From Limibacter armeniacum (GTDB lineage Bacteria; Bacteroidota; Bacteroidia; Cytophagales; Flammeovirgaceae), in contig NZ_JBAJNO010000008.1 in NCBI RefSeq assembly GCF_036880985.1, positions 1,178,001 to 1,242,000 on the forward strand: 64,000 nt of DNA, given 5' to 3'. Positions 1-64,000 of this stretch are shown piece by piece. The position numbers and the translations under genes were made by a program. The stretch's first letter is position 1, and every line of letters starts with the position of its first letter. Below the pieces are notes generated by a model. The model searched no databases, had not been told where the DNA came from, and saw only the letters and a list, made by a program, of their open reading frames with translations.

Positions 1-1
1 T

Positions 2-1459
2 AGACTTAAAGACGCTAAGCTCCTTGAGATTCTCAGTGTAAAACTCAACAAAAAACCCATTCCACTGGAAGATGTATCCATTCTCTTTGGAGACAAGGAA
101 GCGATTGCCGCCTTGGAACTGAAACATGCTGGAGAGTTGGATTTTCCATTAAGAAAAGTAGTAACGCTACTGATGAAGGAGATATCTCCGCTTCCTGCCG
201 AAAAGCACACCATTGATTTGGAATTCAAAGCAGAACCTTTTGGGAAATTAAAAGTCAGTGTCGATGATGTGATTACAGACAAAAAAGACTTTGAAGTTAA
301 AATCCCTCGTAATGATGAGGATGACTATTCGGATGATGCAATCAAAACACGTCAGGATTTCCTAAAAGAACAGACAGGAAAAAGCATTCAGCATATTAAT
401 CAGTATAGCATTGACCCGCACTCCCTTCAAGGAAATATTGAGCACTTTATGGGCGTAGCACAAGTCCCAATGGGAATTGCAGGTCCAATCAAGGTAAATG
501 GGGAGCATGCAAAAGGGGAGTTTCTGATCCCGATGGCTACAACGGAAGGAACCTTGGTTGCCTCTTACAATAGGGGTATGAAAGTGGCAAATATGTGTGG
601 TGGCATCAAGTCAACCGTACAGGATGATGCCATGCAGCGAGCACCTGTGTTTGTTTTTGATGATGCCAGAGGTGCACGTGATTTTGTCCAATGGATAAAA
701 GACAACTTTGATAAGATAAGAGAAGAGGCTGAAGCTACCTCATCAATAGCTAAACTGACATATATAGATCATTACCTTTCCAACAAATTTGCCTTCCTCC
801 GTTTCAATTTTAAGACGGGTGATGCAGCTGGACAGAATATGGTTGGTAGAGCAACATTTGCAGCATGCGGCTGGATTTTGGATCATTACAAAGGTGGTAT
901 CAAAAACTTTTACCTTGAGTCAAATTTTGCTACCGATAAGAAAGCCTCTCAGATCAATATTATGCGTACGAGGGGCAAGCGTGTAACGGCGGAAGTAACG
1001 ATCAAGAAAGAAGTACTTGAACAGGTGATGAGGGTAGAGCCTGCTCAGCTTGATTATCACAACCGAGTAGCTTCAATAGGCTCATTCTTGTCAGGAGTAA
1101 ATAATAATGGATTACACTCTGCCAATGGCATTACAGCGATGTTTATTGCAACAGGTCAGGATGTGGCAAACGTATCTGAGTCTTCGGCTGGTATTATTTA
1201 CACCGAACTGACAAAAGAGGGAGACCTTTATCTTTCTCTGACAATTCCATCGTTGATCGTGGCTACATATGGTGGTGGAACCGGAATCGGTACACAAAAG
1301 GAATGCCTTGAGTTGTTGGACTGTTTTGGAAAGGATAAGGTATATAAGTTTGCAGAAATAGTGGCAGCTGTTGCCTTGGCAGGAGAGATTTCGCTAGCCT
1401 CAGCTATATCATCTTCCGATTGGGTATCCTCTCATGAGCAGTATGGCAGAAACAGATAG
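2..1459 (+). CDS. Hydroxymethylglutaryl-CoA reductase, class I type (5' end outside window)
   Basis: Reduces HMG-CoA to mevalonate with NADPH, the committed step of the mevalonate isoprenoid route. Visible class I features are the substrate-loop motif TTEGTLVASYNRG with the catalytic Glu, the DAAGQNM cofactor motif, the TDKKAS loop with catalytic Lys, GQDVANVSESSAG with catalytic Asp, and a C-terminal His in VSSHEQYG. The reading frame is open from base 2 with no stop, so the gene starts upstream of the window; the TTG at 113 is probably not the true start because the residues before it (for example SILFGDKEAIAALELKHAG) read as normal protein. It converges on the next gene across a shared hairpin. 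Family confidence is high; the N-terminus is missing. Confidence 0.93.
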   Translation, partial: RLKDAKLLEILSVKLNKKPIPLEDVSILFGDKEAIAALELKHAGELDFPLRKVVTLLMKEISPLPAEKHTIDLEFKAEPFGKLKVSVDDVITDKKDFEVKIPRNDEDDYSDDAIKTRQDFLKEQTGKSIQHINQYSIDPHSLQGNIEHFMGVAQVPMGIAGPIKVNGEHAKGEFLIPMATTEGTLVASYNRGMKVANMCGGIKSTVQDDAMQRAPVFVFDDARGARDFVQWIKDNFDKIREEAEATSSIAKLTYIDHYLSNKFAFLRFNFKTGDAAGQNMVGRATFAACGWILDHYKGGIKNFYLESNFATDKKASQINIMRTRGKRVTAEVTIKKEVLEQVMRVEPAQLDYHNRVASIGSFLSGVNNNGLHSANGITAMFIATGQDVANVSESSAGIIYTELTKEGDLYLSLTIPSLIVATYGGGTGIGTQKECLELLDCFGKDKVYKFAEIVAAVALAGEISLASAISSSDWVSSHEQYGRNR

Positions 1460-1484
1460 AAATCATAATTTTCACGATATAAAA

Positions 1485-1517
1485 AAGCCGCAAGTTTGAT
1501 GCTTGCGGCTTTTTCTT
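1485..1517. terminator. Bidirectional intrinsic terminator
   Basis: A perfect 10-bp stem AAGCCGCAAG / CTTGCGGCTT (1485-1494, 1502-1511) with a T-rich run on the right and an A-run on the left. It sits between two convergent genes and can serve both strands. Confidence 0.85.
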
Positions 1518-1529
1518 TTCAAAATATTC

Positions 1530-2384
1530 TTAAGGTCTTCCTAAGAGGATCTTGATTTTGTTTTTCAGTCCTTTGGTTTTACCCATATCTTTAAGAATAT
1601 CTACGAGTTCATGGAATACAAGTGTAACAGGGTTGTAGCTGTTTACAGGTTTTGTAATGCCATAATCTGGTTGCTCCTCTTCAGGTTGAAATGTGTTGAA
1701 CATTCTGTCCCAAATAATCAAAGTAGATCCATAGTTTTTGTCAATATATTTAGGGTTCCTAGCATGGTGTACCCTGTGGTGTGAAGGCGTAACAAAAATA
1801 TACTCAATAGGTCTTGGTAGTTTACGGATAACTTCAGTATGTATCCAAAACTGATAAAGTACTTCAATCTGGTGAGCGATAAAGAAAATAAAAGGATCAA
1901 AGCCCATTGCTGCTACGGGCACAAAGAATATAAACTTTACAAACTGAATCCAAGAAAGACGGAATGATACTGAAAGGTTATAATATTCGGACGAATGGTG
2001 CGGTACGTGAGTAGCCCAGAAAAATCGATTTTCGTGCGCAACTCTGTGCGCCCAATAACGAGCAAAATCAATAGCAATCAGACATGGAATGATTGTCCAC
2101 CAACTTGAAGGTAACTTAAAAGGAGCAAACTCATAAGCAGTATATACCAGTACGAAAATAATTCCTTTGATGATGGAGTTAATCAGGACGTTTGTCAGAC
2201 CAATTCCAACAGAGGCTGCCAGATCGTATTTATTGTAAAGATTCTTGTTACGCTTAATTGAGTAGATGAACTCAATCATTACAAGAAGAAACATGACAGG
2301 AGCTGCCCATATAATAATTTGAGGCAATTCTAGCTGATTGACTTGTTGCAAAATCCTGTCATAATGACTCATCAAAAACTGCAT
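1530..2384 (-). CDS. Sterol desaturase / fatty acid hydroxylase superfamily protein
   Basis: Integral membrane di-iron oxygenase, 284 aa. The eight-histidine signature is complete: HRVAH (H113, H117), HVPHH (H126, H129, H130) and SHHRVHH (H202, H203, H206, H207). Hydrophobic segments lie near residues 22-42, 62-85, 95-110 and 150-175, as expected for an enzyme that hydroxylates or desaturates a lipid inside the membrane. The substrate cannot be told from sequence; Bacteroidota members include carotenoid, sterol-like and fatty-acid enzymes. It is transcribed alone, converging on the HMG-CoA reductase. Both could touch isoprenoid lipids, but nothing here proves a link. Confidence 0.85.
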   Translation of the reverse strand: MQFLMSHYDRILQQVNQLELPQIIIWAAPVMFLLVMIEFIYSIKRNKNLYNKYDLAASVGIGLTNVLINSIIKGIIFVLVYTAYEFAPFKLPSSWWTIIPCLIAIDFARYWAHRVAHENRFFWATHVPHHSSEYYNLSVSFRLSWIQFVKFIFFVPVAAMGFDPFIFFIAHQIEVLYQFWIHTEVIRKLPRPIEYIFVTPSHHRVHHARNPKYIDKNYGSTLIIWDRMFNTFQPEEEQPDYGITKPVNSYNPVTLVFHELVDILKDMGKTKGLKNKIKILLGRP

Positions 2385-2658
2385 AAATAACTTGAAATTA
2401 AATTTGGATAGTTTATTGAAAGGCTTGACTATCAGTTGGACATAAAAATGGAAAAGAACGGAAGCTTTTAGATAGCCAACCTAATTAAATAGCTAAACAC
2501 ACATGAGGCTTCTTCCGAACAAATCTATGTTACTCTATCACGTATTTAGTTTTTTGCTAAACCGGAAGTTTTCAATAAAAACAATCAGGAATAGTCTTTT
2601 AGAATAATCCCCAATATAATAAACAAATCATGGATTTGTATTTATTGGAGGAAATCCT

Positions 2659-3849
2659 TCAATATTGCTCTTTGACTTTTTTCAAAATAATAACAGAAAT
2701 AATGGTCAGTAAAACGCCCACATAGCCCGCTATTTCATAGTGGTCATATTTGCCATCAGGTGTTTGAGTGAGGATAAAACCAGCACTGAATGCAGCTGTA
2801 GCTGAAGCAAATTGTTGTACTGCAGCTCTGATACTCATAAAGCTTCCTCGTTGAGCAGGAAGCGCTGTACTGAGAATAATGGCATTTCCAGGGATTGACC
2901 TTCCTCCTGTAATAAAGAAAACAGTGGTAAATATCAGGACGAACCAAACTGGAGCAGATTCAAGGTTTGTAATGATGACCATAGGTATTGTAGCGAGAAA
3001 AGCTAAAATAGCCATAACAGGAAACTTGCCAATTTGGTCTGAAAGCTTCCCAATAAACGGAGAAGTGAAGATAGTGATCACACCGCCGGCAAAGTAGATC
3101 CAAGTTAACTGTACTTCTTCAAAACCAACGTTGGAAACCATATAAGGAGCAAGAAATGGTACAATGATAAAGTGTCCGCAAAACATAGCGAAAGCACCGG
3201 CAAGAGCTTTAAGCTGATTTGGGTTTTTAAATACCTGTAATAGTTGTGGGAGTGGGGATTGCCCTTTATTCAACTTTACATGTGTATCCACTACGGGAAT
3301 ATAGCGAAAAAGCAAAACCAACAAAACTAATCCCATCGCTGCAATAGCAAAAAATGGTACCCGCCAACTAAACGTTACGCCAAAGTACAGTCCGAAGGGA
3401 ACTCCCAAAGCTGAGGCAGGAGAAAAGCCCATCATCAAGATCCCAATGCCTTTGCCTCTGTCCTGTGGTTTGATTAGGTCTCCAACCAGTGCAAACAGTA
3501 GCGCATTGATTACACCTCCAAAAATCCCAGTAAATGCTCTGGCTGCAACCAATGTATAGTACCCTTGAGCAAGGCCACAGAATATGGTTCCTATAATAAA
3601 ACCAATATATAAGGTCAATAGGAAGCGCTTTCGCTCAATTTTATCAATAAAGAAAATAGAGGTAACTCCTGAGATACCAGCGGCAAAAGTATAAGCAGAT
3701 ACAACAGTACTCCATTGTGGAGGTGATAATGAGAAGACAGTTTGAAATTCGTGCCCTAAAGGCATCATAACCATGAAGTCCAAAATATTGGTAAAGCTAA
3801 CAGATGCCAGCAGGTAAAGAATGGTTTTTTCTTGCTTGCTAAAAGCCAT
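2659..3849 (-). CDS. MFS transporter (DHA1-like)
   Basis: 396 aa with about twelve hydrophobic segments and no signal peptide, typical of a major facilitator superfamily carrier. After TM2 comes a basic loop (FFIDKIERKRFLL) and after TM8 a second one (GKLSDQIGKFP), the pseudo-symmetric loop pair of MFS proteins. The overall style (early LDFMVMMPLG helix, long hydrophobic repeats) resembles drug or metabolite efflux carriers of the DHA1 group. The substrate is unknown. It is a single gene, divergent from the glycosyltransferase that follows. Confidence 0.85.
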   Translation of the reverse strand: MAFSKQEKTILYLLASVSFTNILDFMVMMPLGHEFQTVFSLSPPQWSTVVSAYTFAAGISGVTSIFFIDKIERKRFLLTLYIGFIIGTIFCGLAQGYYTLVAARAFTGIFGGVINALLFALVGDLIKPQDRGKGIGILMMGFSPASALGVPFGLYFGVTFSWRVPFFAIAAMGLVLLVLLFRYIPVVDTHVKLNKGQSPLPQLLQVFKNPNQLKALAGAFAMFCGHFIIVPFLAPYMVSNVGFEEVQLTWIYFAGGVITIFTSPFIGKLSDQIGKFPVMAILAFLATIPMVIITNLESAPVWFVLIFTTVFFITGGRSIPGNAIILSTALPAQRGSFMSIRAAVQQFASATAAFSAGFILTQTPDGKYDHYEIAGYVGVLLTIISVIILKKVKEQY

Positions 3850-3982
3850 AAACTAATCTGACTTGCAGATGATTTCTAGTGGAATATTAATTTTAAAGCT
3901 TTTCTCTTTTAGAAATCGCAAGGGGAGCTTTTTAAAGAAGAAAAGACTAGCTGGTATAAAAGGATAAGCACTATTTCAACTG

Positions 3983-3990
3983 TACCTTTG
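3983..3990 (+). promoter_or_regulatory. Candidate Bacteroidota -7 promoter element
   Basis: TACCTTTG matches TAnnTTTG and lies 25 bases before the ATG at 4016. No good -33 TTG is found at the right distance, so the call is tentative. Confidence 0.4.
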
Positions 3991-4015
3991 GCATAATAAA
4001 ACTTGAAACAAACTA

Positions 4016-5347
4016 ATGCTAAAAATGTTTGAGAAGCTTCAAATAGGGCAAAATAAAAAATTAGCTTTTTACTTGCTGCTTTTGCTGTCACTAGTAGGTT
4101 ACTATTGGCTGATGTATGAAAGCCCTAGGGAACATTTTTTTACGTTGATTCTGATTTGGGGTGGATTGTTTTTGATGTATTGGTTAATGATAAAATCAAA
4201 ACCAAATAATAGAGACATATGGATAGCAATCATGGCTTTTAGAGCCATTTTGCTTTTTGCAATCCCAACTCACTCAGATGATATTTACCGTTTTATTTGG
4301 GATGGAATACTCAACCTTGAAGGGGGGAATCCATTTGAAAAAGTGCCTTCAGAATGGATGAATATGGGAAGCCATGCGTTGGTACAGGATGAGTTTCTTT
4401 ATAAGCAGATGAATTCCCCTGAATTCTTTACAATCTATCCACCAGTATGTCAGGTGTGGTTTACCTTGGGTGCATTTTTCTATCAGAAAGGGGGAATGCT
4501 ATCAGCCGTAGTTGCTATGCGGTTTGTTACGCTACTTGTTGAAGCTTGTACCTGTATACTGTTATTCCATTTCTTAGATAAAAGCACGAAGAAACTATCT
4601 CTTTATGCACTTAACCCTCTAGTGATTATTGAACTGACAGGGAATCTCCACCCTGAAGTGTGGATGGTGATGGGACTTATAGGCTCGTTTTATTATCTAA
4701 AAAGGCAAAACCTGTTCATATCTGCACTTTTATTTGCAGTGGCTGTATGTGCCAAACTGTTACCTTTAATGTTTTTACCCTTATTGCTTTTTTATCTTGG
4801 TTGGCGTAAAGCATTGCTTTATTACCTGGTAGTAGGGGGGATCACAATCATGGCATTCCTTCCATATATTGATTTTGAAACACTCCAACATCTGGTTGAA
4901 AGTGTAGACTTATATTTTAGGAAGTTTGAGTTCAATGCGTCTTTCTATTATGTGGTCAGGTGGATCGGTTTTCAGGTAAAAGGATACAATATCATAGCCA
5001 AAGCAGGACCTGCTTTATCATTGGTTACAGTGACAGTCATTCTGACCTTGATGGTAAAATCATATTTTGACAAGAATGGTCTTAATGGGTACATAAAGAA
5101 TGTCCTAGTTGTGCTGACAGTCTATCTATTAATGTCTCCGATAGTCCACCCATGGTACCTTACTACATTGGTAATGTTAGGTGTCGTTTCTGAGTTCAAG
5201 TACCCCTTGATCTGGTCATTTACAGTTATCCTTTCTTATTGGGCTTACCAATGGGCGGATTATCATGAAAGCATGATTTTAATATTTGTTGAATATTTAT
5301 TGGTTTTTCTTTTCATTTTTAAAGAAAAGAGTAAAATATTTGAATGA
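4016..5347 (+). CDS. Polytopic membrane glycosyltransferase (GT87/mannosyltransferase-like)
   Basis: 443 aa with roughly eleven to twelve transmembrane segments. The first periplasmic loop carries HSDDIYRFIWDG followed by an acidic, aromatic loop with YPPVCQVWF, the arrangement seen in polyprenol-phosphate-dependent GT-C enzymes (mannosyl- or hexosyltransferases), where the Asp pair is catalytic. It therefore probably moves a sugar from a lipid-linked donor to a lipid or polysaccharide acceptor on the outer face of the inner membrane. The donor and acceptor are unknown. The next gene begins 37 bases downstream on the same strand, so the two may be co-transcribed. Confidence 0.65.
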   Translation: MLKMFEKLQIGQNKKLAFYLLLLLSLVGYYWLMYESPREHFFTLILIWGGLFLMYWLMIKSKPNNRDIWIAIMAFRAILLFAIPTHSDDIYRFIWDGILNLEGGNPFEKVPSEWMNMGSHALVQDEFLYKQMNSPEFFTIYPPVCQVWFTLGAFFYQKGGMLSAVVAMRFVTLLVEACTCILLFHFLDKSTKKLSLYALNPLVIIELTGNLHPEVWMVMGLIGSFYYLKRQNLFISALLFAVAVCAKLLPLMFLPLLLFYLGWRKALLYYLVVGGITIMAFLPYIDFETLQHLVESVDLYFRKFEFNASFYYVVRWIGFQVKGYNIIAKAGPALSLVTVTVILTLMVKSYFDKNGLNGYIKNVLVVLTVYLLMSPIVHPWYLTTLVMLGVVSEFKYPLIWSFTVILSYWAYQWADYHESMILIFVEYLLVFLFIFKEKSKIFE

Positions 5348-5384
5348 TTAACTATAAAAGTCATTTGTAGCTGAAAAGAATGTA

Positions 5385-6782
5385 TTGAAGGTTGAACTTC
5401 AAAGTACCTCTTTTGGCAACCGACGACACATTTGGAAGAACAAATTTGCACGCGATATGAGGCAGAAACTGTTGAGAGCAGGTGCTGATGAATTGAATTA
5501 TGAAATTCGTGGCATCGTAAAAAAAGCGGAACAACTCCAGAAACTCGGCAAAGAGATTTACTGGGAGAATATTGGTGACCCTATCCAGAAGAACCATCGT
5601 ATGGCCGCCTGGATGAAAGAAATAATTGGAGAATTAGCCCAAGAGGATGCCACATATGGTTATTGTCATTCCAAAGGTGTTTTGGCCACAAGAGAGTTTT
5701 TGGCAGAAAGAACAAACCAGCTAAATGGTGTACAGATTACTGCGGATGATATACTTTTCTTTAATGGATTGGGAGATGCCATTGCAAAGCTATATCAGTT
5801 TCTGGTACCTTCTTCTCGTATTATAGGTCCATCACCTGCTTATTCAACACATTCATCAGCAGAAGGCGCACATGCCAATGCGCATCCACTCACTTATAAA
5901 CTGGATCCTGAAAATAACTGGTATCCAGATATGGATGACCTATATCTGAAGGTGAAGTATAATCCGAATATTGTTGGGATTCTGATTATCAATCCTGATA
6001 ACCCTACAGGAATGGTTTATCCTTTGGAGATTCTACAGCGGTTTGTGGAGATCGCGAAGGAGTTTGACCTGTTTTTGGTATGTGATGAAATTTATTCGAA
6101 TATCACATATAATGGTGCCAAGGCTTATAAGCTAGCTGAGTACATTGAGGATGTGCCTGGTATATCGCTGAATGGTATTTCTAAAGAACTACCTTGGCCG
6201 GGGTCTCGCTGTGGATGGATGGAGTATTATAACCGTGATAAGGATGAGCAATTTAACAGGCTTTGTAATACACTTGACAATGCCAAAATGATTGAGGTAT
6301 GTGCCACTAAGTTGCCACAGCTTGCTATTCCACTTATTCTGTCTGATGAGCGTTATCAACCATACCGTGATGCACTTAATGAGAAAATCGGTCAGCGTAG
6401 TAAACTGATTACAGAATTACTTGGGGACTTGCCACAGCTTCATTTTAACGAGACATTTGGCGCATTTTACAATACCATCATCTTTAAGGATGAAGTACTG
6501 AAAAAGGGACAGGAGATTGAAATTGAAGATCCGAAAGTAAAGGCACTGTTAGATGGCTGGTTGGAAAGTGACCCTAATATGTCACTTGACAAGCGCTTTG
6601 TATACTACCTGCTAGCATCTAAAGGAGTTTGTGTGGTGCCAGTTTCTTCTTTCTGTTCAGATTTACAGGGTTTTCGAGTGACGTTGCTGGAAGAAGATGA
6701 AACATTGATGAGAGAAACTTTTACCCATATTAGAGAGGCAGTACTAGAATATACGGGAGCTTATAGCTATTCAAGTAAATGA
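5385..6782 (+). CDS. Pyridoxal-phosphate aminotransferase, class I/II fold
   Basis: 465 aa fold-type I aminotransferase. Seen are the PLP-binding segments INPDNPTGMVY and VCDEIYSNITY, the Schiff-base lysine K267 in NGISKELPWPGSRCGW, and the Arg of the same motif that holds the substrate carboxylate. The start is a TTG at 5385 (an in-frame stop lies at 5355 and no ATG occurs before the ATG of RDMRQK), which keeps a conserved-looking N-terminus. The protein is somewhat longer than simple aspartate aminotransferases because of an insert near residues 375-400. The amino-acid substrate is not evident. A strong terminator follows. Confidence 0.85.
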   Translation: MKVELQSTSFGNRRHIWKNKFARDMRQKLLRAGADELNYEIRGIVKKAEQLQKLGKEIYWENIGDPIQKNHRMAAWMKEIIGELAQEDATYGYCHSKGVLATREFLAERTNQLNGVQITADDILFFNGLGDAIAKLYQFLVPSSRIIGPSPAYSTHSSAEGAHANAHPLTYKLDPENNWYPDMDDLYLKVKYNPNIVGILIINPDNPTGMVYPLEILQRFVEIAKEFDLFLVCDEIYSNITYNGAKAYKLAEYIEDVPGISLNGISKELPWPGSRCGWMEYYNRDKDEQFNRLCNTLDNAKMIEVCATKLPQLAIPLILSDERYQPYRDALNEKIGQRSKLITELLGDLPQLHFNETFGAFYNTIIFKDEVLKKGQEIEIEDPKVKALLDGWLESDPNMSLDKRFVYYLLASKGVCVVPVSSFCSDLQGFRVTLLEEDETLMRETFTHIREAVLEYTGAYSYSSK

Positions 6783-6800
6783 CGGTATGAGCGTTTTTAA

Positions 6801-6840
6801 AAAAGGGGAGCCTGATATATTTCAGTCTCCCCTTTTTAGT
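6801..6840 (+). terminator. Intrinsic terminator
   Basis: Perfect stem AAAAGGGGAG / CTCCCCTTTT (6801-6810, 6827-6836) followed by a T-run, 20 bases after the aminotransferase stop. Confidence 0.85.
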
Positions 6841-6920
6841 GCTTAATGATCTATTCAAATCAAATTGAAAAGGCCACCCATAAGGTAGCCCCTCAATCAG
6901 AAAATTTACAACCATTTCAA

Positions 6921-7925
6921 TTATCTGAAAGTGACACTTCCATAATTTGCATAAACAGTTACTTTTTTACCGGAGCCTTCACTGCCTTTTCTACCTTCAT
7001 AATCTCCGGATGTATTTCTGGTTATTTCTTTGTAAATATCTACACCATCCAATTTTGAGGAGAAACCACCATAACGGGTGTGAACCTCAAAATCAAAATT
7101 GCTGGAATCTTCAAAACCTAGTTTTACTGATCCGTAAGAAGAGTCTACCATAATTCCAGAGAAACTTTTATGGGTGTCATCTACTTTTACAGACCCATAT
7201 TTACTTTCCAGCTCTAGCAGAGTCTGCAAGTTCCCGATACTTAAGCTTGCATAGGAAGAACTTCCTCTGACCTGACCAGCACGTTCGATAGCGATGCCTC
7301 CATATTTGTCATCCATTTGTAGGTCACCAACTTCTTCAATTTTGATAGTACTGCAATACCTTGTACGCATATCTCCACGCTTGATACTTTCGATTTCGCC
7401 ACCACTGTAACTCAACTTTATATCAGCAATAGGGCTTTCAATACGTTGCGCTCTCAGTTGTCCATAAGCAACATCCAGTTCTAGCTTGCCATTGAAGTCA
7501 CCAAGCTCAACATTACCATACTTGTTGGATACATCAAGTGGGTTTCCTTTCGGCATTTTTACATAGTAGTTGATTTCAAACCCCTTGTTATTGTTTGACC
7601 AGTTATTATCTGGTGGACTTGTTTCGTAGAATATTACACCACCTGTGTGATCTTTTTTGATCTTGATCATGTCAAGGATGCTTTGGGCTTTCTCTTCATT
7701 TTTAGCCCAAGCCTTGATTTCTACTTTTACTATAATAGAATTTGTAGCACTGGTTTCAATGAAGACCGTACCGAACTTATTATGTAGAGAGAGTTTCTCA
7801 TCTGAGTTAACCTTGTACGTATCTTCAAATTCTCGTGAAGCTTCTTCTTGCGCCCAAACTGGAATGTTGAAGGTGAGAAGTCCTATCAGTAATAGTAAGT
7901 ATAGCTTATAAGTTGATCGTTTCAT
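6921..7925 (-). CDS. Secreted DUF4097-like beta-helix/adhesin-type protein
   Basis: 334 aa with a signal peptide ending at PVWAQEE. The mature part is built from short beta-strand repeats carrying the motif (K/S/R/N)YG(N/S/G): KYGNVELGD, KYGGIAIE, KYGSVKVDD, SYGSVKLGF, RYGGFSSK, NYGSVTFR. This is the style of DUF4097 / 'putative auto-transporter adhesin, head GIN' proteins, predicted right-handed beta solenoids on the cell surface or in the periplasm. The gene overlaps the upstream anti-sigma-like gene by 20 bases and is thus the third gene of an ECF sigma operon, which suggests it is an envelope component made or sensed under stress. A molecular function is not known. Confidence 0.75.
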   Translation of the reverse strand: MKRSTYKLYLLLLIGLLTFNIPVWAQEEASREFEDTYKVNSDEKLSLHNKFGTVFIETSATNSIIVKVEIKAWAKNEEKAQSILDMIKIKKDHTGGVIFYETSPPDNNWSNNNKGFEINYYVKMPKGNPLDVSNKYGNVELGDFNGKLELDVAYGQLRAQRIESPIADIKLSYSGGEIESIKRGDMRTRYCSTIKIEEVGDLQMDDKYGGIAIERAGQVRGSSSYASLSIGNLQTLLELESKYGSVKVDDTHKSFSGIMVDSSYGSVKLGFEDSSNFDFEVHTRYGGFSSKLDGVDIYKEITRNTSGDYEGRKGSEGSGKKVTVYANYGSVTFR

Positions 7926-8667
7926 CTTGTTCTACTTTTCCGTTTTTGTTGATGGATTGAAGAATAAAAATCTGCTTGTTAAGCAAGGCAATCCTGAGCT
8001 GTAAGTTCTCTACAAGGGCTTCAATCAGAATACCTTGTTGTTGAGTTGAAGACAACTCATCTTTTAGCTGATTATATGCTGAGTCGAGAGTATTCAATTC
8101 TTTGTCAAAGTCCTTTAGCATGTCTGCATCGGCAGATTTGAAAGCCATCACTTCCTGCTTTTTCAAGCTGATTAGAGAAGTGTAGTGTCGTTCCGCCTCC
8201 TGTAGTTCAGGAAGTACTACTTCTGATGCTATATCCTGTTGTGTAGAAGCATTCCAAGAGTACTGAAAGCCGATACCAAGCATCAAGCCAGCTACTACAG
8301 CCGCAGCTACAGATTTCCATAGCATATTCAATGATACCGTTTTGGCTTCCTTGGGTTGCGCTACAGGCTGATCCAATTCAGATGTGATATTTTCCCAAAG
8401 TGCATCATCTGGCTCATGAATATCCAAGTCCTTTGTGAAGTGTTGCAGTGAGTCTTCGAAAGAGGAAAGCTCAGGCAACTGTGGCGCAAGCCTATCCCAA
8501 AGTGTTGAAGAAGGGCTTTCTGTATCCAAACTACTCCTGTTGGCTCGAACAAAGTTTTCAAGGTCGTCTGCCATCAGTTTTTCAAACTGCCCATAAGAGA
8601 CCGTTTTAGGAGTGTGTCTGTCCAGTTGCTCTCTATGTTGAAGAATATATTTTTCCAGTTTGTCCAT
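7906..8667 (-). CDS. Probable anti-sigma factor, single-pass membrane protein
   Basis: 253 aa. An acidic cytoplasmic N-terminal part (1-110) is followed by one transmembrane helix at about 116-136 and a periplasmic, coiled-coil-rich C-terminal part. The N-terminal part repeats a short motif of the type P-x-x-x-L-W-x-x-(I/L) (PSSTLWDRL, PDDALWENI), common in Bacteroidota proteins encoded beside ECF sigma factors. No zinc-finger HxxxCxxC is present, so it is not a ZAS-type anti-sigma. Role inferred from position: directly downstream of a sigma factor and overlapping the adhesin-like gene. Confidence 0.65.
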   Translation of the reverse strand: MDKLEKYILQHREQLDRHTPKTVSYGQFEKLMADDLENFVRANRSSLDTESPSSTLWDRLAPQLPELSSFEDSLQHFTKDLDIHEPDDALWENITSELDQPVAQPKEAKTVSLNMLWKSVAAAVVAGLMLGIGFQYSWNASTQQDIASEVVLPELQEAERHYTSLISLKKQEVMAFKSADADMLKDFDKELNTLDSAYNQLKDELSSTQQQGILIEALVENLQLRIALLNKQIFILQSINKNGKVEQDETINL

Positions 8668-8696
8668 AACGTATTCTTAGTAAGGAGATCATGAAC

Positions 8697-9212
8697 TTAT
8701 GAGGCCAATAGTTCTCTGAGTTTCTTTTTGGCTCTGCTGTACTGTGACTTTGAAGCAGACTCTGAAATTTGTAATATTTCAGCAATCTCACTGTGGTCAT
8801 AGCCTTCCAGCAGATAAAGAGAAAAGACAATTCGGTAGCCATCCGGCAATAGTTGAATGGCTTCCCTTACCCTGTCAACACTAAGGTGAAGGTCTTCCTT
8901 GTCTTGTGCGCCAGCCTCGGGTAAGTCGTGCTGCATCTCATCCATACTGAGTACAGATAGTTTGCGTCGTCTGATATGGTTGATACTCTCATTGACCACA
9001 ATTCTTTTGAACCAGGCTCCAAATGTAGCATCACCCTTATAGGACTCAAGACTTCTGAACATCTTCAGAAAAGCTTCTTGCATTACATCTTCAGCTTCTT
9101 CTATACTGTTGGTGATTCGGACACATACGTTAAACATCGGTTTGGCATATTGCTTATAAACCTCGTATTGTGCTTTTCTGTCACCTGTTTTACATCTCTC
9201 TATTAGTGTCAT
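8697..9212 (-). CDS. ECF RNA polymerase sigma factor
   Basis: 171 aa, the usual length. Region 2 is clear (EAEDVMQEAFLKMFRSL, then a DATFGAWFKRIVVNESINHIRRRK stretch that contacts the -10 element) and region 4 carries a helix-turn-helix (LEGYDHSEIAEILQISES...SRAKKKLRELL). It is the first gene of a three-gene operon with a membrane anti-sigma-like protein and a secreted beta-solenoid protein. A 10-bp palindrome TACCCGGGTA lies 31 bases upstream of its start and could be part of its control region. Regulation by release from the anti-sigma is inferred from family behaviour. Confidence 0.92.
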   Translation of the reverse strand: MTLIERCKTGDRKAQYEVYKQYAKPMFNVCVRITNSIEEAEDVMQEAFLKMFRSLESYKGDATFGAWFKRIVVNESINHIRRRKLSVLSMDEMQHDLPEAGAQDKEDLHLSVDRVREAIQLLPDGYRIVFSLYLLEGYDHSEIAEILQISESASKSQYSRAKKKLRELLAS

Positions 9213-9242
9213 TGAATAATCAGTAGCATGTTACAGTTGAAT

Positions 9243-9252
9243 TACCCGGGTA
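9243..9252. promoter_or_regulatory. Palindrome upstream of the ECF sigma gene
   Basis: TACCCGGGTA is a perfect 10-bp palindrome inside a slightly longer AT-flanked dyad, 31-40 bases before the sigma gene start. It could be an operator or promoter part; no regulator is known. Confidence 0.25.
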
Positions 9253-9313
9253 TTCTGAATTAAAGACAGGAAGAATTATCATAGGTTGCATTAATTGGAA
9301 AAAATAAAGATCC

Positions 9314-9342
9314 AAAAAAAAGCTTTGCCATCAGACAAAGCT
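9314..9342 (-). terminator. Intrinsic terminator of the Fur-family gene
   Basis: Stem AGCTTTG / CAAAGCT (9321-9327, 9336-9342). On the minus strand it is followed by eight T residues (the A-run at 9314-9320). Confidence 0.8.
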
Positions 9343-9357
9343 CTTACTCAAGTATAC

Positions 9358-9780
9358 TTATGCATTACATTTATTACACGTTCCAATGACCAGGAAGTTT
9401 GCTTCTTGCATGGTATAGCCATCGGGGAGTTTGACATGCTGTATCGGAATCTGGTCCATGCAGATAGTGTGTCCACATTTATCACATTTGAAGTGTACGT
9501 GCTCATGATTATGTACATGGTCTGTACAATGGTCGTGGTTACACATCGCATACTTTACAATATTGTTTTCATCCAATACCTTATGGAGAATGTCATTTTC
9601 CAGAAATGTCTTTAGTGTTCTGTAAATCGTAGCTCTATCACACATGCCATGGATATTTGCCTCTATGTCATTTTCAGATAATGCGATGTCTGAGCGCATA
9701 AAAATCTCCAGAATAGAGGTACGGCTACCTGTTCTCCTTAATCCATGTGCATTTAATATTTCTAATGAGTTCATACGCAA
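9358..9780 (-). CDS. Fur-family metal-dependent transcriptional regulator
   Basis: 140 aa, standard length. An N-terminal winged helix (LRRTGSRTSILEIF ... DRATIYRTLKTFLENDIL) is followed by a dimerisation/metal domain. The structural zinc Cys pairs are C99/C102 (KCDKCGH) and C135/C138 (CNKC). A histidine-rich segment (CNHDHCTDHVHNHEHVHF) supplies possible regulatory metal ligands and is denser than in typical Fur, which suggests Zur- or PerR-like sensing; the exact metal cannot be assigned. In the leader, TCGAAAG (9799-9805) and CTTTCGA (9812-9818) form an inverted repeat that could be its own operator. A -7 element CAAAAATA on the plus strand (9834-9841) fits its promoter. Confidence 0.9.
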   Translation of the reverse strand: MRMNSLEILNAHGLRRTGSRTSILEIFMRSDIALSENDIEANIHGMCDRATIYRTLKTFLENDILHKVLDENNIVKYAMCNHDHCTDHVHNHEHVHFKCDKCGHTICMDQIPIQHVKLPDGYTMQEANFLVIGTCNKCNA

Positions 9781-9884
9781 GGTGCTTTATTTTCAATCTC
9801 GAAAGGTTCATCTTTCGAAGCGTGTCGCATTTGCAAAAATAAGGCTTTTCAAGCAAAAGGAGAAATATCATTGATGGATAAAAA

Positions 9885-9914
9885 AAAAGGCATTCTCCAC
9901 CGAGAATGCCTTTT
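9885..9914 (-). terminator. Strong intrinsic terminator
   Basis: A 13-bp perfect stem AAAAGGCATTCTC / GAGAATGCCTTTT (9885-9897, 9902-9914) with a 4-base loop. The T-run is on the minus strand, closing the MCE-gene operon. Confidence 0.9.
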
Positions 9915-9933
9915 CTTTAAATGAGGCTCGAAA

Positions 9934-10554
9934 CTATTCCATTTCTTCTCTTACACGGAACGTATAACAGAACGCTTGGAAGATTGGAACGTTATCAATT
10001 TCCAGTTTTTCACCTATTTCAACGATTTTGTCAAGCTCTACCTTGTTGATAGTACGCTCATTAAGCAAGTCGTCATCCTCTTCAAGGAAAAGGAAAGAAA
10101 GAAACTTGACAAAAATGTATGGCGTGTTCAGGATGTCTCTTCTGATATCTCCAGTCAAAGCTTCTGGATTCTTCAAAGTATTCAGGACAACATTGTTGCG
10201 CTTCAGAGATGAGTGCATCGTCGTCTTGATTACCTTGTAGAAGCGGTCTTCCCACTTTGAGAAGTTCTTGACAAGATATTTGACAGATTGCGTAAGTGCA
10301 TCAGAGTTCAGGAAAAAGCTTCTTCTAGAAAGCTTTCTCACCTTTTTGTTAAGGGAAAGCTCTTCGTACAGGCTGACACTGCCGTTGGCAAGTGTAACAC
10401 CAATTGTTGGCGCCATCAGTACGAGAGAGATAAAGTCTGAATCACCAATATCCATAAATGAATCTTCGGTTTTCAGAAAGTCTCGTTTCAGGTTCAGGAT
10501 TTCATCCATAACATCCTGATCTCGGACAAGAGTAACCAATTCGCTACCAGTCAT
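9934..10554 (-). CDS. Conserved-looking protein of unknown function, downstream of MCE gene
   Basis: 206 aa, no signal peptide and no convincing membrane segment. Mainly alpha-helical with many charged residues; a hydrophobic patch lies at FISLVLMAPTIGVTL (about 42-56) and an acidic loop at LFLEEDDDLLNE. No known motif was recognised. It begins only 12 bases after the stop of the MCE-protein gene and shares its terminator, so the two are an operon. That context suggests a cytoplasmic partner of an MCE lipid-transport system, but it does not look like an MlaE permease, MlaF ATPase or MlaB STAS protein. Confidence 0.75.
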   Translation of the reverse strand: MTGSELVTLVRDQDVMDEILNLKRDFLKTEDSFMDIGDSDFISLVLMAPTIGVTLANGSVSLYEELSLNKKVRKLSRRSFFLNSDALTQSVKYLVKNFSKWEDRFYKVIKTTMHSSLKRNNVVLNTLKNPEALTGDIRRDILNTPYIFVKFLSFLFLEEDDDLLNERTINKVELDKIVEIGEKLEIDNVPIFQAFCYTFRVREEME

Positions 10555-10566
10555 GTCTATTCAGTT

Positions 10567-11520
10567 TTATTTGGAGTCTTTTGTTGAGTCTTGTTCTGTA
10601 ACCTCTTTAGGTTCGTCTTTTTTACTGCCTTTGTCTTTTTTGCCAAAGACAGAGAAGTGTACATATCTTTTCGGATGCTCTTTAAAATCAATCAGTAGGG
10701 CATCCAAATCTTGCATTGTTTGTACCATTTCAGTATGTAGCGTCTGATCTTTGACCAGTTTACCCATCGTTCCTTCAGCCTTATTAATGGCATCCAATGT
10801 TTTCTGAAGCTCATTCACTGTTTGCTGTGCATCTGCAATAGTTGAAGGAATATTCGACTGGTTCAGACTGTCAGTAAATGTCTCAAGTTTGGTAACAACA
10901 GAAGGCAGTGTCGTATTCAGGGTATTAAGCGTACCTTGGAGTTCTTTCAGAGAGTTGTTGAGCACGATTTGATTTTGCGTAATCATCTTTGTGGCTTCTA
11001 TCAACATACCTTGTGCCTTGATACCAACTTCAGCATAAATAGCCATCAGTTGCTGTGCACTGTCCATTGTACTCTGAAGTGAAACAGCCAAAGGGTCTGC
11101 CTTTTTCTGAAGAGCAGACAGTACACTTTCTTCGATTTTACCAGGAAGAGTGTCTCCGCCTTCATAATAGCCACCTTCTCTATTTTTGATCGACAAGTCG
11201 ATCATTTTCTCACCAAGTAACCCATTGTCGGCAAGCATCGCAAGCGTATTTCTAGGGATTCTAATATCACTGTCGATGGAGAGTGTAACTTGAATCTTGT
11301 TTATATCACTTGGAAGGAATGCTATATCTTTAACAGTACCTACTTGAACACCATTCATTTTGATGGCATTAGATTCCAGTAGTCCAGGTGTCTGGTCATA
11401 AATTACATAGTAGATATCTTCATCAGAGAATACATCAATACCTTTCAAAAAATTAAAACCTATATATAAGATCGCACCAGCCAGTATTGTGAAAAGGCCG
11501 ACTTTAATTTCTTTCGTCAC
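10567..11520 (-). CDS. MlaD-type MCE domain protein
   Basis: 317 aa with one N-terminal transmembrane helix (about 10-27, VGLFTILAGAILYIGFNFLKG) and an MCE domain at about 37-115 (YYVIYDQTPGLLESNAIKMNG, then GVQVGTVKDI, LGEKMIDL). A long helical, coiled-coil-like tail runs to about 290. MCE proteins form periplasmic hexameric rings or tubes that ferry lipids between inner and outer membranes. The start is GTG at 11520; no ATG fits better. Divergent from lptD across 598 bases, giving an outer-membrane-biogenesis neighbourhood. Confidence 0.88.
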   Translation of the reverse strand: MTKEIKVGLFTILAGAILYIGFNFLKGIDVFSDEDIYYVIYDQTPGLLESNAIKMNGVQVGTVKDIAFLPSDINKIQVTLSIDSDIRIPRNTLAMLADNGLLGEKMIDLSIKNREGGYYEGGDTLPGKIEESVLSALQKKADPLAVSLQSTMDSAQQLMAIYAEVGIKAQGMLIEATKMITQNQIVLNNSLKELQGTLNTLNTTLPSVVTKLETFTDSLNQSNIPSTIADAQQTVNELQKTLDAINKAEGTMGKLVKDQTLHTEMVQTMQDLDALLIDFKEHPKRYVHFSVFGKKDKGSKKDEPKEVTEQDSTKDSK

Positions 11521-12118
11521 GATTAGATTTTTTTTGGTTATTTATCTAGAATAAAAAAGTCAAACAATTAAATAGGCTAAAGTTGAAAGAGCCTAATGCA
11601 ATTTACAAGGGTCAAAGATATAAAAAACCTGCAATAAGGAATTTTTAGATGACCCTAATCTTAGGTCATATCTGACTATTGCTTGAGTATGAGTTGCTTA
11701 ATATAATAACAGCAATATGCGTATTCTTGGTAACAATAATGTTGAAAATCTGTAACTATCATTTCATTATAAATAGATTTGGATAATACTTAGCATAAAT
11801 CTTTCTTACTAACGATTGAAAAACCAAATAGTTAATGAATTGTGACAACTGTCAGGTTAATTTTGTCTTAAGATATTCACATTCACATTAACGATAACGA
11901 GCGATTTTTAGATAAAATTTATATAGCCCTGTTAAATACGTTAAAGAGTCCATCCGTTATTGATGAATCTTATATGTTTAAAAAACTGCTTTTGTTGTAG
12001 GTGAGTATCAGCCTGTTGAAACGCTTACCCCAACAAGCAGTAAGGGAGGCCTTTGGCAGTTACACTTATCCCTTTATTTTTGCGAGAGTATTTACTTTTT
12101 TCAATCCTTTTGAACTTG
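11521..12118. other. 598-bp divergent intergenic region, no gene seen
   Basis: AT-rich spacer between the divergent MCE gene and lptD. The only element matching a Bacteroidota promoter is a TAATTTTG (-7 type) at 11858-11865, without a good -33 partner. No RNA gene or strong hairpin was recognised. Confidence 0.5.
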
Positions 12119-15100
12119 ATGAAATTTCCAGCACTGGAGCTTATTCCTGTTTGGTTGAAGTGTCTTCTGACACTATTTTTTATAGCTGTTATCAGTTTGT
12201 GCAGCACTGAAGAAGTTTTTGCGACACCTTTTGAAATAGAGGATGGCCGCAAGGCATTGGTTGCCTATGCACCAAACAAAGTGGAAGGTGATACTTCTGA
12301 AATACGTAAGGCAGTACGAGCGTTAGCGCAGACGATCCAAGAAAAAAATCAAGGTGTTGAGAATGAGGTGTTGACCAAGTTGACAAATGCCTTATTCATT
12401 TTTGCTAATGAACCTGTCTTTAGAGGAGACCGCTATAAGCAGGAAATCATGGATGAATTGGCTACTGAGGAGAAGATAGCAGCATTTCGTAAGCTGAACC
12501 AAACTCTTCAAGAGCAAGATGAAAATACTTGGGAAGAACTACTTGGAAGTGATATCATTGCAGACATTTTTAATATTGGGTATGAGTTTGATCCAAATTT
12601 TGATGTTGAGGAAGATACATTAAATGAGACATTGGATAATTTGGTGCGAAAGGGAGCATCTGCTATTGCTAAGCCTAAAAGTATGTTAGATACGGATTTG
12701 AGATACGGAGCAAATGGCCCAAATGCCAAGACAAGAGTAGATGCACGTACTCAGGTTCTATATATTGAAGATGAAGCTTTTGTTGACTATGGTGAAAGAA
12801 GCCTAAAGGCAGGGAAAATCGAGCTTTCATTTGTAAGTAATACAGTTCGGGCATATGGTCTTAAAAATGATTCAACTGGAAAGGTAGAACAGAAGCCGAT
12901 TTTCAGTGAGGCAGGACAAACTTTCAATGCCAATGAAATGCTATACAATTTTGATACTCAAAAAGGAGTCATCAAAGGGATTGTAACAGAAGAAGGTGAT
13001 GGAATTATTCAGAGCCATATTGTCAAAAAGACTCCTGCTGCAGCTGTATACATGGAGGACAATATTTACACCACTTGTAACTTGGAGCACCCTCACTATG
13101 GTATTAGAGCGAAGAAACTAAAAATTGTTCCTAAGAAAAATATCGTAACAGGTCCGTTTTTGTTTGAACTTAATGGCTTGCCTTTGCCATTAGGTTTGCC
13201 ATTTGGATTGTTTCCTGCAACTCAAAAGAGAGCTTCGGGAGTAGTAATGCCAAGTTATGGTGAAGGCTCTACTCGTGGGTTCTATTTGCAAGATGGTGGT
13301 TTTTACCTAGCATTGAATGATTACCTTGGTCTAAGGGCTACAGCATCTATCTATTCGTTAGGTGGTTGGGATGCCTCTATTCAGACAACCTACCGAAAGC
13401 GTTATGCTTTTTCCGGCTCATTCTCATTTAACTATGCGAATAATACTTTCCTGCTTGATGATGGGACAAGGGAAAACAATGTGAAGGACTATAGGTTACA
13501 GTGGAGTCACTCTCAGGATAGCAAAGGTAGTTCACGTTTTACGGCAAGTGTGAATATCGCTTCGCAGACTTATAACCAGAATAACGTCACCAATGTGTAT
13601 CAAGGCTTACAGGCATCAACTAACTCCAGTGTCCGTTACTCGAATAGCCTAAATTTGGGGGGAGTAACATTATCGGGAAATGCCAGTTTGCGTCACAACC
13701 AAAATATCACAACAGGAGCTGCTCGTTTGAACCCTGATGTCAGTTTGACGATGAGTAGGGTAAGGCCTTTTGATAATTTATTCAAGAAGAAGAACCCACT
13801 CTCTCAATTAAGTATTCAATATACAGGTCAGTTTACTGGTGAAGTAAACAATGAAGAAAAAGATCCGGGTGATGATTTCAATTTTGATATTGTGACTCCG
13901 GAAGAAGAGGTTGTAGTACCGCCAACAGTAGGGGATGAAGATGAGACATTACCAGACCTGTTTGCCAACTTTGGGGATTATATAGGTGATTTTGAATATG
14001 GTATCACCCATACTATTCCAATCCAGACAACGGTTACACTTTTGAAGCACTTTACGATAACGCCATCAGCAAATTATCGTGAGTATTGGGTGCCAAATAA
14101 GTTCAATTATACATGGAATGATGAACAGAATGCTGTAGAGGTTGATACATTGTCAAAGTTTGCACGCTACTATCAGTTTAGTACAAGTGCAGGCTTGAGT
14201 ACCAATATGTATATGTTCTACGACTTTAAAGGAGGTTCTAGGTTAAGACAAGCTATTCGTCCAACGATCAGTTATACTTTTACACCTGATTTCAGTACCC
14301 CGAACTTTAACTTTTACCAAGAAGTACAGACAGATGCAGATGGTACCTCTGATCTTGTGCTTAGGTCAGGTAGTTCTTATGTAGGTCAGCCTTCTTCAAG
14401 CAGAAGCTCTGTATTAAGTTTTGGAGTTACCAACCAGTTTGAACTAAAACTGGGTAAGAAAGATGAGGATGGTAAAGCCAAGAAAATAACCTTGTTGGAT
14501 AACCTGTCAATCAGCTCATCTTATGATTTTGAGCGGGACTCACTTAACCTTTCCAATTTTAGGGTCAATGCCCGTACAAGATTATTCCAGAAAGTTGATA
14601 TCAACGTGAATGGTACTTTTGATCCTTATAAATATGTCGCAACAGGTTACAAGTTTGATGAGGAGTTGGAGAAAGTAGTAGTGTCGTCTCAAATAAAGAC
14701 AAACGACTTTTTGTGGAGTACAGATGGGAAATTAGCCCAACTGACAAACTTAAACGTGTCTATCGGAACAAGGCTAGCCCCTTCAAAAGCCAAGAAAAAA
14801 TCAGAAGATAAGCTTGCAAACACCGCACCTCGAAATGAAACAGAGGCAGCTATTTTGGAAGATATGAGGCGAAACCCTCAGGATTATATTGACTTTAATG
14901 TACCGTGGTCCCTTTCTGTCAACTATAACTTGAACTGGAACAAAACAGGTTTGGCAGAGTCGAATGTTACACAAGCTGTAACCTTGAGAGGTGACTTAAG
15001 CTTGACACCTAAATGGAAGCTGGGTTATAACACAGGTTATGATATTGAAGAAAGGGCATTTACCAGAACTTCCTTGGACTTAAGTAGAGACTTGCACTGT

Positions 15101-15244
15101 TGGCAGATGACGTTGAACTGGGTGCCATTTGGACGTTTGCAGTCATATAGTATAAACATCAATGTGAAGTCTTCTATGCTACAAGATTTGAAATGGCAGA
15201 GAAGGCAGACTTGGCAGGATAACCCAAACAGTTTGATCAGGTAA
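12119..15244 (+). CDS. lptD: LPS-assembly outer membrane protein LptD (Bacteroidota type)
   Basis: About 1041 aa. Signal peptide from the ATG at 12119 (hydrophobic core CLLTLFFIAVISLCS); the longer frame from a TTG at 12053 would bury it behind 22 extra residues, so 12119 is preferred. Next comes an OstA/LptA-like beta-jellyroll region (VLYIEDEAFVDYGE, AGKIELSF, FNANEMLYNFDTQKGVIKG, IYTTCNLEHPHYGIRAKKL), then a large beta-barrel with alternating aromatic strands. An acidic insert (PEEEVVVPPTVGDEDE) is probably an extracellular loop. It inserts LPS into the outer leaflet. C-terminal strands lack the usual final Phe. Confidence 0.88.
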   Translation: MKFPALELIPVWLKCLLTLFFIAVISLCSTEEVFATPFEIEDGRKALVAYAPNKVEGDTSEIRKAVRALAQTIQEKNQGVENEVLTKLTNALFIFANEPVFRGDRYKQEIMDELATEEKIAAFRKLNQTLQEQDENTWEELLGSDIIADIFNIGYEFDPNFDVEEDTLNETLDNLVRKGASAIAKPKSMLDTDLRYGANGPNAKTRVDARTQVLYIEDEAFVDYGERSLKAGKIELSFVSNTVRAYGLKNDSTGKVEQKPIFSEAGQTFNANEMLYNFDTQKGVIKGIVTEEGDGIIQSHIVKKTPAAAVYMEDNIYTTCNLEHPHYGIRAKKLKIVPKKNIVTGPFLFELNGLPLPLGLPFGLFPATQKRASGVVMPSYGEGSTRGFYLQDGGFYLALNDYLGLRATASIYSLGGWDASIQTTYRKRYAFSGSFSFNYANNTFLLDDGTRENNVKDYRLQWSHSQDSKGSSRFTASVNIASQTYNQNNVTNVYQGLQASTNSSVRYSNSLNLGGVTLSGNASLRHNQNITTGAARLNPDVSLTMSRVRPFDNLFKKKNPLSQLSIQYTGQFTGEVNNEEKDPGDDFNFDIVTPEEEVVVPPTVGDEDETLPDLFANFGDYIGDFEYGITHTIPIQTTVTLLKHFTITPSANYREYWVPNKFNYTWNDEQNAVEVDTLSKFARYYQFSTSAGLSTNMYMFYDFKGGSRLRQAIRPTISYTFTPDFSTPNFNFYQEVQTDADGTSDLVLRSGSSYVGQPSSSRSSVLSFGVTNQFELKLGKKDEDGKAKKITLLDNLSISSSYDFERDSLNLSNFRVNARTRLFQKVDINVNGTFDPYKYVATGYKFDEELEKVVVSSQIKTNDFLWSTDGKLAQLTNLNVSIGTRLAPSKAKKKSEDKLANTAPRNETEAAILEDMRRNPQDYIDFNVPWSLSVNYNLNWNKTGLAESNVTQAVTLRGDLSLTPKWKLGYNTGYDIEERAFTRTSLDLSRDLHCWQMTLNWVPFGRLQSYSININVKSSMLQDLKWQRRQTWQDNPNSLIR

Positions 15245-15311
15245 TTTGCTAACAAGCCTTTATCATTGTGACATAATTGTCATAAAAGTTATATATCAAC
15301 TTTCTTGTGCT

Positions 15312-15319
15312 TAATTTTG
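15312..15319 (+). promoter_or_regulatory. Candidate -7 promoter element for tsaC/sua5
   Basis: TAATTTTG matches TAnnTTTG, 89 bases before the ATG at 15408. No clear -33 element at 19-21 bases, so low confidence. Confidence 0.3.
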
Positions 15320-15407
15320 CAGGCACAACCAATAAAAGTTCAAAGTTCACTGCTACTGGCATTGGGTTTTGAACTTTTCTGATTAAGAGAATCTACTATT
15401 TGAAAAG

Positions 15408-16358
15408 ATGATAGGAAAAGATATAGGAGAAGCGAAAGCGCATTTAGAAGCAGGAAGACTTGTAGCCATTCCAACAGAGACGGTTTATGGGCTGGCTGGC
15501 AATGCGCTAAATCCAGAAGCTGTCGCAGATATTTTCAAGACAAAGCAGCGTCCCTCTTTTGACCCATTGATCGTCCATTGTGATTCTGTGGAGAAAGTCA
15601 AAAGCTATGTATCAGCGTTTCCTGAATTGGCAGAAAAACTAGCAGACCATTTTTGGCCAGGATCGCTGACGATGATTTTGCCTAGAGGTGAAATGATTCA
15701 TGACCTGGTGACTAGTGGGTTGGAAACCGTAGCGGTCAGGGTTCCTAATCATCCGTTGACACTGTCCTTGTTAGAGCAATTGGACTTTCCTGTAGCTGCT
15801 CCAAGCGCAAATCCATTTGGATATGTAAGCCCTACATCTGCTCAACATGTAGATAAAAACTTGGGACATCTGGTTCCTTATATTTTGGATGGAGGAGAAT
15901 GTGAGGTAGGTATTGAGTCTACCATAATTGGTTTTCCTGAAGGAGTGCCAACGATCTATAGAAAAGGGGGAATCAGTATTGAAGATATTGAGGCCGTTAT
16001 TGGTAAGGTCGAGGTAAATGCTCATTCAAGCTCAAAGCCATCTGCACCAGGGATGTTGGATCGTCATTACTCTCCGGGTGTACATATGCTTATTGGAAAC
16101 GTAGCAGAAATGTTGCCTGAATATCAGGGTAAGAAAGTAGCTACACTGACGTTACAGTCAGCTTTTGAAGGAGTAGAAAAAACGCATCAGTTTCAGCTTT
16201 CGCCTAAGGGGGATTTGGCTGAGGCAGCTAAAAACCTATTTAGGTATTTGCGTGAGTTAGATGTGCTTCAGCCGGACGTAATCTTGGTGGAGTTAGTACC
16301 AGAGAAAGGATTAGGTGTTGCAATCAATGATCGTTTGAGAAGGGCAGCAGCAAAATAA
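15408..16358 (+). CDS. L-threonylcarbamoyladenylate synthase (YrdC/Sua5)
   Basis: 316 aa. Makes threonylcarbamoyl-AMP from threonine, bicarbonate and ATP for t6A37 in tRNA. The YrdC domain (about 1-200) shows IPTETVYGLAGNA, FKTKQRPSFDPLIVH with the substrate-binding Lys/Arg, and APSANPFGYVSPTSA. A C-terminal Sua5 domain follows (about 225-316), linked by the typical APGMLDRHYSPG segment, so this is the long Sua5 form rather than the short TsaC. Standalone gene, converging on the NUDIX gene. Confidence 0.93.
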   Translation: MIGKDIGEAKAHLEAGRLVAIPTETVYGLAGNALNPEAVADIFKTKQRPSFDPLIVHCDSVEKVKSYVSAFPELAEKLADHFWPGSLTMILPRGEMIHDLVTSGLETVAVRVPNHPLTLSLLEQLDFPVAAPSANPFGYVSPTSAQHVDKNLGHLVPYILDGGECEVGIESTIIGFPEGVPTIYRKGGISIEDIEAVIGKVEVNAHSSSKPSAPGMLDRHYSPGVHMLIGNVAEMLPEYQGKKVATLTLQSAFEGVEKTHQFQLSPKGDLAEAAKNLFRYLRELDVLQPDVILVELVPEKGLGVAINDRLRRAAAK

Positions 16359-16372
16359 AATATAGTAAATAG

Positions 16373-16410
16373 AAATGGCAGGAGTATAAGTATACCTCCT
16401 GCCATTTCTG
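16373..16410. terminator. Bidirectional intrinsic terminator
   Basis: 12-bp perfect stem AAATGGCAGGAG / CTCCTGCCATTT (16373-16384, 16396-16407) between the convergent sua5 and NUDIX genes. Confidence 0.8.
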
Positions 16411-16417
16411 TTTTGAT

Positions 16418-16993
16418 TTATAACTTCTTTTTGATCTTCACCCACTGAATGCCAATAATGGTTTTGGCATCTTCTATTTCGCCATTCACAAGCATATCCC
16501 AAAGTGTATCCCAGTCATAGTAAACCACTTTAATGTCTTCGTGTTCGTGAAGTACACCACCTCCTTCAGATATCTTATTTTCATCCATAACTTCTGCATA
16601 AAAAATAAAAATGCGCTCTGTCAGGCTACCGGGAGAAGCATAGCAAGTATAAAGGTGTTCTATATGATCAACCTTATAACCAGACTCTTCCTGAATTTCT
16701 TTAATCATGCACGACTCAGGTGTTTCCCCTTCCTCAATAGAGCCTGCGACCATCTCAAGTAGCCATCCTGGACCTTTCTCATAAGTAGCGTGGCGAAACT
16801 GATTGACCAATACATATTGGTCTTTTTCACGGTTGTAGATAATTCCTGCACAGGCATCCCCTCTTTCAACACTTAACCTGTTTACAGGTTCACTCATAGT
16901 ACCGTCGAACTTCTCGAACTTCAGTACTTTTTCATCTACTTTTAAAAATTTGTTCAGTACTCGTTTTTGTTCTAGTATCTCTACTTTCTTCAT
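16418..16993 (-). CDS. NUDIX hydrolase (nucleotide-sugar / ADP-ribose pyrophosphatase type)
   Basis: 191 aa. The Nudix box reads GSIEEGETPESCMIKEIQEE plus SGY: G-x5-E-x7-KE-x2-EE-x-G, with Lys in place of the usual Arg. The N-terminal domain (DGTMSEPVNRLSVERGDACAGIIYN, then YVLVNQFRHATYE) and the FYAEV strand resemble NudK / ADP-ribose pyrophosphatase enzymes that cleave GDP-mannose or ADP-ribose. The likely role is housekeeping of nucleotide sugars. The exact substrate is not resolvable. A single-gene unit. Confidence 0.87.
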   Translation of the reverse strand: MKKVEILEQKRVLNKFLKVDEKVLKFEKFDGTMSEPVNRLSVERGDACAGIIYNREKDQYVLVNQFRHATYEKGPGWLLEMVAGSIEEGETPESCMIKEIQEESGYKVDHIEHLYTCYASPGSLTERIFIFYAEVMDENKISEGGGVLHEHEDIKVVYYDWDTLWDMLVNGEIEDAKTIIGIQWVKIKKKL

Positions 16994-17053
16994 GGAATCT
17001 AGAATATTTATGGGGTTATTGATTTACTGTTCCGAAGGTAAATGATTTGTCAA

Positions 17054-17092
17054 AAAAAAATGCTGTCAGATAAGTTCTAACAGCATTTTTGA
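17054..17092 (-). terminator. Intrinsic terminator of the pseudouridine synthase gene
   Basis: Stem AAAAATGCTG / CAGCATTTTT (17056-17065, 17081-17090) with an A-run on the left giving a T-run on the minus strand. Confidence 0.75.
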
Positions 17093-17118
17093 AGAATATT
17101 CATAAGTCCACATCCGGA

Positions 17119-18144
17119 CTATTTTTGCATATACTTAAGGCGAATGATTTCCTGTTCAGTAAGGAACCTCCATCTGCCTCTAGGTAAATCTTTTTTGGTA
17201 AGACCTGCCAAAACAGTTCTATCAAGCTTTTCAACTCTATAGTTAAAGTGCTCAAAGATACGGCGGACAATTCTGTTTCTTCCTGAGTGTAGCTCAACAC
17301 CAATCTGTCTTCTGTCAGTTGTATGAACCGAGAAGCCATCCAAATCAACAGGGCCGTCCTCAAGCTCGAACTTTCTGTTTCTGATAGTGTCCTCGTCCTC
17401 TTCCGTGATAGGTCTATCCAACTCTACATAATAGATCTTATGCGTATTGCCGGATGGGTGCGCCATTTTCTTGGCAAAATCACCATCGTTGGTAAATAGC
17501 AACAGTCCTGTTGTAGCACGGTCTAGTCGTCCTATTGGGTAGATTCTTTCATCACAAGCATTTTCTACCAGTGACATCACAGTCTTACGCTCTTCAGGGT
17601 CTTTGGTGGTTGTGATAAAACCCTTTGGCTTGTTAAGCAGTACGTAAACCAGCTTTTCTCTGTGAAGCTTTTTCCCTTGATAAGATACAACTTCATTGGG
17701 TTTTACTTTATAACCCATCTCAGTGACCACCTTACCATTGACCTTGATTTCTCCATTTGCAATCAGCGAGTCGGCTTCTCTTCTGGAGCAAACTCCTGAG
17801 TTGGAGACATAGCGGTTCAGACGAATACCTTCTTGCTTTCTTGTTTCTTTTTCAGGTGAAGTGTTTTGCTTCTCCAGTTCCCTGAATTTTTGAGCATTGT
17901 AGGTTGGCGTACCTTTCACTTTGTCCTTCTTACTGAAAGAGCTTTTCAGCAGTTCAGCTTCTTCAAGGTGCTGAATCTTTTTCTTGAAAGTCTTCTTTCC
18001 ATGAGAAGATTTTTTAGGACCTCTTTCACTGAAGGATGTGTCATCTTTTTTATCCTTCTTCTTGATGAATTTAGCGAAAGGCTTTAGCCCTTTACCAGAA
18101 GACTTACCTTTGGAAGGTCTTGAGTCTTTGTGTGATTTACTCAT
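17119..18144 (-). CDS. RsuA/RluB-type pseudouridine synthase with basic N-terminal extension
   Basis: 341 aa. Residues 1-105 form a Lys/Ser-rich low-complexity tail, then an S4 RNA-binding domain (RLNRYVSNSGVCSRREADSL) and the catalytic domain with YPIGRLDRATTGLLLF, whose Asp is the nucleophile, and HSGRNRIVRRIFEHF near the end. It isomerises uridine in rRNA: RluB/E/F- or RsuA-like. The basic extension is common in Bacteroidota homologues and probably adds RNA affinity. The rRNA position modified cannot be fixed from sequence alone. Confidence 0.9.
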   Translation of the reverse strand: MSKSHKDSRPSKGKSSGKGLKPFAKFIKKKDKKDDTSFSERGPKKSSHGKKTFKKKIQHLEEAELLKSSFSKKDKVKGTPTYNAQKFRELEKQNTSPEKETRKQEGIRLNRYVSNSGVCSRREADSLIANGEIKVNGKVVTEMGYKVKPNEVVSYQGKKLHREKLVYVLLNKPKGFITTTKDPEERKTVMSLVENACDERIYPIGRLDRATTGLLLFTNDGDFAKKMAHPSGNTHKIYYVELDRPITEEDEDTIRNRKFELEDGPVDLDGFSVHTTDRRQIGVELHSGRNRIVRRIFEHFNYRVEKLDRTVLAGLTKKDLPRGRWRFLTEQEIIRLKYMQK

Positions 18145-18369
18145 TGAAATAAATATAAAATTGTAGGATATGCTGCCCTCACGCTTACAGTTAGTAGTGT
18201 TGTCAAGCTCGGCAGTAGTCTGGAGTCAATTCGTCAATAACGTTAACAGTGACTCTTTTCTAGGTGCAAAAATACGCTAATTTATTAACATAGTGTTAGA
18301 ATAGTTGAAAATAAGCGTTAAGTCTTGATGAGAATATTTCTTGAAAATAAGGTATGTGAGAATGGAAAT

Positions 18370-18405
18370 AAAAAGCCCCTCAGGATTTGATATCCTGAGG
18401 GGCGA
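18370..18405 (-). terminator. Intrinsic terminator of the Hpt gene
   Basis: Stem from 18375 to 18403: GCCCCTCAGGAT and its complement ATCCTGAGGGGC, tight loop, T-run on the minus strand. Confidence 0.85.
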
Positions 18406-18419
18406 ATGTTTTGATAGGT

Positions 18420-18785
18420 CTAAATCTTGATTTCTAATAATTTGTCTGTTACATACTCTAAAGCATGAGTAGAAAGTAGGTTAATCTCCTCCATGACGGT
18501 ATGGGTATCTACTTGTTCTACATTATCGGCTTCCAGTTCGGATAACAGTTCATCCAAAGGTGGAAAACCTAAATAGGCAGTGCTAGACTTGAATTTGTGT
18601 GCCAGTTTGGCAAATTGAACAAGGTTTTGCTCATCAATTGCCTGCTGCATATCATTCGGAAATGAATACAGACTGTTGCTGATTGCCTGTAGTAGCTTGG
18701 CCATAAATTCTTCGTTTCCGTCTGTAACGTCATACAGACCTGTAAAGTCCAGTTGCCCTAACGCGTTGGATTTAGGGATACTCAC
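18420..18785 (-). CDS. Histidine phosphotransfer (Hpt) domain protein
   Basis: 121 aa, a free-standing four-helix Hpt domain. The phosphoaccepting residue is H63 in FAKLAHKFKSSTAYLG, with the usual K-x-S-x-x-x-(L/I)-G continuation. Such proteins shuttle phosphate between hybrid sensor kinases and response regulators. No partner kinase or regulator is adjacent, so the phosphorelay it serves is unknown; the hybrid kinase is probably encoded elsewhere. Confidence 0.85.
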   Translation of the reverse strand: MSIPKSNALGQLDFTGLYDVTDGNEEFMAKLLQAISNSLYSFPNDMQQAIDEQNLVQFAKLAHKFKSSTAYLGFPPLDELLSELEADNVEQVDTHTVMEEINLLSTHALEYVTDKLLEIKI

Positions 18786-18972
18786 TTTAATTGTCGGTTA
18801 TTGTTGGCTATTCAAAAAGCTTTCTGATTAGTAGAAAATCAAACTAAATGGATTCGCCAAAAATGCATCTAGCAGGTTGGACATCCATTATGTTTGGTTT
18901 GGATCAGAAATGTAAAAATCACTAGTAGAATGTATACAACATTCAGAAAGTTAACAGGCTCAAAAATATGAA

Positions 18973-19806
18973 TTATTTGCGAAAAAATTTTGATTTAGCG
19001 GCATCTTCTACTAATTCTTCTGCAACTTCTTTCCCTAAGTACTTGTCAATCAGTGAGTGTGCTACGTAAATTAATGGGGTGGTAAGTACGGCAATAGCAA
19101 ATTTATAGATATAGTTAATGATGCCTACAGCCATAACCATCTTAAAGCTCCAGTTGCCCAAGAAGTAGAATGCAATGGTCAGTACAACAAAGCTATCGAT
19201 AAGTTGAGAAACCAATGTAGATCCCGTAGCCCTCAGCCAGATTTTAGAACTGCCGGTCAATTTTCGAAACCATTGGAAGGTGAACACATCTACCATTTGA
19301 CCTACCAGAAAGGCAATCAATGAACCTATAATAATATTGAGTCCTTGTGTGAATACCTTATAGAAGGCTTCATTCATGTTAAAAGGGTTGCCTTGGCTAT
19401 CAGTGGCATTGACATCCAACCAGAATTGGGCAGGTGGTAAGTGGGTGACGCACCATAAAACAATAAAGGCATAGGCAATAAAGCCAACTGTGAGGAATGA
19501 GATTTTTCGGACACCTTCCTTGCCGAAATATTCATTAATGATATCAGTTGTGATAAAAACGACAGGCCAAAGCACGACACCGGCACTCAAGTTAAAATCA
19601 AGGACAAAATCCTTAAGCAAGTGAATTTGTGCAGGAGCAGTGCCGATAAGGGCTTCCAATGAAAAAATCTTGGAACCGATTATTTCAGCCAATAATGCAT
19701 TGGTCAGGAATATACAAGTAAGCACAATATAGAGCGTACGTTTTCTTTTTTCGCTTTTTGTGGCTGTTGCCATAGTGTTTTCTTGCTCAGTGAGTAGCTT
19801 TGTCAT
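18973..19806 (-). CDS. Queuosine precursor transporter (YhhQ/VUT family)
   Basis: 277 aa, six to seven transmembrane segments. Family motifs are visible: NALLAEIIGSKIF near the start, VVFITTDIINEYFG, ASLIAFLVGQM-type helix (IGSLIAFLVGQMVDVFTFQWF), TLVSQLIDSFVV. Such proteins import 7-deazaguanine queuosine precursors. The ATG at 19773 (MATATK) is an alternative start 33 bases in. A preQ1 riboswitch was looked for upstream and not found. Stand-alone gene, divergent from the aminotransferase. Confidence 0.87.
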   Translation of the reverse strand: MTKLLTEQENTMATATKSEKRKRTLYIVLTCIFLTNALLAEIIGSKIFSLEALIGTAPAQIHLLKDFVLDFNLSAGVVLWPVVFITTDIINEYFGKEGVRKISFLTVGFIAYAFIVLWCVTHLPPAQFWLDVNATDSQGNPFNMNEAFYKVFTQGLNIIIGSLIAFLVGQMVDVFTFQWFRKLTGSSKIWLRATGSTLVSQLIDSFVVLTIAFYFLGNWSFKMVMAVGIINYIYKFAIAVLTTPLIYVAHSLIDKYLGKEVAEELVEDAAKSKFFRK

Positions 19807-19907
19807 GAAAAAATTCTGAATTATTAGAGATGTAAGATTTTTCCGAATAATAATAAATTTATTGTGAATGGTTGAACAACGGTTAAATCAAGCCAGTTGT
19901 TTAACTT

Positions 19908-19915
19908 TACTTTTG
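19908..19915 (+). promoter_or_regulatory. Candidate -7 promoter element that decides the aminotransferase start
   Basis: TACTTTTG matches TAnnTTTG. It lies inside the longer possible reading frame from 19868 but 24 bases before the ATG at 19940, which supports the shorter start. Confidence 0.35.
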
Positions 19916-19939
19916 CATTTTATACTGAATTCTGTTCTA

Positions 19940-21004
19940 ATGATATCATTTTACCCCGGACCTTCGAAGGTTTACCCAGAATTAAAGCATTTTATGATGG
20001 AGGCAATGGACAGTGGCATTCTGTCTGTTAACCACCGAAGCCCTGAGTTTGTGGAGATGTGCCGCAAAACGGTTTCCCTGCTTAAGCAGAAATTGGATAT
20101 TCCATCAAATTATTCGGTCTATTTCACATCTTCAGCAACGGAATGTTGGGAAATCTTGACGGAGTCTTTTATCGATCAGCGGAGTTTGCATGTATACAGT
20201 GGCGCTTTTGGTGAAAAGTGGATGAACTATCGAAAAAAGCTTACTGATAAAGGGATGACAGAAGGGCTTTCATTTCCTTTCCATAGAGAGATAGGTATCA
20301 ATAAGTTGCTCTCAGGTTCGGGTAAGGATTATGATATACTCTGCTTGACGAGTAATGAGACATCTAATGCGACCAAGGTAAGCAGTAAAACGATACATGA
20401 TATTCATAAGCGTTTCAAAGATGCTTTGGTAATGGTGGATGCTACTTCATCTATGGCAGGTGTAGTACATGATTGGATTAGTGCAGATGTGTGGTTTGCT
20501 TCTGTACAGAAGTGTTTTGGTTTGCCGGCAGGTTTGGCAGTGATGGTATGCTCTCCTAAGGCAGTTGCAAAAGCTAGGTCATTAAACCATAACTTGCATT
20601 ATAACAGTTTGGCTTTTATTGATGAGCAAATGCAGAATTACCAGACTACCTATACACCTAATGTCCTTAATATCTACTTGTTGATGCGTGTGATGGAGAT
20701 GCGACCACATATCAAGGAGGTGAGTAAACGGACAAAGATGAGAATGCAACTGATCAACCATTCATTGACTAATGCAGGCTTTGAACTGCTAGTGCCTTAC
20801 ACAAAGCTAAGGTCAGATACAGTGACTGCCGTAAAAGCATCAGTAGATCGGGTTACAGAAGTGAAAGCCAAGGCAAAAGCAGAAGGATTTATGCTGGGCA
20901 ATGGGTATGGTCATTGGAAACCAAGTACATTTCGGGTTGCTAACTTTCCTGCAATATCCGATAGGGAAGTAGATGATTTACTTGCTTTCATGAAGACGGT
21001 ATAA
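19940..21004 (+). CDS. Class V aminotransferase (phosphoserine aminotransferase-like)
   Basis: About 354 aa from the ATG at 19940 (ISFYPGPSKVYPEL), which places the conserved N-terminal (Y/F)PGPS motif at the start as in relatives; an upstream ATG at 19868 would add 24 residues without family resemblance. PLP features: SSATECWEI for phosphate, VDATSSMAG for ring stacking, and the Schiff-base Lys in WFASVQKCFGLPAG. It probably transaminates serine, phosphoserine or alanine/glyoxylate. No serA neighbour, so assignment as SerC is uncertain. Confidence 0.83.
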   Translation: MISFYPGPSKVYPELKHFMMEAMDSGILSVNHRSPEFVEMCRKTVSLLKQKLDIPSNYSVYFTSSATECWEILTESFIDQRSLHVYSGAFGEKWMNYRKKLTDKGMTEGLSFPFHREIGINKLLSGSGKDYDILCLTSNETSNATKVSSKTIHDIHKRFKDALVMVDATSSMAGVVHDWISADVWFASVQKCFGLPAGLAVMVCSPKAVAKARSLNHNLHYNSLAFIDEQMQNYQTTYTPNVLNIYLLMRVMEMRPHIKEVSKRTKMRMQLINHSLTNAGFELLVPYTKLRSDTVTAVKASVDRVTEVKAKAKAEGFMLGNGYGHWKPSTFRVANFPAISDREVDDLLAFMKTV

Positions 21005-21361
21005 CTCCAATTGTAACCAAGTGTTACTTCTATGTAAATTTTTAGGAATCTATTAATAAAATATTGATCTATTTATAGTCTTGATAATTAGTGAGATATT
21101 TATCTTATGTTGAAAAATATGTAGCTTTTGTAGAAGGATTATCTACAGGAGAAATAGGATAGAACAAGTGTTTTTTTTGAATTTAAGTGGCAGGATAGTA
21201 CCTTTACGTTTGAAAAGCTTAAAAATTGGGTTGCGAATAGTGACTGTAAAATATTTGACTGCTTTCGTTGTCGAAGTTTGCTTAAACACATTTATTCGCA
21301 GTTTGAAATGAATTAAAGTTTTCAAAATAGTTCTTTCTTTTTATTAACAAAAATTCATTCA
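21005..21361. other. 357-bp AT-rich intergenic region
   Basis: Spacer upstream of the TonB-like gene. No gene, strong hairpin or complete promoter could be supported; T-rich runs near 21170 are not preceded by a stem. Confidence 0.4.
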
Positions 21362-22189
21362 ATGATTCACGTACTGCACACACTCGGAATTTGGGGTACC
21401 GTGATTGCTTTTTTTGCATTGGTTATTGGATTGATTTTCCTGTTTAAGTTTATCATTACTAAATCAGGAAGTGACATTCTGAACCAAAAGAAAGAGGCAA
21501 GGGATGCTTCTAATGTACTTGTTAAAAAGTACAATGATGTCGATGTGTCCAAGTACTCTTCCATGTTTGGTCTGATTGGTTTGTCTCTAAGTTTGCTGGT
21601 TATGCTAGTAGCGTTTGAGTACCCAAGCTTTGATGAGACTAAACTGGTTGATTTGGGTACAGTTGACCTTACTGAAGAAGAGGTACTGGAAGTCCCTCCG
21701 ACTGAACAGAAGCCGCCTCCCCCACCACAAGTAAAGACTCCTACGATCGTTACAGTTCCTGATGAGGAAAAGATCGAGGATCAAATGGAGATCGACTTCA
21801 TGGAAGAATTTGACGAAGAAATGGTCGTTGAAGAACTTCCGGAAGAAACCGCTGTAGAAGAGGTTGTTGAAGATGAGATCTTCGAAATCGTGGAGGAAAA
21901 TGCTAGCCCTAAGGGTGGTATGGGTACCTTCCTTAAGTGGGTAGGTAAAAATATCAGATACCCTAGCCAGGCAAAACGTATGGGTGTTGAAGGTAAAGTA
22001 TACGTACAATTCGTCGTTGACAAAGACGGTACACTTACTGACATTAAAGTAGTAAGAGGTATTGGCGCTGGATGTGACGAAGAAGCGGTACGCGTACTTC
22101 AAAAAGCACCTAAATGGACTCCAGGTAGACAAAGGGGTAGACCAGTTAAGCAGAGAATGGTACTTCCAATCTCATTCAAACTGGGATAA
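21362..22189 (+). CDS. TonB-family energy transducer with two N-terminal membrane segments
   Basis: 275 aa. TM1 about 10-32 and TM2 about 68-86 are separated by a charged loop (NQKKEARDASNVLVKKY). Then come a periplasmic Pro-rich/acidic linker (EQKPPPPPQVKTP, long Glu runs) and a C-terminal TonB domain at about 190-275 (WVGKNIRYPSQAKRMGVEGKVYVQFVVDKDG ... LPISFKLG). TonB domains contact TonB-dependent outer membrane receptors. Typical TonB has one membrane helix, so this is a variant architecture. A strong terminator follows directly. Confidence 0.85.
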   Translation: MIHVLHTLGIWGTVIAFFALVIGLIFLFKFIITKSGSDILNQKKEARDASNVLVKKYNDVDVSKYSSMFGLIGLSLSLLVMLVAFEYPSFDETKLVDLGTVDLTEEEVLEVPPTEQKPPPPPQVKTPTIVTVPDEEKIEDQMEIDFMEEFDEEMVVEELPEETAVEEVVEDEIFEIVEENASPKGGMGTFLKWVGKNIRYPSQAKRMGVEGKVYVQFVVDKDGTLTDIKVVRGIGAGCDEEAVRVLQKAPKWTPGRQRGRPVKQRMVLPISFKLG

Positions 22190-22211
22190 GCTTAACATTT
22201 AATATGTAAAG

Positions 22212-22244
22212 AAGCCTGACACAAATTGTGTCAGGCTTTTTTTA
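22212..22244 (+). terminator. Intrinsic terminator
   Basis: 11-bp stem AAGCCTGACAC / GTGTCAGGCTT (22212-22222, 22228-22238) followed by a T-run, just after the TonB-like gene. Confidence 0.9.
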
Positions 22245-22397
22245 TGTCGAAATTTGAATGTATTGAGTAATAATTGCATTATAGAAGGGGTGTATCGACA
22301 TTTTCTTTTGTAAATAGTAGGAATATGGTCTTAAAATTGAGATTCCTCTAAAGCAAAAGTAAATTCCCGATTAGGTAACCGAGTCATCAGACCAACA

Positions 22398-24299
22398 ATG
22401 AAAAAAGGACAATTCTTCAGACGTATTAATCTCTATCTGCTTATATGTTTCTTCTCATTACTGTCAGTAAATACTGCTTCCGCTCAGGATGGGTATGAGA
22501 AAGATTATTATATGTTTCCAATCAGGCCCCATCAGCTAAATTATTTTGCTGGGACAATGGGTGAGTTGAGAGGAAGGCACTTTCATGGCGGGCTTGATGT
22601 GAAGACTGGTGGAGCGGTTGGGCTGCCAATTCATGCAGCAGCAGATGGTCATATATTCAGGGTTAGAGTTTCTCCTACAGGGTATGGAAATGCCGTGTAT
22701 ATCAAGCATGCAAACGGTCAATTTACTGTTTATGCCCACCTGCAACGTTTTAATGAGGAGCTTGCAGACTTCGTATTGAACTCTCAGTACAGCAAGCAGT
22801 CTTTTACTGTAGACCTTTACCCAGAAGCAGGGAGGTTCACCTTTAAGAAAGGAGATGTGATAGGGTTTTCAGGAAACTCAGGGTCTTCAAGTGGACCTCA
22901 CCTTCACTTTGAGGTGCGAGACTCGGTAGAACGACCGATGAACCCTGTCAAGTTTGGGTTTACGGAAGTCAAAGACAATATCCCTCCATCTGTTCGTGCA
23001 ATTACCTTGAAGCCATTGGACATTGAGAGTAGGGTAGAAGGTCGTTTTGAAGGAGAAGAGTATAGTGCCTATAAATCCGGAAGTGTATTCAAGTTAAAAA
23101 GAAGGGTAAAAGCATATGGTCGGGTAGGTATTGAGATCGATTGTTACGATCAAGCAAATGGTACCTATAATAAGTATGGTATCAATAAGATAGAGCTGTA
23201 TGTAGATGGTCAGAAGCGCTATGAACATATTATTGACCGTATACCGTTTGATGATAACCATTATATCAATGCGTACATTGATTATGAGAAGTATGTAAAG
23301 CGCCGAAGAAGGTTCCAGCGTCTGTACAAGACAGAAGGTAATAAGCTTCCAATTTATCCTGAAGATGCATTGGATGGGTGGCTCAATCTGAAGGATGGAG
23401 AACAGAAGACAGTAACACTTAAACTATGGGACAGCTTTGGGAACATGGGAGAGTTGGAGTTTGAACTGGAAGGTACTGTTGGACACCCTCAGATTTCTAG
23501 CCGTTACTTGCCGGAGAAAATGCATATTACAGGTAATACACTTGAAGTAGCTTTTGACTCGTTGACATCAGGTGAAAATGCTTCAGTGATTTTGCCTTTT
23601 AAGAAAGTAGAGATTTCTCCTGCTTATAGAGTGAATAACCGCAATGTGTACCTTTGGGATTTACGCAATGGCTTGCCTGTTAGTGTAACAGCAGGTTCTC
23701 AGCATCGTATTCCTGACTTAAAAATCATGATTCCTTCAGGGTATGATTTTACTTATTATGACTCAGCTGCTGAGCTTCACTTTACAGAAGAGTCCCTTTA
23801 TGATACGTTATTCCTGCAAATGCAACGACAAGGTGACACTTTAGAGATAGGAAGTGAATATGTCCCATTAAAGGGAAGGTTCAGTGTTGTGTTTGCGCCT
23901 AAAGGCAAGATTGAAGACAAGGAGAAAGTAAGGGTATATCAGCTTGAGAAAAATGGCAAGTTATCTTTTGTTGGAGGAGAATGGGTAGGTAACCAAATCA
24001 AGTTCAGCACTAGGTCATTTGGTACATTTGTACTAGCAGAAGATAGAACACCTCCTTCTGTAAGGCCTTTAAGAGTAAATCAAAAAAATATCGTGAGGTT
24101 TAAAGTGGATGACAAGGATTCTGGTATCCAAAATATTGAAGCTAGACTTAATGGGAAGTACCTCTTGATGCATTATGACCCGAAGTATGACCTGATTTAC
24201 TCAGAGCGTCAGGATAAATCAGCGCCTTTGAAAGGGAAATTCAAGTTGGTAGTTACTGATGAAGTAGGAAACAAGACGGAATTCCTGAGAGAATATTAA
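22398..24299 (+). CDS. Secreted M23 (LytM) family zinc peptidase with Ig-like tail
   Basis: 633 aa. Signal peptide 1-29 (ends ASAQ). LytM domain about 50-190 with a full zinc site: H63 and D67 (HGGLD), H114 (YAHL) context, and H168/H170 (PHLHFE), so it should be catalytically active against peptidoglycan cross-links. The region 200-633 is beta-rich, with segments such as FGNMGELEFELEGTVG and DRTPPSVRPL reminiscent of Ig-like folds. Likely a periplasmic cell-wall endopeptidase. Closed by a strong terminator. Confidence 0.87.
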   Translation: MKKGQFFRRINLYLLICFFSLLSVNTASAQDGYEKDYYMFPIRPHQLNYFAGTMGELRGRHFHGGLDVKTGGAVGLPIHAAADGHIFRVRVSPTGYGNAVYIKHANGQFTVYAHLQRFNEELADFVLNSQYSKQSFTVDLYPEAGRFTFKKGDVIGFSGNSGSSSGPHLHFEVRDSVERPMNPVKFGFTEVKDNIPPSVRAITLKPLDIESRVEGRFEGEEYSAYKSGSVFKLKRRVKAYGRVGIEIDCYDQANGTYNKYGINKIELYVDGQKRYEHIIDRIPFDDNHYINAYIDYEKYVKRRRRFQRLYKTEGNKLPIYPEDALDGWLNLKDGEQKTVTLKLWDSFGNMGELEFELEGTVGHPQISSRYLPEKMHITGNTLEVAFDSLTSGENASVILPFKKVEISPAYRVNNRNVYLWDLRNGLPVSVTAGSQHRIPDLKIMIPSGYDFTYYDSAAELHFTEESLYDTLFLQMQRQGDTLEIGSEYVPLKGRFSVVFAPKGKIEDKEKVRVYQLEKNGKLSFVGGEWVGNQIKFSTRSFGTFVLAEDRTPPSVRPLRVNQKNIVRFKVDDKDSGIQNIEARLNGKYLLMHYDPKYDLIYSERQDKSAPLKGKFKLVVTDEVGNKTEFLREY

Positions 24300-24303
24300 A
24301 ATT

Positions 24304-24331
24304 AAAAAAGCCACTTAAAAGTGGCTTTTTT
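24304..24331. terminator. Bidirectional intrinsic terminator
   Basis: GCCACTT / AAGTGGC stem (24310-24316, 24319-24325) flanked by A- and T-runs between convergent genes. Confidence 0.8.
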
Positions 24332-24333
24332 AA

Positions 24334-25053
24334 TTATCTCCCTGAAGCTGAAAACTCTTCTATATAGTAGATCTTATCATCTTTAAAGAGGTTAAAGCTC
24401 AGTGAGAAGTAAAATACGTTTACATCAAGGTCTTTATAGCTAAGGTTTGTTCGGGACATCAGCTTATTGTAGTCGTTACTGAAGAAGTCACTGACATAAT
24501 ATTTGAACTTGATATTGGTACCATGAGGAAAGTTCAAGCCAACAAAAAAGCTATGCGTGAAAGTGTCAACTCGGTCTGAGAACCAAACATTGAACTTGTC
24601 TTTCTTGTCTTCGTTGACGAAGGTCTTTTCTTTATAATGTATAGGTAGCTCAATTTCATATCCACCATAGATAAAAAAGCCATCAAGTTTGCCAATCTTA
24701 ATTCCAATAGGAACCCCAAGGTTATAGGTTCTTACTTTTTTGCGAATGTCATTATCCTGTTGGATATCTGTGGCTTCTCTCAAATCATCAGGTACATCGA
24801 AGATAAATCCAATATTACGGATAGAAAGCCCTCCAAAGAAACCTAGGTATGGATTGGAGTCAAAGTTGGCAACAACCTGTGCATTAAAGAATCCGGAGAA
24901 ACGTACTACCTGACCATCTTCTTCTTCACCAATATTGAGGTCAGGAATTGAGAAAATAAGCTCTCCGCTTGAAGTAGTATAGAATTTACTACTCTGGGCA
25001 GACACCGAAAGTGATAGGGTTAAAAGAATAAGGGTTTGAAAAATCCATTTCAT
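24334..25053 (-). CDS. Predicted outer-membrane beta-barrel protein, unknown function
   Basis: 239 aa with a signal peptide (VSAQSSK). The mature part alternates hydrophobic and polar residues with paired aromatic strands (GFFNAQVVANF, NPYLGFFGGLSIRNIGF, GFFIYGGYEIELPIHY, VFYFSLSFNLF), which suggests an eight- to ten-stranded barrel of the OmpX/opacity-porin style. No specific family was recognised. Downstream end shares a bidirectional terminator with the M23 gene. Confidence 0.6.
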   Translation of the reverse strand: MKWIFQTLILLTLSLSVSAQSSKFYTTSSGELIFSIPDLNIGEEEDGQVVRFSGFFNAQVVANFDSNPYLGFFGGLSIRNIGFIFDVPDDLREATDIQQDNDIRKKVRTYNLGVPIGIKIGKLDGFFIYGGYEIELPIHYKEKTFVNEDKKDKFNVWFSDRVDTFTHSFFVGLNFPHGTNIKFKYYVSDFFSNDYNKLMSRTNLSYKDLDVNVFYFSLSFNLFKDDKIYYIEEFSASGR

Positions 25054-25315
25054 GGTGTGGAAAGTTAGTGGGTTATATTTCTGGGGAATTGTTCCTGATT
25101 AATTTAGGGAATTCACTTTGTAGACAAAGAGTGCTTTAGATATAAAAGGGAATAATTGAAAGTATTGACAAAAATAAATTACAGAGAGGATTGTGACTAT
25201 ATTTTGCACCACTTTTTGAAATACCTTACACCTAGCAAATTTACCTTAATATTGTAAGCGCAATAGACTTGAACATTCAGTAGGTTTAGTTTCAACCATT
25301 CTAAACCATGCTTAA

Positions 25316-28300
25316 ATGAAAAAGTCATTATACCTACTTCTGTACTATTTTATAACTACCTTTTTTATCCCCCCTTTATTATTCTCACAATCACCTACTC
25401 AATATTATAAGGGTAAGAAAATAGTAGCCAACAGTATTTTGGTTTTTGAAGAGAGTGCTGTTATTCAACAAGCTATATCTAAGAAAAAACCGAATTCGAG
25501 TATTTTGGATCAATTAAATTTACCAGCAAATGTAACATTGTCCAAAAAGTTTAAACATAACCAAGTTGAGCAATGGGATATTCAGGAAGGTGACATGACC
25601 ACACTACTAGAGACACTCAATGCACAACCTGGTATCAAGGCATTTCCAAACTATATATTTCAATTGGAAGAGGAGGAGACTACTCCGTTGGTGATAGGTA
25701 GCAACACAACCCTAAGTACGGATGATGCCTATTTAAGCCTCCAATGGGCATTGAATAATGATGGAACTTTTGCAAGTGGTGGTGCAACAGCAGGAGCGGA
25801 TATAGAGGCTTTTAACGCTTGGAATATCACGACAGGCAGTGAAGATTTGGTAGTAGTGGTAATGGATGACGGTGTTGATGTATCACACCAGGATTTGAAA
25901 GAGAACATTTGGGTAAATCCAGGGGAGGACCTTGATGGCAGTGGAGAAATAGAAGCTGATGAAGTAAATGGAATAGATGATGATGGAAATGGATATGTAG
26001 ATGATTTTTATGGGTGGAGTCCCGCATATAATGATAACAGGACCTTTTCTTCAGGTAGGTCTCATGGAACCCATGTAGCAGGCATTATTGGGGCAGTGAG
26101 CAATAATGGTGTAGGGATTTCTGGTGTTGCTCAGCATGTGAAAATGCTATCAGTGATGATCTTTGATGCTAACGGTTCGGCAACCAGTGCTGATATCATT
26201 GAGGCATATGACTATATAAGTACATTGCTGGACAGCGGAATCAATATTGTAGCTGTCAATCAGTCATGGGGAGGTAGTATGTATTTCAGTAATTCTACCC
26301 TTACATCGTTTATTGAGCTAATGACAGGTTATGCATTGGATCATGATGAGCATGAAGCTGTTTGGGTAATTGCAGCAGGTAATTCTGGATTAGATAGGGA
26401 TAACCAGAGTTATTATTCATATCCGGTCAATATAAATGCGCCAAACATTATCACCGTAGGCAGCTCAACCTATATAGAGTCACTTTCTGGTTTTTCTGAT
26501 TTTGGGTTGGCGAATGTCGATTTAGCAGCTCCGGGGCATTCAATTCTTTCAACAATACCTGCTGACTCATATGGGTACAAAAGTGGGACGTCTATGGCAG
26601 CTCCAACAGTGACAGGTGCTTATGTGTTAGGGAAGTCCTACTTTGGTAATGAAAATCATTATGCTATGATTTCACGGATATTGGCTTCTACCGAAAAGTT
26701 TTCAGCCTATTCGGTTTTAGGAGAAGGAGGACGACTGAATGCTTATGCTATGCTTTCACCCACAGATGCTGGATTAGGAACAGGTCTTTTGGCAAGTCAT
26801 ACAACAGAAAAATTTCTGTATAACATTGCAGATACAGATAGTAGGCAAACGGTGGGTTTTATCAATAATACAGGGGCTACAATTACCTTATCAGATATTG
26901 AAATCAATGGGGCAGGAGCATCGGCTTTTTCATTAGGGAAGCCTTTTAGTACGCAAACAATTTCAGCAGGAGAGGCTTTTGGTATTCCGGTTACCTTTTT
27001 AGCGTCAAATGGCATTCAGTCATATGAGGCTACTTTGACATTTATCACATCTGCAGGAGATCTATCTATTACATTGAATGGAGAGATGCAAAAGGGTCAC
27101 CCTGAATTGACACTTTTAGATATAGTCAAAGAAGAAGGTAATATAGCTCAAGGAGATACTGTCGATTTAGCTTATTCAATTCAGAATACAGGCAGTGATA
27201 CATTGGCTTTTACCATTGTTAATTCTCTGTTGCAATACAACGAAGAGCTTACTGAGAAGGTAAGTAATAAAGCGACTTTTGATGCAGCAGCCAACGTAGG
27301 TATATTGTCTACTGACCAAAGTGCAGATATACTATTGATTCAATCTATATTGTCACAGACACAAGCACTTTCTACTTCACCAACAAAAGTTACAACCTTA
27401 GAGTCGACGGAATTATATCTGGAGGACTTTGATAATAGCGATTTGTCAAGTTGGACTTTTGAAGCTTATGGAATGGATGCAGGAGAAGGGCAGACATGGA
27501 GTGTTCGTTCTTTAGGTGCTGATGACTCAGCGCTAGTAGTTGGAAGTTTTGAGGAAGGATACCAAAACAATACAATCGCAATAGCAGTGGCTCCGACATT
27601 TGATTTGTCATCAATAGTTACAGCAGCGGATACATCCATATACATGGAATTTGATTATAGCACAGCACTTCAACATCAATGGGACTATCTGACAGTATTG
27701 GTATATATTGATGGAAACTTTTATGGCTATTATGGATTGACGGATTATGATCTGATAGCTGATAGTAAAGCGTACCACACTTTTGTTGATATCAGTGAGT
27801 TGTTAGGAAACACCAATGTGTCATTTCAGTTTCTTTTTGCTTCCGATGGTAATACAGTAGGAGGATGGGGCGCTATGATTGATAACTTTAAAATTACTGA
27901 AAGACCAAAGTTAGCTACTCAAAATATTTTTGCTGACAGTCTTAATACTAGTGAAAGTGTACCAATCGAAATGAGCATACGTACCGCTCAATTAGAAGAA
28001 GGGAACTATCAGTTTTACAATGCCATTTACTCCAACACTAAGGGTGGTGACTGGACTCCAGAAATGTTTAGTTACACATTTGATGTAGCCAATGCGGATT
28101 TAAGCCTTTCAGTGGATAGTCTTTACTTAGGGGGATTTCAAAAAAGTATAAGGTCCATCCGAGATTCAGTAAAACTAATCAATGGAGGTAATAATACATA
28201 CAGCATAGAAGCGACAGGAGCATTGCTTAAGCAGTTTAGTGAAAATGAATTGGAGGAAGTATCACTTTTAGCTTCACCTTTTACATTGGAAAACACTGTA

Positions 28301-31288
28301 CTATCTGAAAATTCATCAAAAAAGCCATTTGATCGACATTCAATCGAGCAGTTGAATATAGGTTCTATGCCACTTTCTACAGAAGAAGGGATTAGTTTAA
28401 TGTCTGCTGATTCTACATTCATAGATGAAAGCTTTAAGCAAGGTACTTTGCCTGAGAATTGGCAGACAGTCGACTATGCAACAGGCATAGGCAGTAGTTT
28501 TAAGGTAGAGAATATTTCCTCAGTATCGGCTCCAAATTATGCATTGACAGTGGGAGATTTGGAAAGCAAAAAATTAAACAATGAGACTTATGCTTTGGCT
28601 TACTCTCCGATTATTGATCTTGGGTTGGCTTCCAACTTTCAGGATCAAGTAATGTTACAATTTGATTATAGCGTACTGATGGAAGTGAGCTATGATGTAG
28701 CAGGTGTGAATATTCTTACAGTAGATGATAGTGGTAACATCCTTGAACAAAGTACACTGTGTAGTAGTGAAGCAGGTCTTGTCAACTCAGGCTCATTTTA
28801 CCATGCCTCATATGATTTGGAGAATTGGAAAGGGAACAAGATCGCATTGATGTTTTGGGTTGTAACAGACTATTCAGTAGAGTCAGGTTGGGCGGTTTGG
28901 GATAACATTAAATTAACTTCTGAAGAGGCATTGTTTTTAATTTCTCCTCAAGTCTCTAATTTATCAGGTCTTTCAGAACAGGCTTTTGATTTTTATATCA
29001 ATACAGAAAAGCTTGAGGTAGGCGATTATCAGTTTGTCACATACCTTGACTATTCAAATGAAACAGGTGTGGGAAGTGGACAATTGTCTCATCAGACTTA
29101 CTTTTCAATTACAAATCAAGCACCTCTTACAGTTCCAGATACCTACACAATCTATGCAGGCGATACGCTTCGGTTAGTAGGTTCTCAAGGTGTAGTACTT
29201 AATGACGCTGATCCGGATGGTGACTCATTGACAATTACAGATTTTACCGATCCATTATTTGGAATGTTAAAGCGATTGGAAAGTGGCAGTTTGCCGACCC
29301 ATTATGTTGCACCTTTTAGGAGTGTCACTGACAAATTTAGTTATTCTGTATCAGATGGGTATGAGGAAGTTAATGAAGAGGTGACCATTCATGTGCTATA
29401 TCCTCATTTTAAGACCGCAGATATTGAAGCATCCATTTTTGTAGGAGATACCTTATCCATTGATTTATCAGATTATACATTGGACTTGACTGAAGATATA
29501 GCCTTTGAAGTGGCAGGAGATAGCATGGCAATTGTTTGGTTACAGGATACAACGTCACTTGCAATTAGGGCAAATGATGACTGGGTAGGTAATGAGTATT
29601 TATCTGTATATATGAAAATGGGAAGTCAGTACATTGACAGTCTACTGATTGATTTGACTATTGAAGAAGTAGAGAGGTCGTTACCATTTTTTAATCAAAA
29701 TGTATTAGTTCAAAGTCTTACAGAAGGGGATACTTTAAATTTTGACCTTTCTTCAGTAGTAACCAATTATCAAAGTGGTCTTATCTTTTTAGCCAACTCA
29801 ATAGAGAATGTCGAAGTGCTATTTTCAGATAGTTTGATGCAGGTAACTAGTAAATCACCTGATGACTATTTCTTTAACCTTTATATGATAGATGAAGGTG
29901 ATACTGTGGATTACCTTTCAGTATTATTAGAAGTAAGTGCAGAGCCTACTTCTATACCAATATTACCAAGCTTTAAAAAGAATACATTACAGCTTGAGAT
30001 ACAAGAAGGAGGCACCTTGTCTTATGATTTTTCGAGCTTGATCAGTAATAACAACTCAAATGTGAGTATAGGTGTTGATAGTATCGCAGGTGTAGAAGGA
30101 AAAGTAGATGTGCTCCTTTGGGAGTTTACCAGTCATATGCAAGGTGATTATTTACTCAATGTGTCATTGTTGTATCAAGATACAGAAGTGGACAACCTGA
30201 TCGTATGGATCAAAGTGAAAAAGCAAGAAGTTACATTTCCTGAATTTAAAGAAGATTTGATTACCCTTAACATGATAGCAGGTAATAGAGATACATTAGA
30301 TATTTCTACATATATCAATAATTCAAGGGAAGGTCTGAGTTTACAGGTTACTTCTTCAAATGTCAATGTAGAAACTCAAACAGATGGGTTTGTTCTAATA
30401 GTAGTTCCAAACGAAGAATGGTATGGGGTTGAATTGGTAAAAGTTTCGTTGAATTGGGGAAAGAATCAATTGGATCAACTTCAATTGCTGATTAATGTGG
30501 CAGAAAAGGAAGTGCCTTCATTGAGTTTTGTTCAAGGACAGTATTCTTTTAGGGAAGATTCATTTTTAAAAATTAAAAAAGCGTATCTGTACGATGTGGA
30601 AAAGAAAGATTATTCGCTGGAGGTTAGTAGTGACCATACAGAAGTGAAGGTAAATGTAACAGAAGAAAGTGTAGAGTTATCCACATCTCCTGATTACAAT
30701 GGGCAAAGTAAGTTAACCTTTACCCTGAAAAATAATGAAGGGACTACGGTTGATAGTGTAAGAAGTGTATTGTTAGTAGAAGCCGTAAATGATCAGCCTG
30801 TTCCAGACTTTAATTATTCAGTGAATGGTCAGTTTGTCTCTTTCTCAGATTACTCATTTGATGTAGAGGGGGAGATTGATTATTTAAGGTGGGATTTTGG
30901 AGATGGTAATGCTAGCACTGAGAATTCTCCGACATATGCATATCCCCAATCAGGTGTTTATTTAGTAAGACTAACAGTGACGGATAATGAAGGGTTGTCA
31001 GCTATGGTTGAAAAAGAAGTATCTATTGAGATGGTTACAGATTTGGATGAGGTAATTGAATTAGGAGAAATGAGTGTTTATCCTAATCCGGTTTCTGATA
31101 GAATCACGATTTCAGGAATCAAGTCTGTACAAGATATAAAGGTGTTTAATACAGTAGGAATACCAATAACGCCAAAGTGCTACAAATCAGGTGAAAAGTG
31201 GGTGCTGGATGTTTCCAAGTTGCCGAGAGGAATTTATATGTTGAAGGCAACGGACGGTAAGTATCAAACAAGGTTCACGGTGAAATAA
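25316..31288 (+). CDS. Giant secreted S8 subtilase with Ig-like modules, PKD and type IX sorting domain
   Basis: 1990 aa. Signal peptide 1-25; propeptide-like region to about 120. Subtilase domain about 165-480 with triad D184 (VVMDDGVD), H250 (SHGTHVAG) and S426 (GTSMAAP), and AAGNSG for the oxyanion hole; a DDDGNGYVDD loop may bind calcium. Two jelly-roll/MAM-like modules follow (starting near 700 and 1035), then a cadherin-like segment (LNDADPDGDSL), five Ig-like modules of about 93 residues (1363-1823), a PKD domain (about 1830-1905, WDFGDGNASTENSPTYAY) and a Por-type C-terminal sorting domain (YPNPVSDRITI ... LPRGIYML). Probably exported through type IX secretion and surface-attached or released. 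Own terminator. Confidence 0.93.
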   Translation: MKKSLYLLLYYFITTFFIPPLLFSQSPTQYYKGKKIVANSILVFEESAVIQQAISKKKPNSSILDQLNLPANVTLSKKFKHNQVEQWDIQEGDMTTLLETLNAQPGIKAFPNYIFQLEEEETTPLVIGSNTTLSTDDAYLSLQWALNNDGTFASGGATAGADIEAFNAWNITTGSEDLVVVVMDDGVDVSHQDLKENIWVNPGEDLDGSGEIEADEVNGIDDDGNGYVDDFYGWSPAYNDNRTFSSGRSHGTHVAGIIGAVSNNGVGISGVAQHVKMLSVMIFDANGSATSADIIEAYDYISTLLDSGINIVAVNQSWGGSMYFSNSTLTSFIELMTGYALDHDEHEAVWVIAAGNSGLDRDNQSYYSYPVNINAPNIITVGSSTYIESLSGFSDFGLANVDLAAPGHSILSTIPADSYGYKSGTSMAAPTVTGAYVLGKSYFGNENHYAMISRILASTEKFSAYSVLGEGGRLNAYAMLSPTDAGLGTGLLASHTTEKFLYNIADTDSRQTVGFINNTGATITLSDIEINGAGASAFSLGKPFSTQTISAGEAFGIPVTFLASNGIQSYEATLTFITSAGDLSITLNGEMQKGHPELTLLDIVKEEGNIAQGDTVDLAYSIQNTGSDTLAFTIVNSLLQYNEELTEKVSNKATFDAAANVGILSTDQSADILLIQSILSQTQALSTSPTKVTTLESTELYLEDFDNSDLSSWTFEAYGMDAGEGQTWSVRSLGADDSALVVGSFEEGYQNNTIAIAVAPTFDLSSIVTAADTSIYMEFDYSTALQHQWDYLTVLVYIDGNFYGYYGLTDYDLIADSKAYHTFVDISELLGNTNVSFQFLFASDGNTVGGWGAMIDNFKITERPKLATQNIFADSLNTSESVPIEMSIRTAQLEEGNYQFYNAIYSNTKGGDWTPEMFSYTFDVANADLSLSVDSLYLGGFQKSIRSIRDSVKLINGGNNTYSIEATGALLKQFSENELEEVSLLASPFTLENTVLSENSSKKPFDRHSIEQLNIGSMPLSTEEGISLMSADSTFIDESFKQGTLPENWQTVDYATGIGSSFKVENISSVSAPNYALTVGDLESKKLNNETYALAYSPIIDLGLASNFQDQVMLQFDYSVLMEVSYDVAGVNILTVDDSGNILEQSTLCSSEAGLVNSGSFYHASYDLENWKGNKIALMFWVVTDYSVESGWAVWDNIKLTSEEALFLISPQVSNLSGLSEQAFDFYINTEKLEVGDYQFVTYLDYSNETGVGSGQLSHQTYFSITNQAPLTVPDTYTIYAGDTLRLVGSQGVVLNDADPDGDSLTITDFTDPLFGMLKRLESGSLPTHYVAPFRSVTDKFSYSVSDGYEEVNEEVTIHVLYPHFKTADIEASIFVGDTLSIDLSDYTLDLTEDIAFEVAGDSMAIVWLQDTTSLAIRANDDWVGNEYLSVYMKMGSQYIDSLLIDLTIEEVERSLPFFNQNVLVQSLTEGDTLNFDLSSVVTNYQSGLIFLANSIENVEVLFSDSLMQVTSKSPDDYFFNLYMIDEGDTVDYLSVLLEVSAEPTSIPILPSFKKNTLQLEIQEGGTLSYDFSSLISNNNSNVSIGVDSIAGVEGKVDVLLWEFTSHMQGDYLLNVSLLYQDTEVDNLIVWIKVKKQEVTFPEFKEDLITLNMIAGNRDTLDISTYINNSREGLSLQVTSSNVNVETQTDGFVLIVVPNEEWYGVELVKVSLNWGKNQLDQLQLLINVAEKEVPSLSFVQGQYSFREDSFLKIKKAYLYDVEKKDYSLEVSSDHTEVKVNVTEESVELSTSPDYNGQSKLTFTLKNNEGTTVDSVRSVLLVEAVNDQPVPDFNYSVNGQFVSFSDYSFDVEGEIDYLRWDFGDGNASTENSPTYAYPQSGVYLVRLTVTDNEGLSAMVEKEVSIEMVTDLDEVIELGEMSVYPNPVSDRITISGIKSVQDIKVFNTVGIPITPKCYKSGEKWVLDVSKLPRGIYMLKATDGKYQTRFTVK

Positions 31289-31290
31289 GT

Positions 31291-31330
31291 AAAAAGCCGT
31301 ATGACAGTATTATGTCATACGGCTTTATTT
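31291..31330. terminator. Bidirectional intrinsic terminator
   Basis: Perfect stem between 31293 and 31326 (AAAGCCGTATGACA and its complement), 6-base loop, between the subtilase and OmpA-family genes. Confidence 0.85.
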
Positions 31331-33385
31331 TTAGTTGATGATTTTTAATTCAGTTCTTCTGTTCATTTTCCTACCTTCTTCAGTTGTATTGTCAGCGATT
31401 GGCTGTTCAGCGGCATAACCAAAGTATTTCATTCTGGAGGCAGGGATTTGCATATTCTTTAAAAACTCCACCACAGACCTAGCCCGTTGATGAGAGAGTT
31501 TTTCGTTTTGATTAACAGAACCTGTATTGTCAGTGTGACCTGAGATTTCTATCTGAAGTTTTGGGTTTTCCCTCAAAAACTTCGCAATGTTCTCCAGTTC
31601 TATTTTTGACAGTTCAGAAAGCTCATAAGAGCCAGGCTTGAAGAACATGTTTTTCAGCACAATCTTACTCCCTTTTTTAAGTGGTTGAAGTTTGAATACC
31701 ACAGAAGTGTCACTGTTTGCCGCAGTGAAGTTTTCAGAGTAAAACAAGTACCCATCAGATTTGATTTCAGCACCGTAGTTTTTGCCTTTTGGTACTACAA
31801 TGACCACTTTTCCGGCTCTATTTGTTGCAAACTTACCTGTCACTTCCTGTTTTTCATTATTGGAGATTTGTACCTGAGCATTGAGCGGTTTTCCTGTTGC
31901 GGCATCTACTACAGTTCCTTTTACGATGGTTAAATCTAAAGTGTAAGGCTTCAGCTGACCGATAGGGTCTTGTTGTTCAAAATAGGTTTTGGTATCTGTC
32001 AATAGCGTTTCTACGGATATCAGTTGCGGTTGTCTGCGTGTACCGATAATGGCAGCACTGTAAATATCCAAATAGCCATAGCCTTCAGGGCGATCCGATG
32101 AAAAGTAAAATTGAGAGAATCCATTAGGGGCAGAAATATAAACTTCATCATATGGGGTATTGATCGGAACGCCTAAATTCTCAGGTGTTTGCCATTCACC
32201 ATTTAGGTTTTCAGATACAAATAAGTCAAACCCACCTATACTGTTATGACCTTTGGAACTGAAAAATAACTGTTTTCCATCCGCTGTAAGATAAGGTCCT
32301 TCTTCATCATAAGGTGTGTTCAGTGCTGATAAGTTGGTAGGAGTAGACCACTGTCCATTTTTTCTTTCACTTACATAAAGATCCTTTCCTCCTTTACCAT
32401 CAGGTCTGTCTGACGAGAAGTAAATAAAGCGTCCATCAGGAGAAAAGCATGCAGAGGTTTCAGCATATTCACTGTTGATAGGTGCTGGTAGCTTGACTGG
32501 AGAAGTGATTGTCTTTTTGCGCTTACCTTCAATTTTACTGAAGTATAAATCTCCTTGTTTGCTGCCTTTGTGTACCAACAGGGTTTTGCCCGAATTAGAG
32601 ATGCTGACTACAGATTCATGACCTTTGCTGTTTAGGTTGTCATCAGCCAACTTTCCTCTTTTCCAGTCATCTTCTTCACTATATCTTTTCGAAATAAAAA
32701 TATCTTCGTAGTACAGGTTATCGTCAGCTATTTCAAAATAGTCCCTATTTTTTCTTCGGGAACAATAGTACATGGTCAAGCCATTAGGGTGTACTACAGG
32801 TCCATAGTCAGGGTACTTGGTATTGAAAAGGTTTCCGAGATTGGAAATGAGACTGTTAGTGGGTTGTGCTGCTAGTTTTTTACCACTTTGGCATTCCTCA
32901 AGGTATTTATTCGTCAGTATAACTTCTTGTACATGCGTTTTTTCGTCAACCTCTTTCAAGAAGTTTTGATAATAAGAGATAGCCTCATTCCATTCCTGTT
33001 TTAAGTGATAAACCCTTCCAATATTGAAATAGACTTTAGGCGTGAAAACAGGTTGGATATCAATGGATTTTTTCCAGTGAATCAAGGCGCTTTCTGTGTC
33101 AGAAGGAGAAAGCATATAGTAACAAAACCCTAAGTTGAAATGGAGCTCACTGTTATTGGTATTGAACCTTTCTGCTTTTTTGAAATAGCGGATAGCCTCC
33201 TTATAGTTTTGCTCGATTTCTATAAGTCCTACAGCTATGTTGATGTTTTTTTGCGCTTCTTTCAGTTTTTCAGCATCCTCAGGGAAGTGGCTTTTGTCAA
33301 AGGGTACATTTTGCTGAGCACTTGCACTGCCAATTATGCACAATAAGCCAATAATATATATCAGTATCTGAAATGTCTTTCTCAT
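31331..33385 (-). CDS. TPR - PD40 - OmpA family outer membrane protein
   Basis: About 684 aa from the ATG at 33385; an upstream ATG at 33442 would bury the signal peptide (IIGLLCIIGSASAQ) and overlap the preceding gene. The N-terminal TPR-like helices (about 25-160) are followed by PD40/WD40-like beta-propeller repeats marked by DGRFIYFSSDRPDG, DGKQLFFSSKG and FSQFYFSSDRPEG, a carboxypeptidase-regulatory-like domain (VKGTVVDAATGKPLNAQV) and an OmpA peptidoglycan-binding domain (IEISGHTDNTGSVNQNEKLS). This layout is that of Bacteroidota gliding/T9SS-associated PorE-like proteins, so a role anchoring surface machinery to peptidoglycan is possible. The identification is by architecture only. Confidence 0.85.
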   Translation of the reverse strand: MRKTFQILIYIIGLLCIIGSASAQQNVPFDKSHFPEDAEKLKEAQKNINIAVGLIEIEQNYKEAIRYFKKAERFNTNNSELHFNLGFCYYMLSPSDTESALIHWKKSIDIQPVFTPKVYFNIGRVYHLKQEWNEAISYYQNFLKEVDEKTHVQEVILTNKYLEECQSGKKLAAQPTNSLISNLGNLFNTKYPDYGPVVHPNGLTMYYCSRRKNRDYFEIADDNLYYEDIFISKRYSEEDDWKRGKLADDNLNSKGHESVVSISNSGKTLLVHKGSKQGDLYFSKIEGKRKKTITSPVKLPAPINSEYAETSACFSPDGRFIYFSSDRPDGKGGKDLYVSERKNGQWSTPTNLSALNTPYDEEGPYLTADGKQLFFSSKGHNSIGGFDLFVSENLNGEWQTPENLGVPINTPYDEVYISAPNGFSQFYFSSDRPEGYGYLDIYSAAIIGTRRQPQLISVETLLTDTKTYFEQQDPIGQLKPYTLDLTIVKGTVVDAATGKPLNAQVQISNNEKQEVTGKFATNRAGKVVIVVPKGKNYGAEIKSDGYLFYSENFTAANSDTSVVFKLQPLKKGSKIVLKNMFFKPGSYELSELSKIELENIAKFLRENPKLQIEISGHTDNTGSVNQNEKLSHQRARSVVEFLKNMQIPASRMKYFGYAAEQPIADNTTEEGRKMNRRTELKIIN

Positions 33386-33395
33386 GAATTGGATG

Positions 33396-34523
33396 TTAGT
33401 TTCCACAGCTTTCCTGTAAATAAATTTCTGCCAGCGTTTCACCTAGTTCTAACGCCTTTTGCCATGAAGTACAGGCTTCTGTCGGTTGTTTCATCAGTTC
33501 TTGAATAATACCTTTATTGAGGTAGGCTTTACCGGATTCAGGGGCTAACTGTATAGCTTTGTTAATGTCAGAAAAAGCCGCTTCTAGGTTTTGCAATTGC
33601 AAATGTGCAGAAGACCTGTTAAGGTAAAATGCCGCAATACCATCTTCGAGCTGAATTGCTTTTGAAAAGTCGGCTAAAGCAAGCTCATACTCACCTGTAC
33701 GTTGGTAAGTGATTCCCCTTTGATTGTGTGCTAATGACGTTGCTTTAAGCGCTAATGACTTGTGATAGTCTGCTTGGGCACTGTCATATTGCGTCATGCC
33801 AAGAAGCAAATTCCCCCGACTGAGGTAATATTGGTATTGAGTGCTGTCTAGTAAGATAGCCTTTGAAAAATCCTTATAGGCAGTAGCTGAATCAATTAAG
33901 GATAAAGCCAATTTACCATGCTCATAATAAGCTGGTGCAAATGTAGAATCATAGGAAGAAGCCAAATCAAAATCTTTTAATGCTTTTGAATTATGGCCTT
34001 GTGAAGAATAAATAATACCACGTTGAAAATAAGCTTGGGTATTCTGAGGCGAAAGCATCAGTAAAGTATCCAAACTGGAGAGGGCTTTCTCATTCATACC
34101 TGCTTTCTGATATACCAATGCTTTTCCTTGCCAAGGCATAGGCAAAGTGCTATCCAGAGAGATGGCTTTCTCGAAGGCTGTTGAAGCCTTCTGAAGTTGA
34201 TTGTTTCTAGCCAGTATAAGCCCTTTATTAGCAAAAGCCTCTGCTAGCTCAGGGTCAAGTTTTGTAGCAGAGTCGAGCATAGAAAAAGCGACACGGTCCT
34301 GCCCTTTCGTCATTGCAGATAACGATTCTGAAAATATAAGGACAGCTTGCTGCCTTTGGTAAGACTTTACGTACTCTTTGGTTTTATCATCAAGTTGCTC
34401 AAGTTTTTGGACTTTTCCGTTTAGCATGACCTGCCCGTCTTCGGTAAAGGTAGGCAGATTGTCCTGTCCAAAACTGATGTTCAGTGTTAAGCTGAAGAGC
34501 AGTATAGTAATCAGGTATCTCAT
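33396..34523 (-). CDS. Secreted TPR-repeat protein
   Basis: About 375 aa from the ATG at 34523, giving a clean signal peptide (LITILLFSLTLNISFGQ). At least seven tetratricopeptide repeats fill the mature part, for example AEAFANKGLILARNNQLQKA and TQAYFQRGIIYSSQGHNSKA. TPRs form superhelical scaffolds for protein binding in the periplasm. It lies 10 bases upstream of the TPR-PD40-OmpA gene on the same strand, so the pair is probably one operon and the proteins may act together at the envelope. Confidence 0.85.
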   Translation of the reverse strand: MRYLITILLFSLTLNISFGQDNLPTFTEDGQVMLNGKVQKLEQLDDKTKEYVKSYQRQQAVLIFSESLSAMTKGQDRVAFSMLDSATKLDPELAEAFANKGLILARNNQLQKASTAFEKAISLDSTLPMPWQGKALVYQKAGMNEKALSSLDTLLMLSPQNTQAYFQRGIIYSSQGHNSKALKDFDLASSYDSTFAPAYYEHGKLALSLIDSATAYKDFSKAILLDSTQYQYYLSRGNLLLGMTQYDSAQADYHKSLALKATSLAHNQRGITYQRTGEYELALADFSKAIQLEDGIAAFYLNRSSAHLQLQNLEAAFSDINKAIQLAPESGKAYLNKGIIQELMKQPTEACTSWQKALELGETLAEIYLQESCGN

Positions 34524-34733
34524 ATTCAATTGGTCAATCAAAGCTTAGATATAAAGCAAAAATATAATAAAAGCTGATAGAATAGGTCTTTGGGACAATC
34601 AAATCCCAATACACCCAGCTGAATGAATAACGAATGGATGGTAAGGGTAGGTATTGTCATGTTTTCCAATTCAAATAATACTTATAATTGACACTATAAA
34701 TAAATAGCTGAACGCATTTGAATTATTGAATCT

Positions 34734-35072
34734 ATGATCCGAGGGATACTCATTATACTAGCCTTTCTGGAATTAGGAAGTCTTCTCAATGAATGGATAG
34801 GAACGGCTGTTCCGGGAAGTGTAATAGGGATGCTACTATTGTTTGTAGCTTTACAAGTTCGGTTGGTTAAGCTGGAACATGTGAAACCAACCGCTGATAT
34901 TCTGACCCAAAATATGGCGTTGTTTTTTGTGCCTGCTGGTGTAGGGCTGATGAATTACTTTGGTTTCATAGCCGACCATTGGATGGTCATTATTCTGGCA
35001 TCAGTGATCAGTACAGTAATGGTGTTGGCTACAGTAGGTTTGATTCATCAGAAACTGGAAAAGAAGGATTAA
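34734..35072 (+). CDS. lrgA: LrgA/CidA family holin-like protein
   Basis: 112 aa, four transmembrane segments. The family motif PGSVIGMLLLF and the loop LTQNMALFFVPAGVGLM are present. LrgA-type proteins are holin/antiholin-like and modulate murein hydrolase activity or export of metabolites. It is followed after 4 bases by lrgB, forming the usual operon. No LytSR gene lies next to it, although a LytS/LytTR pair occurs about 11 kb away in this window; in Gram-positives that pair controls lrgAB, so a link is conceivable but unproven here. Confidence 0.9.
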   Translation: MIRGILIILAFLELGSLLNEWIGTAVPGSVIGMLLLFVALQVRLVKLEHVKPTADILTQNMALFFVPAGVGLMNYFGFIADHWMVIILASVISTVMVLATVGLIHQKLEKKD

Positions 35073-35076
35073 CGTT

Positions 35077-35769
35077 ATGATAGAATTTTTTGATAACGAA
35101 GTACTGGTATTGGCACTTACCTTGGGTGTCTTTTATTTGTCTCAACAAGTTTATCAGAAACTTAAGTGGGCACTTTTCCACCCTGTTTTATTAAGTGTAG
35201 GTATCCTGATTGTAATACTGTTGTTGGCAGATGTGGATTATAGCCTTTACAAGGAGCATAGCCATATGATAGATTTCTTTTTGGCGCCATCTGTTGTGGC
35301 ATTGGGAGTTGTCTTGTATGAGCAAGTGCACCATGTACGAAAGAATGTCTTGGCGATACTTGTCTCACTCTTTGTTGGCAGTTTTGTAGGGATACTCTCA
35401 GCATGCGGAGTTGCATGGTTGTTAGGAGCGGATCAGGTACTGATCGCAACACTTGCCCCTAAGTCTGTCACCACACCAATTGCGATGAGTGTCGTTGAGC
35501 AGATAGGTGGGATTCCTTCATTGGTTGCTGTAATTGTTATCGCAGTTGGGATATTGGGAGCCGCCATTGGACCATTTATTCTGAAACTTTTAAATGTTAA
35601 CAGCAGAATGGCTATTGGACTCGCTTTAGGAGCCTCTGCACATGGTATCGGAACATCAAAAGCATTGGAGTTAGGGGCACTGGAAGGTGCCGTAGGTGGG
35701 TTAGCGATTGGTTTAATGGGGGTTATGACGTCTTTTTTGGTACCTCTAATTTATGGTTGGTTCATCTAG
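35077..35769 (+). CDS. lrgB: LrgB family membrane protein
   Basis: 230 aa, about seven transmembrane segments. Family motifs: LAPKSVTTPIAMSVVEQIGG, and GLALGASAHGIGTSKALELG with the conserved His. It works with LrgA; in plants and bacteria the fused or paired proteins act in glycolate/pyruvate transport or in control of autolysis. Starts 4 bases after the lrgA stop, so translation is likely coupled. Confidence 0.92.
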   Translation: MIEFFDNEVLVLALTLGVFYLSQQVYQKLKWALFHPVLLSVGILIVILLLADVDYSLYKEHSHMIDFFLAPSVVALGVVLYEQVHHVRKNVLAILVSLFVGSFVGILSACGVAWLLGADQVLIATLAPKSVTTPIAMSVVEQIGGIPSLVAVIVIAVGILGAAIGPFILKLLNVNSRMAIGLALGASAHGIGTSKALELGALEGAVGGLAIGLMGVMTSFLVPLIYGWFI

Positions 35770-35819
35770 ATTAAGTTCAACCATTTTCTAAAAAAAGTTA
35801 AGAAATTTTTAAACCGAGA

Positions 35820-35849
35820 TTGTCTGTTAAGATTTATTTACTATATTTG
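35820..35849 (+). promoter_or_regulatory. Complete Bacteroidota promoter
   Basis: TTG (35820-35822), 19-base spacer, TATATTTG (35842-35849) is a full match to TTG-N19-TAnnTTTG. It is not followed by a protein gene on the plus strand but by a terminator about 85 bases further on. Confidence 0.7.
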
Positions 35850-35854
35850 TGTCA

Positions 35855-35962
35855 TAGGGAAATCTTTAGCGCCTTGCACTAATTATTTCTTCTGACAATT
35901 AATTTTTCATAGCTGGTTGAAAGAATCACAATGGGCAGACTCTCGTCTGCCCTTGTGTTTTT
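35855..35962 (+). ncRNA. Candidate small RNA, about 105 nt
   Basis: An orphan transcription unit: a consensus promoter ending at 35849 and a perfect terminator hairpin GGGCAGAC-TCTC-GTCTGCCC (35933-35952) with a T-rich tail TTGTGTTTTT. No reading frame of useful length lies between. It sits between lrgB and the 3' end of the convergent amidase gene. No known RNA family (6S, SRP, tmRNA, riboswitch) was recognised. Start and end are estimates from the promoter and terminator. Confidence 0.55.
35933..35962 (+). terminator. Intrinsic terminator of the candidate small RNA
   Basis: 8-bp GC-rich stem GGGCAGAC / GTCTGCCC with a TCTC loop and a T-rich tail. It could also stop read-through from lrgB. 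Confidence 0.85.
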
Positions 35963-35988
35963 ATAACCATTTATATTTTAGGATAGAA

Positions 35989-37371
35989 TTATTTAGCTCC
36001 CTCTTGCCCTTCTTTTGAATAACTATTCAGTTTGCCTTCTTGCTCAAAATACTGAAGAATCCCTTTGTAATATGAGTTAGCGACATCTACAATTCTTTTG
36101 CTGATGACCCCATTTTGAAGGTCGTTGTTCTTGAGAGCATGAAGCTCCTTTTCATTATCTTGAAGAAGTGGTTCTCCATAGCAAATAGGCGTGTTGATTA
36201 GTCTGCAAAGCCTTAGGTTACGGGCATAAACGCCGTCTTCCAGTCTGATGGCTAATTTTTGAAGGTAGAGAGGCTCTTCTGATGGGAGAACAGCAGGTAC
36301 TTGAAGTTGCTTCTCGAACTGACGCATTACTAAAGCAGAGAGTTCAGCCGATTCTTTTACCTGTTCACTAATAAGGGTTCTTACAAAATCAAATCGGTCA
36401 CGGGGAAGGCGCAGTTCATATTTTAAAAATGACCCCGGTACGAATACCATCCCAAAGTTACGCTGCGATGGTTTTTTCCATCCATAATTCTTGTCATCTG
36501 CATTGAAATGAATAATGACAGTCAGGTCAGGTTTAAAGTAGTTTATTTTTTCTGCCCTAGTCTCAAGGTCTTTGTGGAGAAAGTGATCACGGTATATCTT
36601 ATACTCAGGAGATCTGCTGAACAGGTGTTTGATCTGGTCACCATTCATGCCTTTTTCTCTCAGTTCAAGCTTTAACTTGCTTTTCTTCCAGTTTTGATAC
36701 GAAAGGCCATTGGCACCATGGTTAGGTCCATTTCTGGAAATAAACACTTCAGCTCCTTGTTTCTCCAGACTGTCTCTGAGTAGGTAAGCAGTTGAGAGTG
36801 TAAGGTCTCCTTCCATCAGTTGGATTTTTTCTCCCTTATGCTGCATTTCAATAAAACGACCTTCCGCTTTAGCCATTCCCATGTCTCCAGCTATATGACC
36901 AGGGTCAATAGCAATCCTAATTCCTGAAAGTGGTTTGTTTCGGCTGGTTGGAAGCAGTTGGTGGTTGCGTTTCAGAATCTTGATGGTACTCAGTACGGCA
37001 GGAGAAAGCGGAGTTGTCCCTTTCCGTTTGTAAATCTCAAACTGATAGTTGCGGTCTGCAAATTCCAAAAGCTCTTTGAATGCAGGGAGTTCTTCCCAAG
37101 ACAAATAAAACTCGGGCTTCTGTGCTTCCTTATCCTTTGGAGATGCATACATGGTAATTCCCTCATTGCCGATATGAAAGTAGCCATTAAGTTGGTAGTC
37201 CTTTACCAAAAACCTTTTGGCTCTGTTATTATAAAGTTCGACAAGCCTTTCAGTTTCCGGTTGTGGAGGCTGAGCAAGCAGTGGCTTAGCACCGAGCAAA
37301 TACAATAGTACTAGGCAAGCGGTACGAAGCAACAGAGAGTGTCCGGAGGATTGAACGCTCATTTTTGACAT
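35989..37371 (-). CDS. N-acetylmuramoyl-L-alanine amidase, Amidase_3 family
   Basis: 460 aa with an N-terminal hydrophobic signal (LLLRTACLVLLYLLGAKPLLAQ). The catalytic domain begins at IRIAIDPGHIAGDMG (zinc His), continues with MEGDLTLSTAYLLRDSLEKQGAEVFISR (second ligand Glu) and VIIHFNADD (third ligand His). Cleaves the bond between muramic acid and the stem peptide. It is longer than typical AmiC, with a 140-residue N-terminal domain and a large insert around 200-280 before the HFNADD motif, which may be regulatory. Single gene. Confidence 0.85.
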   Translation of the reverse strand: MSKMSVQSSGHSLLLRTACLVLLYLLGAKPLLAQPPQPETERLVELYNNRAKRFLVKDYQLNGYFHIGNEGITMYASPKDKEAQKPEFYLSWEELPAFKELLEFADRNYQFEIYKRKGTTPLSPAVLSTIKILKRNHQLLPTSRNKPLSGIRIAIDPGHIAGDMGMAKAEGRFIEMQHKGEKIQLMEGDLTLSTAYLLRDSLEKQGAEVFISRNGPNHGANGLSYQNWKKSKLKLELREKGMNGDQIKHLFSRSPEYKIYRDHFLHKDLETRAEKINYFKPDLTVIIHFNADDKNYGWKKPSQRNFGMVFVPGSFLKYELRLPRDRFDFVRTLISEQVKESAELSALVMRQFEKQLQVPAVLPSEEPLYLQKLAIRLEDGVYARNLRLCRLINTPICYGEPLLQDNEKELHALKNNDLQNGVISKRIVDVANSYYKGILQYFEQEGKLNSYSKEGQEGAK

Positions 37372-37990
37372 TAGGCTTAAATAAGTTAATTCAATGCAGG
37401 TTTAACAGTATTCACCACTATGTTGATACAGGTTAGGTGAATGAACATGATATAAGGATGAAATAATCAACTTCAGTAAAGTTAAAACAAGGCTTTACTT
37501 CTTAAAATACAACGTTTTAGCTAGGTATTTATTTGATTAGTACTATTAATAGCAAGATTGTACCAATGCGAATGCAATTATTCATCGAAAATCTCAGCAA
37601 GATAACATATCTGTATGATTCTATGGAAGATAAAGACAAAGAATTAAGTTAACTAATATTAATCAAAAGGTTTGCAGTGGCTGGAGCTGGAGTCTTCTTT
37701 CTCTTTTTTGTTCTGATAACACTTTGCGATTGCTTTTGATAGTTTACTCCCTGATTAGGTTATAGTTCTGAATTCAATTTGAAAATGAAATATTGGAAAA
37801 TAAGCACAAATCCCTACTAAATAGCTAGAATATATATACTTAATAGGGTGTAAGTAGTTGTAAAACAAATATTTATATAAAATTGCTAACATGAATATTT
37901 GTACATATGTTTGCTTAAGTAGGAATTTTTTAGACGCCTTTAGTGGGTGGATTTTAATCGGAGACGAGCTATTAAAACTAAAAAGCAAGC
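37372..37990. other. 619-bp AT-rich divergent intergenic region
   Basis: Lies between the amidase and TauE genes. Apart from the TauE promoter at 37883-37913, nothing that can be supported as a gene or RNA was found. Confidence 0.5.
37883..37913 (+). promoter_or_regulatory. Promoter of the TauE/MBL-rhodanese operon
   Basis: TTG (37883-37885), 20-base spacer, TATGTTTG (37906-37913): a full Bacteroidota consensus, giving a 5' leader of about 70 bases before the ATG at 37991. Confidence 0.65.
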
Positions 37991-38791
37991 ATGGAAATTT
38001 TGGGTTATATAGGCGCCATGTTGATTGGTGTTTCATTGGGTTTGATCGGGGGAGGTGGTTCTATCCTGACAGTGCCTGTTTTGGTTTACCTGATGGGAGT
38101 AGATCCTGTATTGGCAACAGCTTATTCATTATTTGTAGTAGGAGGGGCTTCATTAATCGGCTCAATCAACTACATGAAAAAAGGGCTGGTAAGTTATAAA
38201 ACCGCAATAGTATTTGGTCTGCCTTCGATGTTTGCTGTTTTATTGACAAGGAAGTATTTGGTGCCAGCAATTCCTGAACATATCCTGAAGATAGGTAGTT
38301 TTGATCTGAACAAACCAACCATGATGATGCTATTGTTTGCAGTCATGATGCTGTTGGCTTCTGTTTCCATGATACGTAAGTGTAAGCATTGTACTGAAGA
38401 TGATAACAGAGGACCTATATCTTTCAATTATCCAATGATTTTGGGAGAAGGAGCATTGGTGGGTACGCTTACAGGACTGGTAGGTGCAGGAGGAGGTTTC
38501 CTGATTATCCCGGCATTGGTTGTTTTGGCAAGGTTACCAATGAAACTGGCAGTTGGTACCTCTCTGCTGATTATTGCCATCAAGTCACTAATCGGTTTTC
38601 TGGGAGACGTGTCGGAGCAAAACATCGAATGGAGCTTTTTGGGAATCTTCACAGCATTGGCAATTGGAGGTATTTTTATTGGTTCAAAGCTTTCATCGCA
38701 TATCGCTGGAAATGAGCTGAAAAAGGGTTTTGGCTGGTTTGTTGTCCTGATGGGCGTTTGGGTACTGGTAAAAGAAATTGTTCTGAAATGA
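37991..38791 (+). CDS. Sulfite exporter TauE/SafE family permease
   Basis: 266 aa, about eight transmembrane segments, with the family GGGGSILTVPVLVYLMG motif near the start and its pseudo-repeat GLVGAGGGFLIIPALVVLA in the second half. A small cytoplasmic loop carries a cysteine-containing CKHCTEDDN segment. TauE/SafE proteins move sulfite, sulfoacetate or other small sulfur anions. The next gene encodes a sulfur-handling hydrolase 43 bases downstream, which supports a sulfide/persulfide detoxification role. Confidence 0.88.
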   Translation: MEILGYIGAMLIGVSLGLIGGGGSILTVPVLVYLMGVDPVLATAYSLFVVGGASLIGSINYMKKGLVSYKTAIVFGLPSMFAVLLTRKYLVPAIPEHILKIGSFDLNKPTMMMLLFAVMMLLASVSMIRKCKHCTEDDNRGPISFNYPMILGEGALVGTLTGLVGAGGGFLIIPALVVLARLPMKLAVGTSLLIIAIKSLIGFLGDVSEQNIEWSFLGIFTALAIGGIFIGSKLSSHIAGNELKKGFGWFVVLMGVWVLVKEIVLK

Positions 38792-38834
38792 TACCTTTGC
38801 AGTAGTTTACACTTGATACTAACATATACAAAAG

Positions 38835-40241
38835 ATGAAACATACAGTAGAGCAACTTTATACAGGATGTCTGGCACAAGGAGCTTATTATATTGAATCA
38901 AATGGGGAAGTGGCAGTGATTGACCCGCTAAGGGAAACGGCTCCTTATATCAATATGGCAGAAGAGCGTGGGGCAAAGATCAAATACATCTTTGAGACAC
39001 ACTTTCATGCAGACTTTGTTTCGGGTCACGTTGACCTGGCAAAGAAAACAGGCGCTACCATCGTGTATGGTCCTACTGCAAATCCTGACTATGATGTTCA
39101 TGTAGCCAAAGATGGTGAAGAATTCAAGGTTGGGGAGTTTACAATCACCGTTTTGCATACGCCGGGACATACACCTGAGTCTTCTACCTACCTGTTGACA
39201 GATGCAACGGGTAAGAAAGAAGCGATCTTTACAGGAGATACACTTTTCTTGGGAGATGTAGGGCGTCCGGATTTGGCAATCAAGTCTGACCTGACACAGG
39301 AAGATCTGGCAGGGATGCTTTATGATTCTTTGAGAAACAAGATTATGCCGTTGCCGGATGAAATCACGGTTTACCCGGGACACGGAGCAGGCTCTGCTTG
39401 CGGAAAAAATATGAGCAAGGATACGGTAGATACTTTGGGTAACCAAAAGAAAACCAACTACGCTTTGCAAGACATGACCAAGGAGCAGTTTATCAAGGAA
39501 GTTACAGAAGGTATTTTGCCTCCTCCTCAGTATTTCCCAAAAAATGCGCAACTGAACAAGCACGGTTACGAAAGTTTTGACGAAGTACTGGGCAGAGGTA
39601 TGACAGCTTTAGCACCTGAAGCATTTGAAAAGACAATGGCTCAGGATAATGTTTTGGTACTGGATACAAGAGCGCCACAAGTTTTCAACAAAAGCTTCGT
39701 TCCTAATTCAGTGAATATTGGTTTGGACGGAAAATTTGCGGTTTGGGTGGGTACCCTTATCACAGACCTGAAAACACCAATCCTTCTGGTAACAGATGAA
39801 GGTCGTGAAGAGGAAACAGTAAAAAGATTGTCTCGCGTTGGTTACGACAATACGATCGGTTTCTTGAAAGGTGGTGTAGAAGCTTGGAAAGCAAGTGGAA
39901 GGTCAACTGAAGAGATTATCTCCATTTCTGCTGAGGAATTGGAAGAAAAAATCAAGGAAGGTGTATCCGTGGTGGATGTCAGAAACCCTAACGAGTTTTC
40001 ATCATCACACATTGAAAATGCCCAGACTTATCCGCTGGATTACATCAACGATCACCTGAATGAATTGGATAAGGAGAAGACGATCTATCTGCACTGTGCA
40101 GGCGGATACCGCTCCATGATTGCGACATCCATTCTGAGAAAACAAGGATATAATAATATCATTGAAGTAGCGGGAGGCTTTGGAGCCATCAAAAAAACAG
40201 ATATCAAATTGACTGACTTTGTTTGTCCTTCGGGAAAATAA
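38835..40241 (+). CDS. Metallo-beta-lactamase fold hydrolase with two rhodanese domains (persulfide dioxygenase-like)
   Basis: 468 aa. MBL domain about 1-250 with the metal motif THFHADF (H56, H58, D60) and VYPGHGAG; the set matches ETHE1/BLH-type persulfide dioxygenases that oxidise glutathione persulfide to sulfite. The first rhodanese domain (about 265-355) lacks the active-site Cys (LLVTDEGREEE), so it is probably structural. The second (about 370-460) has it, C421 in YLHCAGGYRSM. Together with the TauE exporter just upstream this makes a sulfide-oxidation/sulfite-export operon. Confidence 0.9.
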   Translation: MKHTVEQLYTGCLAQGAYYIESNGEVAVIDPLRETAPYINMAEERGAKIKYIFETHFHADFVSGHVDLAKKTGATIVYGPTANPDYDVHVAKDGEEFKVGEFTITVLHTPGHTPESSTYLLTDATGKKEAIFTGDTLFLGDVGRPDLAIKSDLTQEDLAGMLYDSLRNKIMPLPDEITVYPGHGAGSACGKNMSKDTVDTLGNQKKTNYALQDMTKEQFIKEVTEGILPPPQYFPKNAQLNKHGYESFDEVLGRGMTALAPEAFEKTMAQDNVLVLDTRAPQVFNKSFVPNSVNIGLDGKFAVWVGTLITDLKTPILLVTDEGREEETVKRLSRVGYDNTIGFLKGGVEAWKASGRSTEEIISISAEELEEKIKEGVSVVDVRNPNEFSSSHIENAQTYPLDYINDHLNELDKEKTIYLHCAGGYRSMIATSILRKQGYNNIIEVAGGFGAIKKTDIKLTDFVCPSGK

Positions 40242-40286
40242 ATAAGAAACCTATGTAGGTTAGGATTCAACTAAATAATTGGTAAG

Positions 40287-40323
40287 ACCGGTACAATCAC
40301 ATTTGTGATAGTATCGGTTTTTA
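40287..40323 (+). terminator. Intrinsic terminator of the TauE operon
   Basis: Hairpin from 40287 to 40318 (ACCGGTACAATCAC pairing with GTGATAGTATCGGT, one mismatch) followed by a T-run. Confidence 0.75.
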
Positions 40324-40372
40324 TCTTTAGGGAGTAGTGCTAATTATAACCATAGGCAAACATTGATATTAA

Positions 40373-41434
40373 ATGCAAAAACTAATCATTATAGGAGCGG
40401 GTATCAGTGGACTTTCAGCAGGATATTTCTTGAAACAAAATGGCTTTGGAGATTTCCTGATACTGGAAGCTGCTGATCAAATAGGAGGCAGGGTGAAAAC
40501 CATTTTCCATGAAGAACTGCCTATTGAGATGGGACCAACTTGGCTTGGATTAAAACACAAGGCATTGGTCAGTTTACTGGAAGTGTTGGAAGTTGATATT
40601 TTCCCACAATTTGAAGAGGGCATAGCACAATACGAAATGTCAGTCTCGGCACCCGTACAGTCATTTACACCACCTCCAAATTCTGAACCATCTTACCGGA
40701 TTGGAGGAGGAACAAGTGGTTTGATTCATAAACTGGTTGAAAAGGTTGGACACGAAAAAATCAAAACTGGCGCAAAAGTGATCAGCATATCTGAGAAAGG
40801 GGAAGAGCTGATTTTGCAAACTGAAAAAGGGGAGAAATTTTCAGCTGCAAAAGTAATCGTTACCATTCCTCCACAATTGCTGGTAAATACCGTTAGTTTT
40901 GCCCCCGAAATACCTGCCAATACCCGAATGTTATTAGAAAACACCTACACATGGATGAGCCTCTACACAAAAGTGGCAGTAGTGTATGCGGCACCGTTCT
41001 GGAAAGCAAAAGGCTTCTCAGGCATGGCGTTCAGTCAGTCAGGACCCATGAATGAGTTGTATGACCATTCAGATGTAAATGGTAAAGGTTTTGCCTTGAA
41101 AGGATTCCTTTCTTTGGAGCAGCATTATAAAGAGATGTCCAAAGCAGCAAGGGAAGAGGCAGTCATTCGTCAGTTGGTGAAATTCTTTGGAGAAGAAGCA
41201 GCCAATTATACAGCCTATTATGAAATGGATTGGTCAGAAGTACCATTGACCTCGGTACTTGGAAAAGATATGCTGCCATCCAAACATTTGTATGGACACC
41301 CATTATATACCCATCCACTATTCAATGGAAAGCTGTTGCTTTCGGGAACAGAGACTGATGCTGAATATGGTGGTTATATGGATGGAGCCGTTCGTGCCGC
41401 TAAATTTTCTACAGATTGGTTCCTAAAAAAATAG
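40373..41434 (+). CDS. FAD-dependent amine oxidase-like oxidoreductase
   Basis: 353 aa. N-terminal Rossmann FAD motif IIGAGISGLSAGYFL, followed by the GG doublet IGGRVKT and MGPTWLG. C-terminal FAD contact GTETDAEYGGYMDGAVRAA. This is the flavin monoamine oxidase / protoporphyrinogen-oxidase-like fold. The substrate is not evident. It stands alone between terminators, but lies in a redox/sulfur neighbourhood. Confidence 0.85.
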   Translation: MQKLIIIGAGISGLSAGYFLKQNGFGDFLILEAADQIGGRVKTIFHEELPIEMGPTWLGLKHKALVSLLEVLEVDIFPQFEEGIAQYEMSVSAPVQSFTPPPNSEPSYRIGGGTSGLIHKLVEKVGHEKIKTGAKVISISEKGEELILQTEKGEKFSAAKVIVTIPPQLLVNTVSFAPEIPANTRMLLENTYTWMSLYTKVAVVYAAPFWKAKGFSGMAFSQSGPMNELYDHSDVNGKGFALKGFLSLEQHYKEMSKAAREEAVIRQLVKFFGEEAANYTAYYEMDWSEVPLTSVLGKDMLPSKHLYGHPLYTHPLFNGKLLLSGTETDAEYGGYMDGAVRAAKFSTDWFLKK

Positions 41435-41465
41435 AGACGCATTCAATACGTCTCTACTTTTTAAA
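41425..41465. terminator. Bidirectional intrinsic terminator
   Basis: TAGAGACG / CGTCTCTA stem (41432-41439, 41449-41456) with A- and T-runs on both sides, between the FAD gene and thyA. Confidence 0.8.
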
Positions 41466-41489
41466 ATCTTTCGATTCAATTCTAACACC

Positions 41490-42323
41490 TTAAATAGAAA
41501 TCGGTGCCTTAATCGCCGGATGGTGCTCATAACCCACCAACTCAAAATCCTCAAACTTGTAATCAAAAATGGATTCAGGTTTTCTCAGAATTTTCAGTTT
41601 TGGCAAAGTCTTCGGTTCTCTTGAAAGCTGCTCTTGTACTTGCTCAAAGTGATTTTTGTAGATGTGTACATCACCGCCAGACCAAATAAAATCACCCACT
41701 TCCAAATCACACTGCTGTGCAATCATATGTGTCATCAATGAATAACTCGCAATGTTGAAAGGCAAGCCTAAGAAAGTATCCACGCTGCGTTGTGTCAGCA
41801 TGCATGACAGTTTGCCTTCCACCACATAAAACTGGATAAATGCGTGGCAAGGAGCCAAAGCCATCTTTCCATTTTTTGCATTGTCAACAGGAGAAACCCC
41901 TTCATCAGGCAAGTCTGCAACGTTCCAAGCCGAAACAATAATGCGGCGGCTGTTCGGGCGTGTCTTGATATCCTCAATTACTTTTGCAATCTGATCGATT
42001 TCATTTCCGTCAGGTGTTTTCCAATGTCTCCACTGTACGCCATATACAGGACCCAATTCGCCCTCTTCCGTAGCCCACTCATTCCAGATTTTTACCCCAT
42101 TTTCCTGAAGGTAGCGAACGTTTGTTTCCCCGTTAAGGAACCAAAGCAGCTCATGCACCACAGATTTCCAGTGAATTTTTTTAGTCGTCACAATTGGGAA
42201 ACCCTCCGAAAGATCGAAGCGCATCATAGCACCGAACAGTGAGCGTGTGCCTGTACCTGTTCTGTCGCCTTTGTCTACACCCGTTTCGTAAGTTTGCTTA
42301 AGTAAGTCCAGATATTGTTTCAT
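41490..42323 (-). CDS. thyA: Thymidylate synthase
   Basis: 277 aa. Methylates dUMP to dTMP with methylene-tetrahydrofolate. Catalytic nucleophile C159 in [13 protein letters not shown]; phosphate-binding R21 region DRTGTGT, the RR pair in [11 protein letters not shown], and the C-terminal PAIKAPISI are all present, so the enzyme looks intact. A -7 element CAAAGTTA (42353-42360, read on minus) lies 30 bases upstream of the start. No dihydrofolate reductase gene is adjacent in this window. Confidence 0.97.
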
Positions 42324-42352
42324 GTATTTGTATCGTCTGATTTTTTGTCGGA

Positions 42353-42360
42353 CAAAGTTA
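42353..42360 (-). promoter_or_regulatory. Candidate -7 promoter element of thyA
   Basis: CAAAGTTA on the plus strand is TAACTTTG on the minus strand, matching TAnnTTTG, 30 bases before the thyA start. No clear -33 partner. Confidence 0.4.
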
Positions 42361-42504
42361 AATTGATTGAAAAGAATACGAAAAAAATAATCCTAAATTA
42401 AGATGGTATTGAATAATTAAAACCGTAACCCAAAAACTATCCGAATCATGAAAGAGTACTCAAACGGCGAGGTGACCATCTTATGGAAACCCGATGTATG
42501 CATA

Positions 42505-42513
42505 CACTCAGGC
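42505..42513. repeat. Left 9-bp target site duplication
   Basis: CACTCAGGC, repeated exactly at 43794-43802, flanks the insertion element. Confidence 0.9.
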
Positions 42514-42532
42514 CACTCTACGGTACACTTTT

Positions 42533-43639
42533 TTATAACCAACTAAAAACCAGTTTTTCAGATGGTGTTTTGGGACTAATTTCCCTCCAAAACTTCTTCC
42601 AAAGTCCTTTGATCTCATTACCTACTTGGCGGGATCTCGTACAGAAATGTTCCTGCAACAGATCTTTTCCCTTTCTGAAATAGCTGTTCTCCCTGTAACC
42701 GTGGTTCTTTACTTTTATGTTTTGTACTTTTTCATGGAAAGCCACGCCAAATAAGTGACAAACAGCAAAGGCCATACACACCACAGCAAAAAGTCTTTCA
42801 AGCCGATCCAATTTGGTCAGGTGAGTGGCTTCCAGGTTGAATCCCCGCCCTTTGAGCGACTGGAAGAACACCTCGATGCTCCACCGTTTTCTATAGCTTG
42901 ACAGCAAGCCTCTTTTCATCAGGTTTGAGACTACGATCAGGTAGTCCTTTCGCCCGTTTTTATCCTTGGTCATCTGCATGGAAAGAGTCAGGTCCATTCC
43001 ATAGATCGTTGCTCTTCGGTCAGTACAGCGAAAGCCTTCTTTGCTCCATACCTCTCCTGTTTTCTCCACACCATCGATGTTGATTTTGTGGTGTGATGGA
43101 ATCCGAACGCAGAAGACAATCCCTTGCATGGTCATAAACCGAAGCCACTTTTTGCCGATAAACTCCCGGTCTGCAATCACTTTCCCGATCCGTTCGGGAG
43201 GCACAATCTGAAGTACTTCCTTCAGCAAATCAATACGCTCCTGCTGGTGGCTGTTTCCTTTTTTGTCCAGTAGCCGAAAAGCCAGTGGAAAACCCACGTC
43301 ATGACTGTAGGCCGTCACTGCCAGAATATTCACTGCCTGCTTTCTGGACTGCCAGTTGGTTCGGTCAATGCAGAGGGTGATCTTTCCGGATGGCAGGCAG
43401 GAAAACAACCATGCCATCAGGGCCTGATAATTGAACACAGCTCCTGACATAAAGCGTTTGACTTGCTTGGTCCGAGAAGCTTTTTGTGCCTTGAATGGCA
43501 AGTTTTTGGCTATCTGATGAAATTGCACATTTTCATCTTCCACCAAGGCCGTAATTAGCTTGGCTAGTACCTGTTTGCTTGGTTTGCCTTTGACGATTTG
43601 GAAACCGCAGAGGATTTCAAGTATATTTGCAGTCAACAT
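42533..43639 (-). CDS. IS4-family DDE transposase
   Basis: About 368 aa from ATG 43639; an upstream ATG at 43678 would add 13 residues but overlaps the -7 box of the element's promoter, so the shorter start is preferred. DDE residues: CIDRTNW, VIADREFIG, and the Y-x2-R-x3-E-x6-K signature YRKRWSIEVFFQSLK diagnostic of IS4 transposases. Beta-strand insert region between second D and E as usual. The element inserts itself by cut-and-paste and here disrupts an iron-sulfur gene. Confidence 0.92.
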   Translation of the reverse strand: MLTANILEILCGFQIVKGKPSKQVLAKLITALVEDENVQFHQIAKNLPFKAQKASRTKQVKRFMSGAVFNYQALMAWLFSCLPSGKITLCIDRTNWQSRKQAVNILAVTAYSHDVGFPLAFRLLDKKGNSHQQERIDLLKEVLQIVPPERIGKVIADREFIGKKWLRFMTMQGIVFCVRIPSHHKINIDGVEKTGEVWSKEGFRCTDRRATIYGMDLTLSMQMTKDKNGRKDYLIVVSNLMKRGLLSSYRKRWSIEVFFQSLKGRGFNLEATHLTKLDRLERLFAVVCMAFAVCHLFGVAFHEKVQNIKVKNHGYRENSYFRKGKDLLQEHFCTRSRQVGNEIKGLWKKFWREISPKTPSEKLVFSWL

Positions 43640-43675
43640 AAAGGTAAAGGTCTGGCTTGTGGTTTTGGCGAACGG

Positions 43676-43707
43676 CAAAGTTAGACCTTTGCTTTTTCTT
43701 GCCCCAA
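43676..43707 (-). promoter_or_regulatory. Promoter of the IS4 transposase
   Basis: On the minus strand: TTG (43705-43707), 21-base spacer, TAACTTTG (43676-43683). A full Bacteroidota-type promoter inside the element. Confidence 0.6.
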
Positions 43708-43793
43708 TCAGCCACTTAAATGACCTGCAAATATCCTGTAATCCAGCATTACACCCTTAACTCACTTTGTTATTAAAACTGTACCGTAGAGTG

Positions 43794-43802
43794 CACTCAG
43801 GC
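43794..43802. repeat. Right 9-bp target site duplication
   Basis: CACTCAGGC, exact copy of 42505-42513. Confidence 0.9.
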
Positions 43803-44157
43803 ATTTGTGTGAAAGGGCTTCCTAAAGTTTTCCGTCCGAAGGAAAAACCATGGATTGATGTAGAAGCAGCTTCAACTGAAGCATTGATAAGTCAGGTAAA
43901 GAAATGCCCTTCTGGCGCATTGTCATACTATTTGAATGATGAATCTGATTCAGAAAGTGAAAAAGAAAAATCATCTGGTGCAGCGATGAAAGTAGAAATG
44001 ATGGAAAACGGTCCACTGATCGTAAGAGGTAAAAGAAAAAATGGCAGCCCTTTGCCGATGTGGAGCCTCAGGCAACAAGCCTTATTGTGATGGAAGCCAT
44101 GCAAAAGTTGACTTTAAAGGATAAGCTTGCGTGACATCAATACCGTAATCTGATTTT

Positions 44158-44165
44158 TAAATTTG
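44158..44165 (+). promoter_or_regulatory. Candidate -7 promoter element
   Basis: TAAATTTG, 19 bases upstream of the ATG at 44185. No -33 TTG at the usual distance. Confidence 0.3.
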
Positions 44166-44184
44166 AATAATAGCAATAAAGAGA

Positions 44185-45057
44185 ATGAAAGTAACATTTA
44201 TTGGGCTGGGCATTATGGGAAGCCGCATGGCTGAAAACCTGTTGAAGTTTAAAGTAGACCTGACCGTTTTTAACCGTTCGGCAGCACCAGTCAAAAAGCT
44301 GGAAGAAAAAGGTGCCAAGGCAGCCACGTCATATCAGGAAGCTGTAAAAAATGCGGACATTGTATTTACCATGCTGGCAAGACCTGAAGCAGTAGAAGAA
44401 GTGATGCTGGAAGAAAATGGCGGATTGTCAAACATGAAAAAAAATGCGTTGTGGGTAGATTGTTCCACCGTGAATCCATCCTTTACAGAAAAGGCAGCAG
44501 CGATAGCCCACAAGAAAAATATCCGATTTCTGGATGCACCTGTAGCCGGAACAAAACCTACGGCAGCCAATGCTGAGCTTGTGTTTTTTGTAGGTGGAGC
44601 AGAAAAAGACCTGAAAGAAGCAGAATCGCTGCTCAATTTTATGGGCAAGAAAATTATGCACATAGGAGAAACGGGAAAAGGCTCCGCATTCAAGATGCTG
44701 GTCAATGCACAACTAGCCCAATCCATGCTGATCTTCGCAGAAACATTGTTGCTTGGTGAAAAAATGGGTATACAAAAAAACTTCCTGTTGGATACACTTC
44801 CCAATCTTGCCGTATCCGCACCATTTACCAAGATGAAAGCAGAACTGATTCGGGAGAATGATTATGAAGCACAGTTTCCTCTCGAACTGATGCATAAGGA
44901 TTTGCACCTTGCCGCACTGACTGCCTATGAAAATGATCAGCCGCTTTATCTAGCTAACCTAGCCAAAGAACTTTTTGGTGATGCAAAAAATGCAGGATTG
45001 GGCAGATATGATTTTTCAGCGATCTATCATTTTCTGGAAGGGAAGAGTAAAAAGTAA
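44185..45057 (+). CDS. NAD(P)-dependent beta-hydroxyacid dehydrogenase (3-hydroxyisobutyrate dehydrogenase family)
   Basis: 290 aa. Rossmann motif FIGLGIMGSRMAENLL, the family segment FLDAPVAGTKPTAANAEL, and the catalytic Lys in GKGSAFKMLVNAQ. Oxidises beta-hydroxyacids, or reduces semialdehydes such as succinic semialdehyde/glyoxylate. The substrate cannot be fixed. It lies directly after the broken ferredoxin-CDGSH gene, which could once have been its operon partner. Confidence 0.9.
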   Translation: MKVTFIGLGIMGSRMAENLLKFKVDLTVFNRSAAPVKKLEEKGAKAATSYQEAVKNADIVFTMLARPEAVEEVMLEENGGLSNMKKNALWVDCSTVNPSFTEKAAAIAHKKNIRFLDAPVAGTKPTAANAELVFFVGGAEKDLKEAESLLNFMGKKIMHIGETGKGSAFKMLVNAQLAQSMLIFAETLLLGEKMGIQKNFLLDTLPNLAVSAPFTKMKAELIRENDYEAQFPLELMHKDLHLAALTAYENDQPLYLANLAKELFGDAKNAGLGRYDFSAIYHFLEGKSKK

Positions 45058-45149
45058 ATGCTCAAATATTTTGAAATTGTAGTGAGGTTAAAAAAATCAT
45101 CTGGTAATTGACTAGATTAAAGCAATTATCTAATCTAACTCAATGTATA

Positions 45150-45617
45150 ATGATGATAAATGACTTGATATTTTTTCTAATTAAAATCAGTATTATCAAG
45201 CCCTCAAAAAAACTTGTAGCTAAATTGAATTCACATGCTGATTTACATAAAATCAAATACTTATCTATAAAAGGGGTTTATGATATTAGATGTCAATGTA
45301 TTAAGCAATTGGTTATTATAAATCCAGATAATTTATTAGAAGAGATAGCTGTATTTATAGATGATCCAATAATATCTGTTTCAATGATGGCAATTGAAAC
45401 ACTGGAAACTTTAGATGAGAATGGCATATATTCAACAAAAGTGTCAAGAAAAAAGAGATATTGGAAGAACCGATACAAAGTAGAAAAAGGGAAAGAGTCC
45501 AAAAGAAAGAACAGGGGGACTAATGAACATTTTAGAGATTATTCAACAGATAGGTTACAAACACGCCTTAATGATCAAATAGGATGGGCAAGCTCTTCAA
45601 TATCTAATGGGTTCTAG
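45150..45617 (+). CDS. Unknown AT-rich protein with HEAT-like helices
   Basis: About 155 aa from ATG 45150; a TTG at 45108 would add 14 residues. GC content is visibly below its neighbours. The segment LHKIKYLSIKGVYDIRCQCIKQLVIINPDNLLEEIAVFIDDP looks like one or two HEAT-type helix pairs; the C-terminal 50 residues are a Lys/Arg-rich, low-complexity tail. In another frame an ATG at about 45521 opens a short helix-like peptide (NILEIIQQIGYKHALMIK), so the 3' part may be frameshifted. No function can be given. Confidence 0.45.
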   Translation: MMINDLIFFLIKISIIKPSKKLVAKLNSHADLHKIKYLSIKGVYDIRCQCIKQLVIINPDNLLEEIAVFIDDPIISVSMMAIETLETLDENGIYSTKVSRKKRYWKNRYKVEKGKESKRKNRGTNEHFRDYSTDRLQTRLNDQIGWASSSISNGF

Positions 45618-45650
45618 AAATTGAATTATAAGTAGTGGCGTGCATTAAGT

Positions 45651-45716
45651 AACGTGAACTATGGATTACATCACCCTTTCAGGGATCAATAGTATGGTTT
45701 TCATTACGATGGGATT
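45651..45716. repeat. REP-like repeat, copy 1
   Basis: AACGTGAACTATG-type block, palindromic CCCTTTCAGGG (45674-45684) and TTACGATGGGAT block, shared in the same order with 51945-52024. Confidence 0.6.
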
Positions 45717-45736
45717 TATCTCATCAAACAATTCAA

Positions 45737-45770
45737 CTAGCCGTAGCATTGTGTAATTAGCTACGGCTAG
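45737..45770. repeat. 11-bp inverted repeat
   Basis: CTAGCCGTAGC and GCTACGGCTAG (45737-45747, 45760-45770) form a perfect hairpin with a 12-base loop. It lacks a T-run, so it may be a palindromic repeat rather than a terminator. Confidence 0.6.
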
Positions 45771-45784
45771 TAGAGAAAATCTAA

Positions 45785-46297
45785 TTACAAATACCTTTCA
45801 TTCAGGATATTGATATGATGGTTGATATGACCGATCATAATGTAGCCCAATGCCCTTGCCGTAAACGGATGCGTTACACCATCTCCGACAAACTTGCTTT
45901 GATCTTCAGTCAGGTTTTGAAACAGAAAGGCTGAATTTTTTCTTATCACCAGAAATTCTTCCACAAGGCTTTCCATTGTTCTACCTGATACAGCTGCATG
46001 GGTGGCATAAAGGTCTTCATCCATGCTGTGCAGAGGTGTTTTGTTGTCACCTCTTGCGCAAACCAATGTACGGTAAGCAAATACTCTTTCTGTATCCGTT
46101 ATGTGCATCAACACCTCTTTGACCGTCCATTTGCCTGGAGCATATCGGTAATCGTGTTTGTCTGCAGGAATTTCACGGAAAAATTGGGCGGTCAGTTCTG
46201 TGTTGAGATCAAGAATGTCCAGATACGGCCCTTCGTCGACAAGATTAATGTAGTGTTGGAAATAAGGATTGTACTCTGACTGTTTTGGTCTGTTCAT
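45785..46297 (-). CDS. DinB-family (YfiT-like) metal-dependent protein
   Basis: 170 aa four-helix-bundle. The DinB_2 motif YAPGKWTVKEVLMHITDTERVF supplies the first metal His (after LMH), and the C-terminal MIGHINHHINILNERY supplies the others (HxxxH). These proteins are hydrolases or thiol-S-transferases (bacillithiol/mycothiol type) in other groups; here the reaction is unknown. Single gene. Confidence 0.82.
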   Translation of the reverse strand: MNRPKQSEYNPYFQHYINLVDEGPYLDILDLNTELTAQFFREIPADKHDYRYAPGKWTVKEVLMHITDTERVFAYRTLVCARGDNKTPLHSMDEDLYATHAAVSGRTMESLVEEFLVIRKNSAFLFQNLTEDQSKFVGDGVTHPFTARALGYIMIGHINHHINILNERYL

Positions 46298-46390
46298 GAG
46301 TTGAGTTTTATAAGCGTATCAAAAAGTACATGGGGCTTGAGCAGAAATTTTTGCTGCCCGTTTTGTGTGATAAAGTTAATTGTAAATCTA

Positions 46391-47086
46391 TTACCCAATC
46401 AAATGCATCACTTGTGATTTGTAAGTTTTTCCGATTGGGATTTCAATCTTGTCAACAAGAATGCGGTTACCCTCGATACTTTTGATCTGTTTTTTGGCTA
46501 CTGCAAAAGATTTATGGATTTGAATCAGGTCAGGGTAGTTGAATGAACGCAATAGCTCAGATATTTTTTCTCTGATGGTAACAATTTCATCTTCCATTAC
46601 AACCTTGGTGTAATTTCCCGCAGCTTCCACATATAGAATGGCTGACAGATTTACCTGTATATATTTTTTGTTGGTTTTTAACCAAATGGATTGCGTTTCA
46701 TCTTTTACTTGAGTGTGAGCAATTGGAGTAGTATTGTGAGTCTCCGTAGCTTTGTTGACGGCTTTCAAAAAACGTTCGAACCCAAATGGCTTTAAGAGGT
46801 AGTCCACAATATTCAGTTCATATCCTTCCAATGCGTATTCTCTGTAAGCTGTCGTTACGATTATTTTTGGTGGTGCAGGAAGTGTCCTCAATAATTCAAA
46901 GCCTTTCAGTTTGGGCAAGTTCAAGTCCAGAAAAATCAGGTCAACACGTTGTTTGTTCAAAAATTCAAGCGCTTCGATGGCATCATAGCATTGCCCTCCC
47001 AGTTGCAGGTTGGGTAACATATCACAGTATCCTTTAATAATATCATGTGCCACAGGTTCATCATCGATGATAAGGTACTTGGTCAT
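46391..47086 (-). CDS. LytTR-family response regulator
   Basis: 231 aa. Receiver domain about 1-125 with acidic pocket IDDE and phosphoacceptor D54 (LIFLDLNLPKL), Lys in LLKPFGF. DNA-binding LytTR domain about 135-231 (SIWLKTNKKYIQVNLSAILYVEAAGNYTKVV ... IHKSFAVAKKQIKSIEGNRI). Its start overlaps the stop of the kinase gene by 4 bases (ATGA type), so the pair is translationally coupled. Targets are unknown. Confidence 0.92.
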   Translation of the reverse strand: MTKYLIIDDEPVAHDIIKGYCDMLPNLQLGGQCYDAIEALEFLNKQRVDLIFLDLNLPKLKGFELLRTLPAPPKIIVTTAYREYALEGYELNIVDYLLKPFGFERFLKAVNKATETHNTTPIAHTQVKDETQSIWLKTNKKYIQVNLSAILYVEAAGNYTKVVMEDEIVTIREKISELLRSFNYPDLIQIHKSFAVAKKQIKSIEGNRILVDKIEIPIGKTYKSQVMHLIG

Positions 47087-47916
47087 ATAGCTTGCAGTGT
47101 CAGTTGAACTTTATAGGTCGAATCTGTTTGTGAAATAATAAATTGATGCCTGTTTGGGTACACCAATTCCAGTCGTCTTTGCAGGTTTTGTAACCCTACG
47201 CCTTCTTGCGAAGCGGGCATTTCAGGATCAACGTTGTTTTCAACTTCAAAGTAAACCTGATTGCCGTCGCTTTTGCAAATCATATGGATAAAGGCATCGT
47301 GCCTAAGTTGTTCGACACCATGCTTAAATGCATTTTCCACCAGAATAATAAAGAGTAATGGCGTAACCGGAAGATTTTCATTTTCAATGGAGGTTTCAAA
47401 AGTTACCTCAATTTTTTTGTGATAGCGTGCTTCGTTCAGCTGTATATAACTTTGAAGATAGGCGATTTCTTCTCCTATCGTAGCCAATTCCCGTTGCCCT
47501 TCATAAATGCTGTATCGCATCATTTCAGAAAGTTTGAGAATCATGGTTTTGGCTTTCATATTGTCTTTTTCAATTGAGCCATAAAGATTGTTGAGCACAT
47601 TAAAGAAAAAGTGTGGGTTTACCTGACTTTGCAGGTGTACCAGTTCCATCCTCATTTTTTCATTCTTTAAATTGAGCAGCGACCGAATCTGTTTGATGAG
47701 CCAAGTGATGGAAAAGATGGGTACGAGTATAATCAGCGTAGCATAATAGGAGATCAGCAACATTCCATCTATGGAAAATGGATCGAACGCTATTACGACA
47801 GAGTCCTTGTTGGTGGTGATTACCAGAAAGAAAATAATGATGGCCGGTATAGCTAATGATAATATCGCAATTGTTGCCAGCAGTTTTTTGGTGTTTTTAT
47901 TTAAAGCTAAAATCAT
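47083..47916 (-). CDS. LytS/YehU-type sensor histidine kinase
   Basis: 277 aa. Two transmembrane helices (about 12-33 and 52-73), a short coiled linker, a His_kinase domain with H102 in QSQVNPHFFFNVLNNLYGSI, and a GHKL ATPase domain (PLLFIILVENAFKHGVEQL, EGVGLQNLQRRLELVYP). No large sensory domain, so the signal is probably sensed in the membrane. Partner of the LytTR regulator that overlaps it. Confidence 0.92.
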   Translation of the reverse strand: MILALNKNTKKLLATIAILSLAIPAIIIFFLVITTNKDSVVIAFDPFSIDGMLLISYYATLIILVPIFSITWLIKQIRSLLNLKNEKMRMELVHLQSQVNPHFFFNVLNNLYGSIEKDNMKAKTMILKLSEMMRYSIYEGQRELATIGEEIAYLQSYIQLNEARYHKKIEVTFETSIENENLPVTPLLFIILVENAFKHGVEQLRHDAFIHMICKSDGNQVYFEVENNVDPEMPASQEGVGLQNLQRRLELVYPNRHQFIISQTDSTYKVQLTLQAI

Positions 47917-48138
47917 ATTGCAAGAATAAGGCTTCGTGAAATAGTCTCAAAATAAGTTGACAAACACCCTTGCAGCAGTGATAAAGGTGTTGGACTTTGT
48001 GACAAAATACCTTCGTATGCACTTCGTTGCCGTATGTCACAGCCTCTTGTATATGTATCCCAGTTAATTGATTGCTACACACGATCAGGAATACTTTAGC
48101 ATCAAATAATTTTTCATTTCCCAAAAAATCTTATTTGT

Positions 48139-49311
48139 ATGAAGACTAAAGTTTTAAGATACCTGAAACATATTTTCCTGACTTTACTGGTATTGGGTAC
48201 AGTTACCATAATGGTAGGATTACAAATGGGTGCGGCAGTCAATTATGGTGATGATCCTGCAAGAATGCATCTTGATAAAGAAGGGCCGTATATTTTTTTT
48301 GAGGCAGACAGCCTTATTAGTGTCAATTATATCAAGGGAAATAAAGAAGCGGGCTTTTATGTAAATCGGAATGATTATGAAACCCATGCGATAATGGAAG
48401 CCACTTGTTTTTTTCCACTTGACTCCAGCTATTTCAATTTTTCAGTCAAGGCAGAAATTAAAATACCCGCAGCAGTTTATAATGATCACGAACCGATTAT
48501 TGCCCTCTCTGATATAGAAGGAGGTTACAAAACTTTCCGTGATTTCCTTATTCATAACAAGGTGATTGACCATGATTTGAATTGGACTTTCGGAAAGGGA
48601 CACCTCGTTTTGGTGGGAGATTTTGTTGACCGTGGCTGGTCAGTGACACAGGTGCTTTGGTTTATTTATAAGCTGGAAACTGCTGCGGAAAAGCATGGGG
48701 GAAAAGTGCATTATATTTTGGGTAACCATGAATTGAAAAATATGCAGGGAAGGTACGAAGCAGCATCGCCCAGGTATTTTGCAGCAGCTGCCATTCTAGG
48801 CAAGCAGCACCACCAGCTTTACGATTCCAATTCTTTTATTGGAAGATGGATGGCGAGTAAAAATGCCGTTGAAAAAATTAACGGTTACCTGTTTGTGCAT
48901 GGAGGTATTCATCCAAATGTGGCAAAATATGAGATCAGCCTAGAGGAAATCAACCACAAAGTGAGAAAACACTATTACCATATTTTTTTCCCGAAACCTG
49001 AAGAGACAGTTGACCAGCTGCTTATCTCTGACAAAAAAGGTGTCAGCTGGTACAGGGGGTACTTTAAGGAAGACCTGACTACTCCTGAAATAGATAGCAT
49101 TCTGAAAAGCTTCCATGCAAAATCCATTGTTGTGGGGCACACACTCCAGCCAGAAATAAAGACCTTTTTTGAAGGAAGGGTGGTGGGCATTGATGTCAAG
49201 CATCCAAAAGATTACCGAAAAACGTGGCCATTCCAAGATTCGGAAGGCTTGCTGATTGAAGGAAACAAACTTTACAGGTTGTTTAGTGATGGCAGTAGGC
49301 TGCCTTTGTAA
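48139..49311 (+). CDS. Calcineurin-type metallophosphoesterase
   Basis: 390 aa. N-terminal signal/anchor helix (about 10-30, LTLLVLGTVTIMVGLQM). Phosphoesterase motifs in order: DIEGG (about 134), GHLVLVGDFVDRG (GDxVDRG), YILGNHELKN (GNHE), FVHGGIHP, and VVGHTLQPE (GHT). This is the dimetal PPP/ApaH-like core, so protein-phosphatase or diadenosine-phosphatase activity is possible, acting at the outer face of the inner membrane if the helix is an anchor. Divergent from the LytS kinase. Confidence 0.87.
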   Translation: MKTKVLRYLKHIFLTLLVLGTVTIMVGLQMGAAVNYGDDPARMHLDKEGPYIFFEADSLISVNYIKGNKEAGFYVNRNDYETHAIMEATCFFPLDSSYFNFSVKAEIKIPAAVYNDHEPIIALSDIEGGYKTFRDFLIHNKVIDHDLNWTFGKGHLVLVGDFVDRGWSVTQVLWFIYKLETAAEKHGGKVHYILGNHELKNMQGRYEAASPRYFAAAAILGKQHHQLYDSNSFIGRWMASKNAVEKINGYLFVHGGIHPNVAKYEISLEEINHKVRKHYYHIFFPKPEETVDQLLISDKKGVSWYRGYFKEDLTTPEIDSILKSFHAKSIVVGHTLQPEIKTFFEGRVVGIDVKHPKDYRKTWPFQDSEGLLIEGNKLYRLFSDGSRLPL

Positions 49312-49962
49312 TTATCGGCAGAAATTTTTCCATAGCCCATTTAGGGCGAAAGTTTTATACCGATGTGCTTTTTCTATCGCTGGAAAATTTAGTTCGTATA
49401 GACATTTGCCCTGATACATTCGAACTTTGATGATATAACTTACAATAAAAGATGTCGCTCCTAACGGAGCTGAAAAAAAGATGGCAAATAATGACTGGCT
49501 ACAAAGATGATACTTCTAACGGAGCAAAAAAATAAACAGCTCCATCGAAGCGCAACCTTTGTAGCGCGTCTTTCCTTGTGAAAAAAGCTCCGTAGGAGCG
49601 ACACCTTCAGGATTCATGGAATGTCTATAAACAGTGACTTCGTTTTTATATCTTGTTTATTTGAAGAGCGTACACCTTATTTTTCAATAAATAATGCTAG
49701 AGAAGGATGAATGTAAACGGTTTAGGTTCGCTATTTTCAAGAATTTATCATTGATGATGATTTTTAAAAAGTGAAACCAATTTTCTTGAGAAGGAGTAGT
49801 CCTTTACCAAATAAAGTTTTTGAATAAAAAAGCCAAAGATATAAAACAATACTCAAGTAGGTGAAAACCTTGGTGTTGTACAGCTGTAGGAATAATTTAG
49901 CAGGAATTGCGTTTTATAAGTCGTCTATAGTAAACATCATACTTTTCAATAAACCATTCTAA
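49312..49962. other. 651-bp intergenic region with REP-like repeats
   Basis: Contains an inverted pair of an 18-19-bp element, TGTCGCTCCTAACGGAGCT at 49453-49471 and AGCTCCGTAGGAGCGACA at 49586-49603 (one base shorter), plus degenerate relatives (CTAACGGAGC near 49508, AGCTCCATCGAAGCG near 49541). No coding gene was seen. Confidence 0.5.
49453..49603. repeat. Inverted REP-like pair
   Basis: The two arms are 49453-49471 and 49586-49603; each is itself a palindrome around (C)CT(A)ACGGAG, suggesting a mobile or structural intergenic repeat. Confidence 0.65.
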
Positions 49963-50874
49963 ATGAGTTATCCTATTGTTGCAAAGATTATCAGGTTAGT
50001 CTTTTGCATATTTTTTATTTTAATATCAAGACTTACAGTATTTGCTCAGTTTCAGGAGTTTGATAAGCCGATCTATTCCAGACCACTTAATGAACGGTGG
50101 GAGCTTGATTCTGCCAGCCGAAAAGGTGTATTCCGCATTACTTTTTACAAGCCTGTCTATGTTACGGCAGGGCGTTGGTCAAGCAAGCCAAACAGGCAGC
50201 CGAGAAGCTTGAATCCAAGCTATGCGCTAGATGAAGAAATCAATTATAAAAGGCTTGAGGCGAAGTTTCAGTTGAGTTTAAAGACAAAATTGCTGCAAGG
50301 AATTTTTGGAGACAAAGGCGACTTGTGGGCAGCCTATACACAAGTGGCGCACTGGCAACTTTATAATTCGGATATATCCCGTGCTTTTCGGGAACTGAAT
50401 TATGAGCCTGAATTGATTTTCAACTATCCTGTTTCGCTGAGGCTTTTTGGTTTTGATATGAAAATGGCTGGCGTAGCCTTTAACCACCAATCAAATGGAA
50501 GGGACTTACCGAGGTCACGAAGCTGGAACAGAATTATTTTTCATGCAGCATTGCAAAGAGAAAACTGGCAGGTTTTGGTGCGCCCTTGGATACGGCTGAA
50601 AGATGAAGAAGATGAAAATCCTGAGATGGAGCGGTATATCGGAAATGGAGAATTTGTAGTGGCATACAGTAAAAATCACCATCAGGTTTATTCTGTGATC
50701 CGGCATCCTTTTGACCGTCTTGAGGGAGGCAGTGCTGAGTTGAATTTTGTTTTTCCAATTGAGGAGCAATTACGTTTCCATATACAATTTTTTGGCGGAT
50801 ACGGCGAAACCTTAATTGACTATAACCACAGGCAGTTTACCATCGGTATAGGGGTTACTTTTATTGATTGGTAG
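49963..50874 (+). CDS. pldA: Outer membrane phospholipase A (OMPLA)
   Basis: 303 aa. Signal peptide ends near FAQFQ (about 29). The catalytic triad is placed exactly as in E. coli OMPLA: H175 and S177 in FNHQSNGR, and N189 in RSWNR, 14 residues after the His. A twelve-stranded barrel is suggested by the repeating aromatic strands (ILIF.., GVAFNHQSNG, WQVLVRPWIRL, RFHIQFFGGYGE). Hydrolyses phospholipids that reach the outer leaflet, keeping outer-membrane asymmetry. Confidence 0.9.
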   Translation: MSYPIVAKIIRLVFCIFFILISRLTVFAQFQEFDKPIYSRPLNERWELDSASRKGVFRITFYKPVYVTAGRWSSKPNRQPRSLNPSYALDEEINYKRLEAKFQLSLKTKLLQGIFGDKGDLWAAYTQVAHWQLYNSDISRAFRELNYEPELIFNYPVSLRLFGFDMKMAGVAFNHQSNGRDLPRSRSWNRIIFHAALQRENWQVLVRPWIRLKDEEDENPEMERYIGNGEFVVAYSKNHHQVYSVIRHPFDRLEGGSAELNFVFPIEEQLRFHIQFFGGYGETLIDYNHRQFTIGIGVTFIDW

Positions 50875-50884
50875 ATTTTTTAGA

Positions 50885-50922
50885 TAAAAAAAGCATTCCA
50901 TAAAGCGAAATGGAATGCTTGA
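50885..50922 (-). terminator. Intrinsic terminator
   Basis: AAGCATTCCAT and its complement across 50891-50920, A-run on the left; terminates the minus-strand gene. Confidence 0.75.
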
Positions 50923-50936
50923 TTGCTATTGCACGA

Positions 50937-51560
50937 CTATTTTATGCCAAATGGTTTAATCGGTAAGTCCTTTTGCCATTCGTCTCCATATTTCCTGTTG
51001 AGGTAATCAAAGATAGTTTGATTGTTTTTTGAGGTCTCCTTAAGTGTAATGGGATCGATGATACAGTTTTTGATGGTGAAACCAATGCCATACTTTTCCT
51101 TGAAACGCTGATATTCCTGTGGGATGGTATTGTTCAGTCCATGTATAATAAAGTCGAGTTCATTGTTTTCAATCTTTTGCTCAATAGCTTTATCTGAAAG
51201 CGAATACTTTATAGGTGAGTTGAGAAAGCTATTTCTTCCCTTTTTTTCTATATCCTTCAGACGTATTGTAATTGTATTCTTGTGGGCGGTAATTCTCGCA
51301 GGGTAGTAAACATAAGAATCAAAGGTTTCTGAATAGAACCCAAACTGATATCTGCCGCTTTTTGGTAATGTAATGCTAAAACTTTTTTCAGAGGTGAGTT
51401 CAATTTTTTGATCAAGTCCAGTCACATAAAATTCTCCTTGTGTAAGTATTTTATCTGTCAGGTTTTCAAAAACAACATGTGCAGTTATTGCTTTATTATT
51501 CGCTTTTGCTGCAAAAGCGAATAAAGTAAGTAGAATGAAAGTGATACTTATTTTTTTCAT
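50937..51560 (-). CDS. Secreted protein of unknown function
   Basis: 207 aa with signal peptide (ITFILLTLFAFAAKA). Mature part begins with a beta-rich, FixG/Ig-like stretch (FENLTDKILTQGEFYVTGLDQKIELTSEKSFSITLP) and ends with FKEKYGIGFTIKNCIIDPITLKETSKNNQTIFDYLNRKYG, which resembles a variant of the FEKGYG helical tail seen in many Bacteroidota TonB-linked proteins. Not recognised as a family; possibly an incomplete copy of a larger periplasmic sensor. Confidence 0.6.
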   Translation of the reverse strand: MKKISITFILLTLFAFAAKANNKAITAHVVFENLTDKILTQGEFYVTGLDQKIELTSEKSFSITLPKSGRYQFGFYSETFDSYVYYPARITAHKNTITIRLKDIEKKGRNSFLNSPIKYSLSDKAIEQKIENNELDFIIHGLNNTIPQEYQRFKEKYGIGFTIKNCIIDPITLKETSKNNQTIFDYLNRKYGDEWQKDLPIKPFGIK

Positions 51561-51701
51561 GGATACTAAAGTTAATTTGACACTTTGGTTAAAATATAGA
51601 AAAATAATATGAGAAGAAATATTTATGTTTTAAGTCTTAATAAGTGATTTTTTCATTTATTAATGACTTAAAAAGATGTTACATCTTATCCGTTTCAGAT
51701 T

Positions 51702-51914
51702 ATGAAAATAAAAATGAGATTTTTGGTTACACGTCTTTTATTTATTGTGTTCTCGTTAAGTGCATGTCATAATAAGCAGGAGGTGTTGCTAGGGACATGG
51801 TGGGAAAGAGATTTGACAGATGCTAGCCCTCCTAGAGGTTATGAGGGTTTTAAAATCTATCATGATACAATTGAAAGCCTTTATCTTGAATATACTAAAT
51901 GGATGACAACTTAG
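51702..51914 (+). CDS. Small lipoprotein-like peptide
   Basis: 70 aa with a lipobox SLSAC-HNK, so it should be cleaved and lipidated at Cys21/22. The mature part (LLGTWWERDLTD...GFKIYHDTIESLYLEYTKW) starts with an L-x-G-x-W motif seen in lipocalin-like secreted proteins but stops after 50 residues. It may be a truncated lipocalin-like lipoprotein; the 3' repeat array starts 30 bases downstream. Confidence 0.55.
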   Translation: MKIKMRFLVTRLLFIVFSLSACHNKQEVLLGTWWERDLTDASPPRGYEGFKIYHDTIESLYLEYTKWMTT

Positions 51915-52292
51915 GAGGGAAGACAGTTTATTTTACTTAGGAAGAACGTGAACTATGAATTAGTTTCACGATTTATCACGCCCTTTCAGGACTTAAAAAA
52001 GTCCTCTCCTTTACGATGGGATAATCGCACTGTGTAACAGTCATTGCTGAAGTATTTAGCTCCCTTCGGGGCAGGTGTAAACCACTGAATAAAAAGTCAA
52101 TCTTAATCCTTCTGTCGCTATCCCATAAAGCCTTTTCAATGCATAAGTCCCGAAGGGACGAAATATATTAGCGATGGGTAAAACCCATCGTTGGCAGACA
52201 CTAATTTTTAAGTCCTGAAAGGGCGACATAATCCATCGTTTACATCACGAAATATTTATGATGTTTTCCATCAAATATGAGAGGGTTTGAAA
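51915..52292. other. 378-bp repeat-rich intergenic region
   Basis: Composed almost entirely of REP-like palindromic pieces (see adjacent repeat entries), including AAGTCCCGAAGGGACGAA (52145-52162) and GCTCCCTTCGGGGC (52062-52075). No gene seen. Confidence 0.6.
51945..52024. repeat. REP-like repeat, copy 2
   Basis: Contains AACGTGAACTATG, CACGCCCTTTCAGGACTT and TTACGATGGGAT in the order of copy 1 (45651-45716). An inverted partial copy (AAGTCCTGAAAGGGCG, 52210-52225) lies 230 bases on. Confidence 0.6.
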
Positions 52293-52685
52293 ATGAGGAA
52301 TAAATATTTTACCCATAGAAGAAAAGGGAGCCAAAGATCCGTTTTCCATTCAATAACCACTCTTATTGTTCTGCTTATTAGCATTCTGTTATTCTTAACT
52401 AATCAAAGGCAGCAGGAACAAATATATCGTACATACTGTGCTGGGTTTGGATTTGGTGGTAAACAGCTCGTTCTGCTGAATGGAGGTGCCTTCAGGTTTA
52501 CTTTTTATGGATGCTCTCAAAATGATGGAGTTATAAGTGGTGAATGGTTAATTAGGGATAATGTGCTTGAATTATTTCCTAAAGAGGCAATAGAATTGCT
52601 TGAATCCAGAAACTATCTTTCAGACAATAATCTTATACCTGACAATGGCTGTGACAGTTTAGACTCTTATGTAAGGTGCCATTGA
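52293..52685 (+). CDS. Small single-pass membrane protein, unknown
   Basis: About 130 aa from ATG 52293. One transmembrane helix near 21-40 (SITTLIVLLISILLFLT) and a globular C-terminal half with two W/Y-rich strands (GGAFRFTFYGCSQNDGVISGEWLIRDNVLELF) and three to four Cys. The 'GxW' style recalls the neighbouring small lipoprotein. No family recognised; near-identical repeats on the left suggest a recently arranged locus. Confidence 0.6.
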   Translation: MRNKYFTHRRKGSQRSVFHSITTLIVLLISILLFLTNQRQQEQIYRTYCAGFGFGGKQLVLLNGGAFRFTFYGCSQNDGVISGEWLIRDNVLELFPKEAIELLESRNYLSDNNLIPDNGCDSLDSYVRCH

Positions 52686-52832
52686 ATTGGGTTATAGTTG
52701 AGTCAGATGGTTCTTATAGATGTTATGATTTTTAGAGATAGTTAAATCACTGTAGTCTTGTAGTTTTACATCTTCATTTTCTCCCTTAACTTGCGTTTCT
52801 CTTTTTCACCTTGCTAAACTGAAAACCAAAGG

Positions 52833-53843
52833 ATGAATGACCAACTGAACCTGCTTCGTAAATTGACTGCCCGAAAGCTGCTGAATGCTGCAAAGCTGTA
52901 TGGCAGTTATTTTTTATCGAGATGGACCAAGAAGAATTTTCATTGGGGATTGCCATTCAGCTTGGCGTTGGAGCCTACTACTTCGTGCAATTTGCGTTGT
53001 CCTGAATGTCCGAGTGGGTTGCGTGCGTTTACCCGTCCGACGGGAATGTTGCAGGAAAAACTTTTTAGGGAAGCGATTGATGAGCTGTCTTCTACCTTGC
53101 TGTACCTTACTTTTTATTTTCAGGGTGAGCCGTTTCTTAACCCGTCTTTTCTGGAGATGGTGCAGTATGCTTCTTCAAAAAATATTTATACGGCTACTTC
53201 CACCAATGCGCATTACCTGAATGATGCGGTGGCTAAAAAAACTGTGGAGTCTGGATTGGATCGCCTGATTATTTCCATTGATGGAACTACGCAGGAGACT
53301 TATCAGTCGTACCGGATAGGAGGGAAGTTGGAGAAGGTGATTGAGGGAACAAAAAATATGGTGAAGTGGAAGCAAAAGCTGCAATCAGCTACGCCGCGCC
53401 TTGTGTTTCAGTTTTTGGTGGTCAAACCTAATGAGCACCAGCTGGAAGAGGCAAGGCAGTTGGCTAAAGATCTGGGTGTGGATGAAATCACTTTCAAGAC
53501 AGCACAGATCTATGATTATGAAAATGGTTCGCCACTTATTCCGACGCTTGATAAGTATTCACGTTATGCGAAGCAGAGTGATGGCACTTACCGTATCAAG
53601 AACAAACTGGAAAACAGTTGCTGGAAAATGTGGCACTCTTGCGTGATTACCTGGGATGGTAATGTGGTGCCTTGTTGTTTTGATAAGGATGCACACTATC
53701 AGTTGGGCAATATGCAAAAGGGTGGTTTTGAGAAAGTATGGAGAAGTGCGCCTTACAACCGCTTCAGAAAGCAGCTGCTGAAAGCACGTAGTGAGATTGA
53801 TATTTGTAAGAACTGCACAGAAGGGATGAAAATCTTTGGCTGA
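52833..53843 (+). CDS. Radical SAM/SPASM domain protein
   Basis: 336 aa. The radical SAM cluster motif is C52-NLR-C56-PE-C59 in LEPTTSCNLRCPECPSG, on a TIM-barrel-like domain (IISIDGTTQETYQSYR). The C-terminal SPASM domain has the second Cys set (SCWKMWHSCVITWDGNVVPCCFDKDAHYQLGNM ... CKNC) for auxiliary 4Fe-4S clusters. Such enzymes modify peptides or act in cofactor synthesis. No short peptide substrate gene was recognised next to it, so the target is unknown. Ends 2 bases from the converging YceI gene. Confidence 0.9.
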   Translation: MNDQLNLLRKLTARKLLNAAKLYGSYFLSRWTKKNFHWGLPFSLALEPTTSCNLRCPECPSGLRAFTRPTGMLQEKLFREAIDELSSTLLYLTFYFQGEPFLNPSFLEMVQYASSKNIYTATSTNAHYLNDAVAKKTVESGLDRLIISIDGTTQETYQSYRIGGKLEKVIEGTKNMVKWKQKLQSATPRLVFQFLVVKPNEHQLEEARQLAKDLGVDEITFKTAQIYDYENGSPLIPTLDKYSRYAKQSDGTYRIKNKLENSCWKMWHSCVITWDGNVVPCCFDKDAHYQLGNMQKGGFEKVWRSAPYNRFRKQLLKARSEIDICKNCTEGMKIFG

Positions 53844-53845
53844 TT

Positions 53846-54484
53846 TTATTTTGCCTTGAATGCCAACTGTATGTCAATATGTTTCCGAACTTTTACGGCA
53901 CCAAGCATTTTGGTGGGAGGTGTCAGTCCAAAGTCTGTGATGTCTACAATGGTATGCCCCTTTATCAGTAACTCTGAGTTTCTGTCCTGAATCTTTACGG
54001 GTAGCCACACTTCTCTTGTTTGACCGGCAATAGTCAGGTTTGTTTTGAGTTTCCCATTGAACGCAATCTCAGCAGACTCATAGTTATTTTCAAACTTGAG
54101 CATTACAAGCTCCATAATCAGGTAGGGAAAATTGTCTGCATCCAGAAGGTCTCTCATATCATTGGTCATCATCTTGTTGTGGCAGTCCAACCTTTTGATT
54201 TCCACTTTCAGTTCTGAATCCTTAAAGTCCAGTAGGCCTGCATCCCTGTTGAAGGTGATGACTTCCTTATTATCAGAGGTAGGGTCAATATTATAATCAC
54301 ACTGAAAGTTGTTGACGTTTGTTTCTCCTTTTATATTCAAGTAACATTCATCATCAAAGTGTAGGTCCCAATGTCTTGAGGGAACTTCCTTGGCACTTTG
54401 ACCACTGACGCTAAACGTGATTAACAATAGAAGTAGGCAGCAGTATTGGACTTTTAGGAAGCAGGCAAGGTGAAGATGTTTCAT
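53846..54484 (-). CDS. YceI-family periplasmic lipid-binding protein
   Basis: About 212 aa from ATG 54484 (preferred over 54502 because it puts the Met directly before the signal sequence ending SVSGQ). YceI lipocalin fold: GETNVNNFQCDY, RDLLDADNFPYLIMELVMLKF, FNGKLKTNLTIAGQTREVWLPVKIQ, FGLTPPTKMLGAVKVRKHIDIQLAFK. YceI proteins bind isoprenoid quinone-like or fatty lipids in a beta-barrel. Paralog at 56043-56594; between them lies an outer membrane barrel. Confidence 0.9.
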   Translation of the reverse strand: MKHLHLACFLKVQYCCLLLLLITFSVSGQSAKEVPSRHWDLHFDDECYLNIKGETNVNNFQCDYNIDPTSDNKEVITFNRDAGLLDFKDSELKVEIKRLDCHNKMMTNDMRDLLDADNFPYLIMELVMLKFENNYESAEIAFNGKLKTNLTIAGQTREVWLPVKIQDRNSELLIKGHTIVDITDFGLTPPTKMLGAVKVRKHIDIQLAFKAK

Positions 54485-54530
54485 ACTTATGGGATATTGC
54501 AAGGCATCAGAAGTAACAGTAAAGTAAATG

Positions 54531-54570
54531 AAAAAGTATGCAGCACCTCAAGGTGAGGTGCAAACATACT
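54531..54570 (-). terminator. Intrinsic terminator of the barrel gene
   Basis: Long hairpin: GTATG outer stem and GCACCTCA / TGAGGTGC inner stem, A-run on the left, T-run on the minus strand, between the barrel and YceI genes. Confidence 0.75.
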
Positions 54571-54601
54571 TTCCTACTAAACAGTTAGCTGGACAAAATA
54601 G

Positions 54602-55879
54602 TTAGAAGCCGATAGCTGCTTCAATCATTAACCCGTCAAATTCGCCTTCGCTGTAAAGAGACTCTTCAGGGAAATCCTTGTATTCTTGTTTCACATATTC
54701 CACTTTCATCAAGATATTTTTGCTGATGAACCAACCGATATCTGCCTGAACTCTATTGATACGTGTTTCAGGTGCATCATTGACATCGTTCCCCCATACA
54801 GTATTGTATCTGCCACCTACATAGAACTGTTCTGTGCCACCAAAACGGTAAATCAGTTCTCCAGCAAGCTGATCATAGCTACCGTCTTTGTCTCCGTCCG
54901 CTTTTTTACCGGAAGTGTGTTCATATGTTCCGAAAAACTCCAATCCTACAAATTCAATAAAAGGGTTGATCATGTAGGATGTTACCTCATTGAAACCAGG
55001 ATTGAAACGTCCAGTAGTGAAATCACTGGCATCATTGGCTAGTACATGGTAATATCTTGCACCACTACGGTCACCACCGTACAAGGTATTTCGGTTGAGA
55101 CTTGAGTTGTTGTAAATTGAACCTGTGATTCTCAATCTTATCTCATCATCATCATCGTCATTGGCAGGGTCGGTATCAAAACCCAACTTGCCATAGAAGG
55201 TAATGTTTTCCTCACTCTGCTTTAGAGCACTACCTCTAAGGCTACCACTGGTAACAGCCACCATTGCCAGAAAACCACTTTGACGGTAATAAACCTCACC
55301 ACCGATTTCTGTTGTAAAACCATCCATGATCAGGTTACCTACAAATGGGTTGTACATGGCGTTGGCATTATCAGTTCTTCTGAAGTGCGCATCACCATAG
55401 TTGATCTCCATATGACCGACCTTAATGGTGATTACATCCATGATATCATCTATCAAACTACTATTTAGAAACTCCATGGCATCCACTTGCAGGTATCCAC
55501 CTTTTACCCATGCTTCATTGTGGTGTCTAGAAGACAGGTAAGTAACCAAGTTCATACGAACACCCGGTAGGAGGGCTACGTCGAGGTTTAGATTGGCTGT
55601 AGCATTGTTAAAGTTGTCTCCAAGCTCAAGCAGCTCATTGACCACTACACCGTCCTGTTCAAAAGGCTTGTTCTCATGATCCAGAGACTGGTACTGAAGC
55701 GCAAAGTTACCACCAATTCTTACTCTCACTTTGTCAGGTAAATCATCGTCCTCTTTAGGAGGCTCAAATATATTGACACCGTTTTGGCTGTAAGGTCTGA
55801 AATTGCTGATTTGAGGCTGTTGGGCATATGCAGTGAGGGCTATAGTACAGAGCCATAGCAATGTAAATATTCGTTTCAT
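54602..55879 (-). CDS. Outer-membrane porin-like beta-barrel protein
   Basis: About 425 aa from ATG 55879, which gives a clean signal peptide (IALTAYAQQPQ); a further upstream ATG (55963) would place 28 residues before it. Mature protein shows antiparallel strands with aromatic girdles (VRVRIGGNFALQYQSLDH, LLPGVRMNLVTYLSSRHHNEAWVKGGYLQVD, VGHMEINYGDAHFRR). No porin family was firmly recognised, but a phosphate/anion-porin-like (OprP/O-type) fold is possible. Flanked by two YceI genes on the same strand. Confidence 0.75.
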   Translation of the reverse strand: MKRIFTLLWLCTIALTAYAQQPQISNFRPYSQNGVNIFEPPKEDDDLPDKVRVRIGGNFALQYQSLDHENKPFEQDGVVVNELLELGDNFNNATANLNLDVALLPGVRMNLVTYLSSRHHNEAWVKGGYLQVDAMEFLNSSLIDDIMDVITIKVGHMEINYGDAHFRRTDNANAMYNPFVGNLIMDGFTTEIGGEVYYRQSGFLAMVAVTSGSLRGSALKQSEENITFYGKLGFDTDPANDDDDDEIRLRITGSIYNNSSLNRNTLYGGDRSGARYYHVLANDASDFTTGRFNPGFNEVTSYMINPFIEFVGLEFFGTYEHTSGKKADGDKDGSYDQLAGELIYRFGGTEQFYVGGRYNTVWGNDVNDAPETRINRVQADIGWFISKNILMKVEYVKQEYKDFPEESLYSEGEFDGLMIEAAIGF

Positions 55880-56042
55880 AACTGTTTTGTTTTGAAAAAT
55901 AGATATTCTGAATAGGTATATCGAGGGGGAGAGACAGCAGTCAAGTTTGCTGCCGCAGCGCATTATCCAGTTAATTGAATAAAATCCTAGATTCTAAAAA
56001 GAGAGGAAGACGTAGAAATAATGGTAAGAAAAATGAAATGGT

Positions 56043-56594
56043 TTATTTGAAAGTCACTTCAAACTGGAGCGTAATATCGTCACCTGTTTTGATGGTACCC
56101 ATCATGGCTTTGGGAGGGTCTACTCCAAACTCAGTCATTTTGGTAACAAAACTGCCTGCAAAGGTATTTCCATTGACTTTTGAGGAGATTTTGACAGGTT
56201 GTGTTTTACCTGCAATAGTCAGGTTTCCACTGATTTCAGCCTGTCCGTTTGAGACCTCTACAGGGGAAGTTAACTCAAAAATGATATTGGGGTTTTTGGA
56301 TTCCTTTAGTGCCTTGTACGTGTTGTCGTCCATTCCACTTTTACCACTTTTCAGTGACTTTACAGGGATGGTGGCAGTCAGGCTTTCGACAGTTTTAACT
56401 TGTCCGCTTTCCATACTACCTGTGGCTTTGATATCAAATTTTTCAGAAACACACTCCCAATCATGAAGTGTTGAAGTTCCTAGAACAGAAGCTTTAGTTT
56501 GTGTTACTTGTAAACTTTTAGCGGATTGTGCATGCGATGTTACAATAAAAGGTGCACAAAGAAAAAATAGCAGAATAAGTAATGAGTATTTCAT
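56043..56594 (-). CDS. YceI-family periplasmic protein (second copy)
   Basis: 183 aa, signal peptide to SHAQSAKS. Motifs: TQTKASVLGTSTLHDWECVSEKFDIKATG, KESKNPNIIFELTSPVEVSNGQAEISGNLTIAGKTQPVKI, FGVDPPKAMMGTIKTGDDITLQFEVTFK. This copy keeps the more typical YceI spacing. It probably carries isoprenoid-type lipid to or from the outer membrane. Shares low similarity with the YceI gene 1.6 kb away. Confidence 0.92.
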   Translation of the reverse strand: MKYSLLILLFFLCAPFIVTSHAQSAKSLQVTQTKASVLGTSTLHDWECVSEKFDIKATGSMESGQVKTVESLTATIPVKSLKSGKSGMDDNTYKALKESKNPNIIFELTSPVEVSNGQAEISGNLTIAGKTQPVKISSKVNGNTFAGSFVTKMTEFGVDPPKAMMGTIKTGDDITLQFEVTFK

Positions 56595-56775
56595 ACAGTA
56601 ATATGCTAAAGTTTTGAAAAGGAAGGGTTATTGTATCAATTGAGGAACAATTCAATATTCAGATTCGTTCAGAATTACTTTCATGTTTTAACAAATGAGA
56701 AAATTGAATATCTGAAATAACTGAAAAGGGCAAAGACAGTACTGAAATTTACAATTTCAATACTGCCAAATAATT

Positions 56776-57348
56776 TTAGTATTGCTTATTTCTAATTGTA
56801 TTTACATTGTTATTCATTAGGTGACGTATATACTTTTTAAATAGTATATTTTTTAATATTCCCATCTTTTGTTGATGTTTTGAATAAAATGTATCAGGGT
56901 TGTCAAATACACCAAAGTCCTGATGGATACCTTTTTCCTGAATAAAGGTATGGCTAAAGTTCCATTCCATTTCAGGGTTTTCGAACTTGTCTGTATAGAT
57001 ACCATAACCACAAAAAGTCGTTTTGCATTCAGGGTTTTGTTCTTGGAGTGCATTCAGGTAAGTCTTGTCTATAATCACACCTTCCAGAAAATACCATTCG
57101 TTTTCGATATAAACTTCTACCCAGCTGTGCAGGATATTCTGTGGAGATAACCTGTACCAAATGCCTGTAATAGCGCCTTTCTGCAAAGCCTTGTCTATGG
57201 TAAACCCATGTATCCTGTTTGGAATGCCGACTGCCCGTAGCAAAGCCATCAGCAGGGTGGATTTTGTATTGCACTGCCCGTATCCATCTTTCAAAACCTT
57301 GGAGGCAGGGATGTCATCCGAAGTATTGTAACCGAATTGTATATCATC
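56776..57348 (-). pseudogene. Transglutaminase-like gene, apparently 5'-truncated by the prophage
   Basis: Reads DDIQFGYNTSDDIPASKVLKDGYGQC (catalytic Cys), MALLRAVGIP, and SWVEVYIENEWYFLEGVIID around a probable His. This is the short transglutaminase-core family. The conserved domain begins abruptly at about 57348; upstream residues (LRLPPFYPVPFVLPLT) do not look like the family, and the sequence from 57349 on looks like a transposable phage end. The reading frame continues as far as a TTG at 57396, but that stretch is probably prophage. The lost 60-80 N-terminal residues lie on the other side of the prophage, outside this window. Confidence 0.6.
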
Positions 57349-57364
57349 TGTAAGGGGCAGAACG

Positions 57365-57374
57365 AAAGGTACAG
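57365..57374 (+). repeat. AAAGGTACAG site near prophage left end
   Basis: AAAGGTACAG; inverted copies CTGTACCTTT at 59033-59042 and 62298-62307. Within the 13-bp GAAAGGTACAGGG also inverted at 62296-62308. Confidence 0.4.
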
Positions 57375-57453
57375 GGTAAAATGGGGGAAGGCGCAACCAA
57401 AAACAAAGGTAGCCGGGAGCAGCCTCCCCACATTAGATCCACATGACCTTTTG

Positions 57454-57495
57454 AAATGAGGGGTGAAATTTCCACATCGCCCCTCATTTGATCCC
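57454..57495 (-). terminator. Intrinsic terminator
   Basis: AAATGAGGGG / CCCCTCATTT (57454-57463, 57480-57489), downstream of the minus-strand gene 57510-58082. Confidence 0.65.
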
Positions 57496-57509
57496 CATTT
57501 AAATGATAT

Positions 57510-58082
57510 TTAAAGATCCTTTAATTTATCCATGGCAAGTATAAGTCCAAGACCCTTGCCAGCGAAATCAAGAGCTTTCATATAGTCAAAGGAAACGTTC
57601 TTGATTTTTTGATAACAGGAATCAGCAATCCTTTTGGCTCTCTTGCGGTCCAGGCGTTGCATAGATTCTTCAGACAGGTAGTCTTTCATAAGCCTGTTAT
57701 CTTCCTTATCAAGGAGTTGCATAGCAGCAATAGGATTGTCTGACTCTGAATTTAACACTTCCTCAAGACGATCCATAAACTTAAACTGGCACCACAATAA
57801 GGCATAATGAATAGGCGTAAAACGCTCTCCTAGTGCTATATCACCCTTTCTTATAGTGAAATCCCCATCCACAATCATAGGCTCCGTACTGAAGCTGTCC
57901 TGATCCTGAACCGCTGTAGCGTGCTGGTAAAGATATTCAACATAATTAGGGTTAAATTTATGACACTCCTCATAGAGGCTGTCTAGACTGGAGCCTATCG
58001 TATTCCCATCCTCCAGCTTGGCGACTTTCTCCAGGATATCAAAATATTGTGTTGAATCTAAAGTCTTGTTTAATGAATCCAT
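57510..58082 (-). CDS. Prophage protein of unknown function
   Basis: 190 aa, soluble, helical, rich in Asp/Glu and Lys/Arg. No motif recognised; the central segment FTPIHYALLWCQFKFMDRLEEVL is amphipathic. It is the leftmost prophage gene and points outward, the usual site of lysogeny-conversion cargo (morons). Its ATG at 58082 overlaps the start of the divergent membrane-protein gene at 58073 by about 10 bases, an unusual head-to-head pairing. Confidence 0.7.
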   Translation of the reverse strand: MDSLNKTLDSTQYFDILEKVAKLEDGNTIGSSLDSLYEECHKFNPNYVEYLYQHATAVQDQDSFSTEPMIVDGDFTIRKGDIALGERFTPIHYALLWCQFKFMDRLEEVLNSESDNPIAAMQLLDKEDNRLMKDYLSEESMQRLDRKRAKRIADSCYQKIKNVSFDYMKALDFAGKGLGLILAMDKLKDL

Positions 58083-58390
58083 ACACTCAGGTTTTAGTAG
58101 TGACAGCAGCTTTTATACTGCTAGTGAAATTCGAGTTCTATTATGATGTAAAAAAAGGTGTTATTCATATCAACAACCTGCCAAGGCACTTATTATTAGC
58201 ACCTTACTTATGGTTATTTGCCTATTTATTTGTCTTTGAGAGCCTGTTAGTGGGTGTTGTAATCGTTATATCCCTACTCTCAGAGGTTAAGGGAAAGCTG
58301 TATAGCAAGTATTGTGATGCGGCATCAGATGTATTGAGAGACCTGGTAATGGCTCTTTTCCTGTTAAAACACTTCCACACCTTACTATAA
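58073..58390 (+). CDS. Prophage small membrane protein, unknown
   Basis: About 105 aa from ATG 58073 (an in-frame ATG at 58049 is possible). Three predicted transmembrane helices (VLVVTAAFILLVKF; LLLAPYLWLFAYLFV; LLVGVVIVISLLSEV). Head-to-head with the outward unknown gene. Such membrane morons can exclude competing phages, but no motif shows it here. Its stop codon lies within the 18-bp direct repeat. Confidence 0.65.
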   Translation: MNPYTQVLVVTAAFILLVKFEFYYDVKKGVIHINNLPRHLLLAPYLWLFAYLFVFESLLVGVVIVISLLSEVKGKLYSKYCDAASDVLRDLVMALFLLKHFHTLL

Positions 58391-58393
58391 GCC
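58376..58393 (+). repeat. 18-bp direct repeat, copy 1
   Basis: CACACCTTACTATAAGCC, identical to 58912-58929. Similarity continues (ATTAG(A/C)CC) past both copies. Confidence 0.75.
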
Positions 58394-58406
58394 ATCATAT
58401 TAGACC

Positions 58407-58607
58407 ATGGAAAACATTAAAGTAATCAAAGAGGACAGTAAGTCCGTGATCGTAGAAATCAATAACATCGCTTCTTTGGAAGAGGTGCAGCGATTCTGGA
58501 GCCAACAGAAAGCCACCCAGAAGGGGACCGAAGACCTAGAGCAGGAACTTACTAATCTTCTAACAAGGGTTGTGAGAAACAGTATTCAATACCACAATGG
58601 TCAATAA
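58407..58607 (+). CDS. Prophage small protein, unknown
   Basis: 66 aa. The first half forms a beta hairpin (KVIKEDSKSVIVEINNIASLEE), the second a helix. Its 3' end overlaps the antisense 3' end of the next gene by 56 bases. No family recognised; location between two 18-bp repeats suggests mobile cargo. Confidence 0.5.
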   Translation: MENIKVIKEDSKSVIVEINNIASLEEVQRFWSQQKATQKGTEDLEQELTNLLTRVVRNSIQYHNGQ

Positions 58608-58857
58608 ACACCTGATCCTGAGTCTTTAATCCTTCTCTGATTTTATTATCAATACCATTTATATTATTGATAATGGTTTTTAAAGCTAAATCCCTAGCTG
58701 TATTCACATTATTGTGAAATAAGCTAGGGTTCTTTTTCCAAAGACCTATAGTACTGGCGGTGATAGTGTCTATAATACTTATTATAATTTCTGGGTAACT
58801 AACTGATCTGCCTAGTTCTTTACTGACTTTTTCTAAGGAATTCTGAAGTTCAATCAT
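58552..58857 (-). CDS. Prophage small protein, unknown
   Basis: 101 aa, all-helical pattern (MIELQNSLEKVSKELG, then VNTARDLALKTIINNINGIDNKIREGL). Tail-to-tail with the previous gene. Possibly a regulatory or toxin/antitoxin-sized product, but there is no sequence evidence for that. Confidence 0.45.
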   Translation of the reverse strand: MIELQNSLEKVSKELGRSVSYPEIIISIIDTITASTIGLWKKNPSLFHNNVNTARDLALKTIINNINGIDNKIREGLKTQDQVFIDHCGIEYCFSQPLLED

Positions 58858-58911
58858 GATTAATTAATTGATTATTAGTTTAATAATTGAATTATAGTGG
58901 GCTTAACTTTA

Positions 58912-58929
58912 CACACCTTACTATAAGCC
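58912..58929 (+). repeat. 18-bp direct repeat, copy 2
   Basis: CACACCTTACTATAAGCC, identical to 58376-58393. Here it is also the right arm region of an inverted repeat GTGGGCTTA / TAAGCCCAC at about 58898-58932. Confidence 0.75.
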
Positions 58930-58985
58930 CACACATTAGCCCGGTTAGGGGATACCGATACATTCTCATTTTAGTTTTAGCGAAA

Positions 58986-59015
58986 AGAAGCAGCTCCCAG
59001 GAGCTGCTTTTTTAT
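58986..59015 (+). terminator. Intrinsic terminator
   Basis: AAGCAGCTCC / GGAGCTGCTT (58988-58997, 59000-59009) followed by a T-run. Confidence 0.85.
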
Positions 59016-59017
59016 TA

Positions 59018-59094
59018 AAGTGTTAACTAAATCTGTACCTTTTGTTTTCTAAATACAATTAACACTTTAGTTAACACTTTTCTTAACACTTTTG
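59018..59094. repeat. Tandem TTAACACTTT array with an inverted copy
   Basis: TTAACACTTT occurs at 59059-59068, 59071-59080 and 59083-59092, with an exact 12-base period, and once inverted (AAAGTGTTAA, 59018-59027). The array ends 7 bases before the repressor stop codon. Such short phased repeats suit a multi-subunit DNA-binding protein (repressor operators, transposase or replication-type sites). Confidence 0.7.
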
Positions 59095-59098
59095 ACCC

Positions 59099-59635
59099 CT
59101 ACTTTTGAAGCATTGATTTTAGCAATTCGATCATCTCATCTTTAGCCTTTAATTGGTTATTACAAGACTCCTTCAACATCTCAATCTGATTCTTATATTG
59201 AATATCTATATCAGATATTTTATTCTGAAGGTCGGTGATCTTATTTTGAAGGTTTTCTATCTGAGATTTATACAAAAGTATTTCTGTGTCAGAGTTAAGT
59301 TTTTTTCCTTTAGAAAGATCTGCACCTACATTACCAGTGACATTACTAGCTATTGTATTTCCTTCCCCTCTTATTCTGACTTTACTTGAAGACACTTCCT
59401 TTTTTAGCATTTCTCCTCTTCCTGTCAGCAACCATTCAGGATTTACTATATCATATTGAGTAATTATACTCGATATCACATCTGCTGCTGGGGAAGTTTT
59501 ACGTGCTCCAACAATATTTTGCAATGTTTGAGGACTTATCCCAATTGAATTAGCAAAGGATTTCTTAGATAAATCTAATGCTTTTATGATACTAACTATC
59601 CTATCGTTTATTTTTTCTTCCTGATTATCAGTCAT
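59099..59635 (-). CDS. Prophage repressor-like HTH protein with coiled-coil tail
   Basis: About 178 aa from ATG 59635 (preferred; the longer ATG at 59668 adds residues without HTH similarity). HTH near 17-45 (LSKKSFANSIGISPQTLQNIVGARKTSPAADVISSI) with the phage-repressor phrase PEWLLTGRGEMLKK. A coiled-coil tail (SQIENLQNKITDLQNKISDIDIQYKNQIEML) replaces the usual LexA-type protease domain, so SOS-dependent self-cleavage is not expected. It most likely binds the palindrome at 59681-59696 and silences the early promoter. Confidence 0.85.
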   Translation of the reverse strand: MTDNQEEKINDRIVSIIKALDLSKKSFANSIGISPQTLQNIVGARKTSPAADVISSIITQYDIVNPEWLLTGRGEMLKKEVSSSKVRIRGEGNTIASNVTGNVGADLSKGKKLNSDTEILLYKSQIENLQNKITDLQNKISDIDIQYKNQIEMLKESCNNQLKAKDEMIELLKSMLQK

Positions 59636-59669
59636 ATAAAAAATATATTTTAAAATACACAACTGCATA

Positions 59670-59701
59670 TTTGATATTCAGTATCACATGTGATACATTT
59701 G
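59670..59701 (+). promoter_or_regulatory. Prophage early promoter
   Basis: TTG (59671-59673), 20-base spacer, TACATTTG (59694-59701): full Bacteroidota consensus, reading into the early genes. Confidence 0.65.
59681..59696. promoter_or_regulatory. 16-bp palindromic operator
   Basis: GTATCACATGTGATAC, a perfect palindrome placed between the -33 and -7 boxes of the early promoter, and overlapped by GATATTCAGTATC (59673-59685). Binding here would block polymerase, the classical layout for a phage lysogeny switch. Confidence 0.75.
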
Positions 59702-59733
59702 AAATCGTAAACATGACGTAAACATTCAAATAT

Positions 59734-59982
59734 ATGAAAAAACAGGACAAGAACGTCGGTTTGCCCTGTGGTGCCAGGCTTGGCGATGAAACATTTATAG
59801 CCGAGACATTAGGATGCAGCAAAACCCTGGTCTCGCTGGTTGCCAAGGGAGAGCGGGCTGACCGCCTGGGTATCATGAAAGAGTGGCGAACCCTGATCGC
59901 ATACCGTAGCTGGCGAATCAAAGTACATAAAGAAACAAGGAATAGAAAGACGCAAAGAAAGAATGTAAGGGATGCAGTATAA
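59734..59982 (+). CDS. Prophage small HTH protein (Cro/Ner-like)
   Basis: 82 aa. Contains an HTH-like segment (DETFIAETLGCSKTLVSLVAKGERADRLGIMKEW) and a basic tail. First gene behind the early promoter and divergent from the repressor, the place where Mu carries ner. It overlaps the transposase start by 11 bases, suggesting coupled translation. Function as a Ner/Cro-type regulator is inferred. Confidence 0.65.
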   Translation: MKKQDKNVGLPCGARLGDETFIAETLGCSKTLVSLVAKGERADRLGIMKEWRTLIAYRSWRIKVHKETRNRKTQRKNVRDAV

Positions 59983-62281
59983 TGTAGGAGACATATTGAT
60001 ACAGGAAGGCACCGTTTGGGTTAGTCAGGAAACACTTGAAAAAATGTGTAGCCTGGACAAAACATATCTTGAGTGTAGAGCTAGAGCCATATACAAAAGA
60101 TCCGTCCCCCCCACCCAGCGTTACCTTTCCGAGCTTCCCGACACCGGCAAGAGCTGGCGATGGGCACGTATCAATGACCGCTTCTACTACGACGAGGCCC
60201 GCATCCCAAACCGCAAGCCCACTTACTACCGTTCGCAGCTGCCGCCAAGGGAGGAGCTGGAAAGAATTGCTGAAAAACTGGCGGGCATTTCCCGGGAGGG
60301 AGCCGCCAGGCTGGAGCGCCAGCGCAAGCTGCAGGCCAGGGACGAGGTGGTAAAAGCCTACGATGCCTTTATGGATGGCCGCATCAGGGAAGTGGTGAAC
60401 TTCTTTATGTACCGGAGTGCTGTCAGGACCTTCAATATCCAGAAGTCCTATGAGCTGGCGGAGGCCTGGGGATGGCTGGAGTTCCTTTCCCAGTCCGACA
60501 ACGTGGAAAAGAAGCTGTATACCCAGTGGGGGTGCAAGTCCCAGAGGGAATTGTTCGAGGTGGCGGCCATCCATCTGGCTGCCCGCAACCTGGAGGGCTT
60601 CAAGGCAAGCACCGAGGCCTATATCCGCAAGCGGCTGGTGGACTACAGGAAGGTGGAAGGCGGTGAAAACCGCTACAACTTCGTGGTCAGCGGCAAGTAT
60701 AACAACGACCACGCCCGCAAGTTCGGGGCCATGGAGCTGGCGCACCCCGTGACCGGGGAGGTGATGGAGTTCGACGTGCACGAGGCCATGGTCTACAGCC
60801 TGTGGATGAACTTCAACAAGGCCAACAAGTACACCAAGAAGGATGTGTACGACCAGTACACGGAGCGAATGGCAGCCCTCGGGATTGCCGAGCACGAGCT
60901 GGTAAGCATCAGGACGATAGGCAACTACCTCAACAAGTTCGACAACAAGGTGCTGATGGCCAGGCAGCGTCACGGCAAGAAGGAATACGACCGTTACCGC
61001 CCCTATGTGCCACGCCATGCGGTGAAATACAGCAACAGCCTCTGGGCCATTGACGGCTCTTCGGGCAAGCTGGCTTACCATACGGTAGACACCACTGGAG
61101 GCAGGACCAAGGTAGTCCGCAAGAACATGTATTTCGTCCGTGTGATCGACGTGCACAGCCGGGTGGTGCTGGGCTGGAGCTATGGAGCCAATGAGGACAG
61201 CGCCCTGGTAAGGGCAGCCGTGCAGATGGCAGTCAAAAATGCCGGGTACATCCATCCAAAGGTGATTATCTCCGACAACGGCTCGGCCAATACCGGCATG
61301 GGCATGAGGGAATGGCTGGGGCTGATCGCCAACCGCTTCACCACGATCACCCCGGGCAACTCCAAGGCCAACCCAGCGGAGATCTCGGTCAAGATGCTCT
61401 CCAATCTGGGGCGTAAGTTTGACAACTGGCTAGGGGTCGGCCTAAATGCCAGGGACATCAACAATACCCACAACCCGGACTATGCCCCCCGCAATGAGGA
61501 GCTGCCGGATATGTACGAGGTGCTGGAGCAGTTCCGGGCGCTGGTGCAGGAGAACAACAACCAGGTGATGCAGGATGGCAGGACCCGCATGCAGTGGTAT
61601 GAGGAGGATAAAAACCAGGAGTGCCAGCCGTTTGATGACCAGGTGAAAAGGCTGGTGTTCGGCTTCAACACCATTATTGATATGAGTTACCGCCGCAACG
61701 TGATCACGGTCACAAACAGCGGCAAGGACTACTCCTTTGAGCTGCCGAACTACCACGACAACATCCAAACCATTGTGGAGCACAGCGAAAACCCTACAGC
61801 ACCGAAGTGTAAAATCTACTGGGACGAGTCCGGGGAAATGGCGGACCTGTACAGCCTGGAAGAGGAATACCTCTTCAGCATCGGCAAGCTGCAAAGAGCC
61901 GCCGTGATTGAGGAGGAGGCAGCCGACGGGGACCTGAGCGCCCTGGGCAAGCACCTCAGGAACGCCAGTTCCGTCGATGAGCAGGTCAGGTCCTTCGAGC
62001 AAGGGCTGAAGGAGGCTGACGAGGCGGTGGGCATCCAGCTTTCGGGCGCCGACCAGGAGCTGCACGCCCGCTATGACTGGTCATTGGGAGATACCAGTCT
62101 GGATGGAAAGTACAAGGACACCCACAACCAGGCGGCGGAAGCCCACAGGTTTGGCATCGGGAAGGCCGAGGAGGCAAAGCCTAAGCAGAAGCAGGCAAAA
62201 CCCAAAAAGGAACCGAAGAAAAACACAAGCAAGAAGATGACCGAAGAGGAGCTAAGGAAGAAGGCCATAGACATGCTCTAG
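59972..62281 (+). CDS. Mu-like DDE transposase A
   Basis: 769 aa. N-terminal HTH/DNA-binding part about 1-330; rve-type catalytic core with D361 (LWAIDGSS), D435 (IISDNGSANTG) and E470 (NPAEISVK), spaced D-x34-E (DD35E); beta-barrel about 590-640; C-terminal Lys-rich tail (about 745-769) that may bind MuB. The first ~45 codons are AT-rich like the control region and the rest is about 60% GC, an abrupt shift near 60100. It should catalyse replicative transposition of the prophage. Confidence 0.93.
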   Translation: MQYNVGDILIQEGTVWVSQETLEKMCSLDKTYLECRARAIYKRSVPPTQRYLSELPDTGKSWRWARINDRFYYDEARIPNRKPTYYRSQLPPREELERIAEKLAGISREGAARLERQRKLQARDEVVKAYDAFMDGRIREVVNFFMYRSAVRTFNIQKSYELAEAWGWLEFLSQSDNVEKKLYTQWGCKSQRELFEVAAIHLAARNLEGFKASTEAYIRKRLVDYRKVEGGENRYNFVVSGKYNNDHARKFGAMELAHPVTGEVMEFDVHEAMVYSLWMNFNKANKYTKKDVYDQYTERMAALGIAEHELVSIRTIGNYLNKFDNKVLMARQRHGKKEYDRYRPYVPRHAVKYSNSLWAIDGSSGKLAYHTVDTTGGRTKVVRKNMYFVRVIDVHSRVVLGWSYGANEDSALVRAAVQMAVKNAGYIHPKVIISDNGSANTGMGMREWLGLIANRFTTITPGNSKANPAEISVKMLSNLGRKFDNWLGVGLNARDINNTHNPDYAPRNEELPDMYEVLEQFRALVQENNNQVMQDGRTRMQWYEEDKNQECQPFDDQVKRLVFGFNTIIDMSYRRNVITVTNSGKDYSFELPNYHDNIQTIVEHSENPTAPKCKIYWDESGEMADLYSLEEEYLFSIGKLQRAAVIEEEAADGDLSALGKHLRNASSVDEQVRSFEQGLKEADEAVGIQLSGADQELHARYDWSLGDTSLDGKYKDTHNQAAEAHRFGIGKAEEAKPKQKQAKPKKEPKKNTSKKMTEEELRKKAIDML

Positions 62282-62295
62282 CCCGGGCTTTTGCG

Positions 62296-62308
62296 CCCTG
62301 TACCTTTC
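62296..62308 (-). repeat. 13-bp site shared with the left end
   Basis: CCCTGTACCTTTC, the complement of GAAAGGTACAGGG at 57364-57376, in the gap between the transposase and ATPase genes. Confidence 0.4.
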
Positions 62309-62352
62309 ACCCTTTTACGTCCCTGATACACCCTAAAACACAATTTGAGAAC

Positions 62353-63282
62353 ATGGAACAAGTAATGGAATACACCACCGAGGAAAAGCAGCAGATCATT
62401 GACCTGCTCCAGTACAAGCGGGAGCAGTCCAGCCTGGGCAGCGACGCCAAGTTTGCCGTCAGCATCGGGCTGAACAAGGGGGTCTACTCCCAGCTCAAGA
62501 ACGGCAGGTACACCAACAAGGGCGGCAAGTCGCTGCTCTCGCACCAGAACTGGGTGCGCATCGCCCGCTTCGTGGGCTACAGCCACCACAGCGAGCTGTC
62601 CTGGAAGACCGCCCGCACGCAGGTGTTCTCCGTGATCAGCGCGCAGCTCACCTTCTGCCAGCAGCACAGCACCACGGGCATTTTCTGCGACATCGCCGGC
62701 ATCGGCAAGAGTCATGCGGGCAAGGCCTACGCCGAGCAGAACACCAACGCCTTTTACCTCAACTGCGGGGAGGCGCCCAAGAAGTCGGGCTTCATCAAGC
62801 TGCTGGCCCGGACACTGGGTTTTGAGCAGGCGGGCAGCCTGGAGCAGCTTTTCATGGACTGCGTCTACTACCTGAAGACGCTGACCAACCCCATCGTCAT
62901 CCTGGACGAGGCGGGTGACCTGGAGCAGAGCGCCGTGCTGCTGCTCAAGCGCCTCTACAACGAGCTGGAATTCGCCTGTGGCCTGTACATGTTGGGGGCC
63001 GAGGGGCTCAGGAAGAAGATGGACACCGGCGTAAGGCTGAGGAAGAACGGCTACGAGGAGATATTCAGCCGCTTCGGGGGCAAGTACACCAGGCTGATCC
63101 CGGAGGGGCACGAAAGGCTGAAGTTCATGAGGGCCATGGCCCGTGACATTGTCGAGGCGCAGGGGATCAAAAACCAGGAGGCCATCAAGAACATCCTGAC
63201 CATCAGCGCGGGCTTTGACATGCGCCGCATCCGCAAGGAGGTGATGAAGGTGCAGCTGGAGGAACGCCTGAACAGCAACTGA
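62353..63282 (+). CDS. MuB-like AAA+ ATPase for target capture
   Basis: 309 aa. N-terminal HTH (LLQYKREQSSLGSDAKFAVSIGLNKGVYSQLKNGRYTN), then AAA ATPase: Walker A DIAGIGKSH (K119; Asp in place of the first Gly), Walker B IVILDEAGD (D185, E186), sensor region MLGAEGLRKKM. MuB-type proteins bind target DNA and stimulate the transposase; the MuA gene ends 72 bases upstream. GC-rich as its neighbours. Confidence 0.92.
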   Translation: MEQVMEYTTEEKQQIIDLLQYKREQSSLGSDAKFAVSIGLNKGVYSQLKNGRYTNKGGKSLLSHQNWVRIARFVGYSHHSELSWKTARTQVFSVISAQLTFCQQHSTTGIFCDIAGIGKSHAGKAYAEQNTNAFYLNCGEAPKKSGFIKLLARTLGFEQAGSLEQLFMDCVYYLKTLTNPIVILDEAGDLEQSAVLLLKRLYNELEFACGLYMLGAEGLRKKMDTGVRLRKNGYEEIFSRFGGKYTRLIPEGHERLKFMRAMARDIVEAQGIKNQEAIKNILTISAGFDMRRIRKEVMKVQLEERLNSN

Positions 63283-63331
63283 GCATACCATACCTAGTCA
63301 TAATGTCTAACAATTAAAAACAATCTGAACG

Positions 63332-63742
63332 ATGAACAAGAACAAATTCAACAACCCGGAAACACTGCTGTCGAAACTGGCCCTGATCAGGCTGGAGAAG
63401 GAAAGGATCGCCGAGGAGCAGCGCGAGCTGGAGGCCAAGATCCAGGAGTGGGTGGACGCGCACCCGGAGCAGTTTGCGGAAAGCAACACGCTGAACCTGG
63501 AGGGCGGCAAGCTGGCCTTGACCACGCAGCGCAAGGTGGAGGTCAGTCCGGACTTCGAGGCGCTGGAGTTTGCCCTGGAGTACCCCGAGCTGGTGGACAT
63601 CAAGCTGCCGCTGGCCAAGGTGAGCAAGGCCATGTCGCTGGAGAAGGTGGCCGCCGACCTGGAGCAGGCAGGCATCCGCATTGTGGAGAACCCGAAAAAA
63701 CGCCTGACGATCACGGCCTACCCACCGTCAGACAAGCAGTAA
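63332..63742 (+). CDS. Gam-like host-nuclease inhibitor
   Basis: 136 aa. N-terminal coiled coil (LALIRLEKERIAEEQRELEAKIQEWVDAHPEQF) followed by a beta-rich region (TLNLEGGKLALTTQRKVEV ... GIRIVENPKKRLTITAYP), matching the overall layout of Mu Gam, which protects linear DNA ends. Sequence resemblance is modest, but the position after MuB in the early operon supports the call. Confidence 0.72.
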   Translation: MNKNKFNNPETLLSKLALIRLEKERIAEEQRELEAKIQEWVDAHPEQFAESNTLNLEGGKLALTTQRKVEVSPDFEALEFALEYPELVDIKLPLAKVSKAMSLEKVAADLEQAGIRIVENPKKRLTITAYPPSDKQ

Positions 63743-63794
63743 ATGTATCACCGGGGGCGGTGGCCAACCCGCTGCCCCCTAACCTGAAAGTGAG

Positions 63795-64000
63795 ATGAAC
63801 CAAAGGCAAAGGAAATACTTCTACGTGCTGCTCAAGAAGCTGGGGTTGCAGGAGCAGAAGGGGCTGCTGGTGTTGCAGTACACCGAAGGGCGCACCGACA
63901 GCACCGCCGCCATGAGCCAGCAGGAGGTCAGCCGCATGCTCGATGACCTGGGCAGACAGGCCGGAAAGCTGCCGGTAACTGGGGAACAGGTATCCGTCAA
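63795..64000 (+). CDS. Prophage early protein, truncated by the window end
   Basis: Starts MNQRQRKYFYVLLKKLGLQ, then TEGRTDSTAAMSQQEVSRMLDDLG and continues beyond 64000. The phrase resembles GemA/DUF1018-type early Mu proteins (RNA-polymerase-interaction regulators), but only about 68 residues are visible. Frame remains open to the window end. Confidence 0.65.
   Translation, partial: MNQRQRKYFYVLLKKLGLQEQKGLLVLQYTEGRTDSTAAMSQQEVSRMLDDLGRQAGKLPVTGEQVSV

Follow-up and report, generated by a model that had tools for sequence, protein, structure and literature searches.

Between lrgB and a convergent gene for an N-acetylmuramoyl-L-alanine amidase, the stretch of DNA analyzed here (64,000 nt from Limibacter armeniacum, hereafter the window) contains a compact putative promoter-to-terminator unit. 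The features of the locus are as follows.

34734 to 35072, plus strand: lrgA (Pfam LrgA), outside the unit and given for context only
35077 to 35769, plus strand: lrgB (Pfam LrgB), given for context only
35820 to 35849, plus strand: predicted promoter, consisting of TTG (35820 to 35822), a 19-nt spacer and TATATTTG (35842 to 35849), which fits the Bacteroidota TAnnTTTG consensus
35854 to 35962, plus strand: predicted small RNA gene of approximately 109 nt, with ends predicted from the promoter and terminator positions and from family conservation
35855 to 35894, plus strand: 5' hairpin, the structure of which is kept in part of the family while its sequence varies
35905 to 35923, plus strand: conserved core TTTCATAGCTGGTTGAAAG, of which the exact pattern TTYCATAGCTGGTTGAAAG is conserved across genomes of the order
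35908 to 35918, plus strand: 11-nt seed CAUAGCUGGUU, the exact complement of AACCAGCUAUG
35927 to 35962, plus strand: predicted intrinsic terminator, with its stem at 35927 to 35957 and a T-tract at 35958 to 35962
35989 to 37371, minus strand: N-acetylmuramoyl-L-alanine amidase gene (Pfam Amidase_3), convergent and given for context only

An earlier, sequence-only reading of this DNA had proposed that a complete promoter, a stretch free of reading frames and a GC-rich terminator together form an orphan transcription unit, with the 3' end of the RNA directed toward the amidase transcript. The parts are present as it described them. TTG is followed by 19 nt and by TATATTTG ending at 35849; no ORF of at least 40 amino acids, the threshold that we used for a gene-length frame at this locus, lies between 35770 and 35988, from lrgB to the amidase gene; the terminator contains an 8-bp stem with six G-C pairs and a 4-nt loop (35933 to 35952); and the convergent amidase gene, on the minus strand, ends at 35989. 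The terminator stem is extended by CACAA/TTGTG (five more pairs, with one unpaired T between) to 35927 to 35957, and TTTTT follows directly at 35958 to 35962. Given that the flavobacterial TAnnTTTG element is described as lying at positions -12 to -5 (PMC9723704), transcription is predicted to start at 35854 and to yield an RNA of approximately 109 nt. The predicted RNA folds better than 200 of 200 shuffled sequences (z -4.6). Simple scans of 6 kb found 23 promoter-like sites, compared to 15.6 (sd 4.7) in shuffles, and 10 terminator-like sites, compared to 5.5 (sd 2.2). Such sites are common enough that neither a promoter nor a terminator is compelling singly, and it is conservation, rather than the parts of the unit alone, that makes the case for a small RNA. 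A cis-acting leader or riboswitch was rejected, as the next gene in the window is on the opposite strand and the flanking genes differ between loci.

A DNA search of 38 genomes, comprising the window's own and its relatives, found the 3' half of the unit, comprising the core and the terminator, in eight further genomes from the window's family. E values ran from 5e-16 to 1.4e-8, and the surroundings differ among the eight. Confinement of conservation to the terminator, which the sequence-only reading had named as a sign against a small RNA, is not what we find: the core 5' of the terminator is the most conserved part. Members follow a common plan of a TAnnTTTG promoter, a 5' hairpin, TTYCATAGCTGGTTGAAAG, a terminator hairpin of varying sequence and a T-tract, and the invariant core that is predicted to be exposed in this family is CAUAGCUGGUUGAA. 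Of 390 genomes of the order, 49 have the exact 19-mer TTYCATAGCTGGTTGAAAG, at 57 sites in total, and none has the reversed pattern. The 19-mer also occurs in 49 stretches in a collection of 84,980 species genomes, 39 of which bear titles of Cytophagales or of taxa that we, in part, presume to belong there; on the strength of these titles, we take the order to be Cytophagales. Flexithrix dorotheae, Cytophaga aurantiaca and Thermoflexibacter ruber are among the named carriers. Among the ten stretches with other titles, six are identical to copies in genomes of the order (L053, L062, L071, L091, L094 and L095), and L063, titled outside Cytophagales, shows the full plan; the Sphingobium and Methanomassiliicoccus matches fall within reading frames and, like L076, are apparently due to chance. 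Three 19-mer matches were left out of the counts as chance or coding (L054, L069 and L076), as were L037, L092 and L327, which represent one site, although the promoter count of 57 members given below still included L327. Two of the identical copies (L091 and L095) come from metagenome bins titled Thalassovita or Thalassobius; their identity to copies in genomes of the window's family makes these titles look wrong.

A shorter, 15-nt core, CATAGCTGGTTGAAR, was found in 76 of 156 genomes of the order, compared to 3 for the reversed control. All 76 are among the 92 genomes of 11 families, while none of the 64 genomes of ten other families of the same order has it. By family, the 15-nt core is present in 15/15 genomes of f1 (the window's family), 7/9 of f2, 10/10 of f4, 6/6 of f5, 4/10 of f9, 12/12 of f15, 11/14 of f16, 1/1 of f17, 1/1 of f18, 2/7 of f20 and 7/7 of f22. 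These matches were checked in part, and the checked ones include a match that looks coding (genome G007 C243, L225) and one that is a gene start (genome G032 C42, L205). The search used exact patterns rather than a covariance model and misses divergent members, so the absence from f11, f13, f19 and f21 refers to the exact 15-mer only; in family f19, a promoter and a hairpin do accompany two sites (L279 and L280). In genus g3 of f1 the 19-mer is absent from nine genomes, the shorter core is present in all eight genomes examined, and a hairpin lies 5' of the core in the four loci read. A draw of 118 genomes from the phylum, five of them from the order, gave two core matches, namely the window's own and one in G473; the latter is the single match among 113 genomes outside the order, is unlike a member in sequence and is probably due to chance. 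It is very probable that this DNA encodes a genuine bacterial small RNA, one not listed before, that is present in about half of the sampled families of the order.

The architecture of the family is consistent with an independent transcription unit. Of 57 members, 38 have the promoter pattern TANNTTTG no more than 105 nt upstream, compared to an average of 5.0 and a maximum of 13 in mononucleotide shuffles. In 56 of 57 members, folding of the 52 nt 3' of the core gives z below -2. The corresponding figure for the 48 nt 5' of the core is 28 of 57, and the 5' hairpin is therefore not universal. Where the hairpin can be aligned, it shows covariation: in 20 chosen alignable sequences, the window's included, 95.3% of cells are paired, 10 of 13 pairs have changed on both sides, and the score was reached by none of 500 shuffles, with slid registers giving 33 to 48%. 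In the window's copy, this hairpin is separated from the core by a linker that is 12 to 14 nt longer. In 54 of 57 members, the 11-nt seed is predicted to be less paired than the RNA overall, and in the window RNA the mean unpaired probability is 0.67 in the seed compared to 0.36 overall. The unit thus has what appear to be its own promoter and its own intrinsic terminator, along with a conserved, predictably exposed seed and no gene-length reading frame, all of which are marks of a small RNA. A different explanation is that the unit belongs to the gene before it (lrgB here, a helicase in other loci) as its 3' UTR or terminating hairpin, with no function of its own. Although copies often sit immediately behind a gene on the same strand, the separate TAnnTTTG promoter in 38 of 57 members, the retention of the core while upstream genes change, and the variation of the terminator sequence around a fixed core make this very improbable.

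Variants of the plan were also seen. In another class, nothing separates the predicted start site from the seed. A pattern of promoter plus seed occurs at 58 sites in 33 of 380 genomes, compared to four matches for the reversed control, though a portion of these sites, mostly in f11 and f13, resembles chance matches or coding sequence; the commonest gap between TAnnTTTG and the seed is exactly 5 nt (14 of 44 among the loci examined). A short Sporocytophaga-type subclass (L163, L195, L212, L213 and L215), with TAnnTTTG, ACCATAGCTGGTTGA and then AAAAACACCC, is perhaps a further small RNA subfamily. The loop of the 5' hairpin holds a second, partial copy of the seed, GCTGGTT, in L065, L101, L311 and L312.

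The sequence-only reading had recognized no known RNA family and had called the unit a candidate new small RNA. No Rfam 15 model matched at its gathering threshold in the window unit or in the 10 loci scanned, and the best match in the unit in a permissive scan was MicC, with 20.8 bits compared to a threshold of 90. The proposal of a new small RNA is well supported by the conservation, the promoter enrichment, the covariation and the lack of an Rfam match. Elsewhere in the window, on the minus strand at 52146 to 52190, the Rfam Acido-Lenti-1 RNA scored 44.9 bits (gathering 37) and is the sole gathering-level match. We found no report of the family in the portions of the literature consulted, including those on small RNAs of Cytophagales, Flammeovirga and Cytophaga hutchinsonii and surveys of structured RNAs, and a literature search with the letters of the core returned one unrelated match in the text covered. 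The main texts of two surveys (PMC11109978 and PMC8632094) contain no words beginning with Cytophaga, Bacteroid or Flammeovirga.

The position of the unit beside lrgAB and an amidase gene had suggested a role in autolysis. Although several loci have little flanking sequence, this role is left without support, as the neighboring genes change from locus to locus: among the loci examined, lrgAB neighbors the RNA in the window's genome and otherwise only in two genomes from a single other genus, while a homolog of the amidase is near it in just one further locus, in Thermoflexibacter. Directly upstream of 14 of 52 sites, on the same strand, is a gene of a DEAD-box helicase cluster defined by BLASTP (L055, L056, L058, L064, L066, L071, L073, L080, L081, L086, L087, L096, L098 and L101). 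Nine of these 14 also share the next upstream gene, which belongs to a dihydroorotase-like cluster (Pfam Amidohydro_1); one helicase and one amidohydrolase were scanned with Pfam and the remainder assigned by BLASTP clustering. We rejected a functional tie to the helicase, since the adjacency holds for 14 of 52 sites only and is read as an inherited location.

Evidence on function comes mainly from family f16, which includes Cytophaga and Sporocytophaga genomes. The 11-nt seed CAUAGCUGGUU is exactly complementary to AACCAGCUAUG, whose last three letters form a start codon. The motif AACCAGCTATG is present in all 46 carrier genomes searched, as is guaranteed by the RNA gene itself, and the reversed control, which gave lower counts, is a poor one because it contains CG; the contexts of the sites were therefore read instead. 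A site was called start-like, by a heuristic, if a frame of at least 50 codons begins at the ATG of the motif, with an in-frame stop no more than 25 codons upstream and no earlier in-frame ATG, and identical contexts were counted once. In f16, all listed sites besides the 19-mer copies were read in 12 genomes; for other families, G113 and twelve further genomes were read likewise, except for site G007:C478. Sites with YTTC before the motif were set aside as resembling the small RNA (8 of 54 in f16, two of which, L182 and L205, are themselves start-like, and 12 of 51 elsewhere), while several short Sporocytophaga sites and some G113 copies that look like further small RNAs stayed among the remaining 46 and 39, which works against the claim.

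By this measure, 20 of the 46 sites in f16 are start-like, compared to 1.8 expected (95 of 2463 ATGs). Outside f16, the count is 5 of 39, with 2.0 expected (P 0.05). A one-base control motif, AACCAG[AGT]TATG, was start-like in 1 of 50 contexts in the same 12 genomes (Fisher 3.7e-7); the three variants have 95 sites, and the 50 that were read comprise 30 supplied by the search and 20 hand-picked from five genomes. Paralogs and orthologs inflate the raw count of 20 of 46, and after related genes were collapsed by hand, 14 of 40 f16 sites were start-like (Fisher 2.6e-5). Complements of the seed are thus enriched at predicted translation starts in one carrier family, as expected of a base-pairing small RNA. 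For 13 sites in 11 loci, the predicted duplexes with a consensus core have energies of -17.8 to -28.9 kcal/mol. The genes with the motif at or near their start include IS200-like transposases (Pfam Y1_Tnp; L165 and L170) and 23S rRNA intervening-sequence proteins (Pfam 23S_rRNA_IVP; L183, L186 and L190, with L210 below the cut-off), and other Pfam names among them are PDDEXK_3, ChlI, Response_reg, alpha/beta hydrolase and DUF7793. One further gene has a sub-threshold double zinc ribbon, and several have no Pfam match. In L181, which was excluded from the start-like count, the motif is at or near the start of a GIY-YIG gene. Going beyond Pfam, we take the double-zinc-ribbon protein to be ComF-like and the ChlI gene to be ComM-like.

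We consider it fairly probable that the RNA is a trans-acting, base-pairing antisense RNA that blocks translation starts. It would be transcribed from its own promoter, end at its own terminator and present the exposed, invariant core between the 5' hairpin and the terminator hairpin. The first 11 nt of the core would pair with the start codon together with the preceding 8 nt, and this pairing would block translation initiation of several mRNAs at once. The phylum is known for making little use of Shine-Dalgarno signals. A wider reading of the gene list, which we hold to be speculative and rather unlikely, is that the seed silences selfish and DNA-processing genes (IS200-like transposases, 23S rRNA intervening-sequence proteins, GIY-YIG and PD-(D/E)XK nuclease-like genes, and competence-type genes, ComF-like and ChlI/ComM-like), so that the RNA would act as a genome-defense and DNA-uptake switch across much of the order.

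The window's own genome showed no start-codon regulon of this kind. Its 47 sites of the 9-nt complement CCAGCTATG fall into 42 distinct contexts, the antisense site of the RNA itself included, and four of these are start-like, compared to a background of 4.9%. It has nine AACCAGCTATG sites, one of which is the RNA; among the other eight, only one opens an ORF of at least 50 amino acids (76 amino acids), next to what is presumably a phage-type gene. With no regulon of its own in view, the mechanism proposed for the window's organism, which may be the same as in f16, rests on the shared core rather than on targets of its own. At two near-identical loci in this genome (L107 and L108), AACCAGCTATG overlaps an apparent stop codon and lies ahead of a GC-rich hairpin with a T-run. 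The core pattern is absent from family f13, yet AACCAGCTATG stands there at the starts of ORFs of 419 and 320 amino acids (L275 and L292), and the motif can thus stand at starts without the RNA. Genomes of f5 have up to 14 AACCAGCTATG sites each. The motif was also found in 37 of 46 genomes without the 19-mer (sites were read for 30 loci), a figure that is unusable as a negative control because several of these genomes carry the RNA in other forms.

Three other explanations bear on the pairing proposal. In the first, the RNA would be a decoy or scaffold whose core binds an RNA-binding protein, for example an RRM-domain protein or the DEAD-box helicase encoded beside some copies, and the complement in f16 would be secondary. 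Conservation over 14 to 19 nt goes beyond the 11-nt match, which might be a sign of a protein, and the frequent position downstream of helicase-cluster genes and the lack of a visible regulon in the window's genome fit as well, as does the binding of FopS RNAs by the RRM protein RbpB (PMC11697453). However, a decoy does not predict that the seed complement, but not its one-base variant, should be found at f16 starts, and 38 of 52 sites are away from the helicase cluster; we consider a decoy unlikely. In the second, the unit would be a REP-like or IS200-like-associated remnant or satellite of mobile elements, with AACCAGCTATG shared by descent and not through regulation. Core matches reach 19 in one f15 genome (G149), tandem copies occur in L094, where three copies of the RNA gene lie 382 to 383 nt apart at 3149 to 3932, and Y1 transposase genes are among those with the motif at their start. 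This explanation is quite improbable in view of the single match in 14 of 15 genomes of the window's family, the promoter and covarying structure, the presence of the motif before unrelated genes (ChlI, response regulator, hydrolase and others), the lack of an exact 19-mer in viral contigs, and a plasmid search that returned only two short matches, in Stenotrophomonas, at E 0.3 and none better. In the third, which is hardly credible, the core would mimic a conserved segment of 23S rRNA and titrate a ribosomal factor. The resemblance is to the Escherichia coli segment AUAGCUGGUU; the organism's own 23S rRNA has AUAGCUCGUA at that place, and AGCTGGTT is absent from its 6.3-kb rRNA stretch, so we dropped this idea. 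Start-codon pairing by the seed is the explanation that we retain.

The family has a fixed seed, and its candidate targets among relatives of Cytophaga and Sporocytophaga can be named. Its wide occurrence, together with these two properties, makes post-transcriptional control directly testable in this group.

Several known RNAs resemble the family in part. The Rfam RNAs 6S-Flavo and Flavo-1 are known from Bacteroidetes (PMC2864571), and neither was found in the gathering-level scan of the window or in the permissive scan of the unit. The FopS/GibS RNAs of Bacteroides are also from Bacteroidota, are multicopy in some genomes and pair at start codons; as described, their seed is near the 5' end and pairs near the start codons of several mRNAs, whereas they belong to Bacteroidaceae, are about 65 to 70 nt long, have mainly SusC-type targets and have RbpB as a partner (PMC11697453). 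Rfp18 of Flavobacterium is likewise a Bacteroidota small RNA with one pairing region predicted for several mRNAs, but by its description it is widely conserved in its genus and the pairing region is in its third stem-loop (PMC9723704). We file the RNA described here as a new family of base-pairing small RNAs, set apart from FopS by description. In form, the RNA resembles Yfr1 of cyanobacteria, in which two hairpins, the second of them the terminator, surround an unpaired, ultraconserved 11-nt motif; Yfr1 is reported throughout its lineage, and its motif pairs with mRNAs (PMC2190773, PMC6974561). Yfr1 differs in its motif (ACUCCUCACAC), in its phylum and in its length of 54 to 69 nt, compared to approximately 109 nt here. 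Membership in Yfr1 was rejected, as the core between the two hairpins is CAUAGCUGGUUGAA and not ACUCCUCACAC, and the source that surveyed Yfr1 lists none in Cytophaga hutchinsonii (PMC2190773). After Yfr1, from which it is far removed, the family would be the second instance in which an 11-nt motif has stayed fixed throughout a wide lineage.
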